A program made the position numbers and the translations under genes. A DNA stretch of 64,000 nt from Bacillota bacterium (lineage in GTDB: Bacteria; Bacillota_A; Clostridia; Lachnospirales; Lachnospiraceae): NCBI GenBank assembly GCA_023443625.1, contig JAEZTQ010000045.1, positions 29,355-93,354 on the forward strand, written 5' to 3'. Position 1 is the first letter of the stretch. Every line of letters starts with the position of its first letter. Below are positions 1-64,000 of this stretch, piece by piece. Below the pieces are notes generated by a model that was given only the letters and a program-made list of their open reading frames with translations, had not been told where the DNA came from and did not search any database.

Positions 1-272
1 AGTAAATCCGTATAGAATTGCCTAGCCTCTATCTTATCTGCTTCTGACATATTTTTATAAAATCCAAAGTTCTTCCTACTATGTAGTACTGTAATACCTG
101 AAATGTTTTTTAGTATTTTAATTTCTCCGGAAGTATCCTTTTTCGAGAATTGTGCAAATACTACCGGGATATCATGCCCTAGGGCTCTTATTGCCAATCC
201 AATACCAGCCGTTGACTTTCCCTTGCCATCCCCGCAATAAATATGAATTAACCCAAGTGAAGCATTGTCCAC
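1..272 (-). CDS. cobO: Corrinoid adenosyltransferase (CobA/BtuR type), truncated by window edge
   Basis: ATP:corrinoid adenosyltransferase, which puts the 5'-deoxyadenosyl group on cobalt in cob(I)yrinic acid a,c-diamide or cobinamide. About 90 N-terminal codons are visible. They read GLIHIYCGDGKGKSTAGIG, the P-loop opening typical of the BtuR/CobO family, then IRALG and VVFAQFSK. The rest lies beyond base 1. I chose the GTG at 272 because an AGAGAGGAG ribosome binding site precedes it by about 10 nt; no in-frame ATG is available. It is the last visible gene of the cobalamin operon, about 60 bp after cbiP, and the gap holds a triplicated 13-bp repeat. Family assignment is firm; the exact start is less so. 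Confidence 0.85.
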   Translation of the reverse strand, partial: MDNASLGLIHIYCGDGKGKSTAGIGLAIRALGHDIPVVFAQFSKKDTSGEIKILKNISGITVLHSRKNFGFYKNMSEADKIEARQFYTDL

Positions 273-284
273 AGTAACCAGACT

Positions 285-323
285 CCTCTCTTACTATCCT
301 CTCTTACTATCCTCTCTTACTAT
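285..323. repeat. 13-bp unit repeated three times in the cobO leader
   Basis: The plus-strand unit CCTCTCTTACTAT occurs three times head to tail, followed by a partial copy CCTCC. On the transcribed strand each unit reads ATAGTAAGAGAGG, so each copy carries a Shine-Dalgarno-like AGAGAGG. Only the copy nearest 272 is at a useful distance from the GTG start. The array fills nearly all of the cbiP-cobO gap. Confidence 0.9.
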
Positions 324-332
324 CCTCCCAAA

Positions 333-1868
333 CTATAATCCTAAATCTATGATTTCATAAACCTTATTCATATCCATATGTTCCCTTAAAATTTTAGCTA
401 ATTTATCATATTGTTGCTCCTTATAAGCTTCATAGGAGAGCACCATTTGTTCTTTAGGATCCAAACCCTTTCTGGTATATAAGAGGTTTGCTAACCCTAT
501 TCTCACGGACTCTGTATCAAAAACACCATGGAGATAGGTACCGCATACATTATCCTTACACATTCCATCTAGTTGGTGAGATTCTAACTCTACAAAGGGA
601 TAGCAATTATCTGCCCTACCTTTATCATACGCTTCTTGTAAAGGTACTTTATTTGCAGCTTTCGTTATACCCATATGAATTTCATAGCCTTCAACTTCTG
701 CACCGGATAACAAGGAGAATTCTTGGGAAAGAGTATGAATTCTTCCTTTCACTCTGGTTCTTATTTTTTCTTCTTGGAATACTGTTGCTACAGGTAAAAG
801 CCCCATGCCTCTAATACTTTCCTGTCCTTCAACTCCATGAGGGTCGCTAATATGTTCCCCTAGCATCTGATAGCCACCACAGATACCAAAGATCAATGTT
901 CCTTTTTTTGCTTCCTGTAAAATAGTACTTTCCAGCCCATTTTGCCTCATCCACTTTAAATCTTCTATGGTATTTTTTGTACCAGGAAGTATTATCATAT
1001 CTGGTTCTCCTATTTGATATGCATGTTTGACATAACGAATGGAAACTCCCTCCAGGGTTTCAAGAGCATTAAAATCTGTAAAGTTGGATATTCTAGGCAG
1101 ATGAATCACCGCAATATCAATGATTGCCTTATTAGCCGTATACTGAAGCCTTTCAGATAAACTATCCTCATCATCAATATCAACATGCATATGAGGAACC
1201 ACTCCAATAACCGGAATTCTACATTTCTCTTCTAGCATAGCAAGGCCTGGAGTAAGTATCTTTTCATCCCCACGGAACTTATTAATGATCAGTCCTTTGA
1301 CCATCTCTCGTTCCTCATCCTCAAGGAGGGAGGTTGTACCATATAACTGAGCAAATACACCCCCACGGTCTATATCACCCACCAATAATACTGGTGATTT
1401 TGCCAGCTTTGCCATCCCCATATTTACTATATCTTCACTTTTTAGATTAATCTCTGCTGGACTACCCGCTCCTTCGATTACGATAATATCATACTCCCTA
1501 TCTAAGGCCTCATAAGCTTTCATAATATCTGGAATTAGTTTCTTCTTATGTTTAAAATAGTCTATAGCGTGCATATTGCCGCGTACCTCTCCATTGACAA
1601 TTACCTGGGACCCCATATCTGTCGTGGGTTTTAATAATATGGGATTCATTAGAACAGACGGTTTAATGCTGCAAGCCTCCGCTTGCATTACCTGTGCTCG
1701 CCCCATTTCTAATCCTTCCTCTGTTATAAAGGAGTTTAGGGCCATATTCTGAGATTTAAATGGTGCTACTTTATAGCCATCCTGTTTAAAGATACGACAC
1801 AGTCCGGCTACTATAAAGCTTTTTCCTGCATTTGACATAGTTCCCTGTATCATGATTGATTTAGCCAT
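333..1868 (-). CDS. cbiP: Cobyric acid synthase CbiP/CobQ
   Basis: Glutamine-dependent amidation of the b, d, e and g side chains of adenosylcobyrinate a,c-diamide to give cobyric acid. The 511-residue length is normal for the family. The N-terminal domain opens with a P-loop variant, [19 protein letters not shown] (about residues 9-27). The C-terminal class I glutamine amidotransferase domain has the nucleophile elbow FGICGGYQ near residue 328 and a His in YLHGVF near 446. The ATG at 1868 has GGAGG seven bases upstream. The start lies inside the 3' end of cobD (19-bp overlap), which suggests translational coupling. Confidence 0.95.
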
Positions 1869-2974
1869 CTCTTATCCTCCGAACTTGTAACTTCATTGTC
1901 TAGTTCTTTCTTCACACTAACAGTACATGCCTTCCCTTTGAGTGCTTCTTTCCAAATCTGTATCAGCTTTTCATTCTCATTATGTCCCCTAATTGCTATT
2001 CGGTAATACCCCTTTTTTAACCCAAGGTAATTACTACAATCTCTTATCAAAATTCCTTTCTTTCTTAACATTTCTCCTAATTCCTCCGAGGCTTGAAAGA
2101 AGATAAAATTAGCACTTGCTCCATAAGTTTTTACTACTAATCCTTGCTTTAACTCTGTTAATAGATACTTTCTTTCTATCTTCATTAATCTGTGTGTCTT
2201 GGCAAGATAAACTTTCTCCTTTAAGGCTGCGATACCCGCTGCTTCGGCAGGAACTGATATACTCCAGGGTTGGCACACTTCCTTCATTTTAGAAAGTATA
2301 CCCTTATTCCTTGTAAAACCGTATCCTAATCGTAATCCTGGCATTCCATATATCTTAGTAAAGGCTTTCAATAAGAATAATGTATTAAATTGTGAGACAT
2401 ATTCTTTCATAGAAAATTCCTCTGGAGATTGTATAAAATCTATAAAACATTCATCTAATACCAACAAAGTATTTTGCTTTTCACAACGCTGGGCTATTTG
2501 CAGCAAAAGCCTTTGATCTATTAATTGTCCTGTAGGATTATTGGGATTGCACAAAAACACCATATCTATGTCGTCCTCTAAATAAGTTAAAAAATCCTCT
2601 TGCAGGATAAACCCCTTCTCCTCCTCTAATGTATAGTAATTGATTTCACAATCTACACTGCGAAGGGCCTGCTCATATTCTGCAAAGGTTGGAGCAAGAA
2701 GTAGCGCCTTTCTTGGTTTTCTAGCCAAACAAACCATAAAAATTAATTCCGAAGCTCCGTTGCCGCATATGATATATTCCTTAGGAATATTCTCTGCTTC
2801 TTCTATGGCACTAAGTAACAATTCATATTCCACATCTGGATAATGTATACACCTAGATATGGCTTCTTGTGCAGCTTTTTTTGCAGAAGGAGGAATGCCC
2901 AAAGGGTTTATATTAGCTGAATAATCCAACTTAATATTATTGCGATAAATATCTCCACCATGTTTATGTTTCAT
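1850..2974 (-). CDS. cobD: Threonine-phosphate decarboxylase CobD-like aminotransferase
   Basis: PLP enzyme of fold type I. In the cobalamin pathway CobD decarboxylates L-threonine O-3-phosphate to (R)-1-amino-2-propanol phosphate, the linker of the nucleotide loop. Evidence: the N-terminus HGGDIYR...[15 protein letters not shown] is typical of Cob[10 protein letters not shown] is the aminotransferase substrate/cofactor loop; the PLP lysine motif [13 protein letters not shown] lies near residues 205-218. Length 374 is slightly longer than the usual 360, from a polar C-terminal tail that runs into cbiP. Histidinol-phosphate aminotransferase is the main alternative, but the operon context favours CobD. 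Confidence 0.88.
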
Positions 2975-3012
2975 CCTATTACCCCATTGTTTTTAAGACT
3001 TATTATATAGAT

Positions 3013-3990
3013 TTAAAAGGAAAGAAAGCTCTTCATTATAAGAATTTTTAATGATACCAGCAGCACCATCCCTAAAAGACTAGATACATAAAGTAACCTA
3101 TTCGCTATTTTAATATCCTCATAATGTATCTCACGCAATGGATTTCCAATCCCTTTCTTTTTTACTAGTTTCCCAAAATAATAAGCATCTCCAGCCAAGG
3201 CAATGCCTAATGCTCCTGCACAGACTGCTTCTGTATGAGCGGAATTAGGGCTGGCATGGTTATAGCGATCCCGTTTATAAATGCCATATGCCTCCTTCCA
3301 ATTAAGTCTCAAGACAAAACTTGCGCCCATCATTAAAAATGCTGATATTCTAGCTGGTATGTAATTAAGCACATCATCAAGGCGAGCTGCTGCCCATCCG
3401 AAATATAAATATCTATCATTCTTGTAACCTATCATAGAATCCATGGTATTAATGGCTTTATAGAAGAAGCCTCCCATTACCCCAAAAAGGATCATATAAA
3501 TCATAGGGGCAATAATACCATCTGAGGTGTTTTCGGCTACGGTTTCAACAGCCGCCTTTGCTACACCTTCTTGGGTTAACTGATCCGTATCTCGTCCCAC
3601 AATCATGGATACCGCTTGTCTCGCTTTTGATAAATCCCCTTTTTTTAATTCATGGTATACCTTCATACTCTCAACCTTCAGTGATTTAGTAGCCAATAGT
3701 TGGTAGCACATAATACACTCTAATCCAAATCCCAAGTAGGGATGAATATGATAGCCAAGAGTTAACAGACTATAGGAAATGCCTAGTGTAAAAAGAAGCA
3801 CAAGAAAAATCAGCCCTACTCCTGCCAGCCTTTCTCCCTTTTTCGTTTTAGGAAATACTTTTCTTAAAAACTTTTCAAATAAATTAATAGAGCTACCTAT
3901 TCCCTGTACTGGGTGCCATATCCCATGGGGATCTCCAACCACTAAATCAATCAAATATCCGATGCAAAGCGCCAATAACGATTCCTTCAT
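3013..3990 (-). CDS. cbiB: Adenosylcobinamide-phosphate synthase CbiB
   Basis: Integral membrane enzyme joining cobyric acid to aminopropanol phosphate. The protein starts MKESLLALCIGYLIDLVVGD and continues DPHGIWHPVQGIG, the family's N-terminal signature. The DTDQLTQEGVAKAAVETVAEN region and NTMDSMIGYKNDRY are also hallmarks. Several hydrophobic segments fit a membrane protein. The frame is open for another 39 codons upstream to 4107, but I place the start at 3990: GAGGAGAAGG lies just before this ATG and the resulting 325 residues match the family. It overlaps the 3' end of the phosphatase gene by 44 bp. Confidence 0.93.
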   Translation of the reverse strand: MKESLLALCIGYLIDLVVGDPHGIWHPVQGIGSSINLFEKFLRKVFPKTKKGERLAGVGLIFLVLLFTLGISYSLLTLGYHIHPYLGFGLECIMCYQLLATKSLKVESMKVYHELKKGDLSKARQAVSMIVGRDTDQLTQEGVAKAAVETVAENTSDGIIAPMIYMILFGVMGGFFYKAINTMDSMIGYKNDRYLYFGWAAARLDDVLNYIPARISAFLMMGASFVLRLNWKEAYGIYKRDRYNHASPNSAHTEAVCAGALGIALAGDAYYFGKLVKKKGIGNPLREIHYEDIKIANRLLYVSSLLGMVLLVSLKILIMKSFLSF

Positions 3991-4531
3991 CCTTCTCCTC
4001 ACACTTTCCCAAATACCCATTACCATTCTCAATATTCCAATGAAAATAATCCTTATGGGGATAAGAATATGCGTCCAATATGGACATAATTGTTCCTCCA
4101 TGAACAACGAAAGCTATTTTTTTCTTACCCTCTTTTCTGGCCTTTTGGAGGATAGTTTTAAAAGCACCCACACATCTGCGTTGAAATTCCCTCTTGCTTT
4201 CACCCTCCATAAGCTTCAGCTCACAATAACTATCAATCCATTGCTGATAGATGGGATTCCCATTTAATTCATGATAATTTTTATATTCAAAAATACCAAA
4301 GTCCATTTCTTTAAAATCTGTTATTATCTCATAATCCATACCCGGATAGAGCAGCTGACAGGTTTCTAAACACCTCTTCATTGGACTAACATAAAGAAGA
4401 TCTACCTCTGGCAATGTTTTAAATTTTAAATCCTCTATGGAGTCCTGTAGAATTCCTTCATCCGTGCTTCCTACATATCTTCCCTCCAAATTACCCTTGG
4501 TTTTTCCATGGCGAATGAGATATAGCTCCAC
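3947..4531 (-). CDS. cobC: Histidine phosphatase, likely alpha-ribazole phosphatase CobC
   Basis: Member of the phosphoglycerate mutase-like histidine phosphatase family. The phosphoacceptor motif is at the very N-terminus (LIRHGKTKGN, His8); a second histidine is in FVVHGGTIMS near residue 144, and EMDFGIFE supplies the acidic residue. In this context it probably dephosphorylates alpha-ribazole 5'-phosphate or adenosylcobalamin 5'-phosphate. Length 194 is typical. Its ATG overlaps the end of the CobU-like gene by one base and its 3' end overlaps cbiB, so the genes are tightly coupled. The specific substrate is inferred from neighbours. Confidence 0.85.
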   Translation of the reverse strand: MELYLIRHGKTKGNLEGRYVGSTDEGILQDSIEDLKFKTLPEVDLLYVSPMKRCLETCQLLYPGMDYEIITDFKEMDFGIFEYKNYHELNGNPIYQQWIDSYCELKLMEGESKREFQRRCVGAFKTILQKARKEGKKKIAFVVHGGTIMSILDAYSYPHKDYFHWNIENGNGYLGKCEEKDEGIVIGALHRIFD

Positions 4532-4971
4532 TATTTAAGTCTCCTTCCCAAACCACAGGAAACACGAACCACTTCCTCGGCTATATGAGCCAGATAGGAG
4601 CAAATCCTACCAACCATTTCCCTGTATTCTCTATCAAATACACTCATAGGTACAACCCCGCATCCAATTTCATCACTAATAATAATAAAGTTTGGATTAC
4701 TATCTAGAAAACCCTCCATCTCTTTTATAAGATTTTCTTTCACGCTACCTTCATCCAGCTTTGGATTTCCTGCCTCAACAAGATTATTTACTTCCATAAG
4801 ATATCTTTTTATATAAGAATGAAAATCTCGGATTCCTTTATAAGTTGTAGTAGGAATACTTGATAAGAATGGGCAGGTGTTTCCATCTAAGATATCCTCT
4901 GCGTCTACTGCATAGTGGCTTCGTACATAATCTAGCTTTCCTTGATAAGCTCCACCAATTACCAGTTTCAT
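4531..4971 (-). CDS. Short CobU-like protein with altered P-loop
   Basis: A 146-residue relative of the bifunctional adenosylcobinamide kinase/guanylyltransferase CobU. The N-terminus MKLVIGGAYQGKLDYV aligns with the CobU P-loop, but the Ser/Thr after GK is Leu. The C-terminal half, IISDEIGCGVVPMSVFDREYREMVGR followed by an Ala-rich helix, matches the CobU signature SNEVGxGIVPxxxxxRxFRDxxGR. The central segment with the guanylylated histidine of classical CobU is not recognisable. A second CobU-type gene with an intact P-loop lies at 5731-6264. The activities may therefore be split, or this copy may have another role. GGAGG lies eight bases before the ATG. Confidence 0.7.
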   Translation of the reverse strand: MKLVIGGAYQGKLDYVRSHYAVDAEDILDGNTCPFLSSIPTTTYKGIRDFHSYIKRYLMEVNNLVEAGNPKLDEGSVKENLIKEMEGFLDSNPNFIIISDEIGCGVVPMSVFDREYREMVGRICSYLAHIAEEVVRVSCGLGRRLK

Positions 4972-4987
4972 CTATTCATCCTCCATC

Positions 4988-5734
4988 CTACCTTTCTAGT
5001 ATGACTGCCATAATTAAGATAGCCAATTCACAGATCTGAATAAAATATCCGGCTAAGTCCCCTGTTATCCCACCAAATTCCTTATAAGATATATAGCGAT
5101 AGTAAAGAAAGGTAAGGATTCCAATCATTGATGTTGCAATTCCTCCAACAGGAGATATCAACAGCATTCCTACTATGGATAAGATAATATATAGGATCAT
5201 CATTGCTTGTACCAATGGTTTTCTAGCCATATCTGCAAAGGTAGCTACCAAACCATTGGCTTTCGCTCCTTTTAAGGTTACAACTCCCAAACCACTAAGT
5301 GCTCTTGATAGTACAAATCCTATAGCAACTAACCAGATGCTATTGGAAGTAATTTCACTCATAAATGCCAATGATATGAAGAAGTATATCAAGCTGCAAA
5401 TAAGAGCAAAGGCGCCAATATGAGGGTCTTGAAGGATGGCAAGTTTTTTCTCCTTTTCCTGATAGGATCTTCTTGCATCCATGGTATCGATAAATCCATC
5501 TAAGTGAATTCCTCCGGTAATAACAAGGGGTGTTATAATGAAAATTGCTGTTCTAAAAATTACTCCCAGCTGAAAATATTGAAAAAGATAGTATTCCAGA
5601 AGTACAAATCCGCCAATTACCATTCCAATTAGAGGGAAAAAGCATAAGGCATTTTTCATACTCTTTTGGGTCCAGGAAACCTTAGGCATTGGTATTTTAG
5701 AATACATTGAAAAAGCAATAATCAATGCTTTCAT
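4988..5734 (-). CDS. cobS: Adenosylcobinamide-GDP ribazoletransferase CobS
   Basis: Membrane enzyme that condenses adenosylcobinamide-GDP with alpha-ribazole (phosphate), the last step of nucleotide-loop assembly. Length 248 is usual. The conserved GGIHLDGFIDTMDA segment with its acidic residues is present around residues 74-90, followed by AILQDPHIGAFA and, near the C-terminus, FGGITGDLAGYFIQICE. Five to seven hydrophobic helices are apparent. Its ATG overlaps the TGA of cobU (ATGA) and has GGGAGG nine bases upstream, so translation is probably coupled. Confidence 0.95.
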   Translation of the reverse strand: MKALIIAFSMYSKIPMPKVSWTQKSMKNALCFFPLIGMVIGGFVLLEYYLFQYFQLGVIFRTAIFIITPLVITGGIHLDGFIDTMDARRSYQEKEKKLAILQDPHIGAFALICSLIYFFISLAFMSEITSNSIWLVAIGFVLSRALSGLGVVTLKGAKANGLVATFADMARKPLVQAMMILYIILSIVGMLLISPVGGIATSMIGILTFLYYRYISYKEFGGITGDLAGYFIQICELAILIMAVILER

Positions 5735-6264
5735 AAATGCTTACCTCCCTCTAAAGAAGAAATAGCTATCGGTATAGAATATACTACCTCCCAAGCCCTG
5801 TCTGCCATTTTTCCAATTCTTTGATTGATTTTCCCCAGATAAGATAAATAGCGTATCGTTTCACTATCATAGTCAGATCCATCTGAGAACACTTCATTGG
5901 TAACTATGATGAGATTTTTCACGCAGCTGTTAATCCTATCAATATCCTTAAGGATGGCATCAACGGTATGTTCTCTGGCACCATCCTCTCGGTACATTTC
6001 ATTGGCAACTAAGTTTGACATGCATTCTAGTAACACTGTCATATCTTTATGTAGAAGGAGTTTACCTAAGGATATATAGCATTCTATGGTCTTAAAATTC
6101 TTCCTTTCCCGCATTATCTGATGTCGTTTGATTCGTTTTCTACACTCATCATCAAAGGGCTGCATAGTAGCAATATATATCAAGTCATCACCTAAGGAAA
6201 CTGCTAAATTCTCTGCATATTCGGATTTACCACTCCCGCTTCCACCAGTAATCAAATAAAGCAT
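5731..6264 (-). CDS. cobU: Adenosylcobinamide kinase/guanylyltransferase CobU
   Basis: Phosphorylates adenosylcobinamide and transfers GMP to it. Residues 1-20 read LITGGSGSGKSEYAE, an intact Walker A. IYIATMQPFDDECRKRIKRHQ follows, matching the CobU segment that carries the guanylylated histidine. The C-terminal half, IIVTNEVFSDGSDYDSETIRYLSYLGKINQRIGKMAD, is more divergent than the standard NEVGxGIVP segment, which here is found in the separate short paralogue at 4531-4971. The gene sits between cobT and cobS with almost no gaps. Length 177 is normal. Confidence 0.9.
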   Translation of the reverse strand: MLYLITGGSGSGKSEYAENLAVSLGDDLIYIATMQPFDDECRKRIKRHQIMRERKNFKTIECYISLGKLLLHKDMTVLLECMSNLVANEMYREDGAREHTVDAILKDIDRINSCVKNLIIVTNEVFSDGSDYDSETIRYLSYLGKINQRIGKMADRAWEVVYSIPIAISSLEGGKHL

Positions 6265-6267
6265 ATA

Positions 6268-7362
6268 CTACTCTCCTTCATCATAATTATGGTACTTTTC
6301 AATGGCATGATCTAAAAACGTTCCCATCTCTTCATAGACCGCTGCTGCCATAGTAATGACCGGAATCGCTGCAATTGCTCCAGTTCCCTCTCCCAGTCTC
6401 ATGTCACCCTGCAATATAGGTTCCATATCCAGTGCTTGTAATAGAAGTCTGCTTGCTGGTTCCCTAGATTCATGGGTCGCAATCATATATTTCTTTACTT
6501 TCGGCTCAATTTGATAAGCTGCCAGTGCAGCTACACAGGATATCACACCATCGATGAGGATTGGAATACCATAGATAGCTCCACCCAAAAAAGCTCCAAC
6601 CATACCTGCAATTTCATATCCTCCAATATCCGCCAAAGTATCTAGAATAGTAGCTTGATCTTCTCTATCATAGTAGCGCTTAATAATACCTTCAATGACA
6701 CTTATCTTATGCTCGTACTTATCCTTAGATAGACCTGCGCCTTTTCCAGTTACCTGTTTAGCGCTTTGATTAAGAAAAACAGCAGCTAATGCACTGGTTG
6801 GTGTTGTATTGCCTATTCCCATCTCTCCTGTTGCTATGAGTCCATAACCCATTTCCTTTAAATCTCTTACAACCTGAACACCTGCTATAATAGCAGCCCG
6901 GCATTGCTTTATTGTCATAGCCGATTCTTTTGCTATATTTTTCGTACCTCTATTAATCTTTCTATCAATAACCTGTGTAGTCCTCAATTCCTTATTGGGA
7001 TAAGGCTCAACATCCATCCCCATATCAATAGGGTATACATCTACATTGGCTACCTTAGCCATTGTATTCACTGTCGAGTTGCCTTTGGCAAAATTCTCAG
7101 ATACAATTCTAGTCACATAAGCTCCAGTCTGCGTAACACCCTCCTTAACCACACCATGGTCGGCACAAAATATAACAAGTGCCTTCTTTTCTAAGTTAAG
7201 GTCTTTTGCATCTCTTTTTATTCCCGTTATCTGAGTTATAATATGTTCCAGTTTCCCAAGACTACCGATTGGCTTTGCTATAGAGTTCCACCTAGTAACA
7301 GACTGTTCCATAGCTATCTTATCCAGTTCCTGTATTTGCTTTAAAAGTTCCTCTAGCTCCAT
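6268..7362 (-). CDS. cobT: Nicotinate-nucleotide:DMB phosphoribosyltransferase CobT
   Basis: Makes alpha-ribazole 5'-phosphate (or another lower-base nucleotide) from nicotinate mononucleotide. Typical features: SVTRWNSIAKPIGSLGKLE near the N-terminus, VIFCADHGVVKEGVTQ, GEMGIGNTTPTSALAA, and the C-terminal LGEGTGAIAAIPVI containing the catalytic glutamate. Length 364 fits the family. The base it activates cannot be read from sequence; no bza/blu dimethylbenzimidazole genes are in the window. The gene follows cbiA after a 71-bp gap. Confidence 0.95.
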   Translation of the reverse strand: MELEELLKQIQELDKIAMEQSVTRWNSIAKPIGSLGKLEHIITQITGIKRDAKDLNLEKKALVIFCADHGVVKEGVTQTGAYVTRIVSENFAKGNSTVNTMAKVANVDVYPIDMGMDVEPYPNKELRTTQVIDRKINRGTKNIAKESAMTIKQCRAAIIAGVQVVRDLKEMGYGLIATGEMGIGNTTPTSALAAVFLNQSAKQVTGKGAGLSKDKYEHKISVIEGIIKRYYDREDQATILDTLADIGGYEIAGMVGAFLGGAIYGIPILIDGVISCVAALAAYQIEPKVKKYMIATHESREPASRLLLQALDMEPILQGDMRLGEGTGAIAAIPVITMAAAVYEEMGTFLDHAIEKYHNYDEGE

Positions 7363-7433
7363 ATGTAATTTGCATTAGTTCGTTACTACTAATACTTCCT
7401 CCTAACCTAAACCAGTTGTATTTCATTCATCTT

Positions 7434-8807
7434 CTACTTATTATCCCTATACCTTAAGCATGCTTCAATCAATTGATAGGCTGCCTCCACATTCCCGTAT
7501 AAATACAGATGTGGGAAACCTGCCAGTACATTCTCCTTCCCATGAATACAAGGATAAGTCCTATTACCGATTGGTTTTGTAGCCATGAAATCATCTCCTG
7601 GCATCCCACTCTCATAATAATGAAATTCGTGAGCCCGAAGATGGCTCCTTGGCTCTCCTATAACTGAAGTACACAAGCTTTCTAACTCAATGTAACCAAA
7701 TCTCTGTAGCCTATGTGTTTTATAGGCTTTGGCCTGGATAACGCCCACCATAGGATAACTCACGCCCTGAGCATCTTCTAATTCATCATGTAGGTATAAG
7801 AAACCACCGCATTCTCCGATACAGGGCATACCATCTACTACCGCTTTCATTATACTTGCCCTCATTGATTTATTGCTCGATAGCTCCTTCGCATGTAGTT
7901 CAGGATATCCTCCGCCAAAGATCAGTCCATCTAATCCTTTTGGTAGTTCTTTATCTTTTATGGGTGAAAAATAACATAACTCTGCCCCCATTTGCTTAAG
8001 CAAATCCAAATTATCTTCATAATAGAAGGAAAAGGCCTCATCCCTTGCTATTCCAATTCGGACTGTATGTTTACAATAAGGGATTTTAGGTATCTCATAC
8101 TCTAGTACAGGGGCACTCTTTGCTATTTCTATAATTTTATCTAAGTCCAAGGTCTCTTCGAATACCTTTGCCAGTGAAATAATCTTTTCTTTAAATCCTT
8201 CCACTTCATCCGGTGATATTAATCCAAGATGTCTACTATCAATGGATAACTCCTGTAATTTTGGAACATATCCCAGTACAGGTATTTTTAACTCCTCTTC
8301 CACTTTACCTTTGATTGTCTCATAAAACATAGGGGACATATGGTTTAGAATAATTCCCTTGATATTACTGTCTTTTCTATAGGATAGGAATCCCAAAAGG
8401 GTGGCAATTAAAGAAAGACTCATTCCTTTTCCATTCAAAATAAGTATCGTTGGACTTTGGGTTATGGAAGCAATATCATAGGTACTAGCCTTGGTAGATA
8501 CTCCTCCTAAACCGTCATAATATCCCATTACACCTTCTATCACTGATAGATCCATATCAAAGGAAGTATTAGCAAAAAGATATTTCACTATATTCTCAGG
8601 TGCTAAATAAGAATCCAAATTTCTTGATTTAGTCCCTATCACTTTGCTGTGAAACATGGGGTCTATATAATCTGGACCACATTTAAAGGAAGCCACTTCT
8701 AATCCCCTGTTTTTTAAGGCCTGTAATATTCCACAGGTGATGGTAGTTTTGCCACTGCCACTGGATGCTGCTCCAAATACAATTCTTGGTATTTGTATCT
8801 GCTTCAT
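7434..8807 (-). CDS. cbiA: Cobyrinate a,c-diamide synthase CbiA
   Basis: Glutamine-dependent amidation of the a and c carboxylates of cobyrinate. The N-terminal P-loop is GAASSGSGKTTITCG, followed by KCGPDYIDPMFH and NLDSYLA. The C-terminal amidotransferase domain has GLIFGGGYPELHA and the nucleophile CIGECGGFLYL near residue 329. An upstream in-frame ATG exists at 8819, but GAGGA sits correctly for the ATG at 8807 and too close for the other, so I use 8807 (457 residues). It is separated from cbiJET by about 85 bp, one of the larger gaps in the operon. Confidence 0.93.
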   Translation of the reverse strand: MKQIQIPRIVFGAASSGSGKTTITCGILQALKNRGLEVASFKCGPDYIDPMFHSKVIGTKSRNLDSYLAPENIVKYLFANTSFDMDLSVIEGVMGYYDGLGGVSTKASTYDIASITQSPTILILNGKGMSLSLIATLLGFLSYRKDSNIKGIILNHMSPMFYETIKGKVEEELKIPVLGYVPKLQELSIDSRHLGLISPDEVEGFKEKIISLAKVFEETLDLDKIIEIAKSAPVLEYEIPKIPYCKHTVRIGIARDEAFSFYYEDNLDLLKQMGAELCYFSPIKDKELPKGLDGLIFGGGYPELHAKELSSNKSMRASIMKAVVDGMPCIGECGGFLYLHDELEDAQGVSYPMVGVIQAKAYKTHRLQRFGYIELESLCTSVIGEPRSHLRAHEFHYYESGMPGDDFMATKPIGNRTYPCIHGKENVLAGFPHLYLYGNVEAAYQLIEACLRYRDNK

Positions 8808-8891
8808 ACGGTTCCTCATTCCTGTGCATGTTTTTTATACATTAAATTAGTGCTAAGTGTATTATTCACACAAGTTACCTTGTTGCCTTTG

Positions 8892-10994
8892 TTATCCATT
8901 TCCTGTAAATGAGATAACGTATACTGGGTTCTGCCCCATCATCAAATGATAATCACCAAGCTCCTTTGATTTGGCAACAGACACTTGAACAATCTCTGTC
9001 TCCTTAACAGGAAGTGTTTTTACTAAATTAACCGTTTCTCCCAGGCATTCTAAAGAAACAGCATTGAGCACTACTCTGGCTTTGGGATTTTTTGAAAAGA
9101 CCAGCTCCAAAATTCTAGACAAATTGCCCGACGACCCTCCAATAAACACATGGGTTGGTATGGGTAAAGAATCTATACAGGCTGTAGCTTCTTCTCCAAC
9201 AATCTTCACATTAGACAGATGAAATTTCTTTCGATTCTCCTCAATCAATTTTTGTGCCTCAGCATTCTTCTCAATGGCATATACTTTTCCATCTTCTAAT
9301 AATCTGGCAACCTCAATTGAAACAGATCCCGTACCTGCTCCTACATCATACACTATGGCGTTTTTCCTTAAATCTAATTTTGAAATAGAAACACTACGAA
9401 CTTCACATTTCGTCATGGGGGTATGGCCACGAATAAATTCCTCATCCCTTATTCCGTGGGTTATAGCATGATTTCCCTCTAGAAACCTTTGATCATTCTC
9501 CTTATCCTCCATATTAGGATGATAACTTTGTGCTGGGACACTTTCATTTTCAATATAAATAACAGCTAGGGGGTCAAAGGTTATATCGATCAACTCTCCC
9601 GGTAACCTTGTTATAATTCTCTCGTTCTCGTAAGATAGATTCTCACCTACGGTTATTCGGACCTTCCCAAGCTTTTCTTTAAGAAGCTCCTTACTGATAT
9701 CACTTACACTCTTATTTCCGCCAAGAAGAGCAAAAACTTTTCTATTGGATTTGACCTTCTCTACGATATCTGTTTCTAGTCCATGAAGACTGATAAAGGT
9801 TACATCCTCCCAGGTAAGTCCCATTTTACTTAGTAAATAGATAGGGGATGAAATGCCTGGTATATTATTCACTTCAAAGGCTTGTAGATAAGGGCGAAGG
9901 CGCTTTGCTCCACTATAAAAGCCAATATCTCCAGAAAAAGCAATCACAATATCCTCATATTCTATATGTTCATTGATATATTCAATAATTTCATCATTTT
10001 TACTGCTTACAAAAGTATCCTTATGAAAGCTTAATAATCCCTTGATCACCCTTTTAGCGCCAATGATCAATTGACATCCTTTCAGCACTTCTATTCCCTC
10101 AGTGGTCAGCGTTTTTTCATTGCCCATCCCTATTCCTAGCAAAGTTACACGACGTTTTTTGGTAACCAAATAACGTTGATGAATCATTTCTTTCGCTTCT
10201 TTAATTGTTAGACCTTGACAATCCTTGGGACGCCCTATAACAATGGGAATAGTACCTGTTTCCCTTGCTGCTTCCAGCTTATCCATAAAGCCACCGGCAT
10301 CTCCTGACTCTTTTGTTACTAGATATGTGGCTTTGATTTGCTTAAGTAAACCTACATTCAACTCTTTCTGAAAAGGTCCTTGCATACAAATAATCTGACT
10401 TTCTAGAAACCCCAATGCTAGACAATCCTTTATTACCTCAACAGAAGTAAGTACTCTTGCATAACATCGCTCCTTGTAGTGAGCTAATGCAGTAAATTCC
10501 CTTAATTCTTTACTTCCTGTGGTGATCAAAATCCTCCCACTGGTATTTTTTAGGTATTCCACTGCCTCTTTTAAACTATTAACCCATACCACAGTTTTTT
10601 CCAAGTCTTTCCCTGCTGCTTGTCCAAAATCATCACCAGTTTTTTGATCTATAGCTTGTCCTATTTTTGGTCCTTCTACTTGTCCTTTTTTTCTTAAAAC
10701 TCGGACATATTCCAGATTTCTTTTTTCACATGCCTTGCGTATATTCTCCGATACAACAAGGGCATAAGGATGGGTTGCGTCAATTACCATTTGAAAAGCA
10801 TGTTCTTTCATCAGCACTTCCATCTGCTTTTCTGTCAGTCTCTCTGATAAGATCTTTATATGTTTTCCCTTAGGAAGAAGCTTTTCACCATATTCAGTGG
10901 CAACACATACACATGTAGGAATCTCTTTTTCATTTAAAAGCTCCGCAAGTATTCTCCCTTCCATAGTACCGCCAAACAGTAATATTTTAGTCAT
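8892..10994 (-). CDS. cbiJET: Fused CbiJ-CbiE-CbiT (reductase, C5/C15 methyltransferase, decarboxylase)
   Basis: A 700-residue three-part enzyme. Residues 1 to about 265 are CbiJ/CobK cobalt-precorrin-6A reductase (ILLFGGTMEGRILAELL, VIDATHPYA). From about 281, VTLLGIGMGNEKTLTTEGI opens a tetrapyrrole methylase of the CbiE type. From about 508, HGIRDEEFIRGHTPMTK begins CbiT, with the SAM motif VYDVGAGTGSVSIEVA near 548. CbiE-CbiT fusions (CobL) are well known; the additional N-terminal CbiJ gives three consecutive pathway steps in one chain. The linker around 270-280 is charged (KKRR). GGAGAAGGG precedes the ATG. Confidence 0.92.
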   Translation of the reverse strand: MTKILLFGGTMEGRILAELLNEKEIPTCVCVATEYGEKLLPKGKHIKILSERLTEKQMEVLMKEHAFQMVIDATHPYALVVSENIRKACEKRNLEYVRVLRKKGQVEGPKIGQAIDQKTGDDFGQAAGKDLEKTVVWVNSLKEAVEYLKNTSGRILITTGSKELREFTALAHYKERCYARVLTSVEVIKDCLALGFLESQIICMQGPFQKELNVGLLKQIKATYLVTKESGDAGGFMDKLEAARETGTIPIVIGRPKDCQGLTIKEAKEMIHQRYLVTKKRRVTLLGIGMGNEKTLTTEGIEVLKGCQLIIGAKRVIKGLLSFHKDTFVSSKNDEIIEYINEHIEYEDIVIAFSGDIGFYSGAKRLRPYLQAFEVNNIPGISSPIYLLSKMGLTWEDVTFISLHGLETDIVEKVKSNRKVFALLGGNKSVSDISKELLKEKLGKVRITVGENLSYENERIITRLPGELIDITFDPLAVIYIENESVPAQSYHPNMEDKENDQRFLEGNHAITHGIRDEEFIRGHTPMTKCEVRSVSISKLDLRKNAIVYDVGAGTGSVSIEVARLLEDGKVYAIEKNAEAQKLIEENRKKFHLSNVKIVGEEATACIDSLPIPTHVFIGGSSGNLSRILELVFSKNPKARVVLNAVSLECLGETVNLVKTLPVKETEIVQVSVAKSKELGDYHLMMGQNPVYVISFTGNG

Positions 10995-11037
10995 TGCCCT
11001 TCTCCTTCTTAGTTACAGAAATTCTCTCTTTTAACCT

Positions 11038-11766
11038 CTATAGTTGGTATCCTCTTGGCGTAACCATATAATTTCCTACTCTTTTTGTTGAAGAATTTCC
11101 TATATATACAGTGGTAAACATATCAACTTCTTTATGAGCTAATTCAGATAATGATAATACTTCCATAACCTGACCTTCTCTTCCTATATTCTTAGCTATT
11201 CCGCAGACTGTATCAGGACTTCGATGTTCCAATACATAGCTACAGGCTTTACTTAAATAATCTTTTCGCTTTATACTGGAAGGATTATAAATACATAAGA
11301 CAAAATCTCCTTCGGCAGCAAGCTTTATTCTCTTCTCAATTTTTTCCCAAGGTGTTAACAAATCACTAAGACTGATAATAGCAAAATCATGCATTAAGGG
11401 AGCGCCCAGAACTGCTGCACCACTGGAGGCTGCAGTAATTCCTGGAATAATCTCAACCTTTACTTCAGGATAATCCCCTCCAAGCTCTAGGATTAATCCC
11501 GACATACCATATATTCCCGAATCCCCACTACATATGATAGCCGTTATTTTTCCCTGCTTTGCTTCTTCAAAAGCTAAGATACAGCGTTCCTTTTCCTGCT
11601 TCATTGGTGTTGATAAAAACTTTTTCTCACCAAAATGTTCCTTGATTAAATCTATGTATACATTGTAACCAACAATGACGGCACTCTCGACCAGTACATC
11701 CACTGCCTTTTTTGTTAATTGATCAAACTCACCCGGACCAATCCCTACCACATATAATTTATTCAA
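11038..11766 (-). CDS. cbiH: Cobalt-precorrin-3 C17-methyltransferase CbiH
   Basis: SAM-dependent ring-contracting methyltransferase. The N-terminus LYVVGIGPGEFDQLTKKAVDVL is the tetrapyrrole methylase glycine-rich motif, SGDSGIYGMSGLILEL and PGITAASSGAAVLGAPLMHDFAIISLSDLLTPW are characteristic of CbiH/CobJ. Length 242 fits. The start is TTG at 11766, with GGAGG seven bases upstream; this TTG overlaps the TAA end of cbiG by 8 bp. No upstream in-frame ATG competes. Confidence 0.94.
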   Translation of the reverse strand: MNKLYVVGIGPGEFDQLTKKAVDVLVESAVIVGYNVYIDLIKEHFGEKKFLSTPMKQEKERCILAFEEAKQGKITAIICSGDSGIYGMSGLILELGGDYPEVKVEIIPGITAASSGAAVLGAPLMHDFAIISLSDLLTPWEKIEKRIKLAAEGDFVLCIYNPSSIKRKDYLSKACSYVLEHRSPDTVCGIAKNIGREGQVMEVLSLSELAHKEVDMFTTVYIGNSSTKRVGNYMVTPRGYQL

Positions 11767-12820
11767 AGCTAATCCTCCTGTCCATTCTTGCTATTGATAA
11801 AGTCATTCCCTGTTCTACCACTTTTCCCACCTTTAATGTTCCATAACGACTTCCCAGCACAGCAGCTCTTTCGCAAATATTTCCTACTCCTGTTACTGAT
11901 TTTACAAAGTCAGAATCATTATATTCTCCTGGTACTGCCTCTAATTCCTTGGCAGTATAGGTAAAGAAAGGCCATCCGTATTTCATAGTAAGTGAAGTTA
12001 TTGCCTCTTCCTTTTCTTTTAAATCAATGCTTGCTACTGCATATATACTTTGAATGGATAGTTCATGTTCTTTTAATACCCTTAGAAGGAAATTTTCCAA
12101 ATCAGTACTAGGGGTTCCTTTTCTGCATCCAACACCTAAACAGAGTACCTTTGGTACTAATTTTAAGGTTTGCTCACGAAATACCTCAATTTCATTAAAA
12201 TGACCTTCCCTTGTGGTAATAAGAATCCTTAAGTTAGCATCCTTCTTTGTTCTTTGAACAATGCCCTTAGGATAAGCATTTTCCACAGGTAACTCACTTT
12301 CTAATATGACCTTTTTTCCTTCTAATAAAGCGGCGGATATTTTCGTTACCATATGTCTATCTGTTATTACCAAGTTGTTCTTCTTCGCAAATATATCTAC
12401 TGCAAAGACCTCATGTAAATCTGTTGCTGTAGAAATAACAGGTTCTCCGCCAGTTATTTTTGCTATTTGTATTGCCAAGGCATTGGCCCCGCCAATATGA
12501 CCTGATAACAGGGGAATGATATACTTACCCATATCATCTAATGCAATAACTGCAGGATCAAGATATTTATCACGAACAAAAGGTGCAATTGCCCTGACTG
12601 CAATTCCACAGGCTCCGATATAAACCACATATTGACTCTCCTTAAATGCTTTTTTAGTCCACTGATGTATATTCTCATCTAAAGGAATAAGCCCATATTC
12701 TAAAGCAAACTGTTTTACAGCATAGCCCCGACACAAAAATTCACCTTCACTAAGTTTCTCACATAACTTCTTGTTTAACTCACTGCCATATTTGGTAAAG
12801 CTAATAAGATGTATTTTCAT
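11759..12820 (-). CDS. cbiG: Cobalt-precorrin-5A hydrolase CbiG
   Basis: Opens the ring-contracted lactone and releases acetaldehyde. The N-terminal domain shows VVYIGACGIAVRAIAPFVRDKYLDPAVIALDD and PLLSGHIGGANALA, both highly diagnostic; the C-terminal domain has LCLGVGCRKGTPSTDLENFL. I start at the ATG at 12820 (353 residues) because GGAAGGA precedes it. The frame continues to 12904, but those 28 codons lie inside cbiF and do not resemble the family. Confidence 0.93.
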   Translation of the reverse strand: MKIHLISFTKYGSELNKKLCEKLSEGEFLCRGYAVKQFALEYGLIPLDENIHQWTKKAFKESQYVVYIGACGIAVRAIAPFVRDKYLDPAVIALDDMGKYIIPLLSGHIGGANALAIQIAKITGGEPVISTATDLHEVFAVDIFAKKNNLVITDRHMVTKISAALLEGKKVILESELPVENAYPKGIVQRTKKDANLRILITTREGHFNEIEVFREQTLKLVPKVLCLGVGCRKGTPSTDLENFLLRVLKEHELSIQSIYAVASIDLKEKEEAITSLTMKYGWPFFTYTAKELEAVPGEYNDSDFVKSVTGVGNICERAAVLGSRYGTLKVGKVVEQGMTLSIARMDRRISFE

Positions 12821-12821
12821 C

Positions 12822-13580
12822 TTATGAAATCCTTCCCTGTCTAAATTCCGTAGTAAATGTGGCATCATAGAGTTTTGACAACTCATACTCCTCTCCAAGA
12901 ACATTTCCTACAATAATCAGTGCAGTCTTTGTAATTTCTGCTTCCTTAGCAGTCTGAGCTAACGTTGATACTGTACAGAGCCTCTTTATCTCCTCAGGCC
13001 AGGTAGCCTTATATACAATCGCTGCTGGTGTATTAGAAGCATAGCCACCTAATACTAACTCTTTTGATAATTCATCCAATAATCCAGTACTAAGAAATAT
13101 GACCATTGTTGCCTGATGAGCGGCTAACTTCCATATCTCTTCTCTATGAGGTACAGCTGTTCGACCAGCCATCCTAGTAATAATAACGGTCTGGGAGACA
13201 TCAGGAAGGGTATACTCCATTCCTAGACTTGCCGCTGCACCACAAAAGGAACTGACACCTGGACATACATCATATTGTATTCCAAGGTCCTTTAGGCTAT
13301 CCATCTGTTCTCTGATTGCTCCGTATAGTGATGGATCTCCCGTATGGAGCCGAACTGTGATTAGTTCTTTCTCCTCAGCTTCCTTCATAACTTCTATTAC
13401 TTCTTGTAAATTCATAAAAGCGCTATTGTATACCAGACAGCTTGCCTTCTTATTCTCCAATAGTTTGGGATTTACCAAGGATCCTGCATAAATTATAACA
13501 TCTGCTTCCTGTAATAATTTCAAACCTCTTACGGTGATTAAATCTTCTGCTCCCGAACCTGATCCTACAAAATGTACCAT
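12822..13580 (-). CDS. cbiF: Cobalt-precorrin-4 C11-methyltransferase CbiF
   Basis: SAM-dependent methyltransferase acting at C11. Starts MVHFVGSGSGAEDLITVRGLKLL, followed by ADVIIYAGSLVNPKLL, RLHTGDPSLYGAIREQM and PGVSSFCGAAASLGMEYTLP, all family hallmarks. Length 252 is standard. The ATG lies within the end of cbiD (16-bp overlap) and the stop is directly before cbiG, so cbiD-F-G form a coupled block. Confidence 0.95.
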   Translation of the reverse strand: MVHFVGSGSGAEDLITVRGLKLLQEADVIIYAGSLVNPKLLENKKASCLVYNSAFMNLQEVIEVMKEAEEKELITVRLHTGDPSLYGAIREQMDSLKDLGIQYDVCPGVSSFCGAAASLGMEYTLPDVSQTVIITRMAGRTAVPHREEIWKLAAHQATMVIFLSTGLLDELSKELVLGGYASNTPAAIVYKATWPEEIKRLCTVSTLAQTAKEAEITKTALIIVGNVLGEEYELSKLYDATFTTEFRQGRIS

Positions 13581-14689
13581 ATGAGTTCCTCCACTCCATT
13601 GCTTTTTCCCAATAATCCGTGCTTAGTTGAAAAGGTGATAACACCTAGCTTTAACTTTCCCTGGGCTCTTTTATCCAAATGATAAATCATTCTCTCTAAT
13701 AGCAGCTCCATGGTTTTCTCTAATAATCCTTCTTCCTCTATATACTCCACTGCTTCTTCTGTTGTTATGGAATTGATAATTTTCCTTAACAAATCATGAC
13801 TTCCTCCAACCATAGTTGCATATGCTGCCAAAATTTCCATACGACAATCACCATACTTAGAATGGGTATTCATAATGCCACCCGCAACTTTTACTAACTT
13901 ACCTATATGCCCCACGAAGACAACTCCTTCCATTGACTCAATCACTGCTAAGTCAAGGGTATCTCCTATGTAATTACTACATTTAACAACATCCTCTAAA
14001 TGAACTCCCAAACTATCCCTTATAAATTCTTCGCCATAATTTCCAGGTGTGGTTAAGAAGATTTTTCTGCCTGAGGCTCTTTGCATTCTTATCTCTAGAT
14101 GTATGGTATCTTTGAGTGCATCTTCACTCATTGGTTCAACAATTCCTGTTGTACCCAAGATGGAGATTCCTCCCTCAATCCCCAGTCTCGGATTGAAAGT
14201 TCTCTTTGCTATTTCGATCCCTTCAGGAATGGATATCATAACCTTGATACCGAAGGGATTATCATATTCTTCTAAAACTTCTTCTACAGCGCTTTTAATC
14301 ATAGCTCTAGGAACTTTATTGATGGCTGCTTCACCAATTTGCTGTTCTAATCCCTTTTTTGTTATTCTGCCTACACCTTCTCCTCCATCAATACAGATAC
14401 TTTGCTCCTTATGGGCTTGAACATGGGCATAAACCATAATTCCATTGGTAACATCAGGATCATCACCACTGTCTTTTTTTATTCCGCAAAGAGCACTGTC
14501 TTTTGTAAAGGTACCTTCCAATACATTTAATTCCAATAATAACCCTTTGGGAGTCATTAAGGAGATCGTATCAACGGCTTTTTGTTGCAGCAACATAAGC
14601 ACCGCAGCTTTCGCCGCTGCAGCAGCACAGGAACCTGTTGTATAACCACATCTTAGTTTTTGATGACCTTTGACTATAAACTCGTTCAT
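13565..14689 (-). CDS. cbiD: Cobalt-precorrin-5B C1-methyltransferase CbiD
   Basis: First gene of the operon, methylating C1 in the anaerobic route. Diagnostic N-terminus: LRCGYTTGSCAAAAAKAA. Further matches: DSGDDPDVTNG, GGEGVGRITKKGL, RTFNPRLGIEGGISILGTTGIVEPMSEDA and CSNYIGDTLD. Length 374 is normal. CbiD, CbiG and CbiF together mark the oxygen-independent cobalt-early pathway. The ATG is about 65 bp downstream of the riboswitch terminator; the ribosome binding site (AAGAAG) is weak. Confidence 0.95.
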   Translation of the reverse strand: MNEFIVKGHQKLRCGYTTGSCAAAAAKAAVLMLLQQKAVDTISLMTPKGLLLELNVLEGTFTKDSALCGIKKDSGDDPDVTNGIMVYAHVQAHKEQSICIDGGEGVGRITKKGLEQQIGEAAINKVPRAMIKSAVEEVLEEYDNPFGIKVMISIPEGIEIAKRTFNPRLGIEGGISILGTTGIVEPMSEDALKDTIHLEIRMQRASGRKIFLTTPGNYGEEFIRDSLGVHLEDVVKCSNYIGDTLDLAVIESMEGVVFVGHIGKLVKVAGGIMNTHSKYGDCRMEILAAYATMVGGSHDLLRKIINSITTEEAVEYIEEEGLLEKTMELLLERMIYHLDKRAQGKLKLGVITFSTKHGLLGKSNGVEELIWYIL

Positions 14690-14753
14690 GTAATCTTCTT
14701 TTATTTTTCCCCTTTATTCTGTATTTGGATTAGGGTGTCAAATCCTATAACAT

Positions 14754-14787
14754 AAAAAACCCTATTGTTGGATTAGCAACAATAGGG
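14754..14787 (-). terminator. Riboswitch expression-platform terminator
   Basis: On the minus strand an 11-bp stem (CCCTATTGTTG pairing with CAACAATAGGG, six-base loop) is followed by a run of six T. It lies between the cobalamin aptamer and cbiD, where ligand-dependent termination is expected. Confidence 0.9.
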
Positions 14788-14884
14788 GCATGATTTATTC
14801 TATATTTATTAAAAATGGGTACCGAAAGAAAACCTGCTGGTAGGCCTACAATAAATATAGCTTTTCCTGTCCTCACAGAATTGC

Positions 14885-15075
14885 TATCCATATCAAACTT
14901 AGGCAGGTATTCTGACTTATAGATCAACATACATTTTCGTCTTCCCAGATTACTCCAGTGACTGATTATTTAAAATCTAGAAAATGTACTCCTTACATAC
15001 AGCAATGGGATTGTGCAGGATTCTCACCTGGCTTCCCTATTAATTCCACAACGTATACGCCTGGAAACCTAAATT
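14885..15075 (-). ncRNA. Cobalamin riboswitch upstream of cbiD
   Basis: Read on the minus strand, the leader carries AGCCAGGTGAGAATCCTGC, matching the conserved GGTGxxAATCC core of B12 aptamers. Then come GTCACTGGAG...GGGAAGACG, matching GCCACTGxxxxxxGGGAAG, and finally AGTCAGAATACCTGCC at 14902-14917, which fits the B12-box consensus. A transcription terminator follows at 14754-14787, so this is probably an off-switch that ends transcription when cobalamin binds. Aptamer edges are approximate. Confidence 0.93.
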
Positions 15076-15082
15076 CTTTCTC

Positions 15083-15111
15083 AGTATACTATGATAATTT
15101 CATACTGTCAA
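15083..15111 (-). promoter_or_regulatory. Sigma-A promoter of the cobalamin operon
   Basis: Minus-strand TTGACA (15106-15111), 17-bp spacer, TATACT (15083-15088). Near-consensus, with transcription expected to start around 15076, just at the 5' side of the aptamer. Confidence 0.88.
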
Positions 15112-15243
15112 TCAATGACCTAATATTTTCACAAAAAATATTCTATCACTTCCATAATAATATAAACAATTACCAAATAGCTATGTTATATTAAAAATGA
15201 AACTATTTATTATTATAGGCTTACCCAAACTATTCTCTCAATT

Positions 15244-16203
15244 TTATTCCTTAACAATATTTCTTTCTTCTCCTCTAAGGAAGGCCTTGATATTATGGTA
15301 CACTTCTTCTGTCACTCTTTGTCTTGCCTCGACTGTAGCCCAGGCTATATGAGGGGTAATAATTAGTTTGGTGCTATCCTGTATCTCAATAAGGGGATTA
15401 TCTGCAGACATGGGTTCCTTACTAAGTACATCAAGCCCTGCAGCTGCAATCTGATTTTCCTTTAGTCCCTTTGCCAGGGCGTGTTCATTCACAATCGGCC
15501 CCCTTCCCAAATTTAGTAATACTGCTGTTTCTTTCATCAATGCAATTTCTTTCTCTCCGATTAAATCCCTTGTGGTATTATTTAAAGGGGCATGAATAGA
15601 TACAATATCCGATCTGGTTAAAAGTTCTTCCAAACTCACCTGGACATAATCCGGATTAGCATTCTTTCCTGTGGTAGAATAATAAATCACCTTGCAGCCA
15701 AAGTCCTCTGCCACCTTGGCAACACCTCTTCCAATCTCACCAAGTCCAATAATTCCCCAGGTCTTACCTGCCAATTCATTGAACTTTACATTAAAATGAC
15801 TGAATATATCTGACTTAATATACTGTCCGGATTTTACAAACTGATCATAATAACTTAGCTTCTCATAGACATAGAATAAAAGGGCAAAGGTATGCTGTAC
15901 CACGGATCTTGTGGAATAGCCTTTTACATTGCAAACACAAATGTTTTTTCCATTGGTATAAGCAAAATCAATGATATTTGTTCCTGTTCCTGTAACACAG
16001 ATTAATTTAACATTTTGTGCCTTACCTATGGTCTTCTCATTCATAGGTATTTTATTGGTAATGATTATATCAGCATCCTGTACTCTTTCTTCTATCTCAT
16101 GATGACCTGTGAGGGGATACTTAATTACTTCTCCTAATTGATCAAACATAGTTAAATCCACATCTGATCCTAAGGTATCTGTTTCCATAAATACTATTTT
16201 CAT
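15244..16203 (-). CDS. D-2-hydroxyacid dehydrogenase (NAD-dependent)
   Basis: Family of D-isomer-specific 2-hydroxyacid dehydrogenases (glycerate/hydroxypyruvate reductase, phosphoglycerate dehydrogenase-like). The Rossmann motif GIIGLGEIGRGVAKVAEDFG is near residue 150. The catalytic Arg is in LNLGRGPIVNE, the Glu lies about 30 residues on in GLDVLSKEP, and the His is in ITPHIAWAT. The start at 16203 follows AAAGGA by seven bases and gives 319 residues; an open upstream extension to 16287 lacks support. The substrate is not predictable. It stands alone between the cobalamin operon and trpS. Confidence 0.9.
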   Translation of the reverse strand: MKIVFMETDTLGSDVDLTMFDQLGEVIKYPLTGHHEIEERVQDADIIITNKIPMNEKTIGKAQNVKLICVTGTGTNIIDFAYTNGKNICVCNVKGYSTRSVVQHTFALLFYVYEKLSYYDQFVKSGQYIKSDIFSHFNVKFNELAGKTWGIIGLGEIGRGVAKVAEDFGCKVIYYSTTGKNANPDYVQVSLEELLTRSDIVSIHAPLNNTTRDLIGEKEIALMKETAVLLNLGRGPIVNEHALAKGLKENQIAAAGLDVLSKEPMSADNPLIEIQDSTKLIITPHIAWATVEARQRVTEEVYHNIKAFLRGEERNIVKE

Positions 16204-16273
16204 ACACATGTCCTTTCTAATATGGGCGGGTTTAGTAGTTTTCATATTATATCTTATTTTCTCTAAATAAAAT

Positions 16274-16294
16274 GGGTGGCACAACATGCCACCC
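16274..16294 (-). terminator. Hairpin between trpS and the dehydrogenase
   Basis: Stem GGGTGGCA/TGCCACCC with a five-base loop, followed on the minus strand by ATTTTATTT. It lies downstream of trpS and upstream of the dehydrogenase start, so it probably ends trpS transcription. Confidence 0.65.
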
Positions 16295-16327
16295 TTGTTT
16301 TAAAAAGCTCTCCGCTTCTCTCACAAA

Positions 16328-17332
16328 TTATCTAATTCTTTCAGGGAAGCCTACCTTCTTTTGCGCCTTACGTAAGGTCTTATTTGCATAGTAATTTGCC
16401 TTCTCTGCATTGGTCTTTATAATATTGTCAACATATCCCTTATCCTTTGAAAGCTCTGCAAATCTATCCTGAAGAGGTTTTAACAGGCTGACAACAGCTT
16501 CACCGACAGCTAGCTTGAAATCACCATAACCAGAGGAAGCAAATTCCTTCTCAACATCAGTCACAGATTTACCTGTAGCTGCACTGTATATATCAATCAA
16601 ATTCATGATACCCGGTTTCTCTTTGGAATATATGATTTGGTTATCCGAATCCGTTACAGCTCTTTTAAACTTACGAATTATAGTATCAGTATCATCCATT
16701 AGATAAATACTTGCATTGGCATTCTCATCGGATTTAGACATTTTCTTATCGGGATCTTGAAGACTCATTATCCTGGCTCCTTGTTTACCGATATAAGGTT
16801 CTGGTACTGTGAAGACATCACCATACAGACTGTTAAAACGCTCAGCAATATCACGAGTAATCTCCAGGTGCTGCTTTTGATCTGATCCCACTGGAACAAC
16901 ATCCGCTTGGAACAAGAGAATATCTGCCGCCATAAGTACTGGATAAGTGTATAAACCAGCATTAATATTATCTGCATGCTTTGCTGCCTTATCCTTAAAC
17001 TGGGTCATACGGTTTAACTCACCCATATAAGTAAAGCAGTTTAATATCCAGCTAAGTTCAGCATGAGCAGGTACATGGGACTGATAATAAATACAGTTCT
17101 TCTCTGGATTAAGTCCTGCCGCTATATAAAGGGTAAGTAATGCCCTAGCTCTTTTACGAAGTTCTGCAGGGTCTTGACGAACAGTTATTGAATGCATATC
17201 GACAACACAATAGAAGCATTCATATTCGTCTTCAAGCTCAACCCAATTCTTTAAGGCTCCTAAATAATTACCTAAGGTAAGTGTTCCCGTAGCCTGCATT
17301 CCACTAAATATAGATTTCTTTCCATCCAGCAT
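16328..17332 (-). CDS. trpS: Tryptophanyl-tRNA synthetase
   Basis: Class I aminoacyl-tRNA synthetase charging tRNA-Trp. SGMQATGTLTLGNYLGALKNW contains the HIGH-equivalent motif; the KMSKS loop is in DPDKKMSKSDENAN near residue 197; MAADILLFQADVVPVGSDQKQHLE is the tryptophan/ATP pocket segment. Length 334 is typical. I do not see a convincing T-box upstream of it, unlike leuS in this window. Confidence 0.96.
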   Translation of the reverse strand: MLDGKKSIFSGMQATGTLTLGNYLGALKNWVELEDEYECFYCVVDMHSITVRQDPAELRKRARALLTLYIAAGLNPEKNCIYYQSHVPAHAELSWILNCFTYMGELNRMTQFKDKAAKHADNINAGLYTYPVLMAADILLFQADVVPVGSDQKQHLEITRDIAERFNSLYGDVFTVPEPYIGKQGARIMSLQDPDKKMSKSDENANASIYLMDDTDTIIRKFKRAVTDSDNQIIYSKEKPGIMNLIDIYSAATGKSVTDVEKEFASSGYGDFKLAVGEAVVSLLKPLQDRFAELSKDKGYVDNIIKTNAEKANYYANKTLRKAQKKVGFPERIR

Positions 17333-17445
17333 ATATTCACATCCTATTTATTTGTCAAGGTATATCCTTGCATTCTAATTAAAAACATATATTCAATATA
17401 TAAAGAAAGCACATAAATGTCAATGTCTACTTTCCTATCCTATAG

Positions 17446-18078
17446 CTATGATAATAATAGATCAGGCAGCTGTTTAAGAGAGTCAATGGCTTCTGCATAT
17501 TCCTCTACATCCCCAAATCCATATCGGGCATAGATGAATGGGATTCCTACTTCTTTTACTGCCTTTGCATCTCCTTGGGTATCTCCTACATACACTGGAC
17601 TCTTAAGGTCATTGCGTTCTATTACCATACGGATATTATCTGCTTTAAGTTTACCGGAACGTCCTGGATACTCATAATCAATAAAATATCTTTCTAAAGA
17701 AGGATAAGCTTCAAAAAAGCACTGAATATAGCCTTCTTGGCAATTACTTACAATAAAAAGTTTGTATTTTCTAGATAATATCTCAAGAGTCTCCTCTAGC
17801 CCGTCAAAGAGCCTAGCTCCATTCTTAGCTAAGTATTCACACTCATATTTACAACATTCATCCATTATAACTATTGCACGCTCTGCAGGTACACTTTCAA
17901 ATAATTTCACTGCGATAACATCAAGAGGAAGTCCAAATAAAGCTTTAAGCCTCTCTGCTGTCACCACTTCCTTAACCTCAGGATAATCTTCTCTTAGAAC
18001 TTTATTAAAGGCAATTGCCACTTCAGGTGTGGAATCCCATAATGTCCCATCCAAATCAAAAATTATACTATCAAACAT
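17446..18078 (-). CDS. HAD-family phosphatase (phosphoglycolate phosphatase-like)
   Basis: Haloacid dehalogenase superfamily, subfamily I with an alpha-helical cap. Motif I is IIFDLDGTLWDS (Asp8, Asp10), motif II lies around LFIVSNCQ, motif III Lys is in SGKLKADN, and motif IV is VYVGDTQGDAKAV. Length 210 is typical for Gph/pyrophosphatase PpaX-like enzymes. The substrate cannot be assigned. No operon partner is evident; 300 bp of repeat-containing DNA follows upstream. Confidence 0.88.
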   Translation of the reverse strand: MFDSIIFDLDGTLWDSTPEVAIAFNKVLREDYPEVKEVVTAERLKALFGLPLDVIAVKLFESVPAERAIVIMDECCKYECEYLAKNGARLFDGLEETLEILSRKYKLFIVSNCQEGYIQCFFEAYPSLERYFIDYEYPGRSGKLKADNIRMVIERNDLKSPVYVGDTQGDAKAVKEVGIPFIYARYGFGDVEEYAEAIDSLKQLPDLLLS

Positions 18079-18167
18079 ATTATCTTTCCTCAGCTCTTAT
18101 TATTCGTATTAATGTAGTTTAAAATACGTCAATTTATATATTGCCCTTTTATTACTGTAATGTCAAG

Positions 18168-18327
18168 AACAAAGAGTTTCGTTTACGAAACTCTCGCGCC
18201 GCAAAGGCGTCGCGTTTATGCGACATATTTCCATACTTTTGCGTGCGCATGCTTCACGCAGTGATTTTTTATTTCATAGGGTTATAATTTAACACTGACC
18301 GTAACGAGAATTTTCCTATGAAATAAG
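18168..18327. repeat. Modular intergenic hairpin repeat, copy 1
   Basis: A B module at 18168-18250 (starts AACAAAGAGTTTC, ends GCGTGCGCAT) is nearly identical to 31455-31536. It contains several short stems, including GAGTTTCGT/ACGAAACTC. A C module follows, bounded by an exact 12-bp inverted repeat TTATTTCATAGG/CCTATGAAATAA. It fills the gap between the HAD gene and the ABC gene. Confidence 0.85.
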
Positions 18328-18328
18328 A

Positions 18329-18366
18329 AATCCGCATTTCAACTACATAAGCTGACATTGCGGATT
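18329..18366 (-). terminator. Terminator after the degenerate ABC ATPase
   Basis: AATCCGCA/TGCGGATT stem directly downstream of the ATPase stop at 18379, followed on the minus strand by TTCTTATTT. A plausible end for the third LytTR cassette transcript. Confidence 0.6.
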
Positions 18367-18378
18367 ATCATACACTAA

Positions 18379-19059
18379 TTATGAAATTCTTCGATCTTCT
18401 ACTATTTCTCCATCCTTTAGCCTAATAATATGATCAACAAAAAGATCAATCTCAGAATCATTGGTAACCATAATCAAAGTCTTCTTATGATAATATACCA
18501 TGTTGAGCAAGAAATCTAAAAGCTCCTTATTCATCTGGTAATCGTAATTATCAGTAAAGTCATCCACTAATATTATATTCGGCTTATTGATCAGAGCTCT
18601 TGCATAAGTTACACAGGCTAGTTGATTTTTGGCTAATTGCTTAGGATAATGATTTAATAATTCTCCTATGTTTAACCATTCAATAAGCTCCTGATAATAG
18701 GTTTTATCATACTTCTTGCGAGCTAATATAGAGGGAATAATTATATTTTCATGAACTGTCAATTCTGGGATTAAGCTATCATTTTGAAATAAGTATCCAA
18801 TTTCATTTCTTCTCATTTTGGCTAGTTGATCGTCAGTAAAATTTGTTATATTTTTATGATTAATATACACCTCTCCACTAGTAGGGCGTTCAAGTCCTCC
18901 TAGTATGCGCAGCAATGTGGTCTTACCTGATGCTTTTGATCCACTAATTGCAACGCACTCCCCTTTTTTGATTTCAATATTACAATTAACAATGGCTCTG
19001 ATTAAGTTATCATCCTTTTGAAAAGACTTATTCAAAGCTGTGATCTTACATATCGGCAT
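18379..19059 (-). CDS. Degenerate LolD/FtsE-like ABC ATPase
   Basis: A 226-residue ABC nucleotide-binding domain of the MacB/LolD/FtsE type. Walker A is intact (SGSKASGKTTLLR) and the Q-loop is YLFQN. Three catalytic elements are altered: LSGGQ is replaced by LAKNQ, the Walker B end is IILVDDFTDN (catalytic Glu to Asp), and the H-loop is MVTNDSE (His to Asn). It can probably bind ATP, but hydrolysis is doubtful. The start at 19059 was preferred over 19080 by length. It lies downstream of the third LytTR-box promoter, peptide ORF and hairpin, and presumably pairs with the two FtsX-like proteins encoded upstream. It could be a regulatory or sensory ABC rather than a pump. Confidence 0.85.
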   Translation of the reverse strand: MPICKITALNKSFQKDDNLIRAIVNCNIEIKKGECVAISGSKASGKTTLLRILGGLERPTSGEVYINHKNITNFTDDQLAKMRRNEIGYLFQNDSLIPELTVHENIIIPSILARKKYDKTYYQELIEWLNIGELLNHYPKQLAKNQLACVTYARALINKPNIILVDDFTDNYDYQMNKELLDFLLNMVYYHKKTLIMVTNDSEIDLFVDHIIRLKDGEIVEDRRIS

Positions 19060-19131
19060 AAATCTTACCATCCTTACCAAGCTTATGACTGTTAGATAAT
19101 ATGTAGGCTACCTTTCTCTTGCTTCACTAGG

Positions 19132-19174
19132 CACAGAATGCTTGAATTGATCTTCTCAATCCAAGCATTCTGTG
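19132..19174 (-). promoter_or_regulatory. Conserved hairpin in cassette C
   Basis: CACAGAATGCTTG pairs with CAAGCATTCTGTG, extended inward by TTGA/TCAA. The same hairpin lies at 20027-20060 and 20920-20953, each time between a micropeptide ORF and the downstream transporter gene. It lacks a long U-run, so an attenuator, leaky terminator or RNA processing site is more likely than a full stop. Confidence 0.75.
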
Positions 19175-19249
19175 TACTATCACTAATGAACTGGTAAAGT
19201 ATTTATTCCCCAATAGATACTTTCAACGCTAGAAATTATTTGCCATATA

Positions 19250-19288
19250 TTATCTGTCGGTATCAAGAAAATCCTGATATATTCTCAT
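19250..19288 (-). CDS. Decayed micropeptide ORF, cassette C (12 aa)
   Basis: Reads MRIYQDFLDTDR then TAA. It aligns in frame with the cassette B peptide from its second residue (IYQDFLDTDR against MYPDLLEIFR). The equivalent start is ATA instead of ATG, and an AAA codon after Arg is replaced by TAA, cutting off the basic end. The ribosome binding site is weak (AAGG). I read it as a degenerated copy, though translation from the ATG two codons upstream is possible. Confidence 0.45.
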   Translation of the reverse strand: MRIYQDFLDTDR

Positions 19289-19324
19289 ACTACCTTAAGA
19301 AAGAACAACCTTGATTACAAGCTA

Positions 19325-19394
19325 TTTATAGCATATCAACATAATTGCTTCAATAAGAGGGGACATGAACGTCGCATTTTGCTGTATGAACGTC
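19325..19394 (-). promoter_or_regulatory. LytTR-box promoter of cassette C
   Basis: Minus-strand direct repeats GACGTTCATA (19385-19394) and GACGTTCATG (19364-19373), 21 bp apart, then 33 bp to TATAAA (19325-19330). The spacing of two helical turns and the GTTNA core fit AgrA/PlnC-type LytTR sites. The gene for a LytTR regulator is 3.2 kb upstream. Confidence 0.8.
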
Positions 19395-19403
19395 GACTGT
19401 CAA

Positions 19404-19994
19404 TTACCCTTCCTCATAAAACATAGGTTTCTCAGATAAAAAATGAGATATGGACATTCTACGAATTCCTATATCAAGATAAATACCAATGGATATAATA
19501 ATACAGCAAGTAACTATAACTGCCATATAATATGTGGTAGATGAAGCAATCCATTCAATGGTGTGATTTACCAAATTGAAACTTCCTAGGTATTCAACAA
19601 TAAAACATATCAGTAAATAACCTCCTAATAATCCTATGGATGTCGAAATGATTATCAAGAAAAATGCCTGAACTAATAATAAGGTTCTCATTGTACTCTT
19701 TGTTGCTCCTAATCCACTTAAAATATTAAAATCACCCACACTGGATTTCATAATATTATAATACTGGCTAAGTAAATAAGTAATGCCTCCGATAAAAAAA
19801 ACTGTTCGTAAGCTGAGAAATATATATCGCAAATTCGAATATATATCATCCGTGACAAATACAAGTATATTATCCATATATATTATAGTGACTGCCATCA
19901 ATATATAGGCCACAATATTGGATAGGGCTACAAAAATATAGTTCTTATAGTTTCGCATAAATATAAGTTTAGAATAGGTAGGTATTAAAGACAT
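19404..19994 (-). CDS. Short FtsX-like membrane protein, copy 1
   Basis: 196-residue membrane protein with about four hydrophobic segments (roughly residues 20-42, 58-82, 102-138, 156-178). GLGATKSTMRTLLLVQAFFL followed by a glycine-rich hydrophobic stretch resembles the FtsX/MacB permease core, LGAsrrqlrrLLLLEA. It lacks the large extracytoplasmic domain of full FtsX permeases. The ATG at 19994 follows AAAGGA; an in-frame extension to 20024 overlaps the upstream hairpin region. About 19 of 196 residues differ from the copy at 20297. It lies in LytTR cassette B, downstream of a 15-residue peptide ORF. Probable partner of the degenerate ATPase; substrate unknown. Confidence 0.8.
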   Translation of the reverse strand: MSLIPTYSKLIFMRNYKNYIFVALSNIVAYILMAVTIIYMDNILVFVTDDIYSNLRYIFLSLRTVFFIGGITYLLSQYYNIMKSSVGDFNILSGLGATKSTMRTLLLVQAFFLIIISTSIGLLGGYLLICFIVEYLGSFNLVNHTIEWIASSTTYYMAVIVTCCIIISIGIYLDIGIRRMSISHFLSEKPMFYEEG

Positions 19995-20026
19995 AAGCTT
20001 CCTTTCTGCTAATTCCATAGGCACAA

Positions 20027-20060
20027 AATGCTTGGAATTGATGATCTCAATCCAAGCATT
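20027..20060 (-). promoter_or_regulatory. Conserved hairpin in cassette B
   Basis: AATGCTTGGA pairs with TCCAAGCATT around a short interior segment. It ends about 33 bases before the permease ATG at 19994 and sits after the peptide stop, as in the other two cassettes. Confidence 0.75.
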
Positions 20061-20124
20061 CTATGTATTATAACAAGAATTGGTAAAGTATTTATTCCCC
20101 AATAGATACTTTCATCGTGAGTAA

Positions 20125-20172
20125 TTATTTTCCAAATATTTTTCTAAAGATTTCAAGAAGATCTGGATACAT
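20125..20172 (-). CDS. Micropeptide, cassette B (15 aa)
   Basis: Reads MYPDLLEIFRKIFGK followed by TAA. A strong GGGAGG lies seven bases before the ATG, and a LytTR-box promoter starts the unit. Hydrophobic residues at 5, 6, 8, 9, 12 and 13 and charged ones at 4, 7, 10, 11 and 15 fit an amphipathic helix with a basic end. There is no signal peptide, double-glycine leader or cysteine, so it would be secreted unprocessed or act inside the cell. Similar in pattern to the cassette A peptide; both carry D-[LF]-L-E-I. Confidence 0.72.
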   Translation of the reverse strand: MYPDLLEIFRKIFGK

Positions 20173-20216
20173 TTTTTATCCTCCCTTATAAAAAGAACAA
20201 CCTTGGTTACAAGCTG

Positions 20217-20287
20217 TTTATAGCATATAACCAAAGTTGCTTTCAATAAGGTAGGACATGAACGTCGATTTTAAGTGCATGAACGTC
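20217..20287 (-). promoter_or_regulatory. LytTR-box promoter of cassette B
   Basis: Minus-strand GACGTTCATG at 20278-20287 and again at 20257-20266, 21 bp apart. Then 34 bp to an extended -10, TGC-TATAAA (20217-20222). There is no good -35 hexamer, as expected for an activator-dependent promoter. The -10 lies inside a palindrome with CCTTGGTTA/TAACCAA arms. Confidence 0.83.
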
Positions 20288-20296
20288 GACTGTACT

Positions 20297-20887
20297 CTAC
20301 CCTTCCTCATAAAACATAGGCTTCTCAGATAAAAAATGAGTTAAGGACATTCTGCGAATTCCTATATCAAGATAGATACCAATGGATATTATAATACAGC
20401 AGGTAGCTATAGCTGCCATATAATATGTAGTAGAAGAAGCAATCCATTCTATGGTATGATTTACCATATTATAGTTTCCAAGATATTCTACGATGAAACA
20501 AATCAGTAAATAGCCTCCTAATAATCCTATGGCTGTCGAAATGATTATCAAGAAAAAAGCCTGAACTAATAATAAGGTTCTCATTGTACTCTTTGTTGCC
20601 CCTAATCCACTTAAAATACTAAAATCACCCACACTGGATTTCATAATATTATAATACTGGCTAAGCAAATAAATAATGCCTCCGATAAATAACATAGTTC
20701 GTAAGCTGATAAATATATATCGCAAGTTCGAATATATATCATCAGTGACAAATACAAGTACATTATCCATATATACTGTGGTGACTGCCATCAATATATA
20801 GGCCACTATATTAGATAGTATTACAAAAATATAGTTCTTATAGTTTCTCATAAATATGATTTTAGAATAGGTACGTATTAAAGACAT
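20297..20887 (-). CDS. Short FtsX-like membrane protein, copy 2
   Basis: 196 residues, about 90% identical to the protein at 19404-19994, with the same four hydrophobic segments and the same GLGATKSTMRTLLLVQAFF core. Differences are mostly conservative (Ile/Val/Leu) and cluster in the membrane segments, which suggests both copies are under selection. The ATG at 20887 has AAAGGA upstream. It is the transporter gene of cassette A, downstream of the 16-residue peptide. Two half-size FtsX-like chains plus an ATPase could make a heterodimeric permease, but whether they are the partners of the ATPase is inference from context. Confidence 0.8.
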   Translation of the reverse strand: MSLIRTYSKIIFMRNYKNYIFVILSNIVAYILMAVTTVYMDNVLVFVTDDIYSNLRYIFISLRTMLFIGGIIYLLSQYYNIMKSSVGDFSILSGLGATKSTMRTLLLVQAFFLIIISTAIGLLGGYLLICFIVEYLGNYNMVNHTIEWIASSTTYYMAAIATCCIIISIGIYLDIGIRRMSLTHFLSEKPMFYEEG

Positions 20888-20919
20888 AAGCTTCCTTTCT
20901 GTTAATTCAATAGTCACAA

Positions 20920-20953
20920 AATGCTTGGAATTGATGTTCTCAATCCAAGCATT
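20920..20953 (-). promoter_or_regulatory. Conserved hairpin in cassette A
   Basis: AATGCTTGGA/TCCAAGCATT stem, about 33 bases before the permease ATG at 20887, in the same position as in cassettes B and C. A second small stem, AAAGTAT/ATACTTT (about 20981-21006), lies between it and the peptide stop and is also repeated in cassette B. Confidence 0.75.
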
Positions 20954-21046
20954 CTATGTATTATAATTAGAATTGGTAAAGTATTTATTCCCCAATAGAT
21001 ACTTTCGTTGGAAGAATCTTAATCTTGTAAAGTAAAATTGTCCCAA

Positions 21047-21097
21047 TTATTTTTTACGAAATAAACTCATTAAAATTTCCAAAAAATCTCCAGCCAT
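21047..21097 (-). CDS. Micropeptide, cassette A (16 aa)
   Basis: Reads MAGDFLEILMSLFRKK followed by TAA, with GGGAGG about nine bases before the ATG. Hydrophobic positions 5, 6, 8, 9, 12, 13 and polar positions 4, 7, 11, 14-16 give a clean amphipathic helix with a cationic tail. In style it resembles short phenol-soluble modulins or delta-lysin (MA-D start, KK end), but it is shorter and I claim no homology. It is directly downstream of LytTR boxes and next to the kinase gene, so it could be the signal, an effector, or a leader peptide for the downstream gene. Confidence 0.75.
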   Translation of the reverse strand: MAGDFLEILMSLFRKK

Positions 21098-21138
21098 ATT
21101 AATTAACCTCCCTATGTAAAAACCTTGGTTACAAGCTG

Positions 21139-21208
21139 TTTATAGCATATAACCAAGGCTTCATCAATAAGGTCAAACATGAACGTCGATTTTTCCTGCA
21201 TGAACGTC
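21139..21208 (-). promoter_or_regulatory. LytTR-box promoter of cassette A
   Basis: Minus-strand GACGTTCATG at 21199-21208 and 21178-21187, 21 bp apart, then 33 bp to TGC-TATAAA (TATAAA at 21139-21144). The boxes begin six bases after the stop codon of the histidine kinase gene. The -10 lies within a CCTTGGTTA/TAACCAAGG palindrome (21123-21158). Confidence 0.84.
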
Positions 21209-21213
21209 TATAT

Positions 21214-22527
21214 TTAATTTAATCCTCTGTTTTTCATATGTATATCCACTATGAACTCATTATTCTCTATTATGAAATTATAGGATCCCATATAATTTTT
21301 CACCCTGTTAATTACATTCTTAACACCGAATCCATGCAGGCTTTTATCCTTCTTTGAGGTAATAAGAACGCCATTTATAACATTTACATCACTCATAATA
21401 GGATTTTTTACATTTATAAATAAATCATCTTTATAGCTTGTAATTTTTACATCAATATAGTGTTGCTTATCATCTTTTGACTCTATTCGCTGTATAGCTT
21501 CCACTGCATTATTTATAATATTGGCAAATATAACACATAAGTCCATAGGAGCCACATAAAGTTTCTCAGGAAAACCACCTATCAATCTGATAATAATATT
21601 TTCATTCTTATATCTACTTTGTATATCATTAAGTATTGCATTTACAATATCATTACCACAATCAAATAAATCCTCTTGATTATTTGAAGATTCAATTAAT
21701 TCATGTATATATTGCTGCAATTCCCATTGCTTACCTGATTGATATAAACTATATATACATGTTAAATGGTTCTTCATCTCATGTCTGATACTATGGATTT
21801 CCTTTTGTTTTTCATTAACCAATGTATAATACTTCTGTTGTGACTCAATTACGTTTTGGCTGATTAATGAAAGGGCTTTGTAATTATCTCTAGATTCTAT
21901 AATGATAATCATCATAAAGCAAACCAAACAATAGGTGACTACAATAATAATAGTTATTACAATCAAAGCTCGCCTTCCAGCATCCGATATATTACTATTT
22001 AAACTTACTAATAGTGCTGATATAAAAAGCATTCCTGTTCCTATCCCTAGAAAAAGCAATGCATAAATACTTTTTGATATTTTAATCTGTATATTATTCT
22101 TTCTTCTCTTTTTAATAAATACTAAAATTATTAAAGGTATATTAATAAACATCATATAGAAATAACGAGAAATCCCCTCATTTCCCGGGTACATATTTAA
22201 CGTTGTTCCAATTCCTATAATGCAAGTATCTATGAATAAAATAAGAGCATATGCCAGTAAAGCATTAGTTAATTTTTTTATGTATCTACCTTCAAACCAA
22301 AAGCATATAGCCATAAATAACATGCACATCGTAACCAAAGTAACAGTCTCCGTACTGTATTTACGAAACAACCCCGCCAAAATCAATAAAAAAATTTGAA
22401 AAAAACCTGTTATGAGGTAAATACTTTTTCTTTTATTTGGCTTGAAGTTAAAAAACCCCCATAATATTAACCATATTTTTATTAAATCTGTCAAATAGCT
22501 ATAAAAAATATGTATTATATCACTCAT
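21214..22527 (-). CDS. GHKL histidine kinase (AgrC/HPK10 type)
   Basis: 437 residues: about six hydrophobic segments in residues 1-220, then a cytoplasmic kinase core. The phosphoacceptor is in IHSIRHEMKNHLTCIYSLY (about residue 250). The N-box is VIFANIINNAVEAIQRI and the glycine loop is LHGFGVKNVINRVKNYMG, typical of the HATPase_c_5 group found with LytTR regulators such as AgrC and ComD. The gene lies 15 bp after the regulator gene, so they form a two-component pair. The multi-span sensor suits a peptide ligand. No agrB/agrD genes are nearby; the micropeptides of the next cassettes are the obvious ligand candidates. Confidence 0.9.
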   Translation of the reverse strand: MSDIIHIFYSYLTDLIKIWLILWGFFNFKPNKRKSIYLITGFFQIFLLILAGLFRKYSTETVTLVTMCMLFMAICFWFEGRYIKKLTNALLAYALILFIDTCIIGIGTTLNMYPGNEGISRYFYMMFINIPLIILVFIKKRRKNNIQIKISKSIYALLFLGIGTGMLFISALLVSLNSNISDAGRRALIVITIIIVVTYCLVCFMMIIIIESRDNYKALSLISQNVIESQQKYYTLVNEKQKEIHSIRHEMKNHLTCIYSLYQSGKQWELQQYIHELIESSNNQEDLFDCGNDIVNAILNDIQSRYKNENIIIRLIGGFPEKLYVAPMDLCVIFANIINNAVEAIQRIESKDDKQHYIDVKITSYKDDLFINVKNPIMSDVNVINGVLITSKKDKSLHGFGVKNVINRVKNYMGSYNFIIENNEFIVDIHMKNRGLN

Positions 22528-22542
22528 AAAAACATATTCTCC

Positions 22543-23241
22543 TTATCTCGCATTCCTTCTACGGTACTCTTTACAGGCTTTTTTTAACTTACCAATCTGG
22601 CGAATTGACACCTCTACCTTTTCTCCATTATCAAGGAGTACTTCCTTGTTAATCTCATCAATAAAAGCCAAATTTACAATATAAGCTTTATGAACACGAA
22701 AGAAATCTCCTATATTTAATATCTCTTCCCACTCATTCATGGTTGTAGTGCTTTCAAATGTTCCCCTTTGCGTTCTAATAAGGGTATATCGATTAACATA
22801 TTCAATATATATAATATCCATCAATTTGATGAAAAGAATCTCTCCATCCTTGCTCACAATGGTTTTACAGTTTTTGGTTAAATCTCCTACAGCTTCTGTT
22901 AAAGCTCTTATGCATTCCATTTCATTTACAGGCTTTAACAGATAACGAAAAGCCCTCACCCTATAGCCTGCCTGTATAAACCCCTTATAGCCCGTAAGAA
23001 ATATGATAATCATACTTTCATCAAATTCACGAATCTTCTCTGCTGTCCTTAAACCATTTAATCCCTTCATCTGAATGTCTAAAAACAGTATATCAATTGG
23101 TCTTTGGCATGAAATTAGCTCTTCCCCAGAGGCAAAAGTAATTATCTCTATTTGTGATAAATTTGATATCTTAAATTTATTACATATTCGAAGGATTTCA
23201 TCTCGAATAATTTCTTCATCATCACATATTCCAATTAGCAC
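22543..23241 (-). CDS. LytTR-family response regulator
   Basis: Receiver domain at residues 1 to about 125: acidic pocket ICDDEE, phosphoacceptor Asp in DILFLDIQMKG, Thr in FLTGYKGF, Lys in RYLLKPV. LytTR DNA-binding domain from about 135 (DGEILFIKLMDIIYIEYVNRYTLIRT ... FFRVHKAYIVNLAFIDEI). I start at the GTG at 23241 (232 residues): AGAGAGG lies seven bases upstream, and the protein then begins directly with the receiver strand LIGICDDEE. A TTG at 23259 is the alternative. It probably binds the GACGTTCATG repeats in the three downstream cassettes. Its own promoter shows no such repeats. Confidence 0.92.
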   Translation of the reverse strand: MLIGICDDEEIIRDEILRICNKFKISNLSQIEIITFASGEELISCQRPIDILFLDIQMKGLNGLRTAEKIREFDESMIIIFLTGYKGFIQAGYRVRAFRYLLKPVNEMECIRALTEAVGDLTKNCKTIVSKDGEILFIKLMDIIYIEYVNRYTLIRTQRGTFESTTTMNEWEEILNIGDFFRVHKAYIVNLAFIDEINKEVLLDNGEKVEVSIRQIGKLKKACKEYRRRNAR

Positions 23242-23280
23242 AAAATTACCTCTCTTCAAATAATTACCAAGTTCTATTAT

Positions 23281-23309
23281 ATTTTAACAATCGTATTTTG
23301 TTTCGTCAA
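23281..23309 (-). promoter_or_regulatory. Promoter of the two-component operon
   Basis: Minus-strand TTGACG (23304-23309), 17-bp spacer, TAAAAT (23281-23286). It lies 40-70 bp upstream of the regulator start. No LytTR boxes are visible here, so positive autoregulation is not supported by sequence. Confidence 0.65.
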
Positions 23310-23534
23310 GATATTACACTAAAACACAGTAATTTTATATAATATTTTTTAAATAAATTAAATTTAACAATATAAGCAATCATTCTATGGCAGTATTGGC
23401 CATATTCATCTTATTGTCTGGAATTATGTTTTAACTCCTCCTGTCTACTTATATGATATGGACCCTTGCGTTCACAGTAGTTTTATATTACAATATTTCA
23501 AATAAAACTCTTTGACTATGAAAGGAAGGTATAT

Positions 23535-24014
23535 ATGAAGCAAATTGCAAGCTTTACTATTGATCATATGAAATTGCTCCCAGGTGTATATGTGTCCCGA
23601 AAGGACAAAATTGGCAGTGAGACAATAACAACTTTTGATATAAGAATGACTCGTCCTAATTTTGATTCCCCCATGCTTACCGGTGAAATTCATACCATTG
23701 AACATCTGGGAGCAACCTACTTACGAAATCATAAGGACTTCGCAGATAAAACTGTTTATTTTGGACCTATGGGCTGCAGAACAGGCTTTTATCTATTACT
23801 AGGCGGTGATTACGAATCAAAAGATATCCTCCCCCTGATAACAGAAATGTTTGAATTCACCCGAGACTTTGAAGGGGAAATTCCCGGAGCATCAGCCGTC
23901 AACTGTGGAAATTATTCGGATATGAACTTAAGTTTAGCAAAATACTATGCTAAGAAATTTCTTGACGAGATTCTCTACAAAATAGATGAAGATCACCTAA
24001 TCTATCCAGAATAA
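23535..24014 (+). CDS. luxS: S-ribosylhomocysteine lyase LuxS
   Basis: Cleaves S-ribosylhomocysteine to homocysteine and the autoinducer-2 precursor. The metal site HTIEHLGATYLRN (HxxEH) is near residues 53-57, FGPMGCRTGFYL carries the catalytic Cys near residue 83, and VNCGNY supplies the third metal-associated residue. Length 159 is normal. AAGGAAGG lies five bases before the ATG. It is divergent from the LytTR two-component operon. Confidence 0.97.
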   Translation: MKQIASFTIDHMKLLPGVYVSRKDKIGSETITTFDIRMTRPNFDSPMLTGEIHTIEHLGATYLRNHKDFADKTVYFGPMGCRTGFYLLLGGDYESKDILPLITEMFEFTRDFEGEIPGASAVNCGNYSDMNLSLAKYYAKKFLDEILYKIDEDHLIYPE

Positions 24015-24106
24015 GTGCTCTTACTACTTCCTCTCTCTTCTACCTAGGATTCATTTTTATTTATTCCCTGAATATAATGTTATGAGTATGAATAAAGGGA
24101 GAAGCT

Positions 24107-24844
24107 ATGGCAGACCAGGACCTAAACCACACCGCAGATATTATAAAAGCTGCATTACCATATGTTGATAGCAAGCTAAAAGGCATGGCAGAATTATTTG
24201 CCAAACTATTAGATTTAATGGGAAGTCTTAAATCAACAGCTAAGTCCGATACTTTGGCTGCCAGCGGCTTAAAGAGCACAAAAATCGATCTTGAAGGTCT
24301 TTTAAACGGTATTAGACCTGTTTGTACAAATAAAGAGAGAGAAATTGTAGATAAAATTCTAAATATATTTAATATAAAAAGAATGTTTGAAATGTATAAT
24401 AATATGATGTCCGCTATGAATGTCATGCAGGAGTTCGGTGGGTTTAACTTCGGTGATTCAGGTACCGCAAGCGATACAGATGATATTACCGGCAATTTTT
24501 CCAGTTCTAATTTCGAATCAATTTTTAAAGCCGCCAGCACTAATTTTGAAAATGAAACTCCTAATACAGTTGACGAAGAAAAAGAAGGGGAAGACCCTTC
24601 CAATAGCTTTAATCCATTTATTGAAAATAACCTCAAAGAAGATACCCCTGCTGGAAGCCCAATACATGCAGATAACCCCAATAAGACAATTAACCCCATG
24701 AATAATAAGATGGTTGATATGCTGAAAGCCATGATTCCCCCAGAACAAATGAGTACCTTTGAAAACCTTAGCATGCTTTTAAATACTATGTCATATGATG
24801 ATACTAGTAAAGAAAATGAAAATAAGGAGCAAATTGATGGCTGA
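24107..24844 (+). CDS. Unrecognised 245-aa protein, first of a paired set
   Basis: I do not recognise this protein. It begins MADQDLNHTADIIKAAL and has a helical, methionine-rich N-terminal half, an acidic, Asn/Ser/Pro-rich low-complexity middle (about residues 120-195), and a helical C-terminus MVDMLKAMIPPEQMSTFENL. There are no membrane segments and no signal peptide. The stretch NKEREIVDKILNIFN...MYNNMMSAMN resembles the C-terminus of the next gene's product (SKDESDLMIDILTKNL...MIKKMMSTMK), so the two may be related. AGGGAGAAG precedes the ATG. The next gene overlaps its 3' end by 8 bp. A 303-codon frame on the opposite strand is an artefact of composition. Confidence 0.75.
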   Translation: MADQDLNHTADIIKAALPYVDSKLKGMAELFAKLLDLMGSLKSTAKSDTLAASGLKSTKIDLEGLLNGIRPVCTNKEREIVDKILNIFNIKRMFEMYNNMMSAMNVMQEFGGFNFGDSGTASDTDDITGNFSSSNFESIFKAASTNFENETPNTVDEEKEGEDPSNSFNPFIENNLKEDTPAGSPIHADNPNKTINPMNNKMVDMLKAMIPPEQMSTFENLSMLLNTMSYDDTSKENENKEQIDG

Positions 24845-25112
24845 TGCCTCTTGGACCAATAATCCAAAGATAAAGAATATCGACCCCCGCAAGCTTGCCA
24901 TTTTACTAGATTTGATGAAAGAAGCTGAGGGAAAACCAATGGATAAATTACTACCTTTATTAATGAGCACAAATAAAAAGCTACAGCAGCAAAATCTAAC
25001 CTTTTCCAAAGATGAAAGTGATCTTATGATTGATATTCTTACGAAGAATTTAACAGCAAAAGAAAAAGCACAATTTGAAATGATAAAAAAGATGATGTCC
25101 ACTATGAAGTAA
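24837..25112 (+). CDS. Unrecognised 91-aa protein, second of a paired set
   Basis: Starts MADASWTNNPKIKNIDPRKLA at the ATG at 24837, with AAGGAG seven bases upstream; an open extension to 24795 lacks a ribosome binding site. Mostly alpha-helical and lysine/methionine-rich, with no cysteines or membrane segments. The C-terminus resembles part of the preceding protein. The ATGGCTGA overlap with the upstream stop indicates coupled translation, so the two proteins may act together. A foldback or terminator follows at 25129. Confidence 0.72.
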   Translation: MADASWTNNPKIKNIDPRKLAILLDLMKEAEGKPMDKLLPLLMSTNKKLQQQNLTFSKDESDLMIDILTKNLTAKEKAQFEMIKKMMSTMK

Positions 25113-25128
25113 TACCTAAACTATTAAG

Positions 25129-25206
25129 GGGGCTGTTACATATACAGGGACTTAGGTTATGAAGTCATATATCATAAGCCTAATCCTTTGTATGTAACAG
25201 CCCCAA
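25129..25206. terminator. Long foldback between convergent genes
   Basis: Imperfect inverted repeat with arms of about 33 bp, ending GGGGCTGTTACATA and TATGTAACAGCCCC. It lies between the unknown gene pair and the 3' end of glgP and can fold on either strand. The ends resemble those of the larger element at 28823-29004, so it may be a small transposon-derived hairpin used as a bidirectional terminator. Confidence 0.7.
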
Positions 25207-25218
25207 TCTTAAGATAGG

Positions 25219-27555
25219 TTACTTCCAGATATCATCAAAATATTCCTTTATGGATCTATCACTAGAGAATTTACCTGCATTCGCCGTGTTAAGTAAACAT
25301 TTTCTACGGAAGGAATACATATCAGAATAATCTCTATTAGCAGTAAGCTTAGCCTCACAATAGGGGATAAAATCCAGTAGCAGATAGTAATGATCCCCTT
25401 TATGCCAACTTGCTCCATCAAGGATTGCATGATAGAGTTCTTTAAACATTCCTGTATCAGCATCATCAAAGGTACCATCAATAAGCGTATCAAGTACTCT
25501 CTTCACTCTAGGGTTTTGTTCGTAAATTTCTCTTGGATTATAAGAGCTTTCAATATCTTTAATGTCCTCAACTCTTGCACCAAAGATATAATTATTCTCT
25601 ATGCCCGCTTGTTCAACAATTTCAACATTTGCGCCGTCATAGGTTCCTAGGGTTACTGCTCCATTGAGCATAAATTTCATATTGCCAGTGCCGGAAGCCT
25701 CAGTGCCTGCCGTTGATATCTGCTCTGAAATATCTGCTGCAGGCGTCAACTTCTCTGCATAGGATACATTATAGTTCTGAACAAAGACCACCTTAAGCTT
25801 ATCCTTGACCCCTTCATCCTCATCAATACACTTAGCAATTTCATTGATAAATTTAATTATTCCTTTTGCTCTAAAGTATCCAGGCGCCGATTTTGCACCA
25901 AAAATAAACACAGTAGGATTAAACTCCTGTATTCTTCCATCTTTTAGCCCGAAATAGATATCCAAAATAGAAAATGCATTTAATAACTGACGTTTGTATT
26001 CATGAAGACGTTTTACCTGTATGTCATAAATGAAATCCGGATTGATTTTTATTCCTTCATGTTTAAAGATATATTCTGCCAACTGTATTTTCTTAATGCG
26101 TTTAATATCATTAAATTGCTTAATTACTGTTTTGTCATTCCCATATTTCTCCAAATCACAAAGCCGCTCTAAATCGGTAATCCAAGAGCTTCCTATCTTG
26201 TCAGTTATAAAGCCTGACAATTCCATATTAGCGATAGCAAGCCATCTGCGTTGGGTGATTCCATTGGTTTTATTATTAAAACGTTCAGGATATATCTCAT
26301 ACCAATCCTTAAGTACATCCTTCTTCAGTATATCTGTATGAAGGGCGGCAACGCCATTGGTAGAATGGCTAGCACACACAGCTAATCTTGCCATATGAAT
26401 TGTATCTCCTTCGATAATTAAATAGGGTTGATGAGCTTGCCAGCTATCCTTACCAAAAGCATTCAACTCCTTAAGAAGAGCCTTTTGAATTAATAAAATG
26501 TATTTAAATATCTTAGGTATGACTGACTTAAATAGTCCTGTATTCCATTTTTCCAAAGCTTCAGACATCACTGTATGATTTGTATAGGCAAAGGTTTCTT
26601 TAGCAATCCGAAAGGCCTTAGCAAAGGTCATCTTCTGTTCTTCCATAAAAATTCGGATTAATTCCGGAATTGCTACAACAGGATGGGTATCATTAAGCTG
26701 AATAGCATACTCCGATGAAAAGTGAGAAAAATCATCTCCGAATTGCACCTTATATTTCTTTACAATATCCTTCAAGGTTGCTGATGAGAAGAAATATTCT
26801 TGCTTAAGTCTAAGTTTTTTTCCTTCCTCTGTACTGTCATTGGGATAGAGAAGGCTGCTGATTGCTTCGGCTTCATTTTTATTTTTAAAAGCTTTATCAT
26901 ATTTTTGTTGATTAAATAAGTCAAAATTAAAATCTTCTATAGGCTCCGCCTGCCATAGACGTAGAGTATTAACCTTTCTGTTACCATAGCCTATGATTGG
27001 CATGTCATAAGGAACGGCATATACTGACTGTCCCTTGAAATCAATTCTTACCTTTTCCTCTTCCCTGCGTATGGACCAGGGATCTCCAAATTGCTGCCAG
27101 TCATCCGGTATTTCTTTCTGAAAACCATTTTCAAAATATTGTTTGAAGAGGCCATACTTATATCGAATACCATAACCATTCATGGTAATCCCTATGGTTG
27201 CTGCTGAATCTAAATAGCAAGCTGCCAGACGTCCCAGTCCACCATTGCCCAGTGCAGCATCCTCTATATCTTCAAACATGCGAATGTCCAGGTTATTTTC
27301 ACTCATAAGCTCATTAAATTGGTTCAGCAATCCCATATTATACAAATTACTGTAAATCAATCTGCCAACGAGAAATTCTGCGGATAGATAACACACCTTT
27401 TTATCAGGGGAATTAAGACTCCATTCCTTGTTAAGGTTATTCCTTGCTGCCTTGGAAACAGCCTGATACATCTCGATGGCACCCGCTTCCTTAATTGTCT
27501 TTTGATATTCTAATTCAAGTATTGCAATAACATTTGATTTAAAGTTACTTTCCAT
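25219..27555 (-). CDS. glgP: Glycogen/starch phosphorylase
   Basis: PLP-dependent phosphorolysis of alpha-1,4-glucans to glucose 1-phosphate. Hallmarks: EDAALGNGGLGRLAACYLDS, GIRYKYGLFKQ, AIQLNDTHPVVAIPEL, TNHTVMSEALEKW, VKRLHEYKRQLLN, and the PLP-lysine region EASGTGNMKFMLNGAVTLGTYDGANVEI. Length 778 is slightly below the 800-840 of many bacterial enzymes but typical of the shorter MalP/GlgP branch. It is monocistronic, with its own promoter at 27714-27742. Confidence 0.96.
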   Translation of the reverse strand: MESNFKSNVIAILELEYQKTIKEAGAIEMYQAVSKAARNNLNKEWSLNSPDKKVCYLSAEFLVGRLIYSNLYNMGLLNQFNELMSENNLDIRMFEDIEDAALGNGGLGRLAACYLDSAATIGITMNGYGIRYKYGLFKQYFENGFQKEIPDDWQQFGDPWSIRREEEKVRIDFKGQSVYAVPYDMPIIGYGNRKVNTLRLWQAEPIEDFNFDLFNQQKYDKAFKNKNEAEAISSLLYPNDSTEEGKKLRLKQEYFFSSATLKDIVKKYKVQFGDDFSHFSSEYAIQLNDTHPVVAIPELIRIFMEEQKMTFAKAFRIAKETFAYTNHTVMSEALEKWNTGLFKSVIPKIFKYILLIQKALLKELNAFGKDSWQAHQPYLIIEGDTIHMARLAVCASHSTNGVAALHTDILKKDVLKDWYEIYPERFNNKTNGITQRRWLAIANMELSGFITDKIGSSWITDLERLCDLEKYGNDKTVIKQFNDIKRIKKIQLAEYIFKHEGIKINPDFIYDIQVKRLHEYKRQLLNAFSILDIYFGLKDGRIQEFNPTVFIFGAKSAPGYFRAKGIIKFINEIAKCIDEDEGVKDKLKVVFVQNYNVSYAEKLTPAADISEQISTAGTEASGTGNMKFMLNGAVTLGTYDGANVEIVEQAGIENNYIFGARVEDIKDIESSYNPREIYEQNPRVKRVLDTLIDGTFDDADTGMFKELYHAILDGASWHKGDHYYLLLDFIPYCEAKLTANRDYSDMYSFRRKCLLNTANAGKFSSDRSIKEYFDDIWK

Positions 27556-27713
27556 CCCATCCTCCTGTTTACATAAGAAAGTTTTTAATCCCTTTTCAAT
27601 TCTACCTTGCCTTCTGTTACTAAGAAATACTTATTACTTTACTTAATAAAACTTATCAGTAAATGAAACTCAAAGCCTTAGATATTTTCGTAAATTTTCG
27701 TATTACTTAGCAC

Positions 27714-27742
27714 AGAATAACATTTTTAACTAATTATGTCAA
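27714..27742 (-). promoter_or_regulatory. Promoter of glgP
   Basis: Minus-strand TTGACA (27737-27742), 17-bp spacer, TATTCT (27714-27719). It leaves a leader of about 150 bases before the glgP start, in which I see no clear riboswitch. Confidence 0.7.
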
Positions 27743-27901
27743 TACCAAATGCAAAATTAATACTCATAGCCGAATTATCACTAAATATGATACATTTCAT
27801 CCCTATAATCAAAGACGAAACTTATAAATGGTAAAATCTAAGTTATATTCTACAATATGCTATAAAGCCTTATTGTGATAGATGTACTTACATAGAACCC
27901 C

Positions 27902-27988
27902 AGGGGATTGCGAAGCAATATACATCCTTGCCGCAAGGTTGGCATGCAATATTTATTATGTTATAGGACACAATTTCTATAAGATAAT
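27902..27988. repeat. Modular intergenic repeat, copy 2
   Basis: A module AGGGGATTGCGAAGCAATA at 27902, matching 62930 with one change. A C-like module follows (27950-27988: TTATAGGAC...TCTATAA, then AAAAACC). It lies between the glgP promoter region and the pgsA terminator. Confidence 0.75.
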
Positions 27989-27992
27989 AAAA

Positions 27993-28041
27993 ACCAGCTA
28001 AATTTATATGAATGTACCTCATTCACATAAATTCAGCTGGT
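27993..28041 (-). terminator. pgsA terminator
   Basis: Stem ACCAGCT...AGCTGGT extended by AAATTTATATGAATG/CATTCACATAAATT, followed on the minus strand by TTTTTATT. It lies about 30 bp downstream of the pgsA stop. Confidence 0.85.
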
Positions 28042-28073
28042 CCTTAAGAGAATCATCTAAAATAATTGTATTT

Positions 28074-28643
28074 TTATAATTTCTGATACAGCTTAATATA
28101 TTCATTAATGTATAATAGGAAGGAAAGTAATAAAAAGCCACCACAGACAAGCATCAATGAATTTACTGCAATGGGATTGAGTGAAGGTAATGAGACCAGT
28201 ACCAGCATAACAGCATAGAATACAGTTGTAGATACTTTTCCAAACCATTTTGCTCCATTTAGCTTGGTACCTTTCTTTAACATTACTATTCCAGCCACCA
28301 ATAAGAATAATTGCATCAGTACAAATAGTATCAATAATAAGAACATCCATTTGATTTTTACAACTAAAACAAAAATAAGTGCTGCTTGTGTCAGTTTATC
28401 CGCTAAAGGATCAATCAGTTTTCCTAGCTCCGTTATCATGTTAAATTTACGTGCAATAAAGCCATCCATAAAATCCGTTATTCCTGATAGGAGTATAATA
28501 ACTGCCGCTCTCATATATTCTCTAGGATAAGTAGCTCTCATATAAAAGAATACAAATACCGGAATTAACAAAAATCTTATATAGCATAAAATATTAGGTA
28601 TTTTAAACAAATCCTTTTTTGAAAATTTCGTTATTAATTTCAT
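28074..28643 (-). CDS. pgsA: CDP-diacylglycerol-glycerol-3-phosphate phosphatidyltransferase
   Basis: Membrane enzyme of phosphatidylglycerol synthesis. The CDP-alcohol phosphotransferase motif DG(x2)AR(x8)G(x3)D(x3)D is complete in ITDFMDGFIARKFNMITE continuing to LGKLIDPLADKL (about residues 56-85). Several transmembrane helices follow. Length 189 is typical. GGGAGAA precedes the ATG. It could act on another acceptor alcohol, but PgsA is the usual member of this length. Confidence 0.9.
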   Translation of the reverse strand: MKLITKFSKKDLFKIPNILCYIRFLLIPVFVFFYMRATYPREYMRAAVIILLSGITDFMDGFIARKFNMITELGKLIDPLADKLTQAALIFVLVVKIKWMFLLLILFVLMQLFLLVAGIVMLKKGTKLNGAKWFGKVSTTVFYAVMLVLVSLPSLNPIAVNSLMLVCGGFLLLSFLLYINEYIKLYQKL

Positions 28644-28822
28644 GATTTCTCCCTTATCGTTATGCGTTATGTTATATGATTTCTAATATTATTTTATGCT
28701 CCGTATTCATAAAATCTCATGAATAGAACTCCCACATTGTATTTTATCATAAAATATTTCAATATGGTAGAAAAATTTGATATATCCTTGTTATATCCAA
28801 AGTTTAGATAAAATAACACTAA

Positions 28823-29004
28823 TACACAAACAAGGGCTGTTGCTAAACATCATATCTCTTTATTCCTGTAAGTATTACCCCTGTCTTTTGGATATTTCAT
28901 GAACAAGCAGCTGCTATCAGGTGCTTAGTTACACAGAAAAATATAAAAGATGCAAGGTTATGCTTACAAAAAATTATAGATAATGAATTTATCAACAGCC
29001 CCTT
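28823..29004. mobile_element. MITE-like palindromic element with 9-bp flanking repeats
   Basis: A 172-bp imperfect palindrome (28833-29004) with ends AAGGGCTGTTG and CAACAGCCCCTT. Internal matches such as GTAAGTATTACC/GGTTATGCTTAC run almost to the centre at GCAGCTGC. The 9-mer ATAACACTA occurs just outside both ends (28814-28822 and 29005-29013), consistent with a target-site duplication. It carries no ORF. The GGGGCTGTTG termini resemble those of some insertion sequences, so a non-autonomous element is likely. It lies just beyond the leuS stop codon. Confidence 0.75.
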
Positions 29005-29015
29005 ATAACACTATT

Positions 29016-31424
29016 CTATTTAACTACAATATTAACAATTTTACCCGGTACATAGATTTCTTTTACGATTGTTCCCGTCAATTTATCAGCCAGCGCTTCT
29101 TTTGATGCCAGGATAATATCATCCTTTGTTGCATCTGCTAGAGCCTTTATAGTTGTTTTGGTCTTGCCATTGATTTGTACTGCAATTTCGATCTCATTGT
29201 CCTTCATCTTCTCTTCGTCATATTCAGGCCAACTATTTTCAAATACAGTGGAGCTATGACCCAACTGTTCCCACAGCTCCTCGCTGACATGTGGGATGAA
29301 GGGAGCAAGTAAAACAACCGCTGTCTCTAGGGTTTCCTTATCAATGGACCCAGTCTTCTTAACCATATCCATCATCTTATTGTTATATTCCATAAAACCA
29401 CTAATTACGGTATTTAAGCTAAAAGTCTCAAGTCTTGTAGTAATATCATAAATCATGCGATGGCGTAGTTTTTCCATCTCCTTAGTAGGCACAGTTGTAG
29501 TGTCTTTATTCTCCATAACAAGATTGTAGAATCGGTTAATGAAGCGGAAAACACCGTCAATTCCTCTGTCATCCCACTCTGAATCCAGTTCCGGTGGTCC
29601 TACAAAGAGCTCATACATTCTTAAGGAATCACAACCATAATCATTTACAAGGTCATCTGGCGATACAACATTACCTTTTGACTTACTCATCTTAGCACCA
29701 TTCTTACCAATCATACCCTGATTAAAGAGCTTGGTGAAGGGTTCATCAAAATCTACAACACCGATATCGTATAAGAATTTTGTATAAAATCTGGAGTAAA
29801 GCAAGTGTAGTACCGCATGCTCCACACCACCGATATACATGTCAACTGGCAGAAACTCCTTGGCTTTTTCTTTAGAAACTAGTTCCTTATCATTCTGACT
29901 ATCTACATAACGTAGGAAATACCAAGAAGAACCAGCCCATTGAGGCATGGTATTGGTCTCTCTTTTTGCAGGAGCCTTACATACAGGACAGGTAGTATTT
30001 ACCCACTCATGTATATCTGCTAGGGGTGATTCTCCAGTACCTGTGGGCTGATATTTTTCAACCACAGGTAAAAGTAAAGGAAGCTGATCCTCAGGTACAG
30101 GTACTGCCCCACAGTGTTCACAGTGAACAATGGGAATTGGCTCTCCCCAATATCGTTGTCTGGAGAATACCCAGTCACGAAGTTTGTAGTTCACAGTCTT
30201 CTTACCAATACCCATCTTATCTAACATATCAGGAACTTCCATCTTAGCCTTGTTAGAATCCATTCCTGTCCATTCTCCGGAATTAATCATAATACCCGCT
30301 TCTGTGTAAGCTTCGGTCATATTAGGATTTTCTTTACCATCAGGAGAGATTACCTGAACAATAGGAATATTAAATTTTCTTGCAAAATCAAAGTCTCTGT
30401 CATCATGAGCAGGAACACACATGATGGCACCAGTACCATAATCAGCAAGTACATAATCAGATAACCAAATAGGAATGGTCTTGCCTGTGATAGGGTTGAT
30501 GGCATAGCTTCCAGTAAATACACCGGTCTTCTCTTTATCCTGCATACGATCTACAGAAGATCTCATGGAAGACTTGAAGATATAATCTTCTACCTCTGCC
30601 TTTGTCTCCTTATTTGCAAGCTCCTTTGCCATCTCATGTTCAGGAGCTAGAACCATGAAGGTTGCACCATAGAGGGTATCCGGTCTGGTGGTATAGACCC
30701 GTATTGCTTTATCTGTACCATCAACTTTAAAATCTACCTCTGCACCATAGCTCTTACCAATCCAGTCAGACTGCATCTTCTTAACCTTCTCAGGCCAATC
30801 CAGCTTATTCAAGTCTTCTAATAGACGCTCTGCATAAGCAGTTATTTTCAACATCCATTGTTTTAAATTCTTCTTGGTAACTGAGGAACCACAACGTTCG
30901 CATCCGCCATTCACCACTTCCTCATTGGCAAGACCTGTCTTACAGGAAGGACACCAGTTAATGGGCATTTCCTTCTCATAAGCTAAACCAGCTTTAAACA
31001 TCTTGACAAAGATCCACTGGGTCCATTTATAGAAATTAGGGTCTGTGGTATTAACCTCCATATCCCAGTCGTAGATTGCTGCAATTTCATTAATCTGTCG
31101 TTTAATATTTGCTACGTTCTCCGCAGTAGATTTACTTGGGTGAACTCCCATCTTAATAGCATAGTTTTCAGCAGGTAGACCAAAAGCATCCCATCCCATT
31201 GGATGAACAAGATAATGTCCCTTTAATATCTTATACCTGCTCCATACATCACTTATTACATACCCTCTCCAATGCCCTACATGCAAACCGCTACCGGAGG
31301 GATAAGGAAACATATCAAGACAGTAATATTTCGGTTTCTTACCATCATTAACGTTAATAGGATTAGCTTCCCAATACTTTCTCCATTTCTTTTCAATTTC
31401 CTTATAATTATAAGGTGCTGCCAT
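29016..31424 (-). CDS. leuS: Leucyl-tRNA synthetase
   Basis: Class I synthetase, 802 residues. The start MAAPYNYKEIEKKWRKYW at 31424 has AGGAGG about eight bases upstream; the frame continues to 31520 through a repeat element, but that part is not coding. The HIGH-equivalent is in PSGSGLHVGHWRGYV, a zinc-type cluster is in CPSCKTGLANEEVVNGGCERC, the editing domain includes TTRPDTLYGATFMVLAPEH, and KMSKS is in GKNGAKMSKSKGNVVSPDD. The gene is controlled by a T-box leader. Confidence 0.97.
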   Translation of the reverse strand: MAAPYNYKEIEKKWRKYWEANPINVNDGKKPKYYCLDMFPYPSGSGLHVGHWRGYVISDVWSRYKILKGHYLVHPMGWDAFGLPAENYAIKMGVHPSKSTAENVANIKRQINEIAAIYDWDMEVNTTDPNFYKWTQWIFVKMFKAGLAYEKEMPINWCPSCKTGLANEEVVNGGCERCGSSVTKKNLKQWMLKITAYAERLLEDLNKLDWPEKVKKMQSDWIGKSYGAEVDFKVDGTDKAIRVYTTRPDTLYGATFMVLAPEHEMAKELANKETKAEVEDYIFKSSMRSSVDRMQDKEKTGVFTGSYAINPITGKTIPIWLSDYVLADYGTGAIMCVPAHDDRDFDFARKFNIPIVQVISPDGKENPNMTEAYTEAGIMINSGEWTGMDSNKAKMEVPDMLDKMGIGKKTVNYKLRDWVFSRQRYWGEPIPIVHCEHCGAVPVPEDQLPLLLPVVEKYQPTGTGESPLADIHEWVNTTCPVCKAPAKRETNTMPQWAGSSWYFLRYVDSQNDKELVSKEKAKEFLPVDMYIGGVEHAVLHLLYSRFYTKFLYDIGVVDFDEPFTKLFNQGMIGKNGAKMSKSKGNVVSPDDLVNDYGCDSLRMYELFVGPPELDSEWDDRGIDGVFRFINRFYNLVMENKDTTTVPTKEMEKLRHRMIYDITTRLETFSLNTVISGFMEYNNKMMDMVKKTGSIDKETLETAVVLLAPFIPHVSEELWEQLGHSSTVFENSWPEYDEEKMKDNEIEIAVQINGKTKTTIKALADATKDDIILASKEALADKLTGTIVKEIYVPGKIVNIVVK

Positions 31425-31445
31425 AATAATTCCTCCTATAAAATT

Positions 31446-31582
31446 ATATCCTATAACAAAGAGTTTGCCTTGCAAACTCTTGCGCCGCAAAAGCGTCGCA
31501 TTTATGCGATATATTTCCATACTTTTGCGTGCGCATCCTAATTTTTTTATTTTATAGGATGCTCTTTCCTATAAAGTAAAAA
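31446..31582. repeat. Modular intergenic repeat, copy 3, inside the leuS leader
   Basis: B module 31455-31536 (AACAAAGAGTTTG to GCGTGCGCAT), nearly identical to 18168-18250. The C module GCGCATCCTAATT...TATAGGA...TCCTATAAA...AAAAACC (31531-31586) is nearly identical to 62987-63041. It lies between the T-box terminator and the leuS ribosome binding site and would be transcribed in the mRNA. Confidence 0.88.
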
Positions 31583-31850
31583 AACCTCCCGTCTCACATA
31601 AAGAGACGAAAGGTTAGCTTCCGTGGTACCACTCTGTTTCGTATACAAATCAATATAACTATAAATTCTCTAATATGAAAATAAACAGTCTATAATTTGC
31701 TGCGCACTTTATTTCGATAACGGGAATCCCGCTCTGACCTACTTAACTTCAATCAGAGAGCTCAAAGGCGAGTTGGGAGTCTGTTGCTACTGCCTTCCAC
31801 CACCCGGCAGCTCTCTGTAAGCCCATTGTCTCTTATTACTCCTTGTCAAT
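31583..31850 (-). ncRNA. T-box leader of leuS
   Basis: The minus-strand T-box core AGAGTGGTACCACGGAAGC lies at about 31617-31635. The terminator (31583-31615; AACCT/AGGTT outer pairs, CGTCTC/GAGACG inner pairs, then seven T) follows. The 5' part holds a stem I with AGAGAGCT/AGCTCTCT at its base and GGGTGGTGGAAGGC-type loops. CTC at 31770-31772 is a possible leucine specifier, but I cannot confirm its position in the loop. Uncharged tRNA-Leu should promote readthrough into leuS. Confidence 0.92.
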
Positions 31851-31882
31851 GCTTCTTTATTATTTAATTCATAATACTATTT

Positions 31883-31911
31883 AATATAAACTTGACTATT
31901 ACTTTTGTCAA
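31883..31911 (-). promoter_or_regulatory. Promoter of the leuS leader
   Basis: Minus-strand TTGACA (31906-31911), 17-bp spacer, TATATT (31883-31888). It lies about 35 bp before the start of the T-box stem I. Confidence 0.85.
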
Positions 31912-31966
31912 GTTTTTTGTTATCATGAATATATTTAAATAAATATTTCTAACTCTGGGAGCCTTT

Positions 31967-32587
31967 ATGAATCAATTACTCAATTTTATCAAAGATTATG
32001 GCTCTACTGCTATATTTATCATAATCTTGCTGGAATATGCCTGCTTTCCTGTATCCAGTGAAATCGTTCTTCCCTTTTCTGGTGCTGTAGCCTCAATTAA
32101 TAACACGAATTTTCTTTTTATTCTATTCTTAAGTGTCATCGCAGGATTAATCGGCACAGGAATCTGTTATACCATTGGTTGGTTTGGAGGAGGTGCCTTG
32201 CTTACCGCCATAAGCCGCAAATTTCCTAAGACAAAAAAGGGAATTGACTCTGCCTACAAAAGATTCAAGGAGTATGGGGCTGCAACCGTTTGTATTTGCA
32301 GAGTAATTCCACTAGTTCGAACTTACATAGCTCTAGTAGCCGGTGCTGCCAGGTTAAACCCCCTTACCTATTTTTCTGCCTCTGCCATCGGCATTACAAT
32401 CTGGAATACCTTACTAATGGGTCTAGGTTATATTTTAGGAGAAAATTATCGAAAAGTAGGTGAATATTACATCCGCTATAAACATAATCTTATTCCTGTT
32501 TTTATTATCTTTGCTTTAATCCTCATAGCAAAATTGATTCATGGTAAAAGAAAAAGACAAAGGAGCCTAAATTCTGATTCTTTGTGA
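31967..32587 (+). CDS. DedA-family membrane protein
   Basis: 206-residue integral membrane protein of the DedA/SNARE-associated (VTT) family, whose members act in undecaprenyl phosphate or phosphatidylethanolamine recycling and membrane homeostasis. Typical features: EYACFPVSSEIVLPFSGAVA near the N-terminus, GTGICYTIGWFGGG, and the amphipathic segment FKEYGAATVCICRVIPLVRTYIALVAGAARL. GGGAGCC precedes the ATG. It is divergent from leuS. The specific lipid substrate is unknown. Confidence 0.88.
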   Translation: MNQLLNFIKDYGSTAIFIIILLEYACFPVSSEIVLPFSGAVASINNTNFLFILFLSVIAGLIGTGICYTIGWFGGGALLTAISRKFPKTKKGIDSAYKRFKEYGAATVCICRVIPLVRTYIALVAGAARLNPLTYFSASAIGITIWNTLLMGLGYILGENYRKVGEYYIRYKHNLIPVFIIFALILIAKLIHGKRKRQRSLNSDSL

Positions 32588-32678
32588 TTTAGGTTAAAAC
32601 AAAGGCAGACGCTGCTTAAAATATTATAAGCTGTGCCTGCCTTATAGAATATATTAAATATCATAGATGTATTAAATA

Positions 32679-33041
32679 TCATAGATTTAATAAATAGTTC
32701 TTAATTCCCCGAAAGGTTTCCTCACTGATAACGTGTTCTATTCTACAGGCATCCTCTTCTGCAGTATTTAAAGTCACACCAGCCGTCTTCATCAAAAATT
32801 CAGTTAAAAGCTCATGTCTTTCATATACACTGTCGGCTTTCTTTTTACCCGTCTTTGTCAGCTTTATATTACCCTCAGGGTCGATTGTGATTAAACCATC
32901 TTCTTTTAAAATCCCAACCGCACGGCTTACACTAGGTTTGCTATAGTCAAGCTCTCTTGCAATATCAATTGATCTTACTACACCATTACGCTTACTCAAA
33001 ACCAGTATTGTTTCCAGATAATTTTCACCTGATTCGTGCAA
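32679..33041 (-). CDS. DtxR/MntR-like metal-dependent regulator
   Basis: 120 residues with a winged-helix domain (ENYLETILVLSKRNGVVRSIDIARELDYSKPSVSRAVGILKEDGLITID) and a helical dimerisation domain (HELLTEFLMKTAGVTLNTAEEDACRIEHVISEETF). The latter carries the E-x2-A-C-x2-E-H metal ligands of the DtxR family. It lacks a C-terminal SH3-like domain, as MntR does. It starts with TTG at 33041, seven bases after GGAGG. Next to the feo genes, so iron or manganese control of uptake is likely. Confidence 0.88.
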   Translation of the reverse strand: MHESGENYLETILVLSKRNGVVRSIDIARELDYSKPSVSRAVGILKEDGLITIDPEGNIKLTKTGKKKADSVYERHELLTEFLMKTAGVTLNTAEEDACRIEHVISEETFRGIKNYLLNL

Positions 33042-33101
33042 AGCGGTACCTCCTTCTCTAGTAATAGCTTAATCATACCGCATTTTATAAAAACTATCCA
33101 G

Positions 33102-33278
33102 CTATTTATTCTTATGCAGACTTCCCATTTCCTCTGGGTGGCATAAGGATGAAGACGAGCAACCTCCGCAACCACTGCCACAACCGACACTTTTCCCTTC
33201 ACGACGATTTTTGACAAAACGTACTCCCAGGAAGGCCAGGAAGGCAATAATGATACCAATTACAATAAAATCTATCAT
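33102..33278 (-). CDS. FeoB-associated Cys-rich membrane protein
   Basis: 58 residues: one N-terminal membrane helix (IDFIVIGIIIAFLAFLGVRFV) followed by a basic stretch and the cluster VGCGSGCGGCSSSSLC. This matches the small FeoB-associated protein family commonly encoded next to feoB in Firmicutes. The cysteines may bind ferrous iron on its way through FeoB, which is an inference. AAAGGAG lies eight bases before the ATG at 33278. Confidence 0.88.
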   Translation of the reverse strand: MIDFIVIGIIIAFLAFLGVRFVKNRREGKSVGCGSGCGGCSSSSLCHPEEMGSLHKNK

Positions 33279-33302
33279 ATGCACAGCTCCTTTCTTACTC
33301 CA

Positions 33303-33560
33303 TTATATGTTAACTTCTTCTTGCATATTTAAGCGATATATATTACTTCGATTAATAGCTCCGATGTCCTCCAAAGATTTAAGCATACGATATACAGTCG
33401 CAATACCTATGGATGGATCCTTCTGTATAACTTCCCAATAAATTTCTTTGCAATAAGAAAATTCATTATTCAGTATTATATCAATAATAAGTATTCTTTG
33501 CTTGGTAATTCTGCAACCTTGTTTTCTCAGCAACTTTAGAATACTGTTTCTCTGTTCCAT
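33303..33560 (-). CDS. Short Fur-like DNA-binding protein without metal domain
   Basis: 85 residues equivalent to the N-terminal winged helix of Fur/PerR/Zur (RKQGCRITKQRILIIDIIL, YCKEIYWEVIQKDPSIGIATVYRMLKSLEDIGAI). It ends shortly after the wing (YRLNMQEEV) and has no HHHDH or CxxC metal and dimerisation region, so about 60 C-terminal residues of a normal Fur are missing. I see no continuation in other frames downstream; the ORF ends cleanly 18 bp before the Cys-rich gene's ribosome binding site. Either a genuine short family or a truncated regulator. Confidence 0.8.
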   Translation of the reverse strand: MEQRNSILKLLRKQGCRITKQRILIIDIILNNEFSYCKEIYWEVIQKDPSIGIATVYRMLKSLEDIGAINRSNIYRLNMQEEVNI

Positions 33561-33650
33561 TGTCTTATCATAAACGAAATCATTATTAGAGTTTATACTT
33601 AAAGCACCTACTTTCTAGCTAACAGGTTCTATTGTATAGCTTTTTAACTG

Positions 33651-35705
33651 TTAAAAGATAAGATTACCAATTACATTGATCAACAAGGCAACAATGTAAG
33701 CAACAGCCATCTGAAATCCTACAGCTCTCAAAGTCCATTTCCAGGACCCCATTTCTCTTTTTATTGCACCTACTGCTGCAAAGCATGGCATGCAAAGCAG
33801 GTTAAAGGCCATATAAGACCAAGCGCTTACACTGTTAAATACACTATTGAGGTGGGGCAGAGCCTCTTCACCCGCCATATATGCTTCAATCATAGCATCA
33901 TCACTTATTCCAGCAAAGAGCTGTCCGAAGGTAGCAACAATATTTTCCTTTGCAATCCAACCAGTAACAACTGCTACGGATGCTCTCCAATCGGAAAAAC
34001 CAAGAGGAGCAAAGACTATTTTAATTCCATTACCGATATAGGCTAAGAAGCTATTCTCCATATCTGTCATACCGCTAAAGTTAAAATTAGAAAGTAACCA
34101 GATTAATATAGTGGAAGCAAAGATAATAGTTCCAGCTTTAATTGCAAATCCCTTCACCTTTTCCCATGCATGGATTAATACGCTTTTTAAGGTTGGAATA
34201 CGGTACTGGGGTAATTCCATAATAAAGTTTGAAGCTTCTCCTTTAAAGAAGAATTTATTTAATATAAAGGAACTTAAGATAGCAATAGCTATACCTATCA
34301 TATAAATAATAAATACAACAAGTGTCTGATTACCATCTGCAAATATGGTTGCAGCAAACATCATATAAATGGGAAGCTTTGCCCCACAGGACATAAATGG
34401 TGTAATCATCATGGTTATCTTACGGTCCTTATCACTCTCTAAGGTACGGGAAGCCATCAATGCTGGTACGGAGCAACCAAAGCCCATTAATAGGGGAATA
34501 AAGGAACGACCTGATAATCCAAAACGTCTGAAAATACGGTCCATAACAAAAGCAATTCTTGCCATATATCCACTGTCCTCTAGGAAGGAAAGTAATAAGA
34601 ATAATACTAATACCAGGGGTAAGAAACCAGCTACGGCACCAATACCATCCATAATACCGCTAATTACCAATGAAAGAACCCAATCAGAAGCCCCTGCATT
34701 AACAAGTATATTTTCAATAGCTCCTGCTAATGCTCCCCAACCTTCTTCTACTAATCCAGCCAACCAGATACCGGGGCTTGGAAGTCCTGGGATGAAAAGG
34801 AAATTCTCACTGAAGGTAAAGGCAAATAATAAGTACATAACTGCTGCAAATATGGGAAGTGCTAAGAAACGGTTGGTTAAGAGCTTGTCTATTTTATCAG
34901 ACTTAGTCTCTACATGACCTTTATTCGCTTTACGAACAGTCTCTTTTACGATTTTACCAATATATTGGTATCGTAAGTCAGCTATCTTTGCCTCTGTATC
35001 ACCATTTGCCTTATCTTCTGCTTTCTTAATAACGGAATCTACAATTCTCTTTTCTGCTTCTGTAAGAGTAGCTGTTACCAGTTCATCACATTCCACCAGC
35101 TTAATGGCTCTCCATTCTCTCTCTGTTACAGTTAAATCTCCTAAGGCTGCTGCAATTTCACTAACAGCATCTGTTATATTATCATCAAATATATCTAATT
35201 CTTTACCAATTCTCTTTTCTTTGACAACGCTTGTTACCGCATCCATCAATTCCTTAATTCCCTTACCAGATCTTGCTACCATGGGAATAACAGGTACACC
35301 GAAAATATCAGATAGCTTTTTGATGTCAATTTTATCTCCTCTAGCCTCTACCTCATCCATCATATTAAGAGCAATGACCATAGGAATTTTAGTCTCAATG
35401 ATTTGCAGAGTCAAATACAAATTACGCTCAATACTGGTAGCATCAACAATATTAATGACAGCATCTGGCTTTTCCTGAACTATATAATCTCTGGCTATAA
35501 TTTCTTCAGCCGTATAAGGTGATAAAGAATATGTACCTGGTAAATCTAATATACTCATTTCTTTATTCTTCTTATAGGTACCTTCCTTTTTATCAACGGT
35601 AACTCCGGGCCAGTTTCCTACATGCTGTTTAGAACCTGTTAATTCATTAAAGAGTGTTGTTTTACCGCTATTTGGATTGCCGGCAAGTGCAATTGTATAT
35701 GACAT
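33651..35705 (-). CDS. feoB: Ferrous iron transporter FeoB
   Basis: 684 residues. N-terminal G domain: G1 GNPNSGKTTLFNELTG, G3 DLPGTYSLSPYT, G4 ALNMMDEV. The helical regulatory domain runs to about 270. The membrane domain has the two Gate/core repeats, including PLLMGFGCSVPALMASRTLE and the C-terminal MPCFAAVGAIKREMGSWKW. GGAGG lies before the ATG. The gene order feoA-feoA-feoB-fur-like-Cys-rich-dtxR-like is a self-contained ferrous iron module. Confidence 0.96.
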   Translation of the reverse strand: MSYTIALAGNPNSGKTTLFNELTGSKQHVGNWPGVTVDKKEGTYKKNKEMSILDLPGTYSLSPYTAEEIIARDYIVQEKPDAVINIVDATSIERNLYLTLQIIETKIPMVIALNMMDEVEARGDKIDIKKLSDIFGVPVIPMVARSGKGIKELMDAVTSVVKEKRIGKELDIFDDNITDAVSEIAAALGDLTVTEREWRAIKLVECDELVTATLTEAEKRIVDSVIKKAEDKANGDTEAKIADLRYQYIGKIVKETVRKANKGHVETKSDKIDKLLTNRFLALPIFAAVMYLLFAFTFSENFLFIPGLPSPGIWLAGLVEEGWGALAGAIENILVNAGASDWVLSLVISGIMDGIGAVAGFLPLVLVLFLLLSFLEDSGYMARIAFVMDRIFRRFGLSGRSFIPLLMGFGCSVPALMASRTLESDKDRKITMMITPFMSCGAKLPIYMMFAATIFADGNQTLVVFIIYMIGIAIAILSSFILNKFFFKGEASNFIMELPQYRIPTLKSVLIHAWEKVKGFAIKAGTIIFASTILIWLLSNFNFSGMTDMENSFLAYIGNGIKIVFAPLGFSDWRASVAVVTGWIAKENIVATFGQLFAGISDDAMIEAYMAGEEALPHLNSVFNSVSAWSYMAFNLLCMPCFAAVGAIKREMGSWKWTLRAVGFQMAVAYIVALLINVIGNLIF

Positions 35706-35807
35706 AAAGTCCTCCTTTTGGTTAGTTAGGCTAACCTTTCTTCCTCTCGAAATTATATTATTACTGCAATATGGTTAGCTTCAGCTAACCAATAGGCAAA
35801 AAAATAC

Positions 35808-36035
35808 TTAACTATGAAGCTCTATCTCAATCTGGTCTGCTTCATCTTTTCTTAAGCTTAATTCATAACCTCTGACATTTATTTCGATGGGATCTCCTAA
35901 GGGTGCCACCTTAATTACCCTAACGACTGCCCCCGGCGTTACTCCCATATCCATAATTCTTCTTCTGGCAGTACCCTTTTCACCAATGGAACGCACAGTA
36001 CCCTCCTGCCCTGGCTTTAAATCCTTTAACGTCAT
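35808..36035 (-). CDS. feoA: FeoA protein, second copy
   Basis: 75-residue SH3-like FeoA domain: TLKDLKPGQEGTVRSIGEKG, RRIMDMGVTPGAVVRVIKVAPLGDPIEINVRGYELSLRKDEADQIEIE. Cytosolic partner of FeoB. AGGAGGG precedes the ATG. It is closer to standard FeoA than the upstream copy. Confidence 0.92.
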   Translation of the reverse strand: MTLKDLKPGQEGTVRSIGEKGTARRRIMDMGVTPGAVVRVIKVAPLGDPIEINVRGYELSLRKDEADQIEIELHS

Positions 36036-36054
36036 AATTTACCCTCCTAATAAC

Positions 36055-36267
36055 TTATTCTACAATAATTAAAGATGCTAATCCTCTGTTAAGGGCAATC
36101 TTTACTCCCTTAACAAGTAAAATCAAACCGCTGGGATTATCACCTATTACTTTAATCTTTTCACCTTTAATAAAGCCTAAATCCTGAAGATGACGTTTCA
36201 TATCTTCTTTGCCTCTGAAATCTGATACAACTCTTGTCTCTCCTAAATTGACCATGGCTAATGACAT
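36055..36267 (-). CDS. feoA: FeoA protein, first copy
   Basis: 70-residue FeoA domain: MSLAMVNLGETRVVSDFRGKEDMKRHLQDLGFIKGEKIKVIGDNPSGLILLVKGVKIALNRGLASLIIVE. First gene of the feo operon, 20 bp before the second feoA. Two feoA copies ahead of feoB are common in Clostridia. AGGGG ribosome binding site. Confidence 0.9.
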   Translation of the reverse strand: MSLAMVNLGETRVVSDFRGKEDMKRHLQDLGFIKGEKIKVIGDNPSGLILLVKGVKIALNRGLASLIIVE

Positions 36268-36361
36268 CTTAACCCCTTCTTTCTTGTTTCTTGATCTCTT
36301 ACTTCCTTCATAATCATCTTAACCCTGATGCTTCTTATATTTCATGTAACATTATTGTATT

Positions 36362-36376
36362 TGATAATGAATATCA
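36362..36376. promoter_or_regulatory. Fur-box-like palindrome downstream of the feo -10
   Basis: TGATAATGAATATCA fits the 7-1-7 Fur consensus TGATAATnATTATCA at 13 of 14 arm positions. It lies about 20 bp downstream of the feo -10, where binding would block transcription. Confidence 0.75.
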
Positions 36377-36393
36377 TTTACATCTTCATTTTT

Positions 36394-36422
36394 AATATAT
36401 GACAATTCTTTTACTTTGTCAA
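36394..36422 (-). promoter_or_regulatory. Promoter of the feo operon
   Basis: Minus-strand TTGACA (36417-36422), 17-bp spacer, TATATT (36394-36399). It is flanked by Fur-box-like palindromes at 36362-36376 and 36430-36447. Confidence 0.85.
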
Positions 36423-36429
36423 TATATTT

Positions 36430-36447
36430 TTGATAATTATTTATCAA
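36430..36447. promoter_or_regulatory. Second Fur-box-like palindrome upstream of the feo -35
   Basis: TTGATAATTATTTATCAA: perfect 7-bp arms TTGATAA/TTATCAA around TTAT. It begins eight bases upstream of the -35. Confidence 0.6.
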
Positions 36448-36523
36448 TATTTTTTCTTAATCAACTACCTCATTATTAACCCTTTTCTTACCTTCCCATA
36501 TCCCTTATTTGTAGTCACATACT

Positions 36524-36568
36524 ACAAGGGGCTAGCATAGGAGTAAAACTCCTATGCTAGCCCCTTGT
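36524..36568. terminator. Perfect 21-bp stem hairpin
   Basis: A 21-bp perfect inverted repeat with a three-base AAA loop; the arm begins ACAAGGGGCTAGCATAGG. It is downstream of the MATE gene (stop at 36611) and upstream of the feo promoter. On the minus strand it is flanked by few T, so it may be a terminator or processing hairpin. Confidence 0.8.
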
Positions 36569-36610
36569 TATTAACCCACTTGATATACTATAGTTACCCT
36601 TCAATATAGC

Positions 36611-37963
36611 TTACTGTTGCACAAGGGATTTTGTCTTCCATCTTCCTGAGGCCACTCTTCCTATGCCTACAAGGGCTGTAATTAGCCAGTTAATGGCAGT
36701 CGCCCACCAGATACCAGATACTCCAATAAAGTTTGGTAATATAAATACCAATAATACTCTGCAGATTACCTCCATTATTCCCATAAACATTGGGGCATTG
36801 ATATCACCGGTTCCACTGAGAAAATTACGTGATACAAATATCATTCCAACAGCAGAATAAAAGAAGCTCGTTATTTGTAATGCCTTTACCCCTATCTCAA
36901 CAACTTGATAAGACTCCTTCTTGGTAAATAACCTCATCATATACTCGCCACCAAAATAAATAGCAGGCATCATAATCAGACTAAATATTATTATAATCAA
37001 GGATGCAGAATAATAGCCCTTCTTAGCTCGGTCAATGCGCCCTGCACCTACATTCTGACCTGCAAAGGCGGATACTGCCGCTCCTAAGGACATGCTTGGC
37101 TGTAATACCAGCTGTTCAATCCGAGCATAAGCTGTATTGGCAGCAATGACTATATTACCATAACTATTGATAACCGCCTGTAAAGCTATCATAGATATAG
37201 AAACAAAGGCATTCTGTAAAGCTACAGGAATACCAAGGCGGAGACATTTTTTAAATATCATGCTATCTGGTTTAAACTCTTTCAGAGGAATTCTAAGTAT
37301 CTTCACCTTAGCCAGGGCATAGATAATACAACCAACGGCAGAGACAATTTGGGAGATAACTGTAGCTATTGCAACACCAGGTACATCCCAGTGAAATACA
37401 ATAACAAATAATAAATCTAAAATAATATTAATCAAGCAGGCCAAAGCCAAAAACAGTAATGGCGTAAAGGAATCTCCCAAAGCTCTTAGAACTGCGGCTA
37501 TACCATTATAACAAGTAACCCCGAATATACCGGCAAAGGTAATTTTTAAATATAATGTAGATTGATCAATAATGGTATCTGGTGTGTTTAATAATTGTAA
37601 GAGTGCATTACAGGAGAAAAAGCCTATGATACCCATAATAGCAGCAGCACCGATTATCATAAAGGTGGCTGTTGCAAATGCTTTCTTGACATTCTCATAA
37701 TCCTTGGCACCAAAATACTGTGATATGACAATGGAGATACCTGCGGATAAACCGAAGGCTAAACCAATAATTAAGAACCCAATGGACCCAGTGGCTCCTA
37801 CTGCTGCCAATTCGTCCTCTCCAACGAATTTGCCCACCACAACTGAATCTACAACATTATATAATTGCTGAAATAAATTACCAATGAACATTGGTATCGC
37901 AAACTTTAAAATCATCTTTGGTGGTGAACCAACCGTCATATCTTTCGTTATTGAATTTTCCAA
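36611..37963 (-). CDS. MATE-family efflux transporter
   Basis: 450-residue multidrug and toxin extrusion type transporter with about twelve membrane helices. FAIPMFIGNLFQQLYNVVDSVVVGKFVGEDELAAVGATGSIGFLI is the standard N-terminal motif; the second half has the related FVSISMIALQAVINSYG and FAGQNVGAGRIDRAKKGYY. It starts with TTG at 37963, seven bases after AGAGG. Substrate not predictable. Divergent from the P-type ATPase gene. Confidence 0.93.
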   Translation of the reverse strand: MENSITKDMTVGSPPKMILKFAIPMFIGNLFQQLYNVVDSVVVGKFVGEDELAAVGATGSIGFLIIGLAFGLSAGISIVISQYFGAKDYENVKKAFATATFMIIGAAAIMGIIGFFSCNALLQLLNTPDTIIDQSTLYLKITFAGIFGVTCYNGIAAVLRALGDSFTPLLFLALACLINIILDLLFVIVFHWDVPGVAIATVISQIVSAVGCIIYALAKVKILRIPLKEFKPDSMIFKKCLRLGIPVALQNAFVSISMIALQAVINSYGNIVIAANTAYARIEQLVLQPSMSLGAAVSAFAGQNVGAGRIDRAKKGYYSASLIIIIFSLIMMPAIYFGGEYMMRLFTKKESYQVVEIGVKALQITSFFYSAVGMIFVSRNFLSGTGDINAPMFMGIMEVICRVLLVFILPNFIGVSGIWWATAINWLITALVGIGRVASGRWKTKSLVQQ

Positions 37964-38192
37964 TTTATAACCTCTTTCTAAGCTTCTTAGTATAATGGTG
38001 TATTATACTCTCTTATGTCATAAATGAAAATGTTTTATTTTATACTGAACCATGTAATTAGCTACTTCTGCTGTATATCCATCCTCTTCCATTTATATTC
38101 CTGTTCATAAATCTATATACAAACCATTCATATTCCATAGCTGACCTCATATAATTAATAGAAGATTGACCTGACCGGGAGAGAATTAGTCT

Positions 38193-40895
38193 ATGCATTG
38201 GCACAGTTTATCCATAGAAGATACCTTGAAAAAATTAGGAGTTATAGTGGATCAGGGGTTGACTACACAGGAAGCCCAGATACGACAAGAGACCTATGGG
38301 AAAAATATCTTAAAGGTTAAAAAGGGCAAAAATCTTATTGTAAAATTCTTTGAACAGTTTGCTGATTTTATGATTATCATTCTGATCTTTGCAGCCATCC
38401 TTTCCTTGTTTGTATCTTATCTGGACGGAAATCCTGATTTCATTGATCCTATAATTATCATGGTTATCATTGTAATAAATGCAACTCTTGGTGTTTTACA
38501 GGAAGCGAAGGCAGAGAAGTCCTTAGAAGCTCTTAAGAAGATGTCTGCACCGACAGCCCATGTGCTACGAGATGGGAAAGTATCCATCATAAGTTCTGCG
38601 GAGCTGGTTCCTGGTGACATTATACTCTTAGAAACAGGTGCTTTTGTTCCGGCTGATGCCAGACTTATTAGCTCCTTTAATCTAAAGACTGAGGAAGCCT
38701 CCTTAACCGGCGAATCACATCCTGTGGATAAGATTGCCGAGATACGATTAAATCCAGAAACCAACTTAAGTGACCGGGTGAATCTGGTTCTTGCTACAAG
38801 TACCGTTACATATGGCAGGGGTGTTGCTGTGGTAACCAATACGGGAATGAATACCCAGGTGGGGCACATTGCGACACTTATCATGGATGATGAGACCCCC
38901 ATGACCCCTCTGCAAAAACGCCTGGCAAAGACAGGCAAAACTCTGGGTATTGCTGCTATGATTATCTGTGCTTTTATTTTCATCATAGGCTTGCTTAAAA
39001 AAATTCCTGTCTTTGATATGTTTATGACCTCTGTAAGCCTAGCAGTAGCAGCTATTCCAGAAGGCCTGCCTGCAATTGTAACCATCATGCTTTCTCTCGG
39101 CGTCCAGAGAATGGCTAAGCAGAATGCCGTAATACGTAAGCTTCCCGCTGTTGAGACCTTGGGAAGTGCTACGGTAATATGCTCTGATAAAACAGGAACC
39201 TTAACACAGAATATAATGACCGTAACCCAAATCTCCTCCATAAATAGAGTTGAGAATATCAATAGCGAATTTGGTTCCTTTATATTATCTCATGCAGCCC
39301 TTTGTAATGATGCTCTGCTTCAATCAGACAATAATAATATAACCGTAACTGGTGAACCCACTGAAAAAGCTCTGGTACTGGCAGCTTTTAATTCAGGCTC
39401 AAATAAGTCTGAGCTTGATACAATATATCAAAGAGTAAATGAAATCCCCTTTGATTCTGCAAGAAAACTCATGACAACGGTTCATAAATCCTCAGACAAC
39501 ACTTACCGCAGTATCACAAAAGGTGCTTTTGACTTTCTGCTATCTCGCTGTACTTCCTATTATTATAACGGAAAGCAATATCCCTTTACCAGTAAGGAAA
39601 AAAACCGTCTTAACCTCCAAAATACTGCCATGACACAAAAGGCTCTCCGTGTTATCGCTGTAGCTTATAAAAATATTGATAAATCGGATGTGCATTCAGA
39701 TGCTGCAAGACTTGAAAATGACCTAACTTTCATTGGCTTAATCGGAATGATTGATCCTCCTAGAGAGGAGGTCAAAGATGCAGTCCTTCTATGTCGGCAG
39801 GCAGGCATTAAACCCATAATGATTACCGGTGACCATATATTAACAGCGAAAGCCATAGCTAAAGAACTGGGTATACTAACAGATCAAGATGAAGCAATAA
39901 CTGGTGATACCCTTACCCGTATGAGTAATGAGGATTTGGCAGAAAACATTCACCGTTACAGTGTATTTGCAAGAGTATCCCCAGAGCATAAGGTACGAAT
40001 CGTGAAAGCTTTTCAAAGTAGGGGTGAGGTTGTTGCCATGACTGGTGACGGTGTTAATGATGCGCCAGCACTGAACACTGCTGATATAGGTTGCGCCATG
40101 GGAATAACCGGCACGGATGTTGCTAAAAATGCCGCAGATATGATATTAACCGATGATAATTTCGCTACTATTGTATCTGCTATTAAGGAAGGCCGAGGTA
40201 TCTATGATAACGTAAAGAAAGCCATACATTTTCTATTATCCAGTAATATTGGTGAGATTCTTACCATATTTGTGGCCTTAGTCCTGGGATTGCCAACACC
40301 TTTAGTTGCTGTACAGCTTTTATGGGTTAACCTGGTTACTGATTCCCTTCCTGCTATATCCCTTGGTGTTGAACCCACGTCAAAGGATATTATGAAAAAC
40401 AAACCTATTGCACCAAGTAAAGGTATGTTCGCTGATGGCTTAGCTGCACGAATCATAATTGAGGGTATGATGATCGGTTCTCTGGCGTTAATTGCTTTCG
40501 TCATAGGGCATCACTATTATGATTTACCCGCCTTATCTAAGGCCATGGAAGGAAATAGTAATACTCTTCCTTCTAACTATATTCCCTGGGTAGGAAGAAC
40601 AATGGCCTTTGCGGTACTAAGTCTTTCCCAGCTATTCCATTCCTTTAATATGCGTAGTGAACATTCCTTATCAGAAATCGGTATCTTTAGTAATAGCAAA
40701 TTAGTATTCTCTTTTATCATTTGTTCCTTACTACAGGTTATGGTAATTACTGTGCCATTCCTGGCCAGGGTATTTCAAGTAGTTGCCCTATCCTTTAGAC
40801 AATGGGCAATGGTACTTTTCCTATCCTTTGTACCTATTATTGTAATAGAATTTCAAAAAATAAGTAACACTGGCCGTAGAGGGAAAAACAGATAG
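38193..40895 (+). CDS. P2-type cation ATPase (Ca2+-ATPase-like)
   Basis: 900-residue P-type ATPase with an N-terminal cation ATPase domain (HWHSLSIEDTLKKLGV). TGES is in EASLTGESHPV, the M4 motif is VAAIPEGLPAIV, and the phosphorylated Asp is in CSDKTGTLTQN near residue 333. The hinge motif is MTGDGVNDAPAL, and the C-terminal cation ATPase domain carries NLVTDSLPAISLGVEP. The PEGLP motif and overall length fit P2A (SERCA/PMCA-like) pumps, so Ca2+ export is likely. GGGAGAG precedes the ATG by nine bases. Confidence 0.93.
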   Translation: MHWHSLSIEDTLKKLGVIVDQGLTTQEAQIRQETYGKNILKVKKGKNLIVKFFEQFADFMIIILIFAAILSLFVSYLDGNPDFIDPIIIMVIIVINATLGVLQEAKAEKSLEALKKMSAPTAHVLRDGKVSIISSAELVPGDIILLETGAFVPADARLISSFNLKTEEASLTGESHPVDKIAEIRLNPETNLSDRVNLVLATSTVTYGRGVAVVTNTGMNTQVGHIATLIMDDETPMTPLQKRLAKTGKTLGIAAMIICAFIFIIGLLKKIPVFDMFMTSVSLAVAAIPEGLPAIVTIMLSLGVQRMAKQNAVIRKLPAVETLGSATVICSDKTGTLTQNIMTVTQISSINRVENINSEFGSFILSHAALCNDALLQSDNNNITVTGEPTEKALVLAAFNSGSNKSELDTIYQRVNEIPFDSARKLMTTVHKSSDNTYRSITKGAFDFLLSRCTSYYYNGKQYPFTSKEKNRLNLQNTAMTQKALRVIAVAYKNIDKSDVHSDAARLENDLTFIGLIGMIDPPREEVKDAVLLCRQAGIKPIMITGDHILTAKAIAKELGILTDQDEAITGDTLTRMSNEDLAENIHRYSVFARVSPEHKVRIVKAFQSRGEVVAMTGDGVNDAPALNTADIGCAMGITGTDVAKNAADMILTDDNFATIVSAIKEGRGIYDNVKKAIHFLLSSNIGEILTIFVALVLGLPTPLVAVQLLWVNLVTDSLPAISLGVEPTSKDIMKNKPIAPSKGMFADGLAARIIIEGMMIGSLALIAFVIGHHYYDLPALSKAMEGNSNTLPSNYIPWVGRTMAFAVLSLSQLFHSFNMRSEHSLSEIGIFSNSKLVFSFIICSLLQVMVITVPFLARVFQVVALSFRQWAMVLFLSFVPIIVIEFQKISNTGRRGKNR

Positions 40896-40996
40896 GATAA
40901 TCCAAGTTTTTTTATAAGTTTCATAGGCTAGTACTTGAATTCTGATGTAATTAGTTATATATTTAATATGACGAAATAATTTTGTGAGGTGTTAAC

Positions 40997-41200
40997 ATGG
41001 ATAGCAAGAATATGTTAGAAATTATGTCGAATAGCTCATATGACGATTCCATGTGGGACCGTAATACTATGTACGATAAGATGCCCTATGTCTGGGACCC
41101 TGATCTTAATGTTGACAAGAAATTCACCAAAGTAACTGGTAATGTCATTAAGTTCTATCGTTGTCAATACAAAGAACCTTTTGAACTTAAACAGGAATAA
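40997..41200 (+). CDS. Unrecognised 67-aa protein
   Basis: Small acidic/aromatic protein beginning MDSKNMLEIMSNSSYDDS and continuing with DRNTMYDKMPYVWDPDLNVD; no cysteines except one in YRCQYKE, no membrane helix. GAGGTG lies seven bases before the ATG, and a good terminator follows at 41218, so it is a real monocistronic gene. I do not recognise the family. Confidence 0.7.
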   Translation: MDSKNMLEIMSNSSYDDSMWDRNTMYDKMPYVWDPDLNVDKKFTKVTGNVIKFYRCQYKEPFELKQE

Positions 41201-41217
41201 GACTTTAGATTATGTTG

Positions 41218-41247
41218 AAAGCTGTGCCAGAGGGTACAGCTTTTTTT
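41218..41247 (+). terminator. Terminator of the 67-aa gene
   Basis: AAAGCTGT...ACAGCTTT stem followed by T7. Confidence 0.85.
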
Positions 41248-41414
41248 CACAGAATTTTCAGAATATATTCTTTTACATTTTCTATACAACCATGTTATAA
41301 TCATTCCTAATAGTCATATACCAACAAAAATTTATTGCTGATGTGAGCCCCTATAGTAAATCATCCATTGATAGCTTAGGTTCATTATTATTTATTAATA
41401 TGAGGTGAAAACAA

Positions 41415-41999
41415 GTGAAAGTAATCCAATTGACACATAAGTCTGTAAATAGTTATCTTATTCCAGGGAATGAAGGCTGGGTTATGATTGATACCGGATG
41501 GCCGGATACTTTTTCTCAATTTCTGCAGTTACTATGCCAGAATAATATAAGCGTGTATGAAATAAATCATCTGGTTATTACCCATTTTCATCCAGCTCAT
41601 GCGGGACTTACTCAGAATCTAAAGGATCTAGGAATTAACCTAATTCTCCACGAAAGTCAAATTAATGATTATAACAAATTAAATATAAAGTATAAGAAAA
41701 ATCCACAAGCAAATTTTAAAGACATAACCTCTACGAATAATATCATTCTGACTGACTATAACAGCCGAAATTTTATGGAGGAAATTGGTCTTTGCGGTGA
41801 GTTAATATCCACCCCAGGCCATAGCGATGACAGCATCAGTCTGGTAATCGATAATGATTGTGCCTTTATCGGTGACTTGCCGCCCTATTCTATAATGGAG
41901 GTTTATGATGATATTGTCATTGAAGATAGCTGGGATTTAATACAGCAATATCATGTAAGGAGTATTTATCCTGGACATGGAGACCCCTATAATATTTAA
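41415..41999 (+). CDS. MBL-fold hydrolase with HxHxAH variant
   Basis: 194-residue metallo-beta-lactamase fold protein. The first metal motif reads LVITHFHPAHAG, where the usual HxHxDH aspartate is alanine. Later ligands are intact: His in STPGHSDDSI, Asp in FIGDLPP, and His in IYPGHGDPY. With the aspartate gone, the second zinc site should be weakened, so it may work with one metal or iron, or be inactive. It starts with GTG at 41415, preceded by GAGGTG. Alternative: glyoxalase II-like or quorum-quenching lactonase-like; the substrate is unknown. Confidence 0.85.
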   Translation: MKVIQLTHKSVNSYLIPGNEGWVMIDTGWPDTFSQFLQLLCQNNISVYEINHLVITHFHPAHAGLTQNLKDLGINLILHESQINDYNKLNIKYKKNPQANFKDITSTNNIILTDYNSRNFMEEIGLCGELISTPGHSDDSISLVIDNDCAFIGDLPPYSIMEVYDDIVIEDSWDLIQQYHVRSIYPGHGDPYNI

Positions 42000-42046
42000 G
42001 AGGCTACTATTTGCATACCTAACAAAACCCATTGTAATACATTAAA

Positions 42047-42108
42047 TAAAAAAGGGATTTAAAGCTTACATCAATACTTAGATGTATACTACTTTAAATC
42101 CCCTTTTT
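42047..42108. terminator. Bidirectional terminator between the MBL gene and eno
   Basis: Long stem with GGGATTTAAAG on one arm and CTTTAAATCCC on the other, flanked by A-rich and T-rich runs on the two sides, so it can serve both convergent genes. Confidence 0.85.
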
Positions 42109-42115
42109 CATTTAC

Positions 42116-43895
<1,780 letters not shown>

Positions 43896-45401
43896 ATGAA
43901 TAAATCATTTGAAAAACTAAAGCCCTACCTGGAGAAATCCATGGCCCTACAGACAGCCAGAAATCTTTTTGAATGGGATGATCAGACTGCAGCTCCCTTT
44001 GAAGCTGCTGAGTATACTACGAAAGTCATCGGTATTATCTCCGATGAATATATGAAGAGCCTTATTAATGAGGAGGTTCGTAAGCTTTTAAAAACACTGC
44101 AGGACAAAGATGAACAAGAGGATTTATCTGATACAGAGAAGGCAATTATTAAAGAGCTTACTAGAACTTATGAACAGCTTGAAAGTATTCCTCCCGAAGA
44201 ATACCGTGCCTTTAACGAATTAGCTGCCAGATCCGGAAGAATTTGGGCAAAAGCAAGAAAAGATAACAGCTACCAGGATTTTGCTCCTTATTTAAAAAAA
44301 TTAATTGATTACAAGAAAAAATTTGCAGGTTACCGAGTTAAGGGTGATACAAAACCCTATGATGTTTTATTAAGTGATTTTGATGAATGTTTTTTGATGA
44401 AGGAATTAGATGATTTCTTTGATCAGGTGAAAAAAGAAATTATCCCTTTGCTTAAGGAGGTCGCAAAGAAAGAGGACCTTATTGATAAAAGCTACAACTA
44501 CCTTAACTATGATATAAGCAAACAGAAGGAATTTTGTAAGTATTTAAGCGGCTATGTGGGTTTTGATTTTAATCGTGGTATTATTGCTGAAAGCGCCCAC
44601 CCCTTCTCCTTGCAGCTTCATAATCATGATGTTCGCATTACCAATCGCTATCTTGATAACAATTTGGAAAGTGCTATGTTTTCCATTATCCACGAAAGCG
44701 GCCATGCTATTTATGAGATGAATATAGCCGATGAAATTACTCAAACCCTGGTGGGTGGGGGAGCCTCTATGAGTATGCATGAGTCCCAGTCCCGTCTTTA
44801 TGAGAACGTGATTGGACGCAGCAAAGACTTCTGGGAGCCCATCTATGGCAAACTTGTAGACACTTATCCCGAACATTTAAGAGATATTAGCCTGGATCAT
44901 TTCATTCAGGGTATTAATAAGTCCACCCCTGGATTAATTCGTACAGAGGCCGATGAATTATCCTATTGTATTCATATTATGATCCGTTATGAGATTGAAA
45001 AGATGCTCTTTGCTGAGGATGTTAAGGTTGAGGATTTACCTAAGATATGGAATGAAAAATATGAAGAATATATGGGAGTATGTCCAGCCTCTGACAGCGA
45101 GGGAATTCTTCAGGATATCCACTGGTCTCAGGGTGAATTTGGTTATTTCCCTTCCTATGCCGTAGGATCAGCAATTGCTTCACAAATCTTTGCCTGCATG
45201 CAGGATAAAATGCCTGTGAATAAATATCTAAAGGAAGGTACTCTAACTCCCATTCGTGAATTCTTAAGAGAATATATCCACAAATACGGAGCTGTTAAGA
45301 ATACCAATGAGCTTCTTATGGAGCTGTGCGGGGAAGAGTTTAAACCGGATTATTATACTAAATATCTAAAGGATAAATATACGCAGCTGTATCAATTATA
45401 A
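43896..45401 (+). CDS. M32-family metallocarboxypeptidase
   Basis: Thermostable carboxypeptidase 1 family. The zinc site is IIHESGHAIYEM (HExxH variant HESGH), followed by the conserved GGGASMSMHESQSRLYENVIGRS and IRTEADELSYCIHIMIRYEIEK. Cleaves C-terminal residues from peptides in the cytosol. The start at 43896 follows GGAGG by eight bases and gives 501 residues, the family norm; an open extension upstream to 43863 has no ribosome binding site. Confidence 0.95.
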   Translation: MNKSFEKLKPYLEKSMALQTARNLFEWDDQTAAPFEAAEYTTKVIGIISDEYMKSLINEEVRKLLKTLQDKDEQEDLSDTEKAIIKELTRTYEQLESIPPEEYRAFNELAARSGRIWAKARKDNSYQDFAPYLKKLIDYKKKFAGYRVKGDTKPYDVLLSDFDECFLMKELDDFFDQVKKEIIPLLKEVAKKEDLIDKSYNYLNYDISKQKEFCKYLSGYVGFDFNRGIIAESAHPFSLQLHNHDVRITNRYLDNNLESAMFSIIHESGHAIYEMNIADEITQTLVGGGASMSMHESQSRLYENVIGRSKDFWEPIYGKLVDTYPEHLRDISLDHFIQGINKSTPGLIRTEADELSYCIHIMIRYEIEKMLFAEDVKVEDLPKIWNEKYEEYMGVCPASDSEGILQDIHWSQGEFGYFPSYAVGSAIASQIFACMQDKMPVNKYLKEGTLTPIREFLREYIHKYGAVKNTNELLMELCGEEFKPDYYTKYLKDKYTQLYQL

Positions 45402-45488
45402 GTATAAACACAACATGGGCGCATTTTGCCAGGCTGCTCTTATGTAAACAGCTTACAGCCTGCTTTGCCTACCTTGTTAATTAAAAAT

Positions 45489-45552
45489 GAACTGCCCCAT
45501 AAATCACTCCTTCATGCCAGGCATCTATGGTTACGATTATGGGGCAGTTCAT
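45489..45552. terminator. Bidirectional hairpin between M32 gene and opp operon
   Basis: AACTGCCCCATAA at one end pairs with TTATGGGGCAGTT at the other, with further partial pairing inside. It lies between two convergent genes. Confidence 0.75.
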
Positions 45553-45565
45553 ATTGATTTGCGAT

Positions 45566-47389
45566 TTATTTGATAGGTTCCTCTGCAGTTAATTCAATTA
45601 AATGATAGGTTGCTTTAATATCTGACGAGATCAAATCAAAATTTTTCACACGGTTATTAACGGAATATAAGGTGGTTCTCCAAAGAGTTGGAATTGCAGG
45701 TGCTTCATCAAAGAAAGCCTGTTGCCACGCATGGTATTTTTCCGTAAGGAAATCACTATCCCAGGCTTCCTTAGAGGAAATCGCATTTATAATAGCCTTA
45801 AAGGTATCGCTGGTATACCTGGTATAGTTTGCAGGAGAAGAAGGCCCCCATAGGGAAGCCGGGTTGGGGTCAAACCCTGTCGACCAAGCAGCATCATACA
45901 TGTCAATGGCAGGATCATCTGCTTCAACGGCTTCATAGAAAGCATTAAACTCTGTCAAACGGCCGTTGTATAACTCCACCGCTAATCCTACATCAGCCAG
46001 ACACTGAGACTTAAACTGCACATAGGTATCCATGTTCTCACCATCCATAACTGCCCAGGTAATTGTAAAGGGTTCTCCCTTGGGATCTTCGCGGAAACCA
46101 TCCCCATCCACATCCTTATAACCAGCCTCATCCAGCAGCTCCTTTGCTTTCTCAGGATCATATACATAACCCTCCAGCTCCTTATTCTGATAGGTTGCAT
46201 GTCTGGGTGTGATAACTGTTGTTGCTAAGAAACGCAATCCATTATAGAAGGTTTCTCCGAGGGTTTTACTGTCCGCTGCATAGCCAATGGCCTGACGAAG
46301 CTTAAGATTAGCCATCTTAGCATTGGGATCCACAATATTCTCATTCTTCTCTGCATCCCATTTACCAAGCTTAAAGCCCGTATAACTAAATACAGTTTCA
46401 ACCTGGCCCAAATATTGATAATTGGCAGGGTCCTTATAATCTGGATACTGCTGGGAACTAAACTCAGCATAATCATATTTTCCTTCCTTCATTGCTGTGG
46501 GTATTAATTCCGGTTTGACAACCGTAATGATAACTCCATCAAGCTTAGGTCTGCCTCTCCAGTAATCGTCAAAACGTTCGAACTCATAGGCTTCACCAGG
46601 GACAACATTCTTAATCTTAAAAGGTCCAAAGCCAATGGGTTTTATACGGGACTTTTCACTGGCTACTAAGTCCGCTACCGCTACATCACCATAATAGTGT
46701 CTGGGGATTGCACTTGACCAGATTCCACCGACTAAAATGGATGGATAGAAATCTTTAAAGTGCATGACTAAAGTCATCTCATCCTCAGAAAGCTCTAACC
46801 CGGAGATTGTATCCGCTGTCCCGTTATGATATTCCTCTGCACCAATCACATTGATAAAGGATTCATCATAGCGAAAGCCCTGATAATCCTTGTCACAGAT
46901 TACTTCATAAGCAAAAACCAGATCATCTAAGGTTACAAGTTCACCATCATGCCATTTGACACCCTCTTTCATATGAAGGGTAATTGTCTTAGCCTCCACA
47001 TCGTATTCATAGGTTGCGGCACCATCCTGATCCATAACAAAGTCTTCATCAAAACTAACAATTGACTCTGACATCCATGCCAAGACTTCAGAATCATAAT
47101 TGTCATCATAAACTACGGGATTTAATATTCCCCCAATAGCCGAATCACTTGAGAGGGCATAATTTAATACGCCGCCTTCAATGACAGGATTATCACTTAC
47201 GGATACCTTGGGAAACTGTGCTGCAAGATCCTTAATCGCATCACTGTTATTGGCTCCTTGTGTGACAGCTCCTTCTGAATCAGCAGCCGGAGTATCCTCA
47301 TTATCCTTGTCTTTACCACATCCACTAAAGGATGACAGCACAAGTAGAACTACCAATAATATTGCCGTTAATTTCCTTAATTGCTTCAT
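45566..47389 (-). CDS. oppA: Oligopeptide-type ABC substrate-binding lipoprotein
   Basis: 607-residue family 5 solute-binding protein. The signal peptide (KLTAILLVVLLVLSSFSGC) ends in a lipobox with Cys near residue 24, then an Asp/Ser/Gly linker. Core segments: VKWHDGELVTLDDLVFAYEVI, KSRIKPIGFGPFKI, NLKLRQAIGYAAD and YVYDPEKAKELLDEAGYKDVDGDGFREDPKG. Last gene of the opp operon (oppD-F-B-C-A), about 200 bp after oppC. Peptide import is likely, but nickel or sugars are possible for this family. Confidence 0.9.
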   Translation of the reverse strand: MKQLRKLTAILLVVLLVLSSFSGCGKDKDNEDTPAADSEGAVTQGANNSDAIKDLAAQFPKVSVSDNPVIEGGVLNYALSSDSAIGGILNPVVYDDNYDSEVLAWMSESIVSFDEDFVMDQDGAATYEYDVEAKTITLHMKEGVKWHDGELVTLDDLVFAYEVICDKDYQGFRYDESFINVIGAEEYHNGTADTISGLELSEDEMTLVMHFKDFYPSILVGGIWSSAIPRHYYGDVAVADLVASEKSRIKPIGFGPFKIKNVVPGEAYEFERFDDYWRGRPKLDGVIITVVKPELIPTAMKEGKYDYAEFSSQQYPDYKDPANYQYLGQVETVFSYTGFKLGKWDAEKNENIVDPNAKMANLKLRQAIGYAADSKTLGETFYNGLRFLATTVITPRHATYQNKELEGYVYDPEKAKELLDEAGYKDVDGDGFREDPKGEPFTITWAVMDGENMDTYVQFKSQCLADVGLAVELYNGRLTEFNAFYEAVEADDPAIDMYDAAWSTGFDPNPASLWGPSSPANYTRYTSDTFKAIINAISSKEAWDSDFLTEKYHAWQQAFFDEAPAIPTLWRTTLYSVNNRVKNFDLISSDIKATYHLIELTAEEPIK

Positions 47390-47586
47390 TATAATCCTCC
47401 TTTCCTTGTTTCAAGGCAACTTAAAAACTCTGTGAAGGTACTTTTTCTTCACACTTACAATACATCCCTACCCTTGATTTAATTTCTTTCTTTGTAAAAG
47501 TCGGTAATCAGCTTCTTCCTTTTACAAATAATATGTAAGCAACTCCGTCGCTATAACCCTCTCCCTTTAACCCTCCTTTTCTATAT

Positions 47587-48510
47587 TTATGATACCCTTT
47601 GCTTTGCATCAGCTGCACGTTTTACTGCCTGTCCGATAAAATTAATACATAGCATCATCATAATAATTAGCAAGCATGCCGGCAGCCATTGCCAGGGCCT
47701 ATTCTGCATGTTTTCCGGTACAGCAGCATAACTGATTAAGGTTCCTAGACTTGGTTTATTAAAGGGCAATCCAAAGCCTAAGAAAGTCAATCCTGTTTCC
47801 AATCCCATATTAGCCGCCAGATTCAAGGTCAGATTTACAATAATTAATGATGAAATATTGGGAAATACCTCCCGAAGCATGATGACCAGGGCATTTGTTC
47901 CTAAGGTTTTTGATGCATGGACATAATCTAGATTGCTTTGCTGCAGGGTCTTTGCCCTGATCAGCCTGGCATCTCCGAACCAACCAAAGGCTGTCATTAT
48001 CAGAACAAATGTTATTACATTATATTTTGGTATAATGGAAATAATTACAATAATAAACATCAATCTAGGCAGCATGGATAGAAAATCCAGAATACGCATT
48101 ATTACATTATCCGTCCAGCCCCCGAAAAATCCAGCAACCAATCCTACCAGCAAACTGATAATTCCACATAATATGGTGACCCCGAAGGCAATTAAAAAAG
48201 AATTGCGGGCGCCCAAGAATAACTGCGGCACCATATCACGACCGGAGGCATCCGTTCCCAGGATAAATTTTGCTGACGGTGGCTTATTTAAATTTCTTAA
48301 ATCAACCTTACCGGAGGTGTCCGGATTAAACATAACAGCTCCAATAAAAACGGTACATAAAATCAACACAAAAAGAACAAAGGAGATTAAAGCCAATTTA
48401 TCCCTGTAGATTTCCTTTAAGATTAATTTTAAAAAGGAAGGTGGTAGATTTAAGATATCTGAAGCTTCTTCTGTCTTACTTACTAATTTATTCTCAGTTC
48501 GATTATTCAA
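47587..48510 (-). CDS. oppC: OppC-type ABC permease
   Basis: 307 residues: N-terminal cytosolic segment, one helix (LALISFVLFVLILCTVFIGAV), a periplasmic stretch with FILGTDASGRDMVPQLFLGARNS, then the BPD transmembrane domain including the EAA loop VHASKTLGTNALVIMLREVFPNI. Partner of OppB. Starts with TTG at 48510. Confidence 0.92.
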   Translation of the reverse strand: MNNRTENKLVSKTEEASDILNLPPSFLKLILKEIYRDKLALISFVLFVLILCTVFIGAVMFNPDTSGKVDLRNLNKPPSAKFILGTDASGRDMVPQLFLGARNSFLIAFGVTILCGIISLLVGLVAGFFGGWTDNVIMRILDFLSMLPRLMFIIVIISIIPKYNVITFVLIMTAFGWFGDARLIRAKTLQQSNLDYVHASKTLGTNALVIMLREVFPNISSLIIVNLTLNLAANMGLETGLTFLGFGLPFNKPSLGTLISYAAVPENMQNRPWQWLPACLLIIMMMLCINFIGQAVKRAADAKQRVS

Positions 48511-48529
48511 ATACTCCTTACCTCACTTT

Positions 48530-49492
48530 CTATTTAATTCTTATTCTTGGATCTACATAAGACATAATAATGTCAGATAACAAAGTACCTAGGACTGTTA
48601 ATATGGCAAATAAAATGATTAATGCATTAACAACTGCATAATCTCTTCTCATAATACACTCCAGGAAAAGTCTTCCCATACCTGGATAGGAGAAGACATT
48701 TTCTATAAAGATGGATCCACCCAAAAGCCCGGCTATATCATAGCCCATAAAGGCTGCTACTGGCAGCAGGGCATTACGAAAGATATGTCTAGAGTAGACC
48801 TTTCTCTCTGGTACTCCCTTGGACCTGGCTGTTACAACAAAGTCCGAATTTTTAAAATCAATAATCTCACTTCTTAAAAACTGCACAGTAACAAAATTGT
48901 ACAATAAGGCCCCGGTAATCGCCGGAAGTATCATATGATAAAGCTTATCCCAATAATAAGCCATGGTTCCTGCAATATATTTTACGTTGACCGTTCCTCC
49001 CATGGGAAACCATTTCAAACGGAAGGAAAATATAAAGATATTAATCAACCCCAATACAACGGAGGGTATAGCTAGCGAGACAAAGGTATAAAGAACAATG
49101 GTTTTATCAGGCCATTTATCATGATAACGTCCGGATATCATACCAAAGGTTATTCCAATAATATAGGTAAGTATAAGGGTCAATAGGGCCAACCAAAAGG
49201 TGTTGCTGGCTCTTTGACCAATTAATACCATGACGGGTAAACCATAGGCAGTACTCACCCCCAGATCTCCCTGCAAGGCATTACCCAGCCACCTCATATA
49301 TTTGACATACCAGGGATCATAAAAACCCCATAACTGCCGTAATTCCTCTAATCTTCTGGGTGTTGTATTTGGATCAATTCTACCCGTTAAAGCATCTCCT
49401 GGCATAAAATTTGCTAATAGAAATATTAACAGGCTTAAGAGCAGAATCTGTGGTATTAATATGAGTAATCTTCTTAGGATGGTTTTCCACAT
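48530..49492 (-). CDS. oppB: OppB-type ABC permease
   Basis: 320 residues starting MWKTILRRLLILIPQILLLS, the standard OppB first helix, followed by NFMPGD. EAA loop: VVTARSKGVPERKVYSRHIFRNALLPV. The ATG at 49492 has AAGGAG upstream. The frame stays open to 49627 through the gap and the end of oppF, but that part contains hairpins and no family similarity. Confidence 0.93.
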   Translation of the reverse strand: MWKTILRRLLILIPQILLLSLLIFLLANFMPGDALTGRIDPNTTPRRLEELRQLWGFYDPWYVKYMRWLGNALQGDLGVSTAYGLPVMVLIGQRASNTFWLALLTLILTYIIGITFGMISGRYHDKWPDKTIVLYTFVSLAIPSVVLGLINIFIFSFRLKWFPMGGTVNVKYIAGTMAYYWDKLYHMILPAITGALLYNFVTVQFLRSEIIDFKNSDFVVTARSKGVPERKVYSRHIFRNALLPVAAFMGYDIAGLLGGSIFIENVFSYPGMGRLFLECIMRRDYAVVNALIILFAILTVLGTLLSDIIMSYVDPRIRIK

Positions 49493-49598
49493 AGTATCTC
49501 CTTTCCTGCGCAGTTTTTCTGCGCATCCTAGTTTGTACTGAGGATTAGGCAGGCACAAACTTTGTGAGTGAAGACAATAAAATCTTTCACTCTCCTCC

Positions 49599-50525
49599 CT
49601 AAGGCATTGCAACATAATGATTTGCACTTATTCTTTTCAAATCATATACTTGATCCTCTGGAGTGTAATAGCGGCTGTATTGATCCCTATATTCCTTGGC
49701 TACACTATCACGAAATAACATAGCCTTATCTCTTTGCTTCGGGTCCATATTAGGGATAGCTGCAATTAATTTCTTCGTATAAATATGGGTGGGATTGCTA
49801 AATATAAAGTCCTTCCTTCCCTTCTCAACGAATCTTCCCTTATGCATAATAACAATCCCTGAGCACATATGCTCTACTACACCCAGATCATGGCTGATAA
49901 AGAGATAAGCTAATTTAAATTGCTCCTGAATATCCTTCATATAATTGAGAACTTGGGCTTGAACCGATAAATCCAAGGAAGAAACCGGTTCATCAGCGAT
50001 AATTAACCTTGGTTTTAAAGCCACTGCTCTGGCAATGCCGATTCTCTGTCTCTGTCCGCCGGAAAATTCATGGGGATATTTTAAGGCATTCTCCGGTGTA
50101 AGACCCACAATATTAAGAAGCTCATCTACCTTCTTGCGTTCTTCTTTCTTAGTAAGCTTTTCATAATTTCGTATAGGCTCTGCAATAATATCCATTACTC
50201 TTTTCTTTGGATTCAGGGAGGAATAGGCATCTTGAAAGATCATTTGAACACCCTTACGGTAATCCGAATGATTCTTCCCCACATATCTCGTTATATTCTC
50301 ACCCTGATAAAGGATCTGACCTGAAGTTATCTTAGCCAATCCTATAATCGCATTACCTGTTGTACTCTTTCCCGAACCGGATTCACCAACCAATCCCAGG
50401 GTCTCTCCCTCCTCGATACGAAAGGAAATGCCATCCACTGCCTTAACATAATCAATGGTCCGGCCTAATACTCCTCCCTTAATGGGGAAATGAACACATA
50501 AATTCTTTACCTCTAATAGAGCCAA
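49599..50525 (-). CDS. oppF: OppF-type ABC ATPase
   Basis: 308-residue ABC ATPase: Walker A GLVGESGSGKSTTGNAI, signature FSGGQRQRIGIARAVAL, Walker B LIIADEPVSSLD, H-loop FISHDLGVVEHMC. C-terminal oligopeptide extension (TKKLIAAIPNMDPKQRDK). Unlike the ATPase at 18379, all catalytic motifs are present. It starts with TTG at 50525 after AAAGGAGGG. Confidence 0.94.
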   Translation of the reverse strand: MALLEVKNLCVHFPIKGGVLGRTIDYVKAVDGISFRIEEGETLGLVGESGSGKSTTGNAIIGLAKITSGQILYQGENITRYVGKNHSDYRKGVQMIFQDAYSSLNPKKRVMDIIAEPIRNYEKLTKKEERKKVDELLNIVGLTPENALKYPHEFSGGQRQRIGIARAVALKPRLIIADEPVSSLDLSVQAQVLNYMKDIQEQFKLAYLFISHDLGVVEHMCSGIVIMHKGRFVEKGRKDFIFSNPTHIYTKKLIAAIPNMDPKQRDKAMLFRDSVAKEYRDQYSRYYTPEDQVYDLKRISANHYVAMP

Positions 50526-50547
50526 ATTAACCCTCCTTTAATTCGAA

Positions 50548-51540
50548 CTACACTTTAAGATAAAAATTCTGATAGCAGCTACACAATACCCTATGATTTG
50601 GAGCAACTACATGATACTTCACATCATTTTCGTGATATTTTGTTGGTATCCATGGAATCCGTGGTGAAAAGCGGCAGCCTTCTCTTTTCATTTTTACTAA
50701 GGAAGGTACCATTCCCTCAATGACATGCAACCGTTCCTCTTGTCTCTGGGTAGTTATGGAAGGCATAGATGCCAGGAGGGATCTGGTATAGGGGTGCTTG
50801 GGATTAGAAAACAGCTCCATTACCTCCGCCTCTTCTACAATCTGACCGGCATACATCACCGCAACCTTGTCCGCCATTTCAGCAACCACCCCCAGATCAT
50901 GGGTAATTAAGATAATCCCTGATTTCATTTCCTTTTGCAGCTTTTTTAACAAGTCCAGTATCTGAGCCTGTATTGTAACATCCAAAGCTGTCGTTGGTTC
51001 ATCTGCTATAACTAAGGAGGGCTTGCAGGCCAAGGCAATGGAAATCATTGCTCTTTGCCGCATACCTCCTGAAAGCTCATGGGGAAATTGATCATAGGTT
51101 AATTTAGGATTTTGAATACCCACACCGTCCAACAATTCTAATGCACGATTTTTTCGTTCCATAGAATTTAAGGAGGTGTGATAGGTAAGACTTTCTTCTA
51201 TCTGCGCACCGATTTTCATTAATGGGTTTAAGGCAGTAAGGGGATCCTGAAAAATCATCCCAATATCCTTACCTCTGATTTTATCCAATTCACTCCTTGT
51301 AAGGGAGAGTAAATCCTTATCCTGAAAGATAATATTTCCTTCTACCTTCACATTTTCCTGTTTATGTAAATTCATGATGGATAAAGCCAAGGCACTTTTA
51401 CCACACCCCGATTCACCTACGATGGCGTAGACTTCATTCTCATTAACCTGAAGTGAGACATGATCTACCGCAGCATAATAGCTGCCGTTTATAAGAAATG
51501 ATGTAACCAGGTTGTTAATTCTTAACAATTCCTTTTTCAT
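50548..51540 (-). CDS. oppD: OppD-type ABC ATPase
   Basis: About 330 residues: Walker [15 protein letters not shown], signature [15 protein letters not shown], Walker [14 protein letters not shown]-loop [12 protein letters not shown]. The C-terminal domain has [13 protein letters not shown] and the four-Cys-type region is reduced ([11 protein letters not shown] ... VLCSCYQ), which in many OppD proteins binds an Fe-S cluster. The start is uncertain: ATG at 51540 or GTG at 51552, neither with an ideal ribosome binding site. First gene of the operon. Confidence 0.92.
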
Positions 51541-51639
51541 AAACTGATACACTTGCCTTTCAATTTCATTATTTAGTTACAATTCATTTAAGGGAAATAA
51601 TTAGAGAAATCTAAGTAAATTAATTTACATTATTTGTAA

Positions 51640-51668
51640 ATTATATATCATAACCTTTCTATAGTCAA
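51640..51668 (-). promoter_or_regulatory. Promoter of the opp operon
   Basis: Minus-strand TTGACT (51663-51668), 17-bp spacer, TATAAT (51640-51645), about 100 bp before oppD. Confidence 0.8.
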
Positions 51669-51784
51669 TACAATTACCAATTTATTACATTTTATTATTA
51701 TTATCTCTCAATCACTATATACTTAGAAATATATTTAATTCCTATGAAGTTTTTTTGTTCCATGGCCAGACTGAAGTGCAATTC

Positions 51785-51820
51785 TGCATAATTATTAATT
51801 TTCTATTGCATAATTTCATA
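51785..51820. promoter_or_regulatory. Possible ARG-box pair upstream of argH
   Basis: TGCATAATTATTAA at 51785-51798 matches the half-palindromic ArgR site TGAATAATTATTCA at 12 of 14 positions. A weaker copy, TGCATAATTTCATA, follows 22 bp later at 51807-51820. Position just upstream of argH suits arginine repression. AT-rich sequence can match by chance. Confidence 0.45.
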
Positions 51821-51878
51821 AAAGGATGTAATATAAATGAAATTACAAACCACCGTCCGCGGTAGAATGGAGGCACAA

Positions 51879-53252
51879 ATGAAGCTTTGGGGAGGCCGTT
51901 TTACAAAAGAAACTAATCAATTAGTTCATAATTTTAATGCATCTATCTCCTTTGACCAGAAGTTTTATAGACAGGATATCCAAGGTAGCATTGCCCATGT
52001 TACAATGCTTGCAAAACAAGAGATTATATCAACTGCCGAAAGAGATCTTATTATCAGTGGTCTATCCAGTATCTTAGTGGATATTACCAATGGCAGTCTT
52101 ATCATAGATGGAAAGTATGAGGATATTCATAGCTTTGTAGAAGCCCATCTCATTGAACGTATTGGTGAGGCAGGAAAGAAACTTCATACAGGAAGAAGCC
52201 GTAACGATCAAGTGGCACTGGATATGAAACTTTATACAAGAGATGAAATCAAGGAAATAGACCATCTGATTAAGGATTTACTAATCTCCATCCATAGGAT
52301 AATGAAGGAAAATACAGATACTTTCATGCCCGGCTTTACTCATCTGCAGAAGGCTCAGCCTGTTACCCTTGCCCATCATTTTGGAGCTTATTTTGAAATG
52401 TTTAAGAGAGACCGCTCTCGTCTGTCTGACATTACTATACGTATGAACCTATCTCCCATTGGTTGTGGTGCCCTAGCAGGTACAACCTACCCCCTAGACC
52501 GGGAATATACTGCCAAACTTCTTAATTTCCATGGCCCTACTTTAAATAGCATGGACAGTGTGTCCGACAGAGATTATCTCATAGAACTCTTAAGCGCCCT
52601 ATCAACGATTATGATGCACCTAAGTCGTTTTAGTGAGGAAATCATCATCTGGAATAGCAACGAATATGGTTTCGTAGAGCTTGACGATGCCTATTCCACC
52701 GGCTCCAGCATTATGCCACAGAAGAAAAATCCTGATATAGCTGAGCTAGTCCGAGGTAAGACAGGTCGTGTATATGGTGCTCTTACTTCCCTGCTAACAG
52801 TTATGAAAGGTCTTCCCCTTGCCTATAATAAGGATATGCAGGAGGATAAGGAATATACCTTTGACGCCATTGACACCGTAAAGGGTTGCCTTGCATTATT
52901 TAATGGCATGATTTCTACTATGAAATTTCAAAAGGAAAATATGGCAAAGAGCGCTACAAAGGGTTTTACCAATGCAACGGATGCAGCAGATTATCTTGTT
53001 AATAAAGGTGTCCCCTTTCGGGATGCTCATGGGATCATCGGTCAGCTGGTATTGTACTGTATCGAGAAGGATAAGGCCATTGAGGAATTGAGCCTTGCCC
53101 AGTTTAAGGAAATCAGCCCCGTATTTGAACAGGATATCTATGAAGCAGTCAGTCTTACTACTTGTGTTAATAAGAGAAATACCATAGGAGCACCTGGTAA
53201 AGAAGCCATGGCACAAGTACTGACAATGAATGAAGAATATCTTAAGGCATAA
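51879..53252 (+). CDS. argH: Argininosuccinate lyase
   Basis: Cleaves argininosuccinate to arginine and fumarate. Starts [20 protein letters not shown]; the signature [12 protein letters not shown] is near residues 277-288, and [17 protein letters not shown] and [16 protein letters not shown] are conserved. I start at 51879, where GGAGG lies five bases upstream (457 residues); an in-frame ATG at 51837 would add 14 unlikely residues. argG is not nearby, so argH is a lone gene here. Confidence 0.95.
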
Positions 53253-53271
53253 ATAGAGCCACTCTCATATT

Positions 53272-53318
53272 GGTCTATGTAAATCAGTGATAACTTCTGA
53301 TTTACATAGACCTTTTTT
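53272..53318 (+). terminator. argH terminator
   Basis: GGTCTATGTAAATCAG pairs with CTGATTTACATAGACC, followed by T6. A textbook intrinsic terminator. Confidence 0.93.
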
Positions 53319-53440
53319 ATTTTATAGGGTTAGGGTGTCAAATTCTCATGCTAATTTCATCAGCACCACTATTAATATAAACCTGCATGAGAATTCGACA
53401 GCCTCCGGCGGATGCACACTCGCTACGCTCGGCACGTTTA
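53319..53440. repeat. Intergenic inverted repeat region
   Basis: TTATTTTATAGGGTTAGGG, then an inverted repeat GTGTCAAATTCTCATG (from 53336) with CATGAGAATTCGACAG (to 53402), then a GC-richer stretch with CGCTACGCTCGG. The first part shares TTATTTTATAGG with the C module of the modular repeats and TTAGGGTGTCAAAT with 14730-14743. Confidence 0.55.
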
Positions 53441-53525
53441 TATAATAAAAGGTATTCCTCAAACGTGGCTTCGTCAATTTGCACATATACTATGCAAACT
53501 TTATTTCAAATTACCCATTATTGCA

Positions 53526-53554
53526 TTGACACTAATTTTATAAAGTATTATACT
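53526..53554 (+). promoter_or_regulatory. Promoter of the sensory hydrogenase operon
   Basis: TTGACA (53526-53531), 17-bp spacer, TATACT (53549-53554). Confidence 0.85.
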
Positions 53555-53626
53555 TAACATTGTTAAGATGTTAACAATCATAAGCTAGATAACCCAATTC
53601 AAATATTATTGGAGAGGTGCATTATT

Positions 53627-53872
53627 ATGAATATAAACATTTGTGTAGGCAGTTCCTGCCATCTAAAAGGCTCTTATGATATAATTCAATTGATGAAAGA
53701 GGCTATTAAGGATTATAAGCTAGAAGATAAAATCAATTTATCTGCTGCTTTTTGTCTTGGCAGATGTACTGATGGAGTATCCATAAAAATAGATGAGGAT
53801 ATCATTTGCGGGGTATCAAAAGATACCTTTCATAATTTTTTTCAAAATGAAATCCTTATGAAACTTAACTAA
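53627..53872 (+). CDS. Thioredoxin-like [2Fe-2S] ferredoxin (NuoE/HydC-like)
   Basis: 81 residues: CVGSSCHLKGS gives the first Cys pair and AFCLGRCTDGVSIKID the second, the pattern of thioredoxin-fold [2Fe-2S] domains found in NuoE and hydrogenase subunits. The start at 53627 follows GGAGAGG; an upstream in-frame ATG at 53609 is unlikely. Probably an electron carrier for the hydrogenase-like protein encoded 50 bp downstream. Confidence 0.88.
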   Translation: MNINICVGSSCHLKGSYDIIQLMKEAIKDYKLEDKINLSAAFCLGRCTDGVSIKIDEDIICGVSKDTFHNFFQNEILMKLN

Positions 53873-53921
53873 CTCTTAACTAACTAAAGTTAACACACTC
53901 ATTAGAAAAGGTTGAATTGTT

Positions 53922-55604
53922 ATGAAGCAATACATAGAACTTAAGAAATCAAACTGTAAAAATTGTTATAAATGTATCCGTCATTGTCCCGTTAAATCAA
54001 TTCGCTTTGCTGATCATCAGGCTAATATTGTAAACGAACAATGTATCCTATGCGGCATCTGTTTTGTTTCCTGTCCTCAAAACGCAAAGAAAATACATAG
54101 TGATGTTGCATATGCTAAAGCTTTGATAGCATCGGGTAAGCCTGTATATGTAAGTATAGCCCCCTCTTTTGTAGCTAATTATGAAGGATGCGACCTTCCT
54201 TCCATGGCTGAAGCATTAAGAAAGCTTGGCTTTAGTCAGGTTGAGGAAACAGCACAGGGTGCTACCCTTGTAAAAAGACAATATGAAGAAATAATTCGTG
54301 CCAGCGAAGAGAAAACCATTATCTCCTCCTGCTGTCATACTGTTAATACTTTAATTCAGAAATATTATCCCGAAGCCCTGCCTTATCTTGCTAAAGTCCT
54401 GTCTCCTATGCAAGCCCATTGCACCAAGATAAAAGAAGAACATCCTGATGCATATACGGTATTTATTGGACCCTGTATCTCTAAGAAAGAAGAAGCTGAC
54501 CAGTATCCAGGGATTGTTGATTGTGTCCTTACCTTTGAAGAACTATCTCAGTGGCTACAGGATGAAAGTATAACCATATTACCAGCACAAAGAAAAATAG
54601 AAAGTAAAGACGGTCGAGCAAGACTTTTTCCTATACCCGGCGGTATTATTCGTTCTATGCAGTATCAAAAAGAGGAATACGATTATATAGCCATCGATGG
54701 AATTGAAAATTGCATTCGAGTAATCAACAATATTATTCATGGTAATCTTACAAACTGTTTTATTGAGATGTCCGCCTGTGCAGGAAGCTGTGTCGGTGGT
54801 CCTGTGATGAATAAGGAAAATCGAATGGTGATTACTGATTATATCCGAATTAAGCAATCTGCGGGAGATAATGATTTCCCTATAGATTTATCATCCCCAA
54901 GTCGTCTGGAAAAGCAATTTTCCTACATTGGAGTTCATAACCAGATGCCGGGCAGTATGGCCATTAATGAGATTCTTCATAAGATGGGAAAAGCTTCTCC
55001 TGAGCAGGAACTAAACTGCGGAAGCTGTGGTTATAATACCTGCCGCGATAAAGCCATTGCCGTATATCAGGGCAAGGCAGACCTAACCATGTGTCTCCCA
55101 TTTCTAAAAGAAAAGGCAGAAAACTTCTCTGATAATATTATCTACAATATGCCAAATGGCGTTATTGTATTAAATAAAGAGCTTGAAATTCAACAGATAA
55201 ACCGTGCAGCACTACAGCTCTTATCCATTAAAAACAGTAATGACATTATTAATCAACCGGTCATGCGTATCCTGAACCCTTCTGCCTATTTAGAAGTAAT
55301 GACCAGTGGGTGTAACATTCATGATCGCTTAACCAATTTGGATGAATACGGAAAATATATAGAAGAAACTATAATTTATGATAAAACCTATCATATTATT
55401 ATCAGCATTATGAAGGATGTTACTTTAGAGGAAAAATCACGAAGAAAGAAGGAAAAATTAAATAAGCAAACTGTTGAAGTCGCTGATAAAGTCATTGAAA
55501 AGCAAATGCGTGTTGTTCAGGAAATAGCATCCTTACTGGGTGAAACTGCTGCTGAAACAAAAATTGCTCTGACTAATCTTAAGGAGAGTTTGTATAATGA
55601 ATAG
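53922..55604 (+). CDS. Sensory [FeFe]-hydrogenase-like protein with PAS domain
   Basis: 560 residues. N-terminal 2x[4Fe-4S] ferredoxin (CKNCYKCIRHCP and CILCGICFVSCP). The H-cluster domain follows: L1 SSCCHTVN, L2 FIGPCISKKEE and L3 MSACAGSCVGG keep the four H-cluster cysteines. Then a [4Fe-4S] domain (LNCGSCGYNTCRDKAIAVYQGKADLTMC) and a PAS domain from about residue 408 (NMPNGVIVLNKELEIQQINRAAL). This architecture matches group C, HydS-like hydrogenases thought to sense H2 or redox state. The next gene encodes a SpoIIE-type phosphatase overlapping by 8 bp, so the output is probably dephosphorylation of a partner protein. Confidence 0.9.
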   Translation: MKQYIELKKSNCKNCYKCIRHCPVKSIRFADHQANIVNEQCILCGICFVSCPQNAKKIHSDVAYAKALIASGKPVYVSIAPSFVANYEGCDLPSMAEALRKLGFSQVEETAQGATLVKRQYEEIIRASEEKTIISSCCHTVNTLIQKYYPEALPYLAKVLSPMQAHCTKIKEEHPDAYTVFIGPCISKKEEADQYPGIVDCVLTFEELSQWLQDESITILPAQRKIESKDGRARLFPIPGGIIRSMQYQKEEYDYIAIDGIENCIRVINNIIHGNLTNCFIEMSACAGSCVGGPVMNKENRMVITDYIRIKQSAGDNDFPIDLSSPSRLEKQFSYIGVHNQMPGSMAINEILHKMGKASPEQELNCGSCGYNTCRDKAIAVYQGKADLTMCLPFLKEKAENFSDNIIYNMPNGVIVLNKELEIQQINRAALQLLSIKNSNDIINQPVMRILNPSAYLEVMTSGCNIHDRLTNLDEYGKYIEETIIYDKTYHIIISIMKDVTLEEKSRRKKEKLNKQTVEVADKVIEKQMRVVQEIASLLGETAAETKIALTNLKESLYNE

Positions 55605-56769
55605 TCTTTGTACCGATGTTGGTTATCTCAGCATTAATAAATATGGTGAACAGTTATGTGGTGACCATGTTGAAATTGCTGAAGGAGATGATCATTCTCT
55701 TGTCCTGGTATTGGCAGACGGATTAGGAAGTGGAGTTAAGGCGAATATATTATCTACTCTAACTGCCAAAATCATTTCCACGATGATGGCAAATCATATG
55801 TCAATTGAAAACTGTGTTACTACTGTTGCATCAACCCTGCCTGTGTGTGAAAAAAGAGGTATTGCTTATTCCACTTTCACGATTATACATGTAATTGATA
55901 ATAAAACCGCTGAAATAATCCAATATGACAATCCACATGTTATATTACTTCGTAATGGGGTTCATCTTGACTACGATATGGTGAGCTTACAAATTGGTGA
56001 TAAGAATATCTTTCAATCTAAAATTGATTTGTTGCCTGGAGATGTTCTAGTTGCTATGAGTGACGGAGCTGTTTATGCCGGTGTTGGTAAAACCTTCAAT
56101 TTTGGTTGGCAAAGGCAGAATATCATTGATTTTCTAGAAATTATATATGATAATAGCCATTCATCGAAGATGGTTTCTTCCCTCTTGCTGGAACAATGTG
56201 CAAATCTTTATGGAGGAACCCCTGGTGATGATACAACAATTGCTGCCGTCAAAATAAGAAAACGGGAACAAATCAATCTACTCATTGGCCCACCAGCAGA
56301 TCCCAAGGATCTTAATAGGATGATGTCTAGTTTCTTTAAAAAGGATGGAAAAAGAATTGTTTGCGGAGGAACAACCTCCTCTCTTGCTGCCAGCTATTTG
56401 GGTAAAGAGATTAAAACAGCTTTAGAATATAAAACTTCCGATATACCCCCCATTGCTTATATAGAAGGAATCGATTTAGTGACAGAAGGTGTTATTACTG
56501 TTAATAGAGTTCTCCATTATGCCAAAAACTATCTTGAGGATAATGCCTTTGACATGCAGTGGAGTTATAGGGAGGATGCAGCTTCAAGTATTGCCAAGCT
56601 TCTTTTTGAAGATGCTACGGATATTAACTTTTATGTTGGAAGGGCAATGAATCCTGCTCATCAAAATCCAAATCTTCCAATCAGCTTTAGCATCAAGATG
56701 CGTTTGATTGAAGAATTGTCCGATTGTCTTAGAAAAATGGGGAAACAAATCAATGTACAATATTTTTAA
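55597..56769 (+). CDS. SpoIIE-type PP2C phosphatase linked to the sensory hydrogenase
   Basis: 390 residues. The PP2C/SpoIIE domain occupies about residues 1-225: VLVLADGLGSGVKANILS carries the metal-binding Asp, VLVAMSDGAVYAG the second metal site and GGTPGDDTTIAAVKI the third. A further 160-residue domain (LLIGPPADPKDLNRMMSSFFKKDGKRIVCGGTTSSLAASYLG) follows; I recognise it as a common partner domain in these operons but cannot name its function. Overlaps the hydrogenase gene by 8 bp; AAGGAGAG lies in its 3' end. Confidence 0.88.
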   Translation: MNSLCTDVGYLSINKYGEQLCGDHVEIAEGDDHSLVLVLADGLGSGVKANILSTLTAKIISTMMANHMSIENCVTTVASTLPVCEKRGIAYSTFTIIHVIDNKTAEIIQYDNPHVILLRNGVHLDYDMVSLQIGDKNIFQSKIDLLPGDVLVAMSDGAVYAGVGKTFNFGWQRQNIIDFLEIIYDNSHSSKMVSSLLLEQCANLYGGTPGDDTTIAAVKIRKREQINLLIGPPADPKDLNRMMSSFFKKDGKRIVCGGTTSSLAASYLGKEIKTALEYKTSDIPPIAYIEGIDLVTEGVITVNRVLHYAKNYLEDNAFDMQWSYREDAASSIAKLLFEDATDINFYVGRAMNPAHQNPNLPISFSIKMRLIEELSDCLRKMGKQINVQYF

Positions 56770-56798
56770 TTTATAAAGTATATATAAAACCAATAAAA

Positions 56799-56855
56799 GG
56801 GATGCAAAACTCTAGCCAAGAAATTCTTTTCTTGTGAATAGAGCCTTTGCATCCC
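56799..56855. terminator. Bidirectional terminator after the hydrogenase operon
   Basis: GGGATGCAAA pairs with TTTGCATCCC; inner pairs AGAAA/TTTCT. Convergent genes lie on both sides, with A- and T-runs flanking. Confidence 0.85.
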
Positions 56856-56871
56856 ATGTTTTTAATATTCC

Positions 56872-57387
56872 TTAATTTAACCATTTAAAATCGGGGAACT
56901 TTAATAAGGCTTTCCCTTGAATATCTTCAAGAGCTACATATTTATTCTCCCAGTATCTAGCATCTGCTGAAATATTTCGATTATCCCCCATCATAAAATA
57001 ATGGCCTTGTGGTATTTGATAAGGTCCAAAATCACCTTCCGCCTTCTCCTTGAGATAATCTTCTTCAAAAAGTTCACCGTCAATATAGACGAGGCCTTCT
57101 TTTCCCTCGATAGTTTCACCAGGTAAACCGATAATTCTCTTTATATAAAGAGTATCTGGATCATCTGGAAATGGAAATACTACAATATCTCCTCGCTTGG
57201 GTTTTCCAAAGACATAGGAAAGACGAGATACTACCACCTTATCATCAATCATGAAAGTATTCTCCATGGAGCCTGTAGGTGAGCTGACAATAAATATAAC
57301 AAATCTGTTCACTGCTTTCGCTAAAGCAAAGGCTATAACAAACAGTAATATCCAGCTAAGGATTTCTTTTATCACTTTTTTACTCAT
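56872..57387 (-). CDS. lepB: Signal peptidase I
   Basis: 171-residue Gram-positive type signal peptidase. One N-terminal anchor (ILSWILLFVIAFALAKAVNRFVIF), then catalytic Ser in SPTGSMENTFMIDDKVVVSRLSY and Lys in TLYIKRIIGLPGETIEG. GHYFMMGDNRNISADARYW is conserved box E. Length is typical for SipS-like enzymes. Monocistronic. Confidence 0.95.
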   Translation of the reverse strand: MSKKVIKEILSWILLFVIAFALAKAVNRFVIFIVSSPTGSMENTFMIDDKVVVSRLSYVFGKPKRGDIVVFPFPDDPDTLYIKRIIGLPGETIEGKEGLVYIDGELFEEDYLKEKAEGDFGPYQIPQGHYFMMGDNRNISADARYWENKYVALEDIQGKALLKFPDFKWLN

Positions 57388-57562
57388 TCTGTACAGTCCT
57401 TACCATTAATATTATCCCCTAGTATCTTAGAATTCTCACTTCAATACAAAGTACAATTCACCGATTAATAAATACACTTATTTATCAATATAACTATGGA
57501 ACATAAACACAATTATAAACTCTGACCTAGTGTTTGTAAATAGATTTGCTTATCTTTTATTG

Positions 57563-58849
57563 TTATACCACTTTGGTAATGTTAAATAATGAGGAGGTTG
57601 ACAACCACAATCCCGGGAAAAACCTCATAATTTGCCATACCCCTGCACCATTTAAACCAAACTCAGGTATCAGTCTAAGTTTGGCATTTATGCTCCTTAC
57701 ATCATCAAACCATACTACATGGGCAACACCCTGCTCATTGGTATAATAATAAAAGGGTGACTGGGCTGTTTCATCGAATTGGATTGTAGCGCCATACCTT
57801 ACAGCACGTTCAATTGCCTCCTGATTACCCATTGATTCGGCTGCTGTCGTACCCTGAACAAAGGGCAGAGGCCAGTCATATGCATAATTAGGCGTACCCA
57901 TTAATATTTTATCAGGATCGATTACACTCACCCCATACTGCAATACCCTTCTCATATTGTTAATAGGTGAGGTTGCCATAGGGGGCCCGTAGGTATAACC
58001 CCACTCATAGGTCATGATTAACACTTTATCTGCTACTGCGCCGATAGCCGGGTAATCGTGAGCTTCGTATAGTAATCCAACCATTTCTCCCGAGGTCTTG
58101 GGTGCCAGAGCAACAAGTGTTATTAAACCTTCCTGATCTAGTCTCGTACTTAATGCTGTAATAAAATTAATAAAAGCTTGCCTATCCTCAGGCAATATGA
58201 ATTCAAAATCAATGTCCACTCCCTGATAACCCTTTGTCTCCATGGTTGTAACCAAATTATTAATTAAATTGGTCTGTGCCTGAGGATTTGCAAACATTTG
58301 ATGGGCTATTGCACTGCTGAATGCTCCTTGTTCATCCATCGGTGCAAGTACCATGATAGGAGCAACGCCAAACTCATAGGCGATTGCGATTAACTCTTCA
58401 TCTTCAATGGGAATAAGCTCTCCACTAGGAGTAAATCCATAAGTAAATAATAACAGATACGTTAAAAAAGGCAGGGTTTTTCTAAGTACTGTCCTGTCTA
58501 TAAAAGGATATGCGTACCCATTCATTGTTACTGTATCAATAGGCTCTTCATTGGCATAAGTAATTACCAGAACATCCCCTGGATTTAAACCTTCTCTTGC
58601 GGCTATCTGAGGATTGTTTTGTAGTATCTTATTGGGCTCCACATCATAGGTCTGTGCAATATTAAATAGTGTATCTCCTGCTGTTACCGTATGAACAATG
58701 TCCGGTATTCTAATTCCTATACTTTGTCCTATAACTAAGTTGTCAGGGTTTGGAAGTTCATTTTCTAAAATAATGCGTTCACGGGATACTCCATATTGGT
58801 CAGCAATTGATTGCATAGTATCGCCGGCCTTCACCACATGAATTATCAT
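57563..58849 (-). CDS. LysM-GH18 spore cortex/peptidoglycan hydrolase (SleL/YaaH-like)
   Basis: Two LysM domains (IIHVVKAGDTMQSIADQYGVSRERII and VHTVTAGDTLFNIAQTYDVEPNKIL; residues 1-95) followed by a GH18 catalytic domain. The DxxDxDxE-type motif appears as GYQGVDIDFEFI, with the catalytic Glu near residue 215. There is no signal peptide, as in SleL/YaaH, which are assembled into the spore from inside the mother cell. I start at 58849, four bases after GGAG; an ATG at 58873 lacks a ribosome binding site. It supports a spore-forming host. Confidence 0.92.
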   Translation of the reverse strand: MIIHVVKAGDTMQSIADQYGVSRERIILENELPNPDNLVIGQSIGIRIPDIVHTVTAGDTLFNIAQTYDVEPNKILQNNPQIAAREGLNPGDVLVITYANEEPIDTVTMNGYAYPFIDRTVLRKTLPFLTYLLLFTYGFTPSGELIPIEDEELIAIAYEFGVAPIMVLAPMDEQGAFSSAIAHQMFANPQAQTNLINNLVTTMETKGYQGVDIDFEFILPEDRQAFINFITALSTRLDQEGLITLVALAPKTSGEMVGLLYEAHDYPAIGAVADKVLIMTYEWGYTYGPPMATSPINNMRRVLQYGVSVIDPDKILMGTPNYAYDWPLPFVQGTTAAESMGNQEAIERAVRYGATIQFDETAQSPFYYYTNEQGVAHVVWFDDVRSINAKLRLIPEFGLNGAGVWQIMRFFPGLWLSTSSLFNITKVV

Positions 58850-59066
58850 ATTGCTCCATTCTGCCGCCTCCATTTTCTAACTTTTTTACGGCTAATCTTA
58901 CTCTATAACAATATATGCCATTAAATTTTGAAGGTGAAATAACCTATACTCCGTTGCAACTTTCCTAAAACTAACGTATAATACTATATGGTTTTTGAAT
59001 TATTATCTTGCATTTCATGTAGAATAAGGTAAGGGATCATTAAATAAGAGAAAGGCATGGTACAAA

Positions 59067-59579
59067 ATGAATAATTTCAAAGATATATTACCTACAATGA
59101 TAAGGAAGAATCCTTTTGAAGCAATTGGGAAGGATTGGATGCTTATTACAGCCGGAAATACAGAAAAAGTAAATACAATGACAGCCTCCTGGGGAGGTTT
59201 TGGTGTTATGTACGGAAAAAATGTTGCATTTATTGTTGTACGTCCTCAGAGGTATACTAGAGAATTTATCGATGAGGAGGAGACCTTTTCCCTGAATTTT
59301 CTTGATAAAAGCCATCGGAGTACATTAAACTATCTAGGTACAGTATCTGGTCGTAATGAGGATAAGATAACTAATTCTGGATTAACACTGGATTTTACTG
59401 AGCAGACTCCATATTTTCAAGAGTCAACTCAAGTATTATTCTGCAAGAAATTATACAGACAGCCAATGGTGGGTGAGGGTATCCTAAGCGATAAATTAGA
59501 TAAAACCTGGTATTCCAACAAGGATTATCATATCTTATATATTGCTGAAGTAATAAAAGCATTACAGGCAACAAAATAG
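59067..59579 (+). CDS. Flavin reductase-like FMN-binding protein
   Basis: 170-residue flavin reductase-like domain: PFEAIGKDWMLITAGNTEKVNTMTASWGGFGVMYGKNVAFIVVRPQRYTREFI and FSLNFLDKSHRSTLNYLGTVSGRNEDKI. These bind FMN in a split-barrel fold; substrates vary (flavin, metals, quinones). AAAGG lies eleven bases before the ATG. Monocistronic, terminator at 59602. Confidence 0.88.
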   Translation: MNNFKDILPTMIRKNPFEAIGKDWMLITAGNTEKVNTMTASWGGFGVMYGKNVAFIVVRPQRYTREFIDEEETFSLNFLDKSHRSTLNYLGTVSGRNEDKITNSGLTLDFTEQTPYFQESTQVLFCKKLYRQPMVGEGILSDKLDKTWYSNKDYHILYIAEVIKALQATK

Positions 59580-59601
59580 TAATCTCCAATAACAATAAAA
59601 G

Positions 59602-59649
59602 CCCCGCTTCCAATGAGAGATTGCACAAGCATACTCATTATAAGCGGGG
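59602..59649. terminator. Bidirectional terminator
   Basis: CCCCGCTT pairs with AAGCGGGG between the convergent flavin reductase and ABC permease genes. Confidence 0.82.
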
Positions 59650-59705
59650 TATTATTTAACATGGGGTTTGTTATACCCTATGCCCTGTCATATCAGGAGC
59701 ATATA

Positions 59706-60491
59706 TTATTTAACATCAGATTTTTTGAAGGCAAAGATACCCAAAGCTGTTGCACCAACTAAGAATACTAATCCCACAATTACTGATCTTAGGTAATCCG
59801 AACCTTTGGCAGTATTTGAAAAATAGAAAGCAATATTATTTAACAGACTATAATCCGTAAACTTTATCTTGTCACGGGCTATTAACTGTAAAATATTAAA
59901 AAGTAAAGGTGCAACGGTCATAACACCGAAGATATTAATTGCTATAGCTCCACCAATATTTCTGATGACCATAGGAACCAACACTAATATAGCAACTAAT
60001 GCAGTATTTAATAAGATTTCAATACCTATAGTTTTAAAAATAATTGCTAAATTATCTCCGCTAAAATCACCCATACTGCCTGATAAGATCGTAGCACAGA
60101 TAAAGCCTGTTAAAAAAGTAGCGATTATCATTATCAAGGTTGTAGATACCATGGTAATCAGTTTAGATAAATAAATATTGATTTTTGAAAAGCCTTTTGA
60201 TACTACATTTTTCATTGTTCCGTGAGAAAATTCAGCTGATACAAAGATTGCTATAATAATACCAAGTATTATCTCAAGATTACCGTTAGCAAAGGCAGTC
60301 AAACCATAAGTAATACCATCTTTAAAAATTGGATTTTCAGATATGACAACACCTTCTTCTCCAGCAAGGTTACTTGCCCACTCCACTAATAGTATATTAA
60401 GTGCCATGAGAAGCATTGAAATGGCAGTACAGATATAAAAAGACTTACTTCTAAAAAGTCTGTAAAAATCTGAACGTAATAAATTTTTCAT
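59706..60491 (-). CDS. ABC-2 type permease
   Basis: 261 residues with about six membrane helices: SKSFYICTAISMLLMALNILLVEW, NLEIILGIIIAIFVSAEFSHGTMKNVVSKGFSKINIYLSKL (typical of ABC-2 permeases), LITMVSTTLIMIIATFLTGFI and others. Pairs with the ATPase encoded 27 bp upstream. Similar to BcrB-type subunits of bacitracin or lantibiotic immunity transporters; the true substrate is unknown. Confidence 0.88.
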   Translation of the reverse strand: MKNLLRSDFYRLFRSKSFYICTAISMLLMALNILLVEWASNLAGEEGVVISENPIFKDGITYGLTAFANGNLEIILGIIIAIFVSAEFSHGTMKNVVSKGFSKINIYLSKLITMVSTTLIMIIATFLTGFICATILSGSMGDFSGDNLAIIFKTIGIEILLNTALVAILVLVPMVIRNIGGAIAINIFGVMTVAPLLFNILQLIARDKIKFTDYSLLNNIAFYFSNTAKGSDYLRSVIVGLVFLVGATALGIFAFKKSDVK

Positions 60492-60518
60492 AATATGTTA
60501 ATCCTCCATTTAATTAGT

Positions 60519-61436
60519 TTATCTCATTACATGATCCGTAGCATCCATAAGCTGCATAAAATAAGCTTCCAGATCCTGACCAACGATGGAGCTAGAAGAC
60601 ACAACAACTCCGTTCTTAGCAAGCTCCATGTTGATAACTCCTGCTTTATCTATACCCTCTGTGACATAGACTGCCTTGTCATCATAAATCTCAATTGCTA
60701 AAGGATTAACTATACCAGCAATAATGTCCTTGGCTCCTTGAACATTATCAACCTTGATTTCTAATACACCCTTACACTTGGATTGAAGCTCTTCATTGGT
60801 AAATTCAGCTACCATAGTACCGTTATTAATAACACCATAGCGGTTAGCAATTTTTGAAAGCTCACCAAGAATATGGCTTGAAATCAGAATTGTTATTTTT
60901 TTCTCATGATTTAATTTCATAACCAATTCTCTGATTTCTTTGATACCTGTAGGATCAAGACCATTAATAGGCTCATCCAACATCAGAAATTCAGGATTAT
61001 CTAATAATGAAATAGCGATGGCAAGACGCTGTTTCATACCCAAGGAAAAATTCTTAGCTTTCTTCTTTCCCGCATCCTGAAGACCAACTAACGCAAGCAT
61101 CTCGTTCACATTAGTAGCGGTATCAATTCCCAATAATCTGCAATAGTAATGAAGATTCTGTTTTGCTGTCATATGGGGAAATACTGCAGGAGTTTCAATC
61201 ATTGTTCCAGTTTTTCTTCTTTGTTCATCTAACTTATCACTTTCAAAAAGACGTATCGTTCCCTTTGTTGGATGTGCCAGCCCTGCAACCATTCGGATTA
61301 ATGTGGTTTTCCCTGCTCCATTTCTACCTATAAAACCATATATGTCTCCTCTTCGTACATTAAGATTAATGCCGTCGACTGCTGCTCTTTTTCCAAACAC
61401 CTTAGTCAGGCCTTCGGTTTGCAGTACATATTCCAT
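60519..61436 (-). CDS. BcrA-type ABC ATPase
   Basis: 305 residues: Walker A GFIGRNGAGKTTLIRMVAG, signature FSLGMKQRLAIAISLL, Walker B EFLMLDEPINGLDPTG, H-loop ILISSHILGELSKIA. The C-terminal 90-residue extension is typical of BcrA/drug-export ATPases. AGGAGG precedes the ATG. First gene of a two-gene transporter operon. Confidence 0.93.
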   Translation of the reverse strand: MEYVLQTEGLTKVFGKRAAVDGINLNVRRGDIYGFIGRNGAGKTTLIRMVAGLAHPTKGTIRLFESDKLDEQRRKTGTMIETPAVFPHMTAKQNLHYYCRLLGIDTATNVNEMLALVGLQDAGKKKAKNFSLGMKQRLAIAISLLDNPEFLMLDEPINGLDPTGIKEIRELVMKLNHEKKITILISSHILGELSKIANRYGVINNGTMVAEFTNEELQSKCKGVLEIKVDNVQGAKDIIAGIVNPLAIEIYDDKAVYVTEGIDKAGVINMELAKNGVVVSSSSIVGQDLEAYFMQLMDATDHVMR

Positions 61437-61634
61437 GTTTATTTCCTCCTGTATTGTATTAATTTGCTATTTTTTTAACTTTAAAAATTATTCTAGCACA
61501 CATATATTAAAAATGCATTAAGAAATCATAAATATTTGCTATTATTTACTAATTGTTATCTTTATACAAATTTCACATTAGGACTGTACATATCACATCC
61601 CATAAATTCTTATCTTTGATAATCGTTTACTTAT

Positions 61635-62105
61635 CTAGAGCCACCCCTTGCATACATCTACCCACTTAGCACATTTTACATATTGTTCTAATTCAGAACA
61701 GGTGAGCTTAATTGCTGAATTACTACTGCCACAGGCAGGATAGATATAATCAAAACGTCTTAAGGAAACGTCTAAATATATGGGCAAGCTCCTTATTAAG
61801 CCAAAGGGACATACCCCACCTATAGCATGACCTGTATAATCTAAAACCTCCTCCGGTGTGAGCATCTTCGCTTTCATACCGTATTCAGCTTTAAACTTGC
61901 TATTGTCTATCTTGGTATCTCCTGCTGCAACAATCAGAATAGCTCCCTCATGGGATTTAAAAGCTAAGGTTTTGGCTATCCGGCTTGGATCAACTCCCAA
62001 GGCTTCTGATGCCATCTCCACAGTTGCACTTGAGGTGTCAAACTCTAGAATATCTGCCTCCCTTCCCCTCTCACAAAAATACTCTCTCACTTTATCAATT
62101 GCCAT
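61635..62105 (-). CDS. YbaK/EbsC aminoacyl-tRNA deacylase-like protein
   Basis: 156 residues of the YbaK/ProX editing fold: SSATVEMASEALGVDPSRIAKTLAFK carries the conserved Lys, and HAIGGVCPFGL and ACGSSNSAIKLTCSELEQYV are family hallmarks. Likely hydrolyses mischarged Cys- or Ala-tRNA-Pro. Start at 62105 after AAGGGAAG; an in-frame upstream start at 62129 is possible. Confidence 0.92.
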   Translation of the reverse strand: MAIDKVREYFCERGREADILEFDTSSATVEMASEALGVDPSRIAKTLAFKSHEGAILIVAAGDTKIDNSKFKAEYGMKAKMLTPEEVLDYTGHAIGGVCPFGLIRSLPIYLDVSLRRFDYIYPACGSSNSAIKLTCSELEQYVKCAKWVDVCKGWL

Positions 62106-62146
62106 AATGATCTTCCCTTCTTTTGTCAACTCAAGTCATAGTATAA

Positions 62147-62788
62147 TCAATGACTAATATGAATGTCGCTAATTTCTGCCTTTATATTATTTATAGTAAT
62201 TATCCTATTGATAGCATCTGCCATCTCTTCTTTATATTCAGAAAGAAAAGCTGCCATGAGACTATCTCTTTGCTCTGTGGGTATGGCATTAATTGCTGCT
62301 TTTACTACCTGAATAGGAAGCTCCTTTAAGCTAAGTAACAGATATCCAATTCGTCCCCCTTTGTCATCCTTCTGGGATAACTTCTCTATAAGGACAGGTA
62401 GTATCTCTTCTATGGTCTTTTCATAATCAATATTATCCATTGTAATCTCAAGTTTTAACATTGCTTCATTTCCCCTTTCAATTGAATTTATATGAATGGA
62501 TGTAATCCTCATATAGACATGCTTTTCCTTTAATAGATTATTAAGATATTCCATCAAAGCCTCATCAAAATTCTGCATAATCCAGGCAGAAATATTTGTC
62601 TTCTTAGGTATTGCAGATACCAATAATTTTGAAAACTTTGTTGGCTTATTCTTATTACTAAGGATTTTATTTAAAATATCATAGAAAAAAGTATCCTTTT
62701 GAGTTAGCCATTCTTCGATATGAGGCATCATCAATTCTAATAATGTGTTATAATTGATTTTTCTAATATAAGCACTGATTTTAATCAA
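62147..62788 (-). CDS. Unrecognised 213-aa protein with internal duplication
   Basis: No family recognised. The protein consists of two similar halves of about 100 residues. Half 1 has INYNTLLELMMPHIEEWLTQKD, LLVSAIPKK, and ends in RITSIHI. Half 2 has IDYEKTIEEILPVLIEKLSQKD, KAAINAIPTEQ, and ends AEISDIHI. Each looks alpha-helical with a short beta end, without membrane segments. TTG start at 62788, seven bases after GGAGGGG. The YbaK gene follows within 42 bp, so the two may be cotranscribed. Confidence 0.75.
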   Translation of the reverse strand: MIKISAYIRKINYNTLLELMMPHIEEWLTQKDTFFYDILNKILSNKNKPTKFSKLLVSAIPKKTNISAWIMQNFDEALMEYLNNLLKEKHVYMRITSIHINSIERGNEAMLKLEITMDNIDYEKTIEEILPVLIEKLSQKDDKGGRIGYLLLSLKELPIQVVKAAINAIPTEQRDSLMAAFLSEYKEEMADAINRIITINNIKAEISDIHISH

Positions 62789-62900
62789 TAATATACCCCT
62801 CCTGCTTTCTTAGCATTGAGCAATTTCATGGTAACTTTAAACATTATAATACATTTATATTCAGAATTCAAATAAGATAGGTAAATAATTCCTCCAAGCA

Positions 62901-62920
62901 AGTGTCAGCTTGCTGACACT
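62901..62920. repeat. Perfect short hairpin
   Basis: AGTGTCAGC/GCTGACACT with a two-base loop, just next to the A module of the repeat at 62930. Confidence 0.8.
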
Positions 62921-62929
62921 CCGCACCCG

Positions 62930-63041
62930 AGGGGATTGGGAAGCAATATACTTTATACGCAAATACATTTGCGTTATTCGCTGAGGTGCACATCCTAATT
63001 GTGTATTTTATAGGACGCATTTTCCTATAAAACAAAAAACC
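62930..63041. repeat. Modular intergenic repeat, copy 4
   Basis: A module AGGGGATTGGGAAGCAATA (as at 27902), a middle stem GCAAATACATTTGC, then the C module GCACATCCTAATT...TATAGGA...TCCTATAAAA...AAAAACC (62988-63041), nearly identical to the end of the leuS-leader copy. This shows that A and C modules combine with different middles. Confidence 0.85.
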
Positions 63042-63064
63042 TACAGGATATGAATCCTATAGGT
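63039..63064 (-). terminator. Terminator of the phospholipase-like gene
   Basis: ACCTACAGGAT pairs with ATCCTATAGGT; on the minus strand it is followed by TTTTTTG. It abuts the C module of the repeat. Confidence 0.8.
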
Positions 63065-63085
63065 TACTTTACTCCATATGATGAT

Positions 63086-63691
63086 TTACTCACATACTAC
63101 ATGAAGATTATCTCCACAATGTATTTGCGAAATTGCCTTTTCCAAAAAGGACACAATCGTATTTACTACCTTATAACATAGTTCTATAATGTAATTAATA
63201 TCTTCATTGACACATTTTATTTCCTTTAGATACTCCTTATGTATCAGTACGATGGAATGAACAATCTCATCTAGGGATGTGATAAGATGGCATTGTTTTC
63301 GCTCTCTATTCGTTCCTACTCGACTAAAGTATTCTTTCAAGGAATGCTTTAATTCCTTCTCATAGAGTACATGCTCTGATATACTTCCATGAAAAACATT
63401 ATTATGGGGATAAGTACAATAATCTGAGAGATAATGAGTAACTACTCCCAAATGTCTGGCAAAATAGCTATTTATCCCTTTTTCTATATCAAATTCCACA
63501 GTAATTTTCTTTATCTCATTGATTAGTATTCCAAAGGTTTCATCAAATGTGTGACGCTTGGTTAAAAAGGAGGGTTTTAAGTCTGGTAGAATACTTCCAA
63601 TATAAAAAGCCTTCCTATGATCTACCAAGCCTTGGACCTGCATATTCTTAACTAAAAACTTGGCAAGTGATAGATGAGATTTCTTTCGCAA
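63086..63691 (-). CDS. Zinc-dependent phospholipase C-family protein
   Basis: 201 residues with the zinc-dependent PLC/S1-P1 nuclease-like fold signature: HLSLAKFLV, AFYIGSILPDLKPSF, RHTFDET, HLGVVTHYLSDYCTYPHN and HVLYEKEL place His and Asp at the metal-binding positions. No signal peptide is present, so it is probably intracellular; many Clostridia encode such proteins of unknown role. It starts with TTG at 63691, seven bases after GGAGG. Confidence 0.85.
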   Translation of the reverse strand: MRKKSHLSLAKFLVKNMQVQGLVDHRKAFYIGSILPDLKPSFLTKRHTFDETFGILINEIKKITVEFDIEKGINSYFARHLGVVTHYLSDYCTYPHNNVFHGSISEHVLYEKELKHSLKEYFSRVGTNRERKQCHLITSLDEIVHSIVLIHKEYLKEIKCVNEDINYIIELCYKVVNTIVSFLEKAISQIHCGDNLHVVCE

Positions 63692-63942
63692 TTATTTTCC
63701 TCCACAAAATGTATAATGATCATTTTGTCATTTAATAGTCAATTATTCCTAGAGCTAGAATGATACACTATTTTAATAAATATCACAAGAGGACTTCCAT
63801 AATACTTAATAGTATTTTTTTATGAAAATATTTTATAATATAGCTATATTCTCATCATTTTGTGAATATTATCGTTAGCGTATAATTAGGTTAGGAGAAA
63901 TGGGAAAGGTTTGCATTTTTATTTTTAGAGTACAGAAAAGCA
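63692..63942. other. Intergenic DNA with a palindrome before the phospholipase-like gene
   Basis: AT-rich. ACAAAATG and CATTTTGT arms at 63704-63728 form a nine-base-spaced palindrome next to the ribosome binding site of the gene at 63086-63691. No convincing gene seen in the rest. Confidence 0.5.
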
Positions 63943-64000
63943 CCCCTTTGTGGTAATATTAGGTTTGCGAGAACCACAAAACTACAAAGGAAGGTGCCTT
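63936..64000. other. Long hairpin at window edge, possible insertion-sequence end
   Basis: AAAAGCACC...TTTGTGGT and ACCACAAA...CAAAGG..GGTGCCTT form nested inverted repeats about 60 bp across. The plus strand ends with ACAAAGGAAGGTGCCTT, a ribosome-binding-site-like sequence that would suit a gene starting just beyond the window. I cannot tell whether it is an IS terminus or a gene leader. Confidence 0.35.

What the first reader, a model, noticed from the sequence alone, without database searches (positions are those of the whole stretch)
18379..23241. LytTR two-component system with three repeated promoter-micropeptide-transporter cassettes
Seen: a LytTR regulator and GHKL kinase, then three consecutive cassettes with the same order: paired GACGTTCATG boxes, extended -10, 12-16 codon ORF, AATGCTTGG hairpin, transporter gene (FtsX-like, FtsX-like, ABC ATPase). 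Known: LytTR regulators with HPK10 kinases control peptide signalling or peptide toxins (Agr, plantaricin, pneumococcal systems). Inferred: the micropeptides are exported or sensed by this locus as a compact quorum, toxin or immunity system without AgrB/D. I know of no described system with this layout.
Basis: partly seen in the sequence, partly recalled or inferred. Interest (0 to 1): 0.93.

Follow-up and report, generated by a model that had tools for sequence, protein, structure and literature searches.

The report
Micropeptide module with degenerate ABC motor
In some Herbinix-type bacteria a sensor-regulator gene pair sits beside tiny open reading frames for 15-20-residue peptides and a membrane complex whose motor protein has lost two key catalytic motifs, so the complex is predicted to bind or sense the peptides rather than pump them, which would be an undescribed way for bacteria to signal with, or protect themselves from, their own peptides.

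Summary
On the minus strand a LytTR regulator and GHKL kinase precede two complete cassettes (box pair, promoter, micropeptide ORF, two RNA hairpins, 196-aa FtsX-like permease). A third cassette is decayed: its peptide ORF is broken and its permease is probably reduced to a 3' relic before the ATPase.

Eight of 34 genomes of one genus carry an orthologue with one H1-H2 element; six of them keep regulator-kinase-peptide-permease-ATPase complete. A 15-20-codon ORF with GGAGG stands at the same place in 10 of 11 cassettes, against 44 of 22,000 shuffles. Peptide sequences vary; architecture does not.

All 7 orthologues lack the LSGGQ signature and switch histidine but keep Walker A. So do 38 of the 72 closest database proteins, forming one clade; the other 34 keep both motifs. 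The permease is predicted to have the FtsX/BceB/HrtB core without an extracytoplasmic domain. A plain exporter is therefore unlikely.

Best reading: a LytTR-controlled, likely self-sensing micropeptide module with a non-pumping FtsX-type receptor or immunity complex. The LytTR part is a variant of a known kind; the pseudo-ABC part is new to me. Export, sensing and activity are untested.

The parts
22543..23241 (-). LytTR response regulator (GTG start)
   Evidence: PF04397 and PF00072; receiver phospho-acceptor D seen in 9 of 9 loci
23281..23309 (-). predicted promoter of the regulator-kinase genes (TTGACG-17-TAAAAT), no box pair
   Evidence: consensus scan, itself not above shuffles; a TTGACG-led copy is seen upstream of the regulator in L001 and L002
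21214..22527 (-). GHKL-type sensor kinase, 6 predicted TM segments
   Evidence: PF14501; hydropathy
21178..21207 (-). cassette 1 LytTR box pair ACGTTCATG-12-ACGTTCATG
   Evidence: 18 of 18 consensus positions
21139..21167 (-). cassette 1 promoter TTGATG-17-TATAAA, extended TGC
   Evidence: 10 nt after box 2
21120..21161 (-). inverted repeat around the -10 (terminator-like)
   Evidence: 12-bp arms, 1 mismatch, T-rich after; its 18-nt loop is outside the limits of the terminator scan, which did not call it
21047..21097 (-). micropeptide 1 MAGDFLEILMSLFRKK
   Evidence: ORF with GGAGG; position conserved
20978..21005 (-). RNA hairpin H1, cassette 1
   Evidence: covarying stem
20920..20953 (-). RNA hairpin H2 (AATGCTTGG), cassette 1
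20297..20887 (-). FtsX-type permease 1 (196 aa, 4 TM, no extracytoplasmic domain predicted)
   Evidence: PF02687; model and fold
20257..20286 (-). cassette 2 LytTR box pair
20217..20246 (-). cassette 2 promoter TTGAAA-18-TATAAA
20198..20239 (-). inverted repeat around the -10, cassette 2
20125..20172 (-). micropeptide 2 MYPDLLEIFRKIFGK
   Evidence: ORF with GGAGG
20085..20112 (-). RNA hairpin H1, cassette 2
20027..20060 (-). RNA hairpin H2, cassette 2
19404..19994 (-). FtsX-type permease 2 (90% identical to permease 1)
19364..19393 (-). cassette 3 LytTR box pair (17 of 18)
19325..19353 (-). cassette 3 promoter TTGAAG-17-TATAAA
19250..19288 (-). decayed micropeptide ORF (12 codons as read; start of the homologous frame lost, early stop)
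19196..19223 (-). RNA hairpin H1, cassette 3
19137..19169 (-). RNA hairpin H2, cassette 3
19068..19104 (-). probable relic of a third permease 3' end
   Evidence: 75.7% over 37 nt to the L001 permease end; weak
18379..19059 (-). degenerate ABC ATPase: Walker A kept, LSGGQ replaced by LAKNQ, catalytic E replaced by D, switch H replaced by N

Best explanation
This is a micropeptide locus in which a LytTR regulator and GHKL kinase sit next to box-pair promoters, leaderless 15-20-residue peptide ORFs, an FtsX-type permease and an ATPase lacking the ABC signature motif and switch histidine, and the kinase likely reads the peptide, directly or through this complex, which is predicted to bind the peptide without pumping it. 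How it would work, step by step. (1) The regulator-kinase genes have their own box-free promoter (sequence; predicted). (2) The active regulator likely binds the paired ACGTTCATG boxes, 10 nt upstream of a TTG-17/18-TATAAA promoter, and turns on peptide, permease and ATPase (geometry shown; binding inferred). (3) A terminator-like inverted repeat around the -10 would keep read-through from the upstream gene out of the peptide ORF (structure shown; function inferred). (4) Hairpins H1 and H2 between peptide and permease would let the peptide be made at a different level from the membrane proteins (conservation and covariation shown; function inferred). (5) The peptide, mostly an amphipathic helix of phenol-soluble-modulin character, likely acts at the membrane, as signal, as antimicrobial, or both (inferred). 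(6) The permease and pseudo-ATPase, coded with it, would serve as receptor or immunity complex (inferred from lost catalytic motifs, kept Walker A, and FtsX/Bce-type kinship). In the window the cassette was multiplied; two peptide-permease pairs survive and diverge.
Against: No expression, translation, binding or activity data. The kinase sensor is not specially fast-evolving: sensor-to-catalytic divergence ratio 1.40, against 1.53 in a control kinase, so 'pherotype' diversification is not shown. The same boxes stand before other genes in 3 of 8 genomes, and one agr-like locus in G002 has a near match; AgrB is present in 4 of 8 genomes, so another signal could drive the kinase. Peptides of G006 and G033 are not significantly amphipathic. 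The peptide ribosome site is predicted paired (mean probability above 0.5) in 10 of 11 leaders, with a guessed 5' end. How a leaderless peptide would leave the cell without a working pump is open. Loss of motifs predicts, but does not prove, loss of hydrolysis; one ATPase missed by the scan (L112, read by eye) has YSYGQ with a histidine kept, so a changed signature alone is not unique to this clade. G027 lacks the ATPase gene, so it is dispensable there. Foldseek alone gave no permease match below E 0.001.
Confidence: 0.45

Rival explanations
1. PSM-like effector with its own exporter: the LytTR system, driven by another signal (such as an Agr-type cyclic peptide), switches on a cytolytic or surfactant micropeptide, and the permease-ATPase pumps it out and protects the producer, as agr, PSMs and Pmt do in Staphylococcus.
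For: AgrA binds psm promoters directly and Pmt exports PSMs and protects the producer (PMC5080381, passages). AgrB in 4 of 8 genomes, near the module in G027. Duplicated, diverging peptide ORFs with one kinase in the window. Other box-led genes include a protein with a signal-peptide-like start (by eye) followed by an ABC ATPase gene.
Against: The ATPase lacks the signature motif and switch histidine in 7 of 7. No AgrB detected in G006, G007, G009, G033 (completeness unknown). G009, whose kinase sensor is 87% identical to G027's, has no AgrB next to the module.
Confidence: 0.25
2. Leader-peptide attenuator: the short ORF is a cis-acting leader whose translation, with hairpins H1 and H2, tunes permease expression; the peptide itself has no function.
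For: The ORF stands between promoter and structured RNA just upstream of the permease; its sequence varies while position and length are kept. Predicted pairing of the permease ribosome site is 0.27-0.80 across the 11 leaders, so some masking is possible.
Against: H1 and H2 stems appear in the predicted minimum-energy fold of all 11 cassettes and start 4-91 nt after the stop codon, outside the ORF; H2 is followed by only 2-5 T in 8 nt. I did not test alternative folds. Cassette 3 keeps promoter, H1 and H2 without an intact ORF. Amphipathicity beyond composition.
Confidence: 0.12
3. Small membrane subunit: the micropeptide is a regulatory subunit of the permease complex and never leaves the cell.
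For: Each surviving peptide ORF is paired with its own permease copy in the window; the peptides are short, hydrophobic and leaderless.
Against: Mean pairwise identity of the peptides is 24.5%, unusually low for a fixed subunit; peptide ORFs 1 and 2 match at 32 of 48 aligned nt, their permeases at 539 of 591.
Confidence: 0.13

Closest known systems
Staphylococcus agr-controlled phenol-soluble modulins with the Pmt ABC exporter (PMC5080381, passages read)
   Same: LytTR-type regulator, leaderless short amphipathic peptides, peptide promoters under direct regulator control, dedicated ABC-type membrane complex (leaderlessness and helix properties of PSMs recalled)
   Different: Pmt has two ATPase and two membrane subunits and exports; here one permease type without a predicted extracytoplasmic domain and a degenerate ATPase; peptides are 15-20 aa and coded with the complex; AgrB not found at the locus except in G027
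LytTR and GHKL bacteriocin/pheromone loci (ComCDE, Blp, Pln; ubericin K cluster PMC8515946, passages read)
   Different: no double-glycine leader and no C39 peptidase exporter at the locus; peptide encoded leaderless
BceAB/PsdAB peptide-handling ABC systems
   Same: permease profile and model match the N-terminal FtsX-like part of PsdB/BceB; transporter and two-component system together
   Different: no large extracytoplasmic domain, 196 aa rather than about 640 aa, ATPase degenerate, kinase is polytopic GHKL
FtsEX and other type VII ABC complexes (PMC11627006, abstract and passages)
   Same: FtsX-type fold; [quoted passage not shown]
   Different: FtsE keeps the signature motif and switch histidine and FtsX has an extracellular domain; both missing here

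Membership tests
Agr quorum-sensing system | AgrB processing protease (PF04647) at the locus | tested here: not met
   No AgrB among 17 window proteins scanned (not all of the 55 ORFs of 140 aa or more). In related genomes AgrB in 4 of 8, near the module only in G027
Agr quorum-sensing system | polytopic GHKL kinase with LytTR regulator | tested here: met
   PF14501, PF04397, PF00072; 6-7 hydrophobic segments
ComCDE/Blp/Pln pheromone systems | precursor with double-glycine leader and C39-peptidase ABC exporter | tested here: not met
   All 10 intact ORFs encode 15-20 aa without room for a leader; the locus ATPase shows ABC_tran but no C39 domain
ComCDE/Blp/Pln pheromone systems | direct-repeat LytTR boxes upstream of peptide promoter | tested here: met
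   10 of 11 cassettes have the pair at 15-18 of 18 positions, G033 at 11 of 18
Phenol-soluble modulins | short leaderless amphipathic alpha-helical peptide | tested here: inconclusive
   leaderless and short in 10 of 10; combined amphipathicity p 3e-5 but 7 of 10 single peptides not below 0.05
Phenol-soluble modulins | secreted, membrane-active | not testable with these tools
   needs mass spectrometry and lysis assays
Type VII (MacB/FtsX/Bce) ABC complexes | FtsX-type four-helix membrane core | tested here: met
Type VII (MacB/FtsX/Bce) ABC complexes | extracytoplasmic (porter) domain | tested here: not met
   model all-helical, no strand and no insert between the first two long helices (moderate confidence)
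Type VII (MacB/FtsX/Bce) ABC complexes | ATPase with LSGGQ/E signature and switch histidine | tested here: not met
   absent in 7 of 7 orthologues and 38 of 72 relatives
Leader-peptide attenuator | alternative terminator or ribosome-site masking tied to translation of the ORF | tested here: inconclusive
   only minimum-energy folds and pairing probabilities of 11 leaders were computed, no alternative folds; no U-tract of more than 5 T in 8 nt after H2

The most novel reading that the evidence does not exclude
A transporter turned receptor: a whole clade of FtsX-type ABC complexes has lost its porter domain and ATP-hydrolysis motifs and now works as a non-pumping, ATP-binding receptor or immunity complex for a leaderless micropeptide coded in the same cassette, relaying the peptide's presence to a LytTR/GHKL kinase. 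It would be a pheromone or self-toxin circuit made of a 15-20-residue unprocessed peptide, with no protease, leader or pump.
Probability: 0.3. Interest if true: 0.88.

Novelty: new variant of a known kind. Interest (0 to 1): 0.73.

Why it matters
Genes this short (15-20 codons) are normally invisible to annotation. Here one is held in place by conserved boxes, promoter geometry and two covarying RNA hairpins across eight genomes and the window, which makes a clean test case for translated micropeptides. The ATPase clade offers a natural experiment on what an ABC complex does once it has lost its hydrolysis motifs. If the complex reads or neutralises the peptide, it is a minimal peptide-communication or immunity circuit with no processing step, easy to move into a laboratory host.

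Tried and rejected
H-type pseudoknot at the GGGG element: my first reading by eye; rejected because the G006, G027 and G033 sequences show a simple covarying hairpin. Known RNA family: none at gathering score around the locus or for this element in the whole window; the low-score hits are far below their gathering scores. NCBIfam: no family for the kinase and none over cut-off among the hits shown for the permeases, the regulator and the ATPase. Pherotype-style sensor hypervariability: my hypothesis, not supported once a control kinase was measured. Agr system as a fixed part: rejected because AgrB adjacency is seen in G027 only. Mobile element: permease absent from plasmid and phage collections at E 1e-5. 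Wider spread: 28-mer of H1 with up to 3 mismatches in 1 of 397 family genomes, H1-H2 pattern in 1 of 392 order genomes (both hits are G002), and a looser pattern in 9 of 117 relatives, where the ninth (G049) continues in unrelated GC-rich sequence and is taken as chance (its left arm was not read). Permease profile in 397 family genomes: 150 genomes matched; among the rows listed only G002 has a short frame, the rest frames of 475 aa or more; many rows were not listed and at most 8 candidates a genome were scored. Yet ATPase relatives in the protein database (38 clusters, one named Mobilitalea sp.) suggest that the clade is wider than those genomes. Defence library: weak ATPase hits and one weak kinase hit only. 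Papers: searches listed no paper that I recognised as describing this layout or a signature-less FtsX-type ATPase; the library holds open-licence papers only, and I saw listings plus passages of three papers. At 3 mismatches the box-pair search is noise (33 matches against 59 in the reversed control); for the regulon only sites with at most 1 mismatch are counted, about 0.05 expected.


Full report
WHAT IS THERE. Reading the minus strand from 23241 to 18379 gives a LytTR response regulator, a GHKL kinase, then two complete units of the form box pair - promoter - micropeptide ORF - hairpin H1 - hairpin H2 - FtsX-like permease, then a third, decayed unit in front of an ABC-type ATPase. The luxS gene lies upstream on the other strand; a HAD hydrolase, trpS and a D-2-hydroxyacid-dehydrogenase-like gene (the last two named by eye) follow. 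The 12-codon ORF of cassette 3 is not a third peptide but a broken copy: in the frame that aligns with cassette 2 the start is lost and a stop follows ten codons. A 37-nt stretch just before the ATPase resembles the 3' end of the L001 permease (75.7%, weak), so cassette 3 probably once had a permease.

RELATIVES. The single genome-contig scan with the permease alignment found two Herbinix MAG loci, L001 and L002. A search of the 34 held genomes of that genus gave 15 with some FtsX match, of which 8 (G001, G002, G005, G006, G007, G009, G027, G033) hold the short permease behind a GHKL kinase; the other 7 match only in frames of 621 aa or more (loci read). The H1-H2 pattern occurs once in each of exactly these 8 genomes, never in the other 26, and never in the reversed control. 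Outside the genus no further copy was found in samples of 397 family genomes (28-mer) and 392 order genomes. With one H1-H2 element per genome, the window's multiplication appears to be its own. The order regulator - kinase - peptide - permease - ATPase - HAD is complete in the window and in G001, G002, G005, G006, G007 and G033. G027 has no ATPase gene between permease and HAD; the G009 contig ends inside the permease. luxS is seen upstream in the window and five of these loci, trpS downstream in the window and six; the rest run off the stretch or were not read (G027 has no luxS in the stretch read).

THE PEPTIDES. W1 MAGDFLEILMSLFRKK; W2 MYPDLLEIFRKIFGK; L001 MSTMSLDIIDIIVKFFGG; L002 MVSTMGVDFLDPFFKWLFG; G007 MTTCSASDIIALLKKLFGG (or one Met earlier); G005 MVNTGINILDDFIEWLFGRP; G006 MGGSIFFAYYWLSKLFS; G033 MEAYASSTWLYKLLLWLTGK; G027 MNTLFLKNVYDFMMWFIYG; G009 MNTLILKNIYDFMMWFIHR. 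An ATG ORF of 15-20 codons behind GGAGG, upstream of H1, is present in 10 of 11 cassettes; in shuffles 44 of 22,000. Helical moment against own-composition shuffles: p below 0.05 in 3 of 10, combined p 3e-5, with the caveat that some peptides are related. Between window cassettes 1 and 2 the ORF matches at 32 of 48 aligned nt, the promoter part at 91 of 108, the H1-H2 part at 113 of 119, the permease at 539 of 591 with dN 0.046 and dS 0.29. The short spacer between stop codon and H1 is more diverged still (6 of 11, 29 gap columns), so the ORF is less conserved than promoter, RNA element and permease, but not than every noncoding stretch. In predicted folds with a guessed 5' end the peptide ribosome site is more than half paired in 10 of 11 leaders, which may mean low or regulated translation.

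CONTROL ELEMENTS. The boxes ACGTTCATG-12-ACGTTCATG are followed after 10 nt by TTGNNN, then 17 bp (18 in Wc2 and G005) and a TATAAA-like -10; this holds in 10 of 11 cassettes, G033 being divergent with boxes at 11 of 18. The -10 lies inside an inverted repeat that changes in sequence but stays paired in 9 of 11 cassettes (for example perfect 20-bp arms in G006) and is followed by T-rich sequence: a terminator-like structure with the next promoter's -10 in its loop. In Wc3 it is largely lost, and in L002 imperfect; there the script picked other pairs. The consensus terminator scan, limited to loops of 3-8, did not call it. H1 (tip UAUUGGGGAAUA) pairs in 87% of cells with 5 pairs changed on both sides, none of 500 shuffles reaching its covariation; H2 92%, 4 pairs, 1 of 500. 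Both appear in the minimum-energy fold of all 11. No Rfam family matches them. Two metagenome permeases (P0007, P0008) carry N-terminal extensions that read, by eye, like translated H1 or H2, so the element probably extends to loci I could not fetch.

REGULON. With at most one mismatch the box pair occurs 9 times in the 8 genomes, 5 at the module itself and 4 elsewhere (about 0.05 expected by chance): before a partly masked gene in G001; a 163-aa protein with a signal-peptide-like start (by eye), followed by an ABC ATPase gene and a further 310-aa ORF, in G002; a membrane-protein-like gene with an Rce1-like (PF02517, CPBP-type) protease gene downstream in G002; and a 344-aa protein with a signal-peptide-like start in G007. 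In G002 an agr-like operon has a pair at two mismatches. The module's own pairs in G006, G009 and G033 are weaker (15, 16 and 11 of 18). The regulator therefore probably has other outputs, and its boxes may be shared with another regulator.

THE ATPASE. In all 7 orthologues the LSGGQ signature reads LAKNQ, LTINQ, LTINQ, LTDHQ, LTTNQ, LRNEQ or IPNGK, and the switch histidine is N, R, E or Q. Walker A is intact in 7 of 7 and the catalytic glutamate present in 6 of 7, D in the window. The other ABC ATPases that a motif scan caught in the fetched loci and the window, 16 of 16, are canonical; the scan is not exhaustive, and one ATPase it missed (L112) has YSYGQ but keeps a histidine. Among the 72 closest database proteins at E 1e-40 (the window's own and several orthologues are among them), 38 lack both the signature and the histidine at its place, with GK[ST] of Walker A in 38 of 38 and the catalytic glutamate in 31 of 38, while 34 of 34 others have SGG[QE] and the histidine. 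One of the 38 (P0048) has LSGDQ, and one (P0034) a histidine one place later. A tree of 74 rows puts the 38 plus the G006 and G033 proteins on one side of a branch with support 100/100; sampling is centred on the window protein. Because histidine and Walker motifs of one subunit work with the signature of the other, pairing with a canonical ATPase would also leave no complete site (my reasoning from the roles given in PMC11627006, passages). So the complex is predicted to bind ATP but not to hydrolyse it normally. The permease has four hydrophobic segments (three over threshold in G006) and a predicted all-helical fold (pLDDT 71) whose VIA matches at ranks 1-36 are FtsX, HrtB, BceB, Lol, MacB and kin (Foldseek alone no better than E 0.04), and a profile match to the start of PsdB, without the extracytoplasmic domain that the review calls a conserved type VII feature.

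RATES. Mean pairwise identity over the seven core loci (six for LuxS and TrpS): TrpS 89, LuxS 80, HAD 71, regulator 58, kinase catalytic part 53, ATPase 47.5, permease 34, kinase sensor 33, peptide 24.5. The whole module evolves fast. A control kinase in six of the genomes gives sensor 69 and catalytic 80, divergence ratio 1.53 against 1.40 for the module kinase; so the sensor is not singled out, and I do not claim pherotype evolution.

MECHANISM. Shown: gene order, conserved ORFs, box-promoter geometry, covarying hairpins, lost ATPase motifs. Inferred: regulator binding, translation, membrane action of the peptide, peptide sensing by the kinase, and receptor or immunity role of the complex. 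I prefer a self-sensing micropeptide module with a non-pumping FtsX-type complex (0.45) over a PSM-type effector with a true exporter (0.25), a small membrane subunit (0.13), or a leader-peptide attenuator (0.12).

KNOWN OR NEW. It works like agr/PSM/Pmt and like LytTR bacteriocin loci, but fails the AgrB test at the locus, the leader/C39 test, and the canonical-ATPase test. I found no description in the searches listed. The LytTR part is a variant of a known kind; the pseudo-ABC clade tied to a micropeptide is the surprising part.

Noticed in passing
L108 (G027:C77) 7614-8329, minus strand: AgrB with an AgrD-like ORF (serine in place of the ring cysteine, read by eye) lies about 1.2 kb upstream of the module's regulator in G027; the close relative G009 has no AgrB there.
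   Followed up: partly
L112 (G002:C4) 1770-4039: A LytTR box pair with promoter stands before a 163-aa protein with a signal-peptide-like start and no Pfam match, followed by an ABC ATPase gene and a further 310-aa ORF; could be a bacteriocin-type locus.
   Followed up: partly
L113 (G007:C35) 1870-3060: A box pair stands before a 344-aa protein with a signal-peptide-like start and no Pfam match over cut-off.
   Followed up: partly
window 18160-18330: Hairpin-rich intergenic stretch (several short palindromes in a row, by eye) between the ATPase and HAD genes; one palindrome has a near copy (2 mismatches) at 31495.
   Followed up: partly
window 14885-15087 and 31599-31858, minus strand: Cobalamin riboswitch upstream of cobalamin-type genes and a T-box leader upstream of a leucyl-tRNA-synthetase-like gene (Rfam; gene names by eye).
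   Followed up: no
G033:C78:10379-11875: A kinase orthologue used as a control carries one in-frame TGA in this assembly.
   Followed up: no
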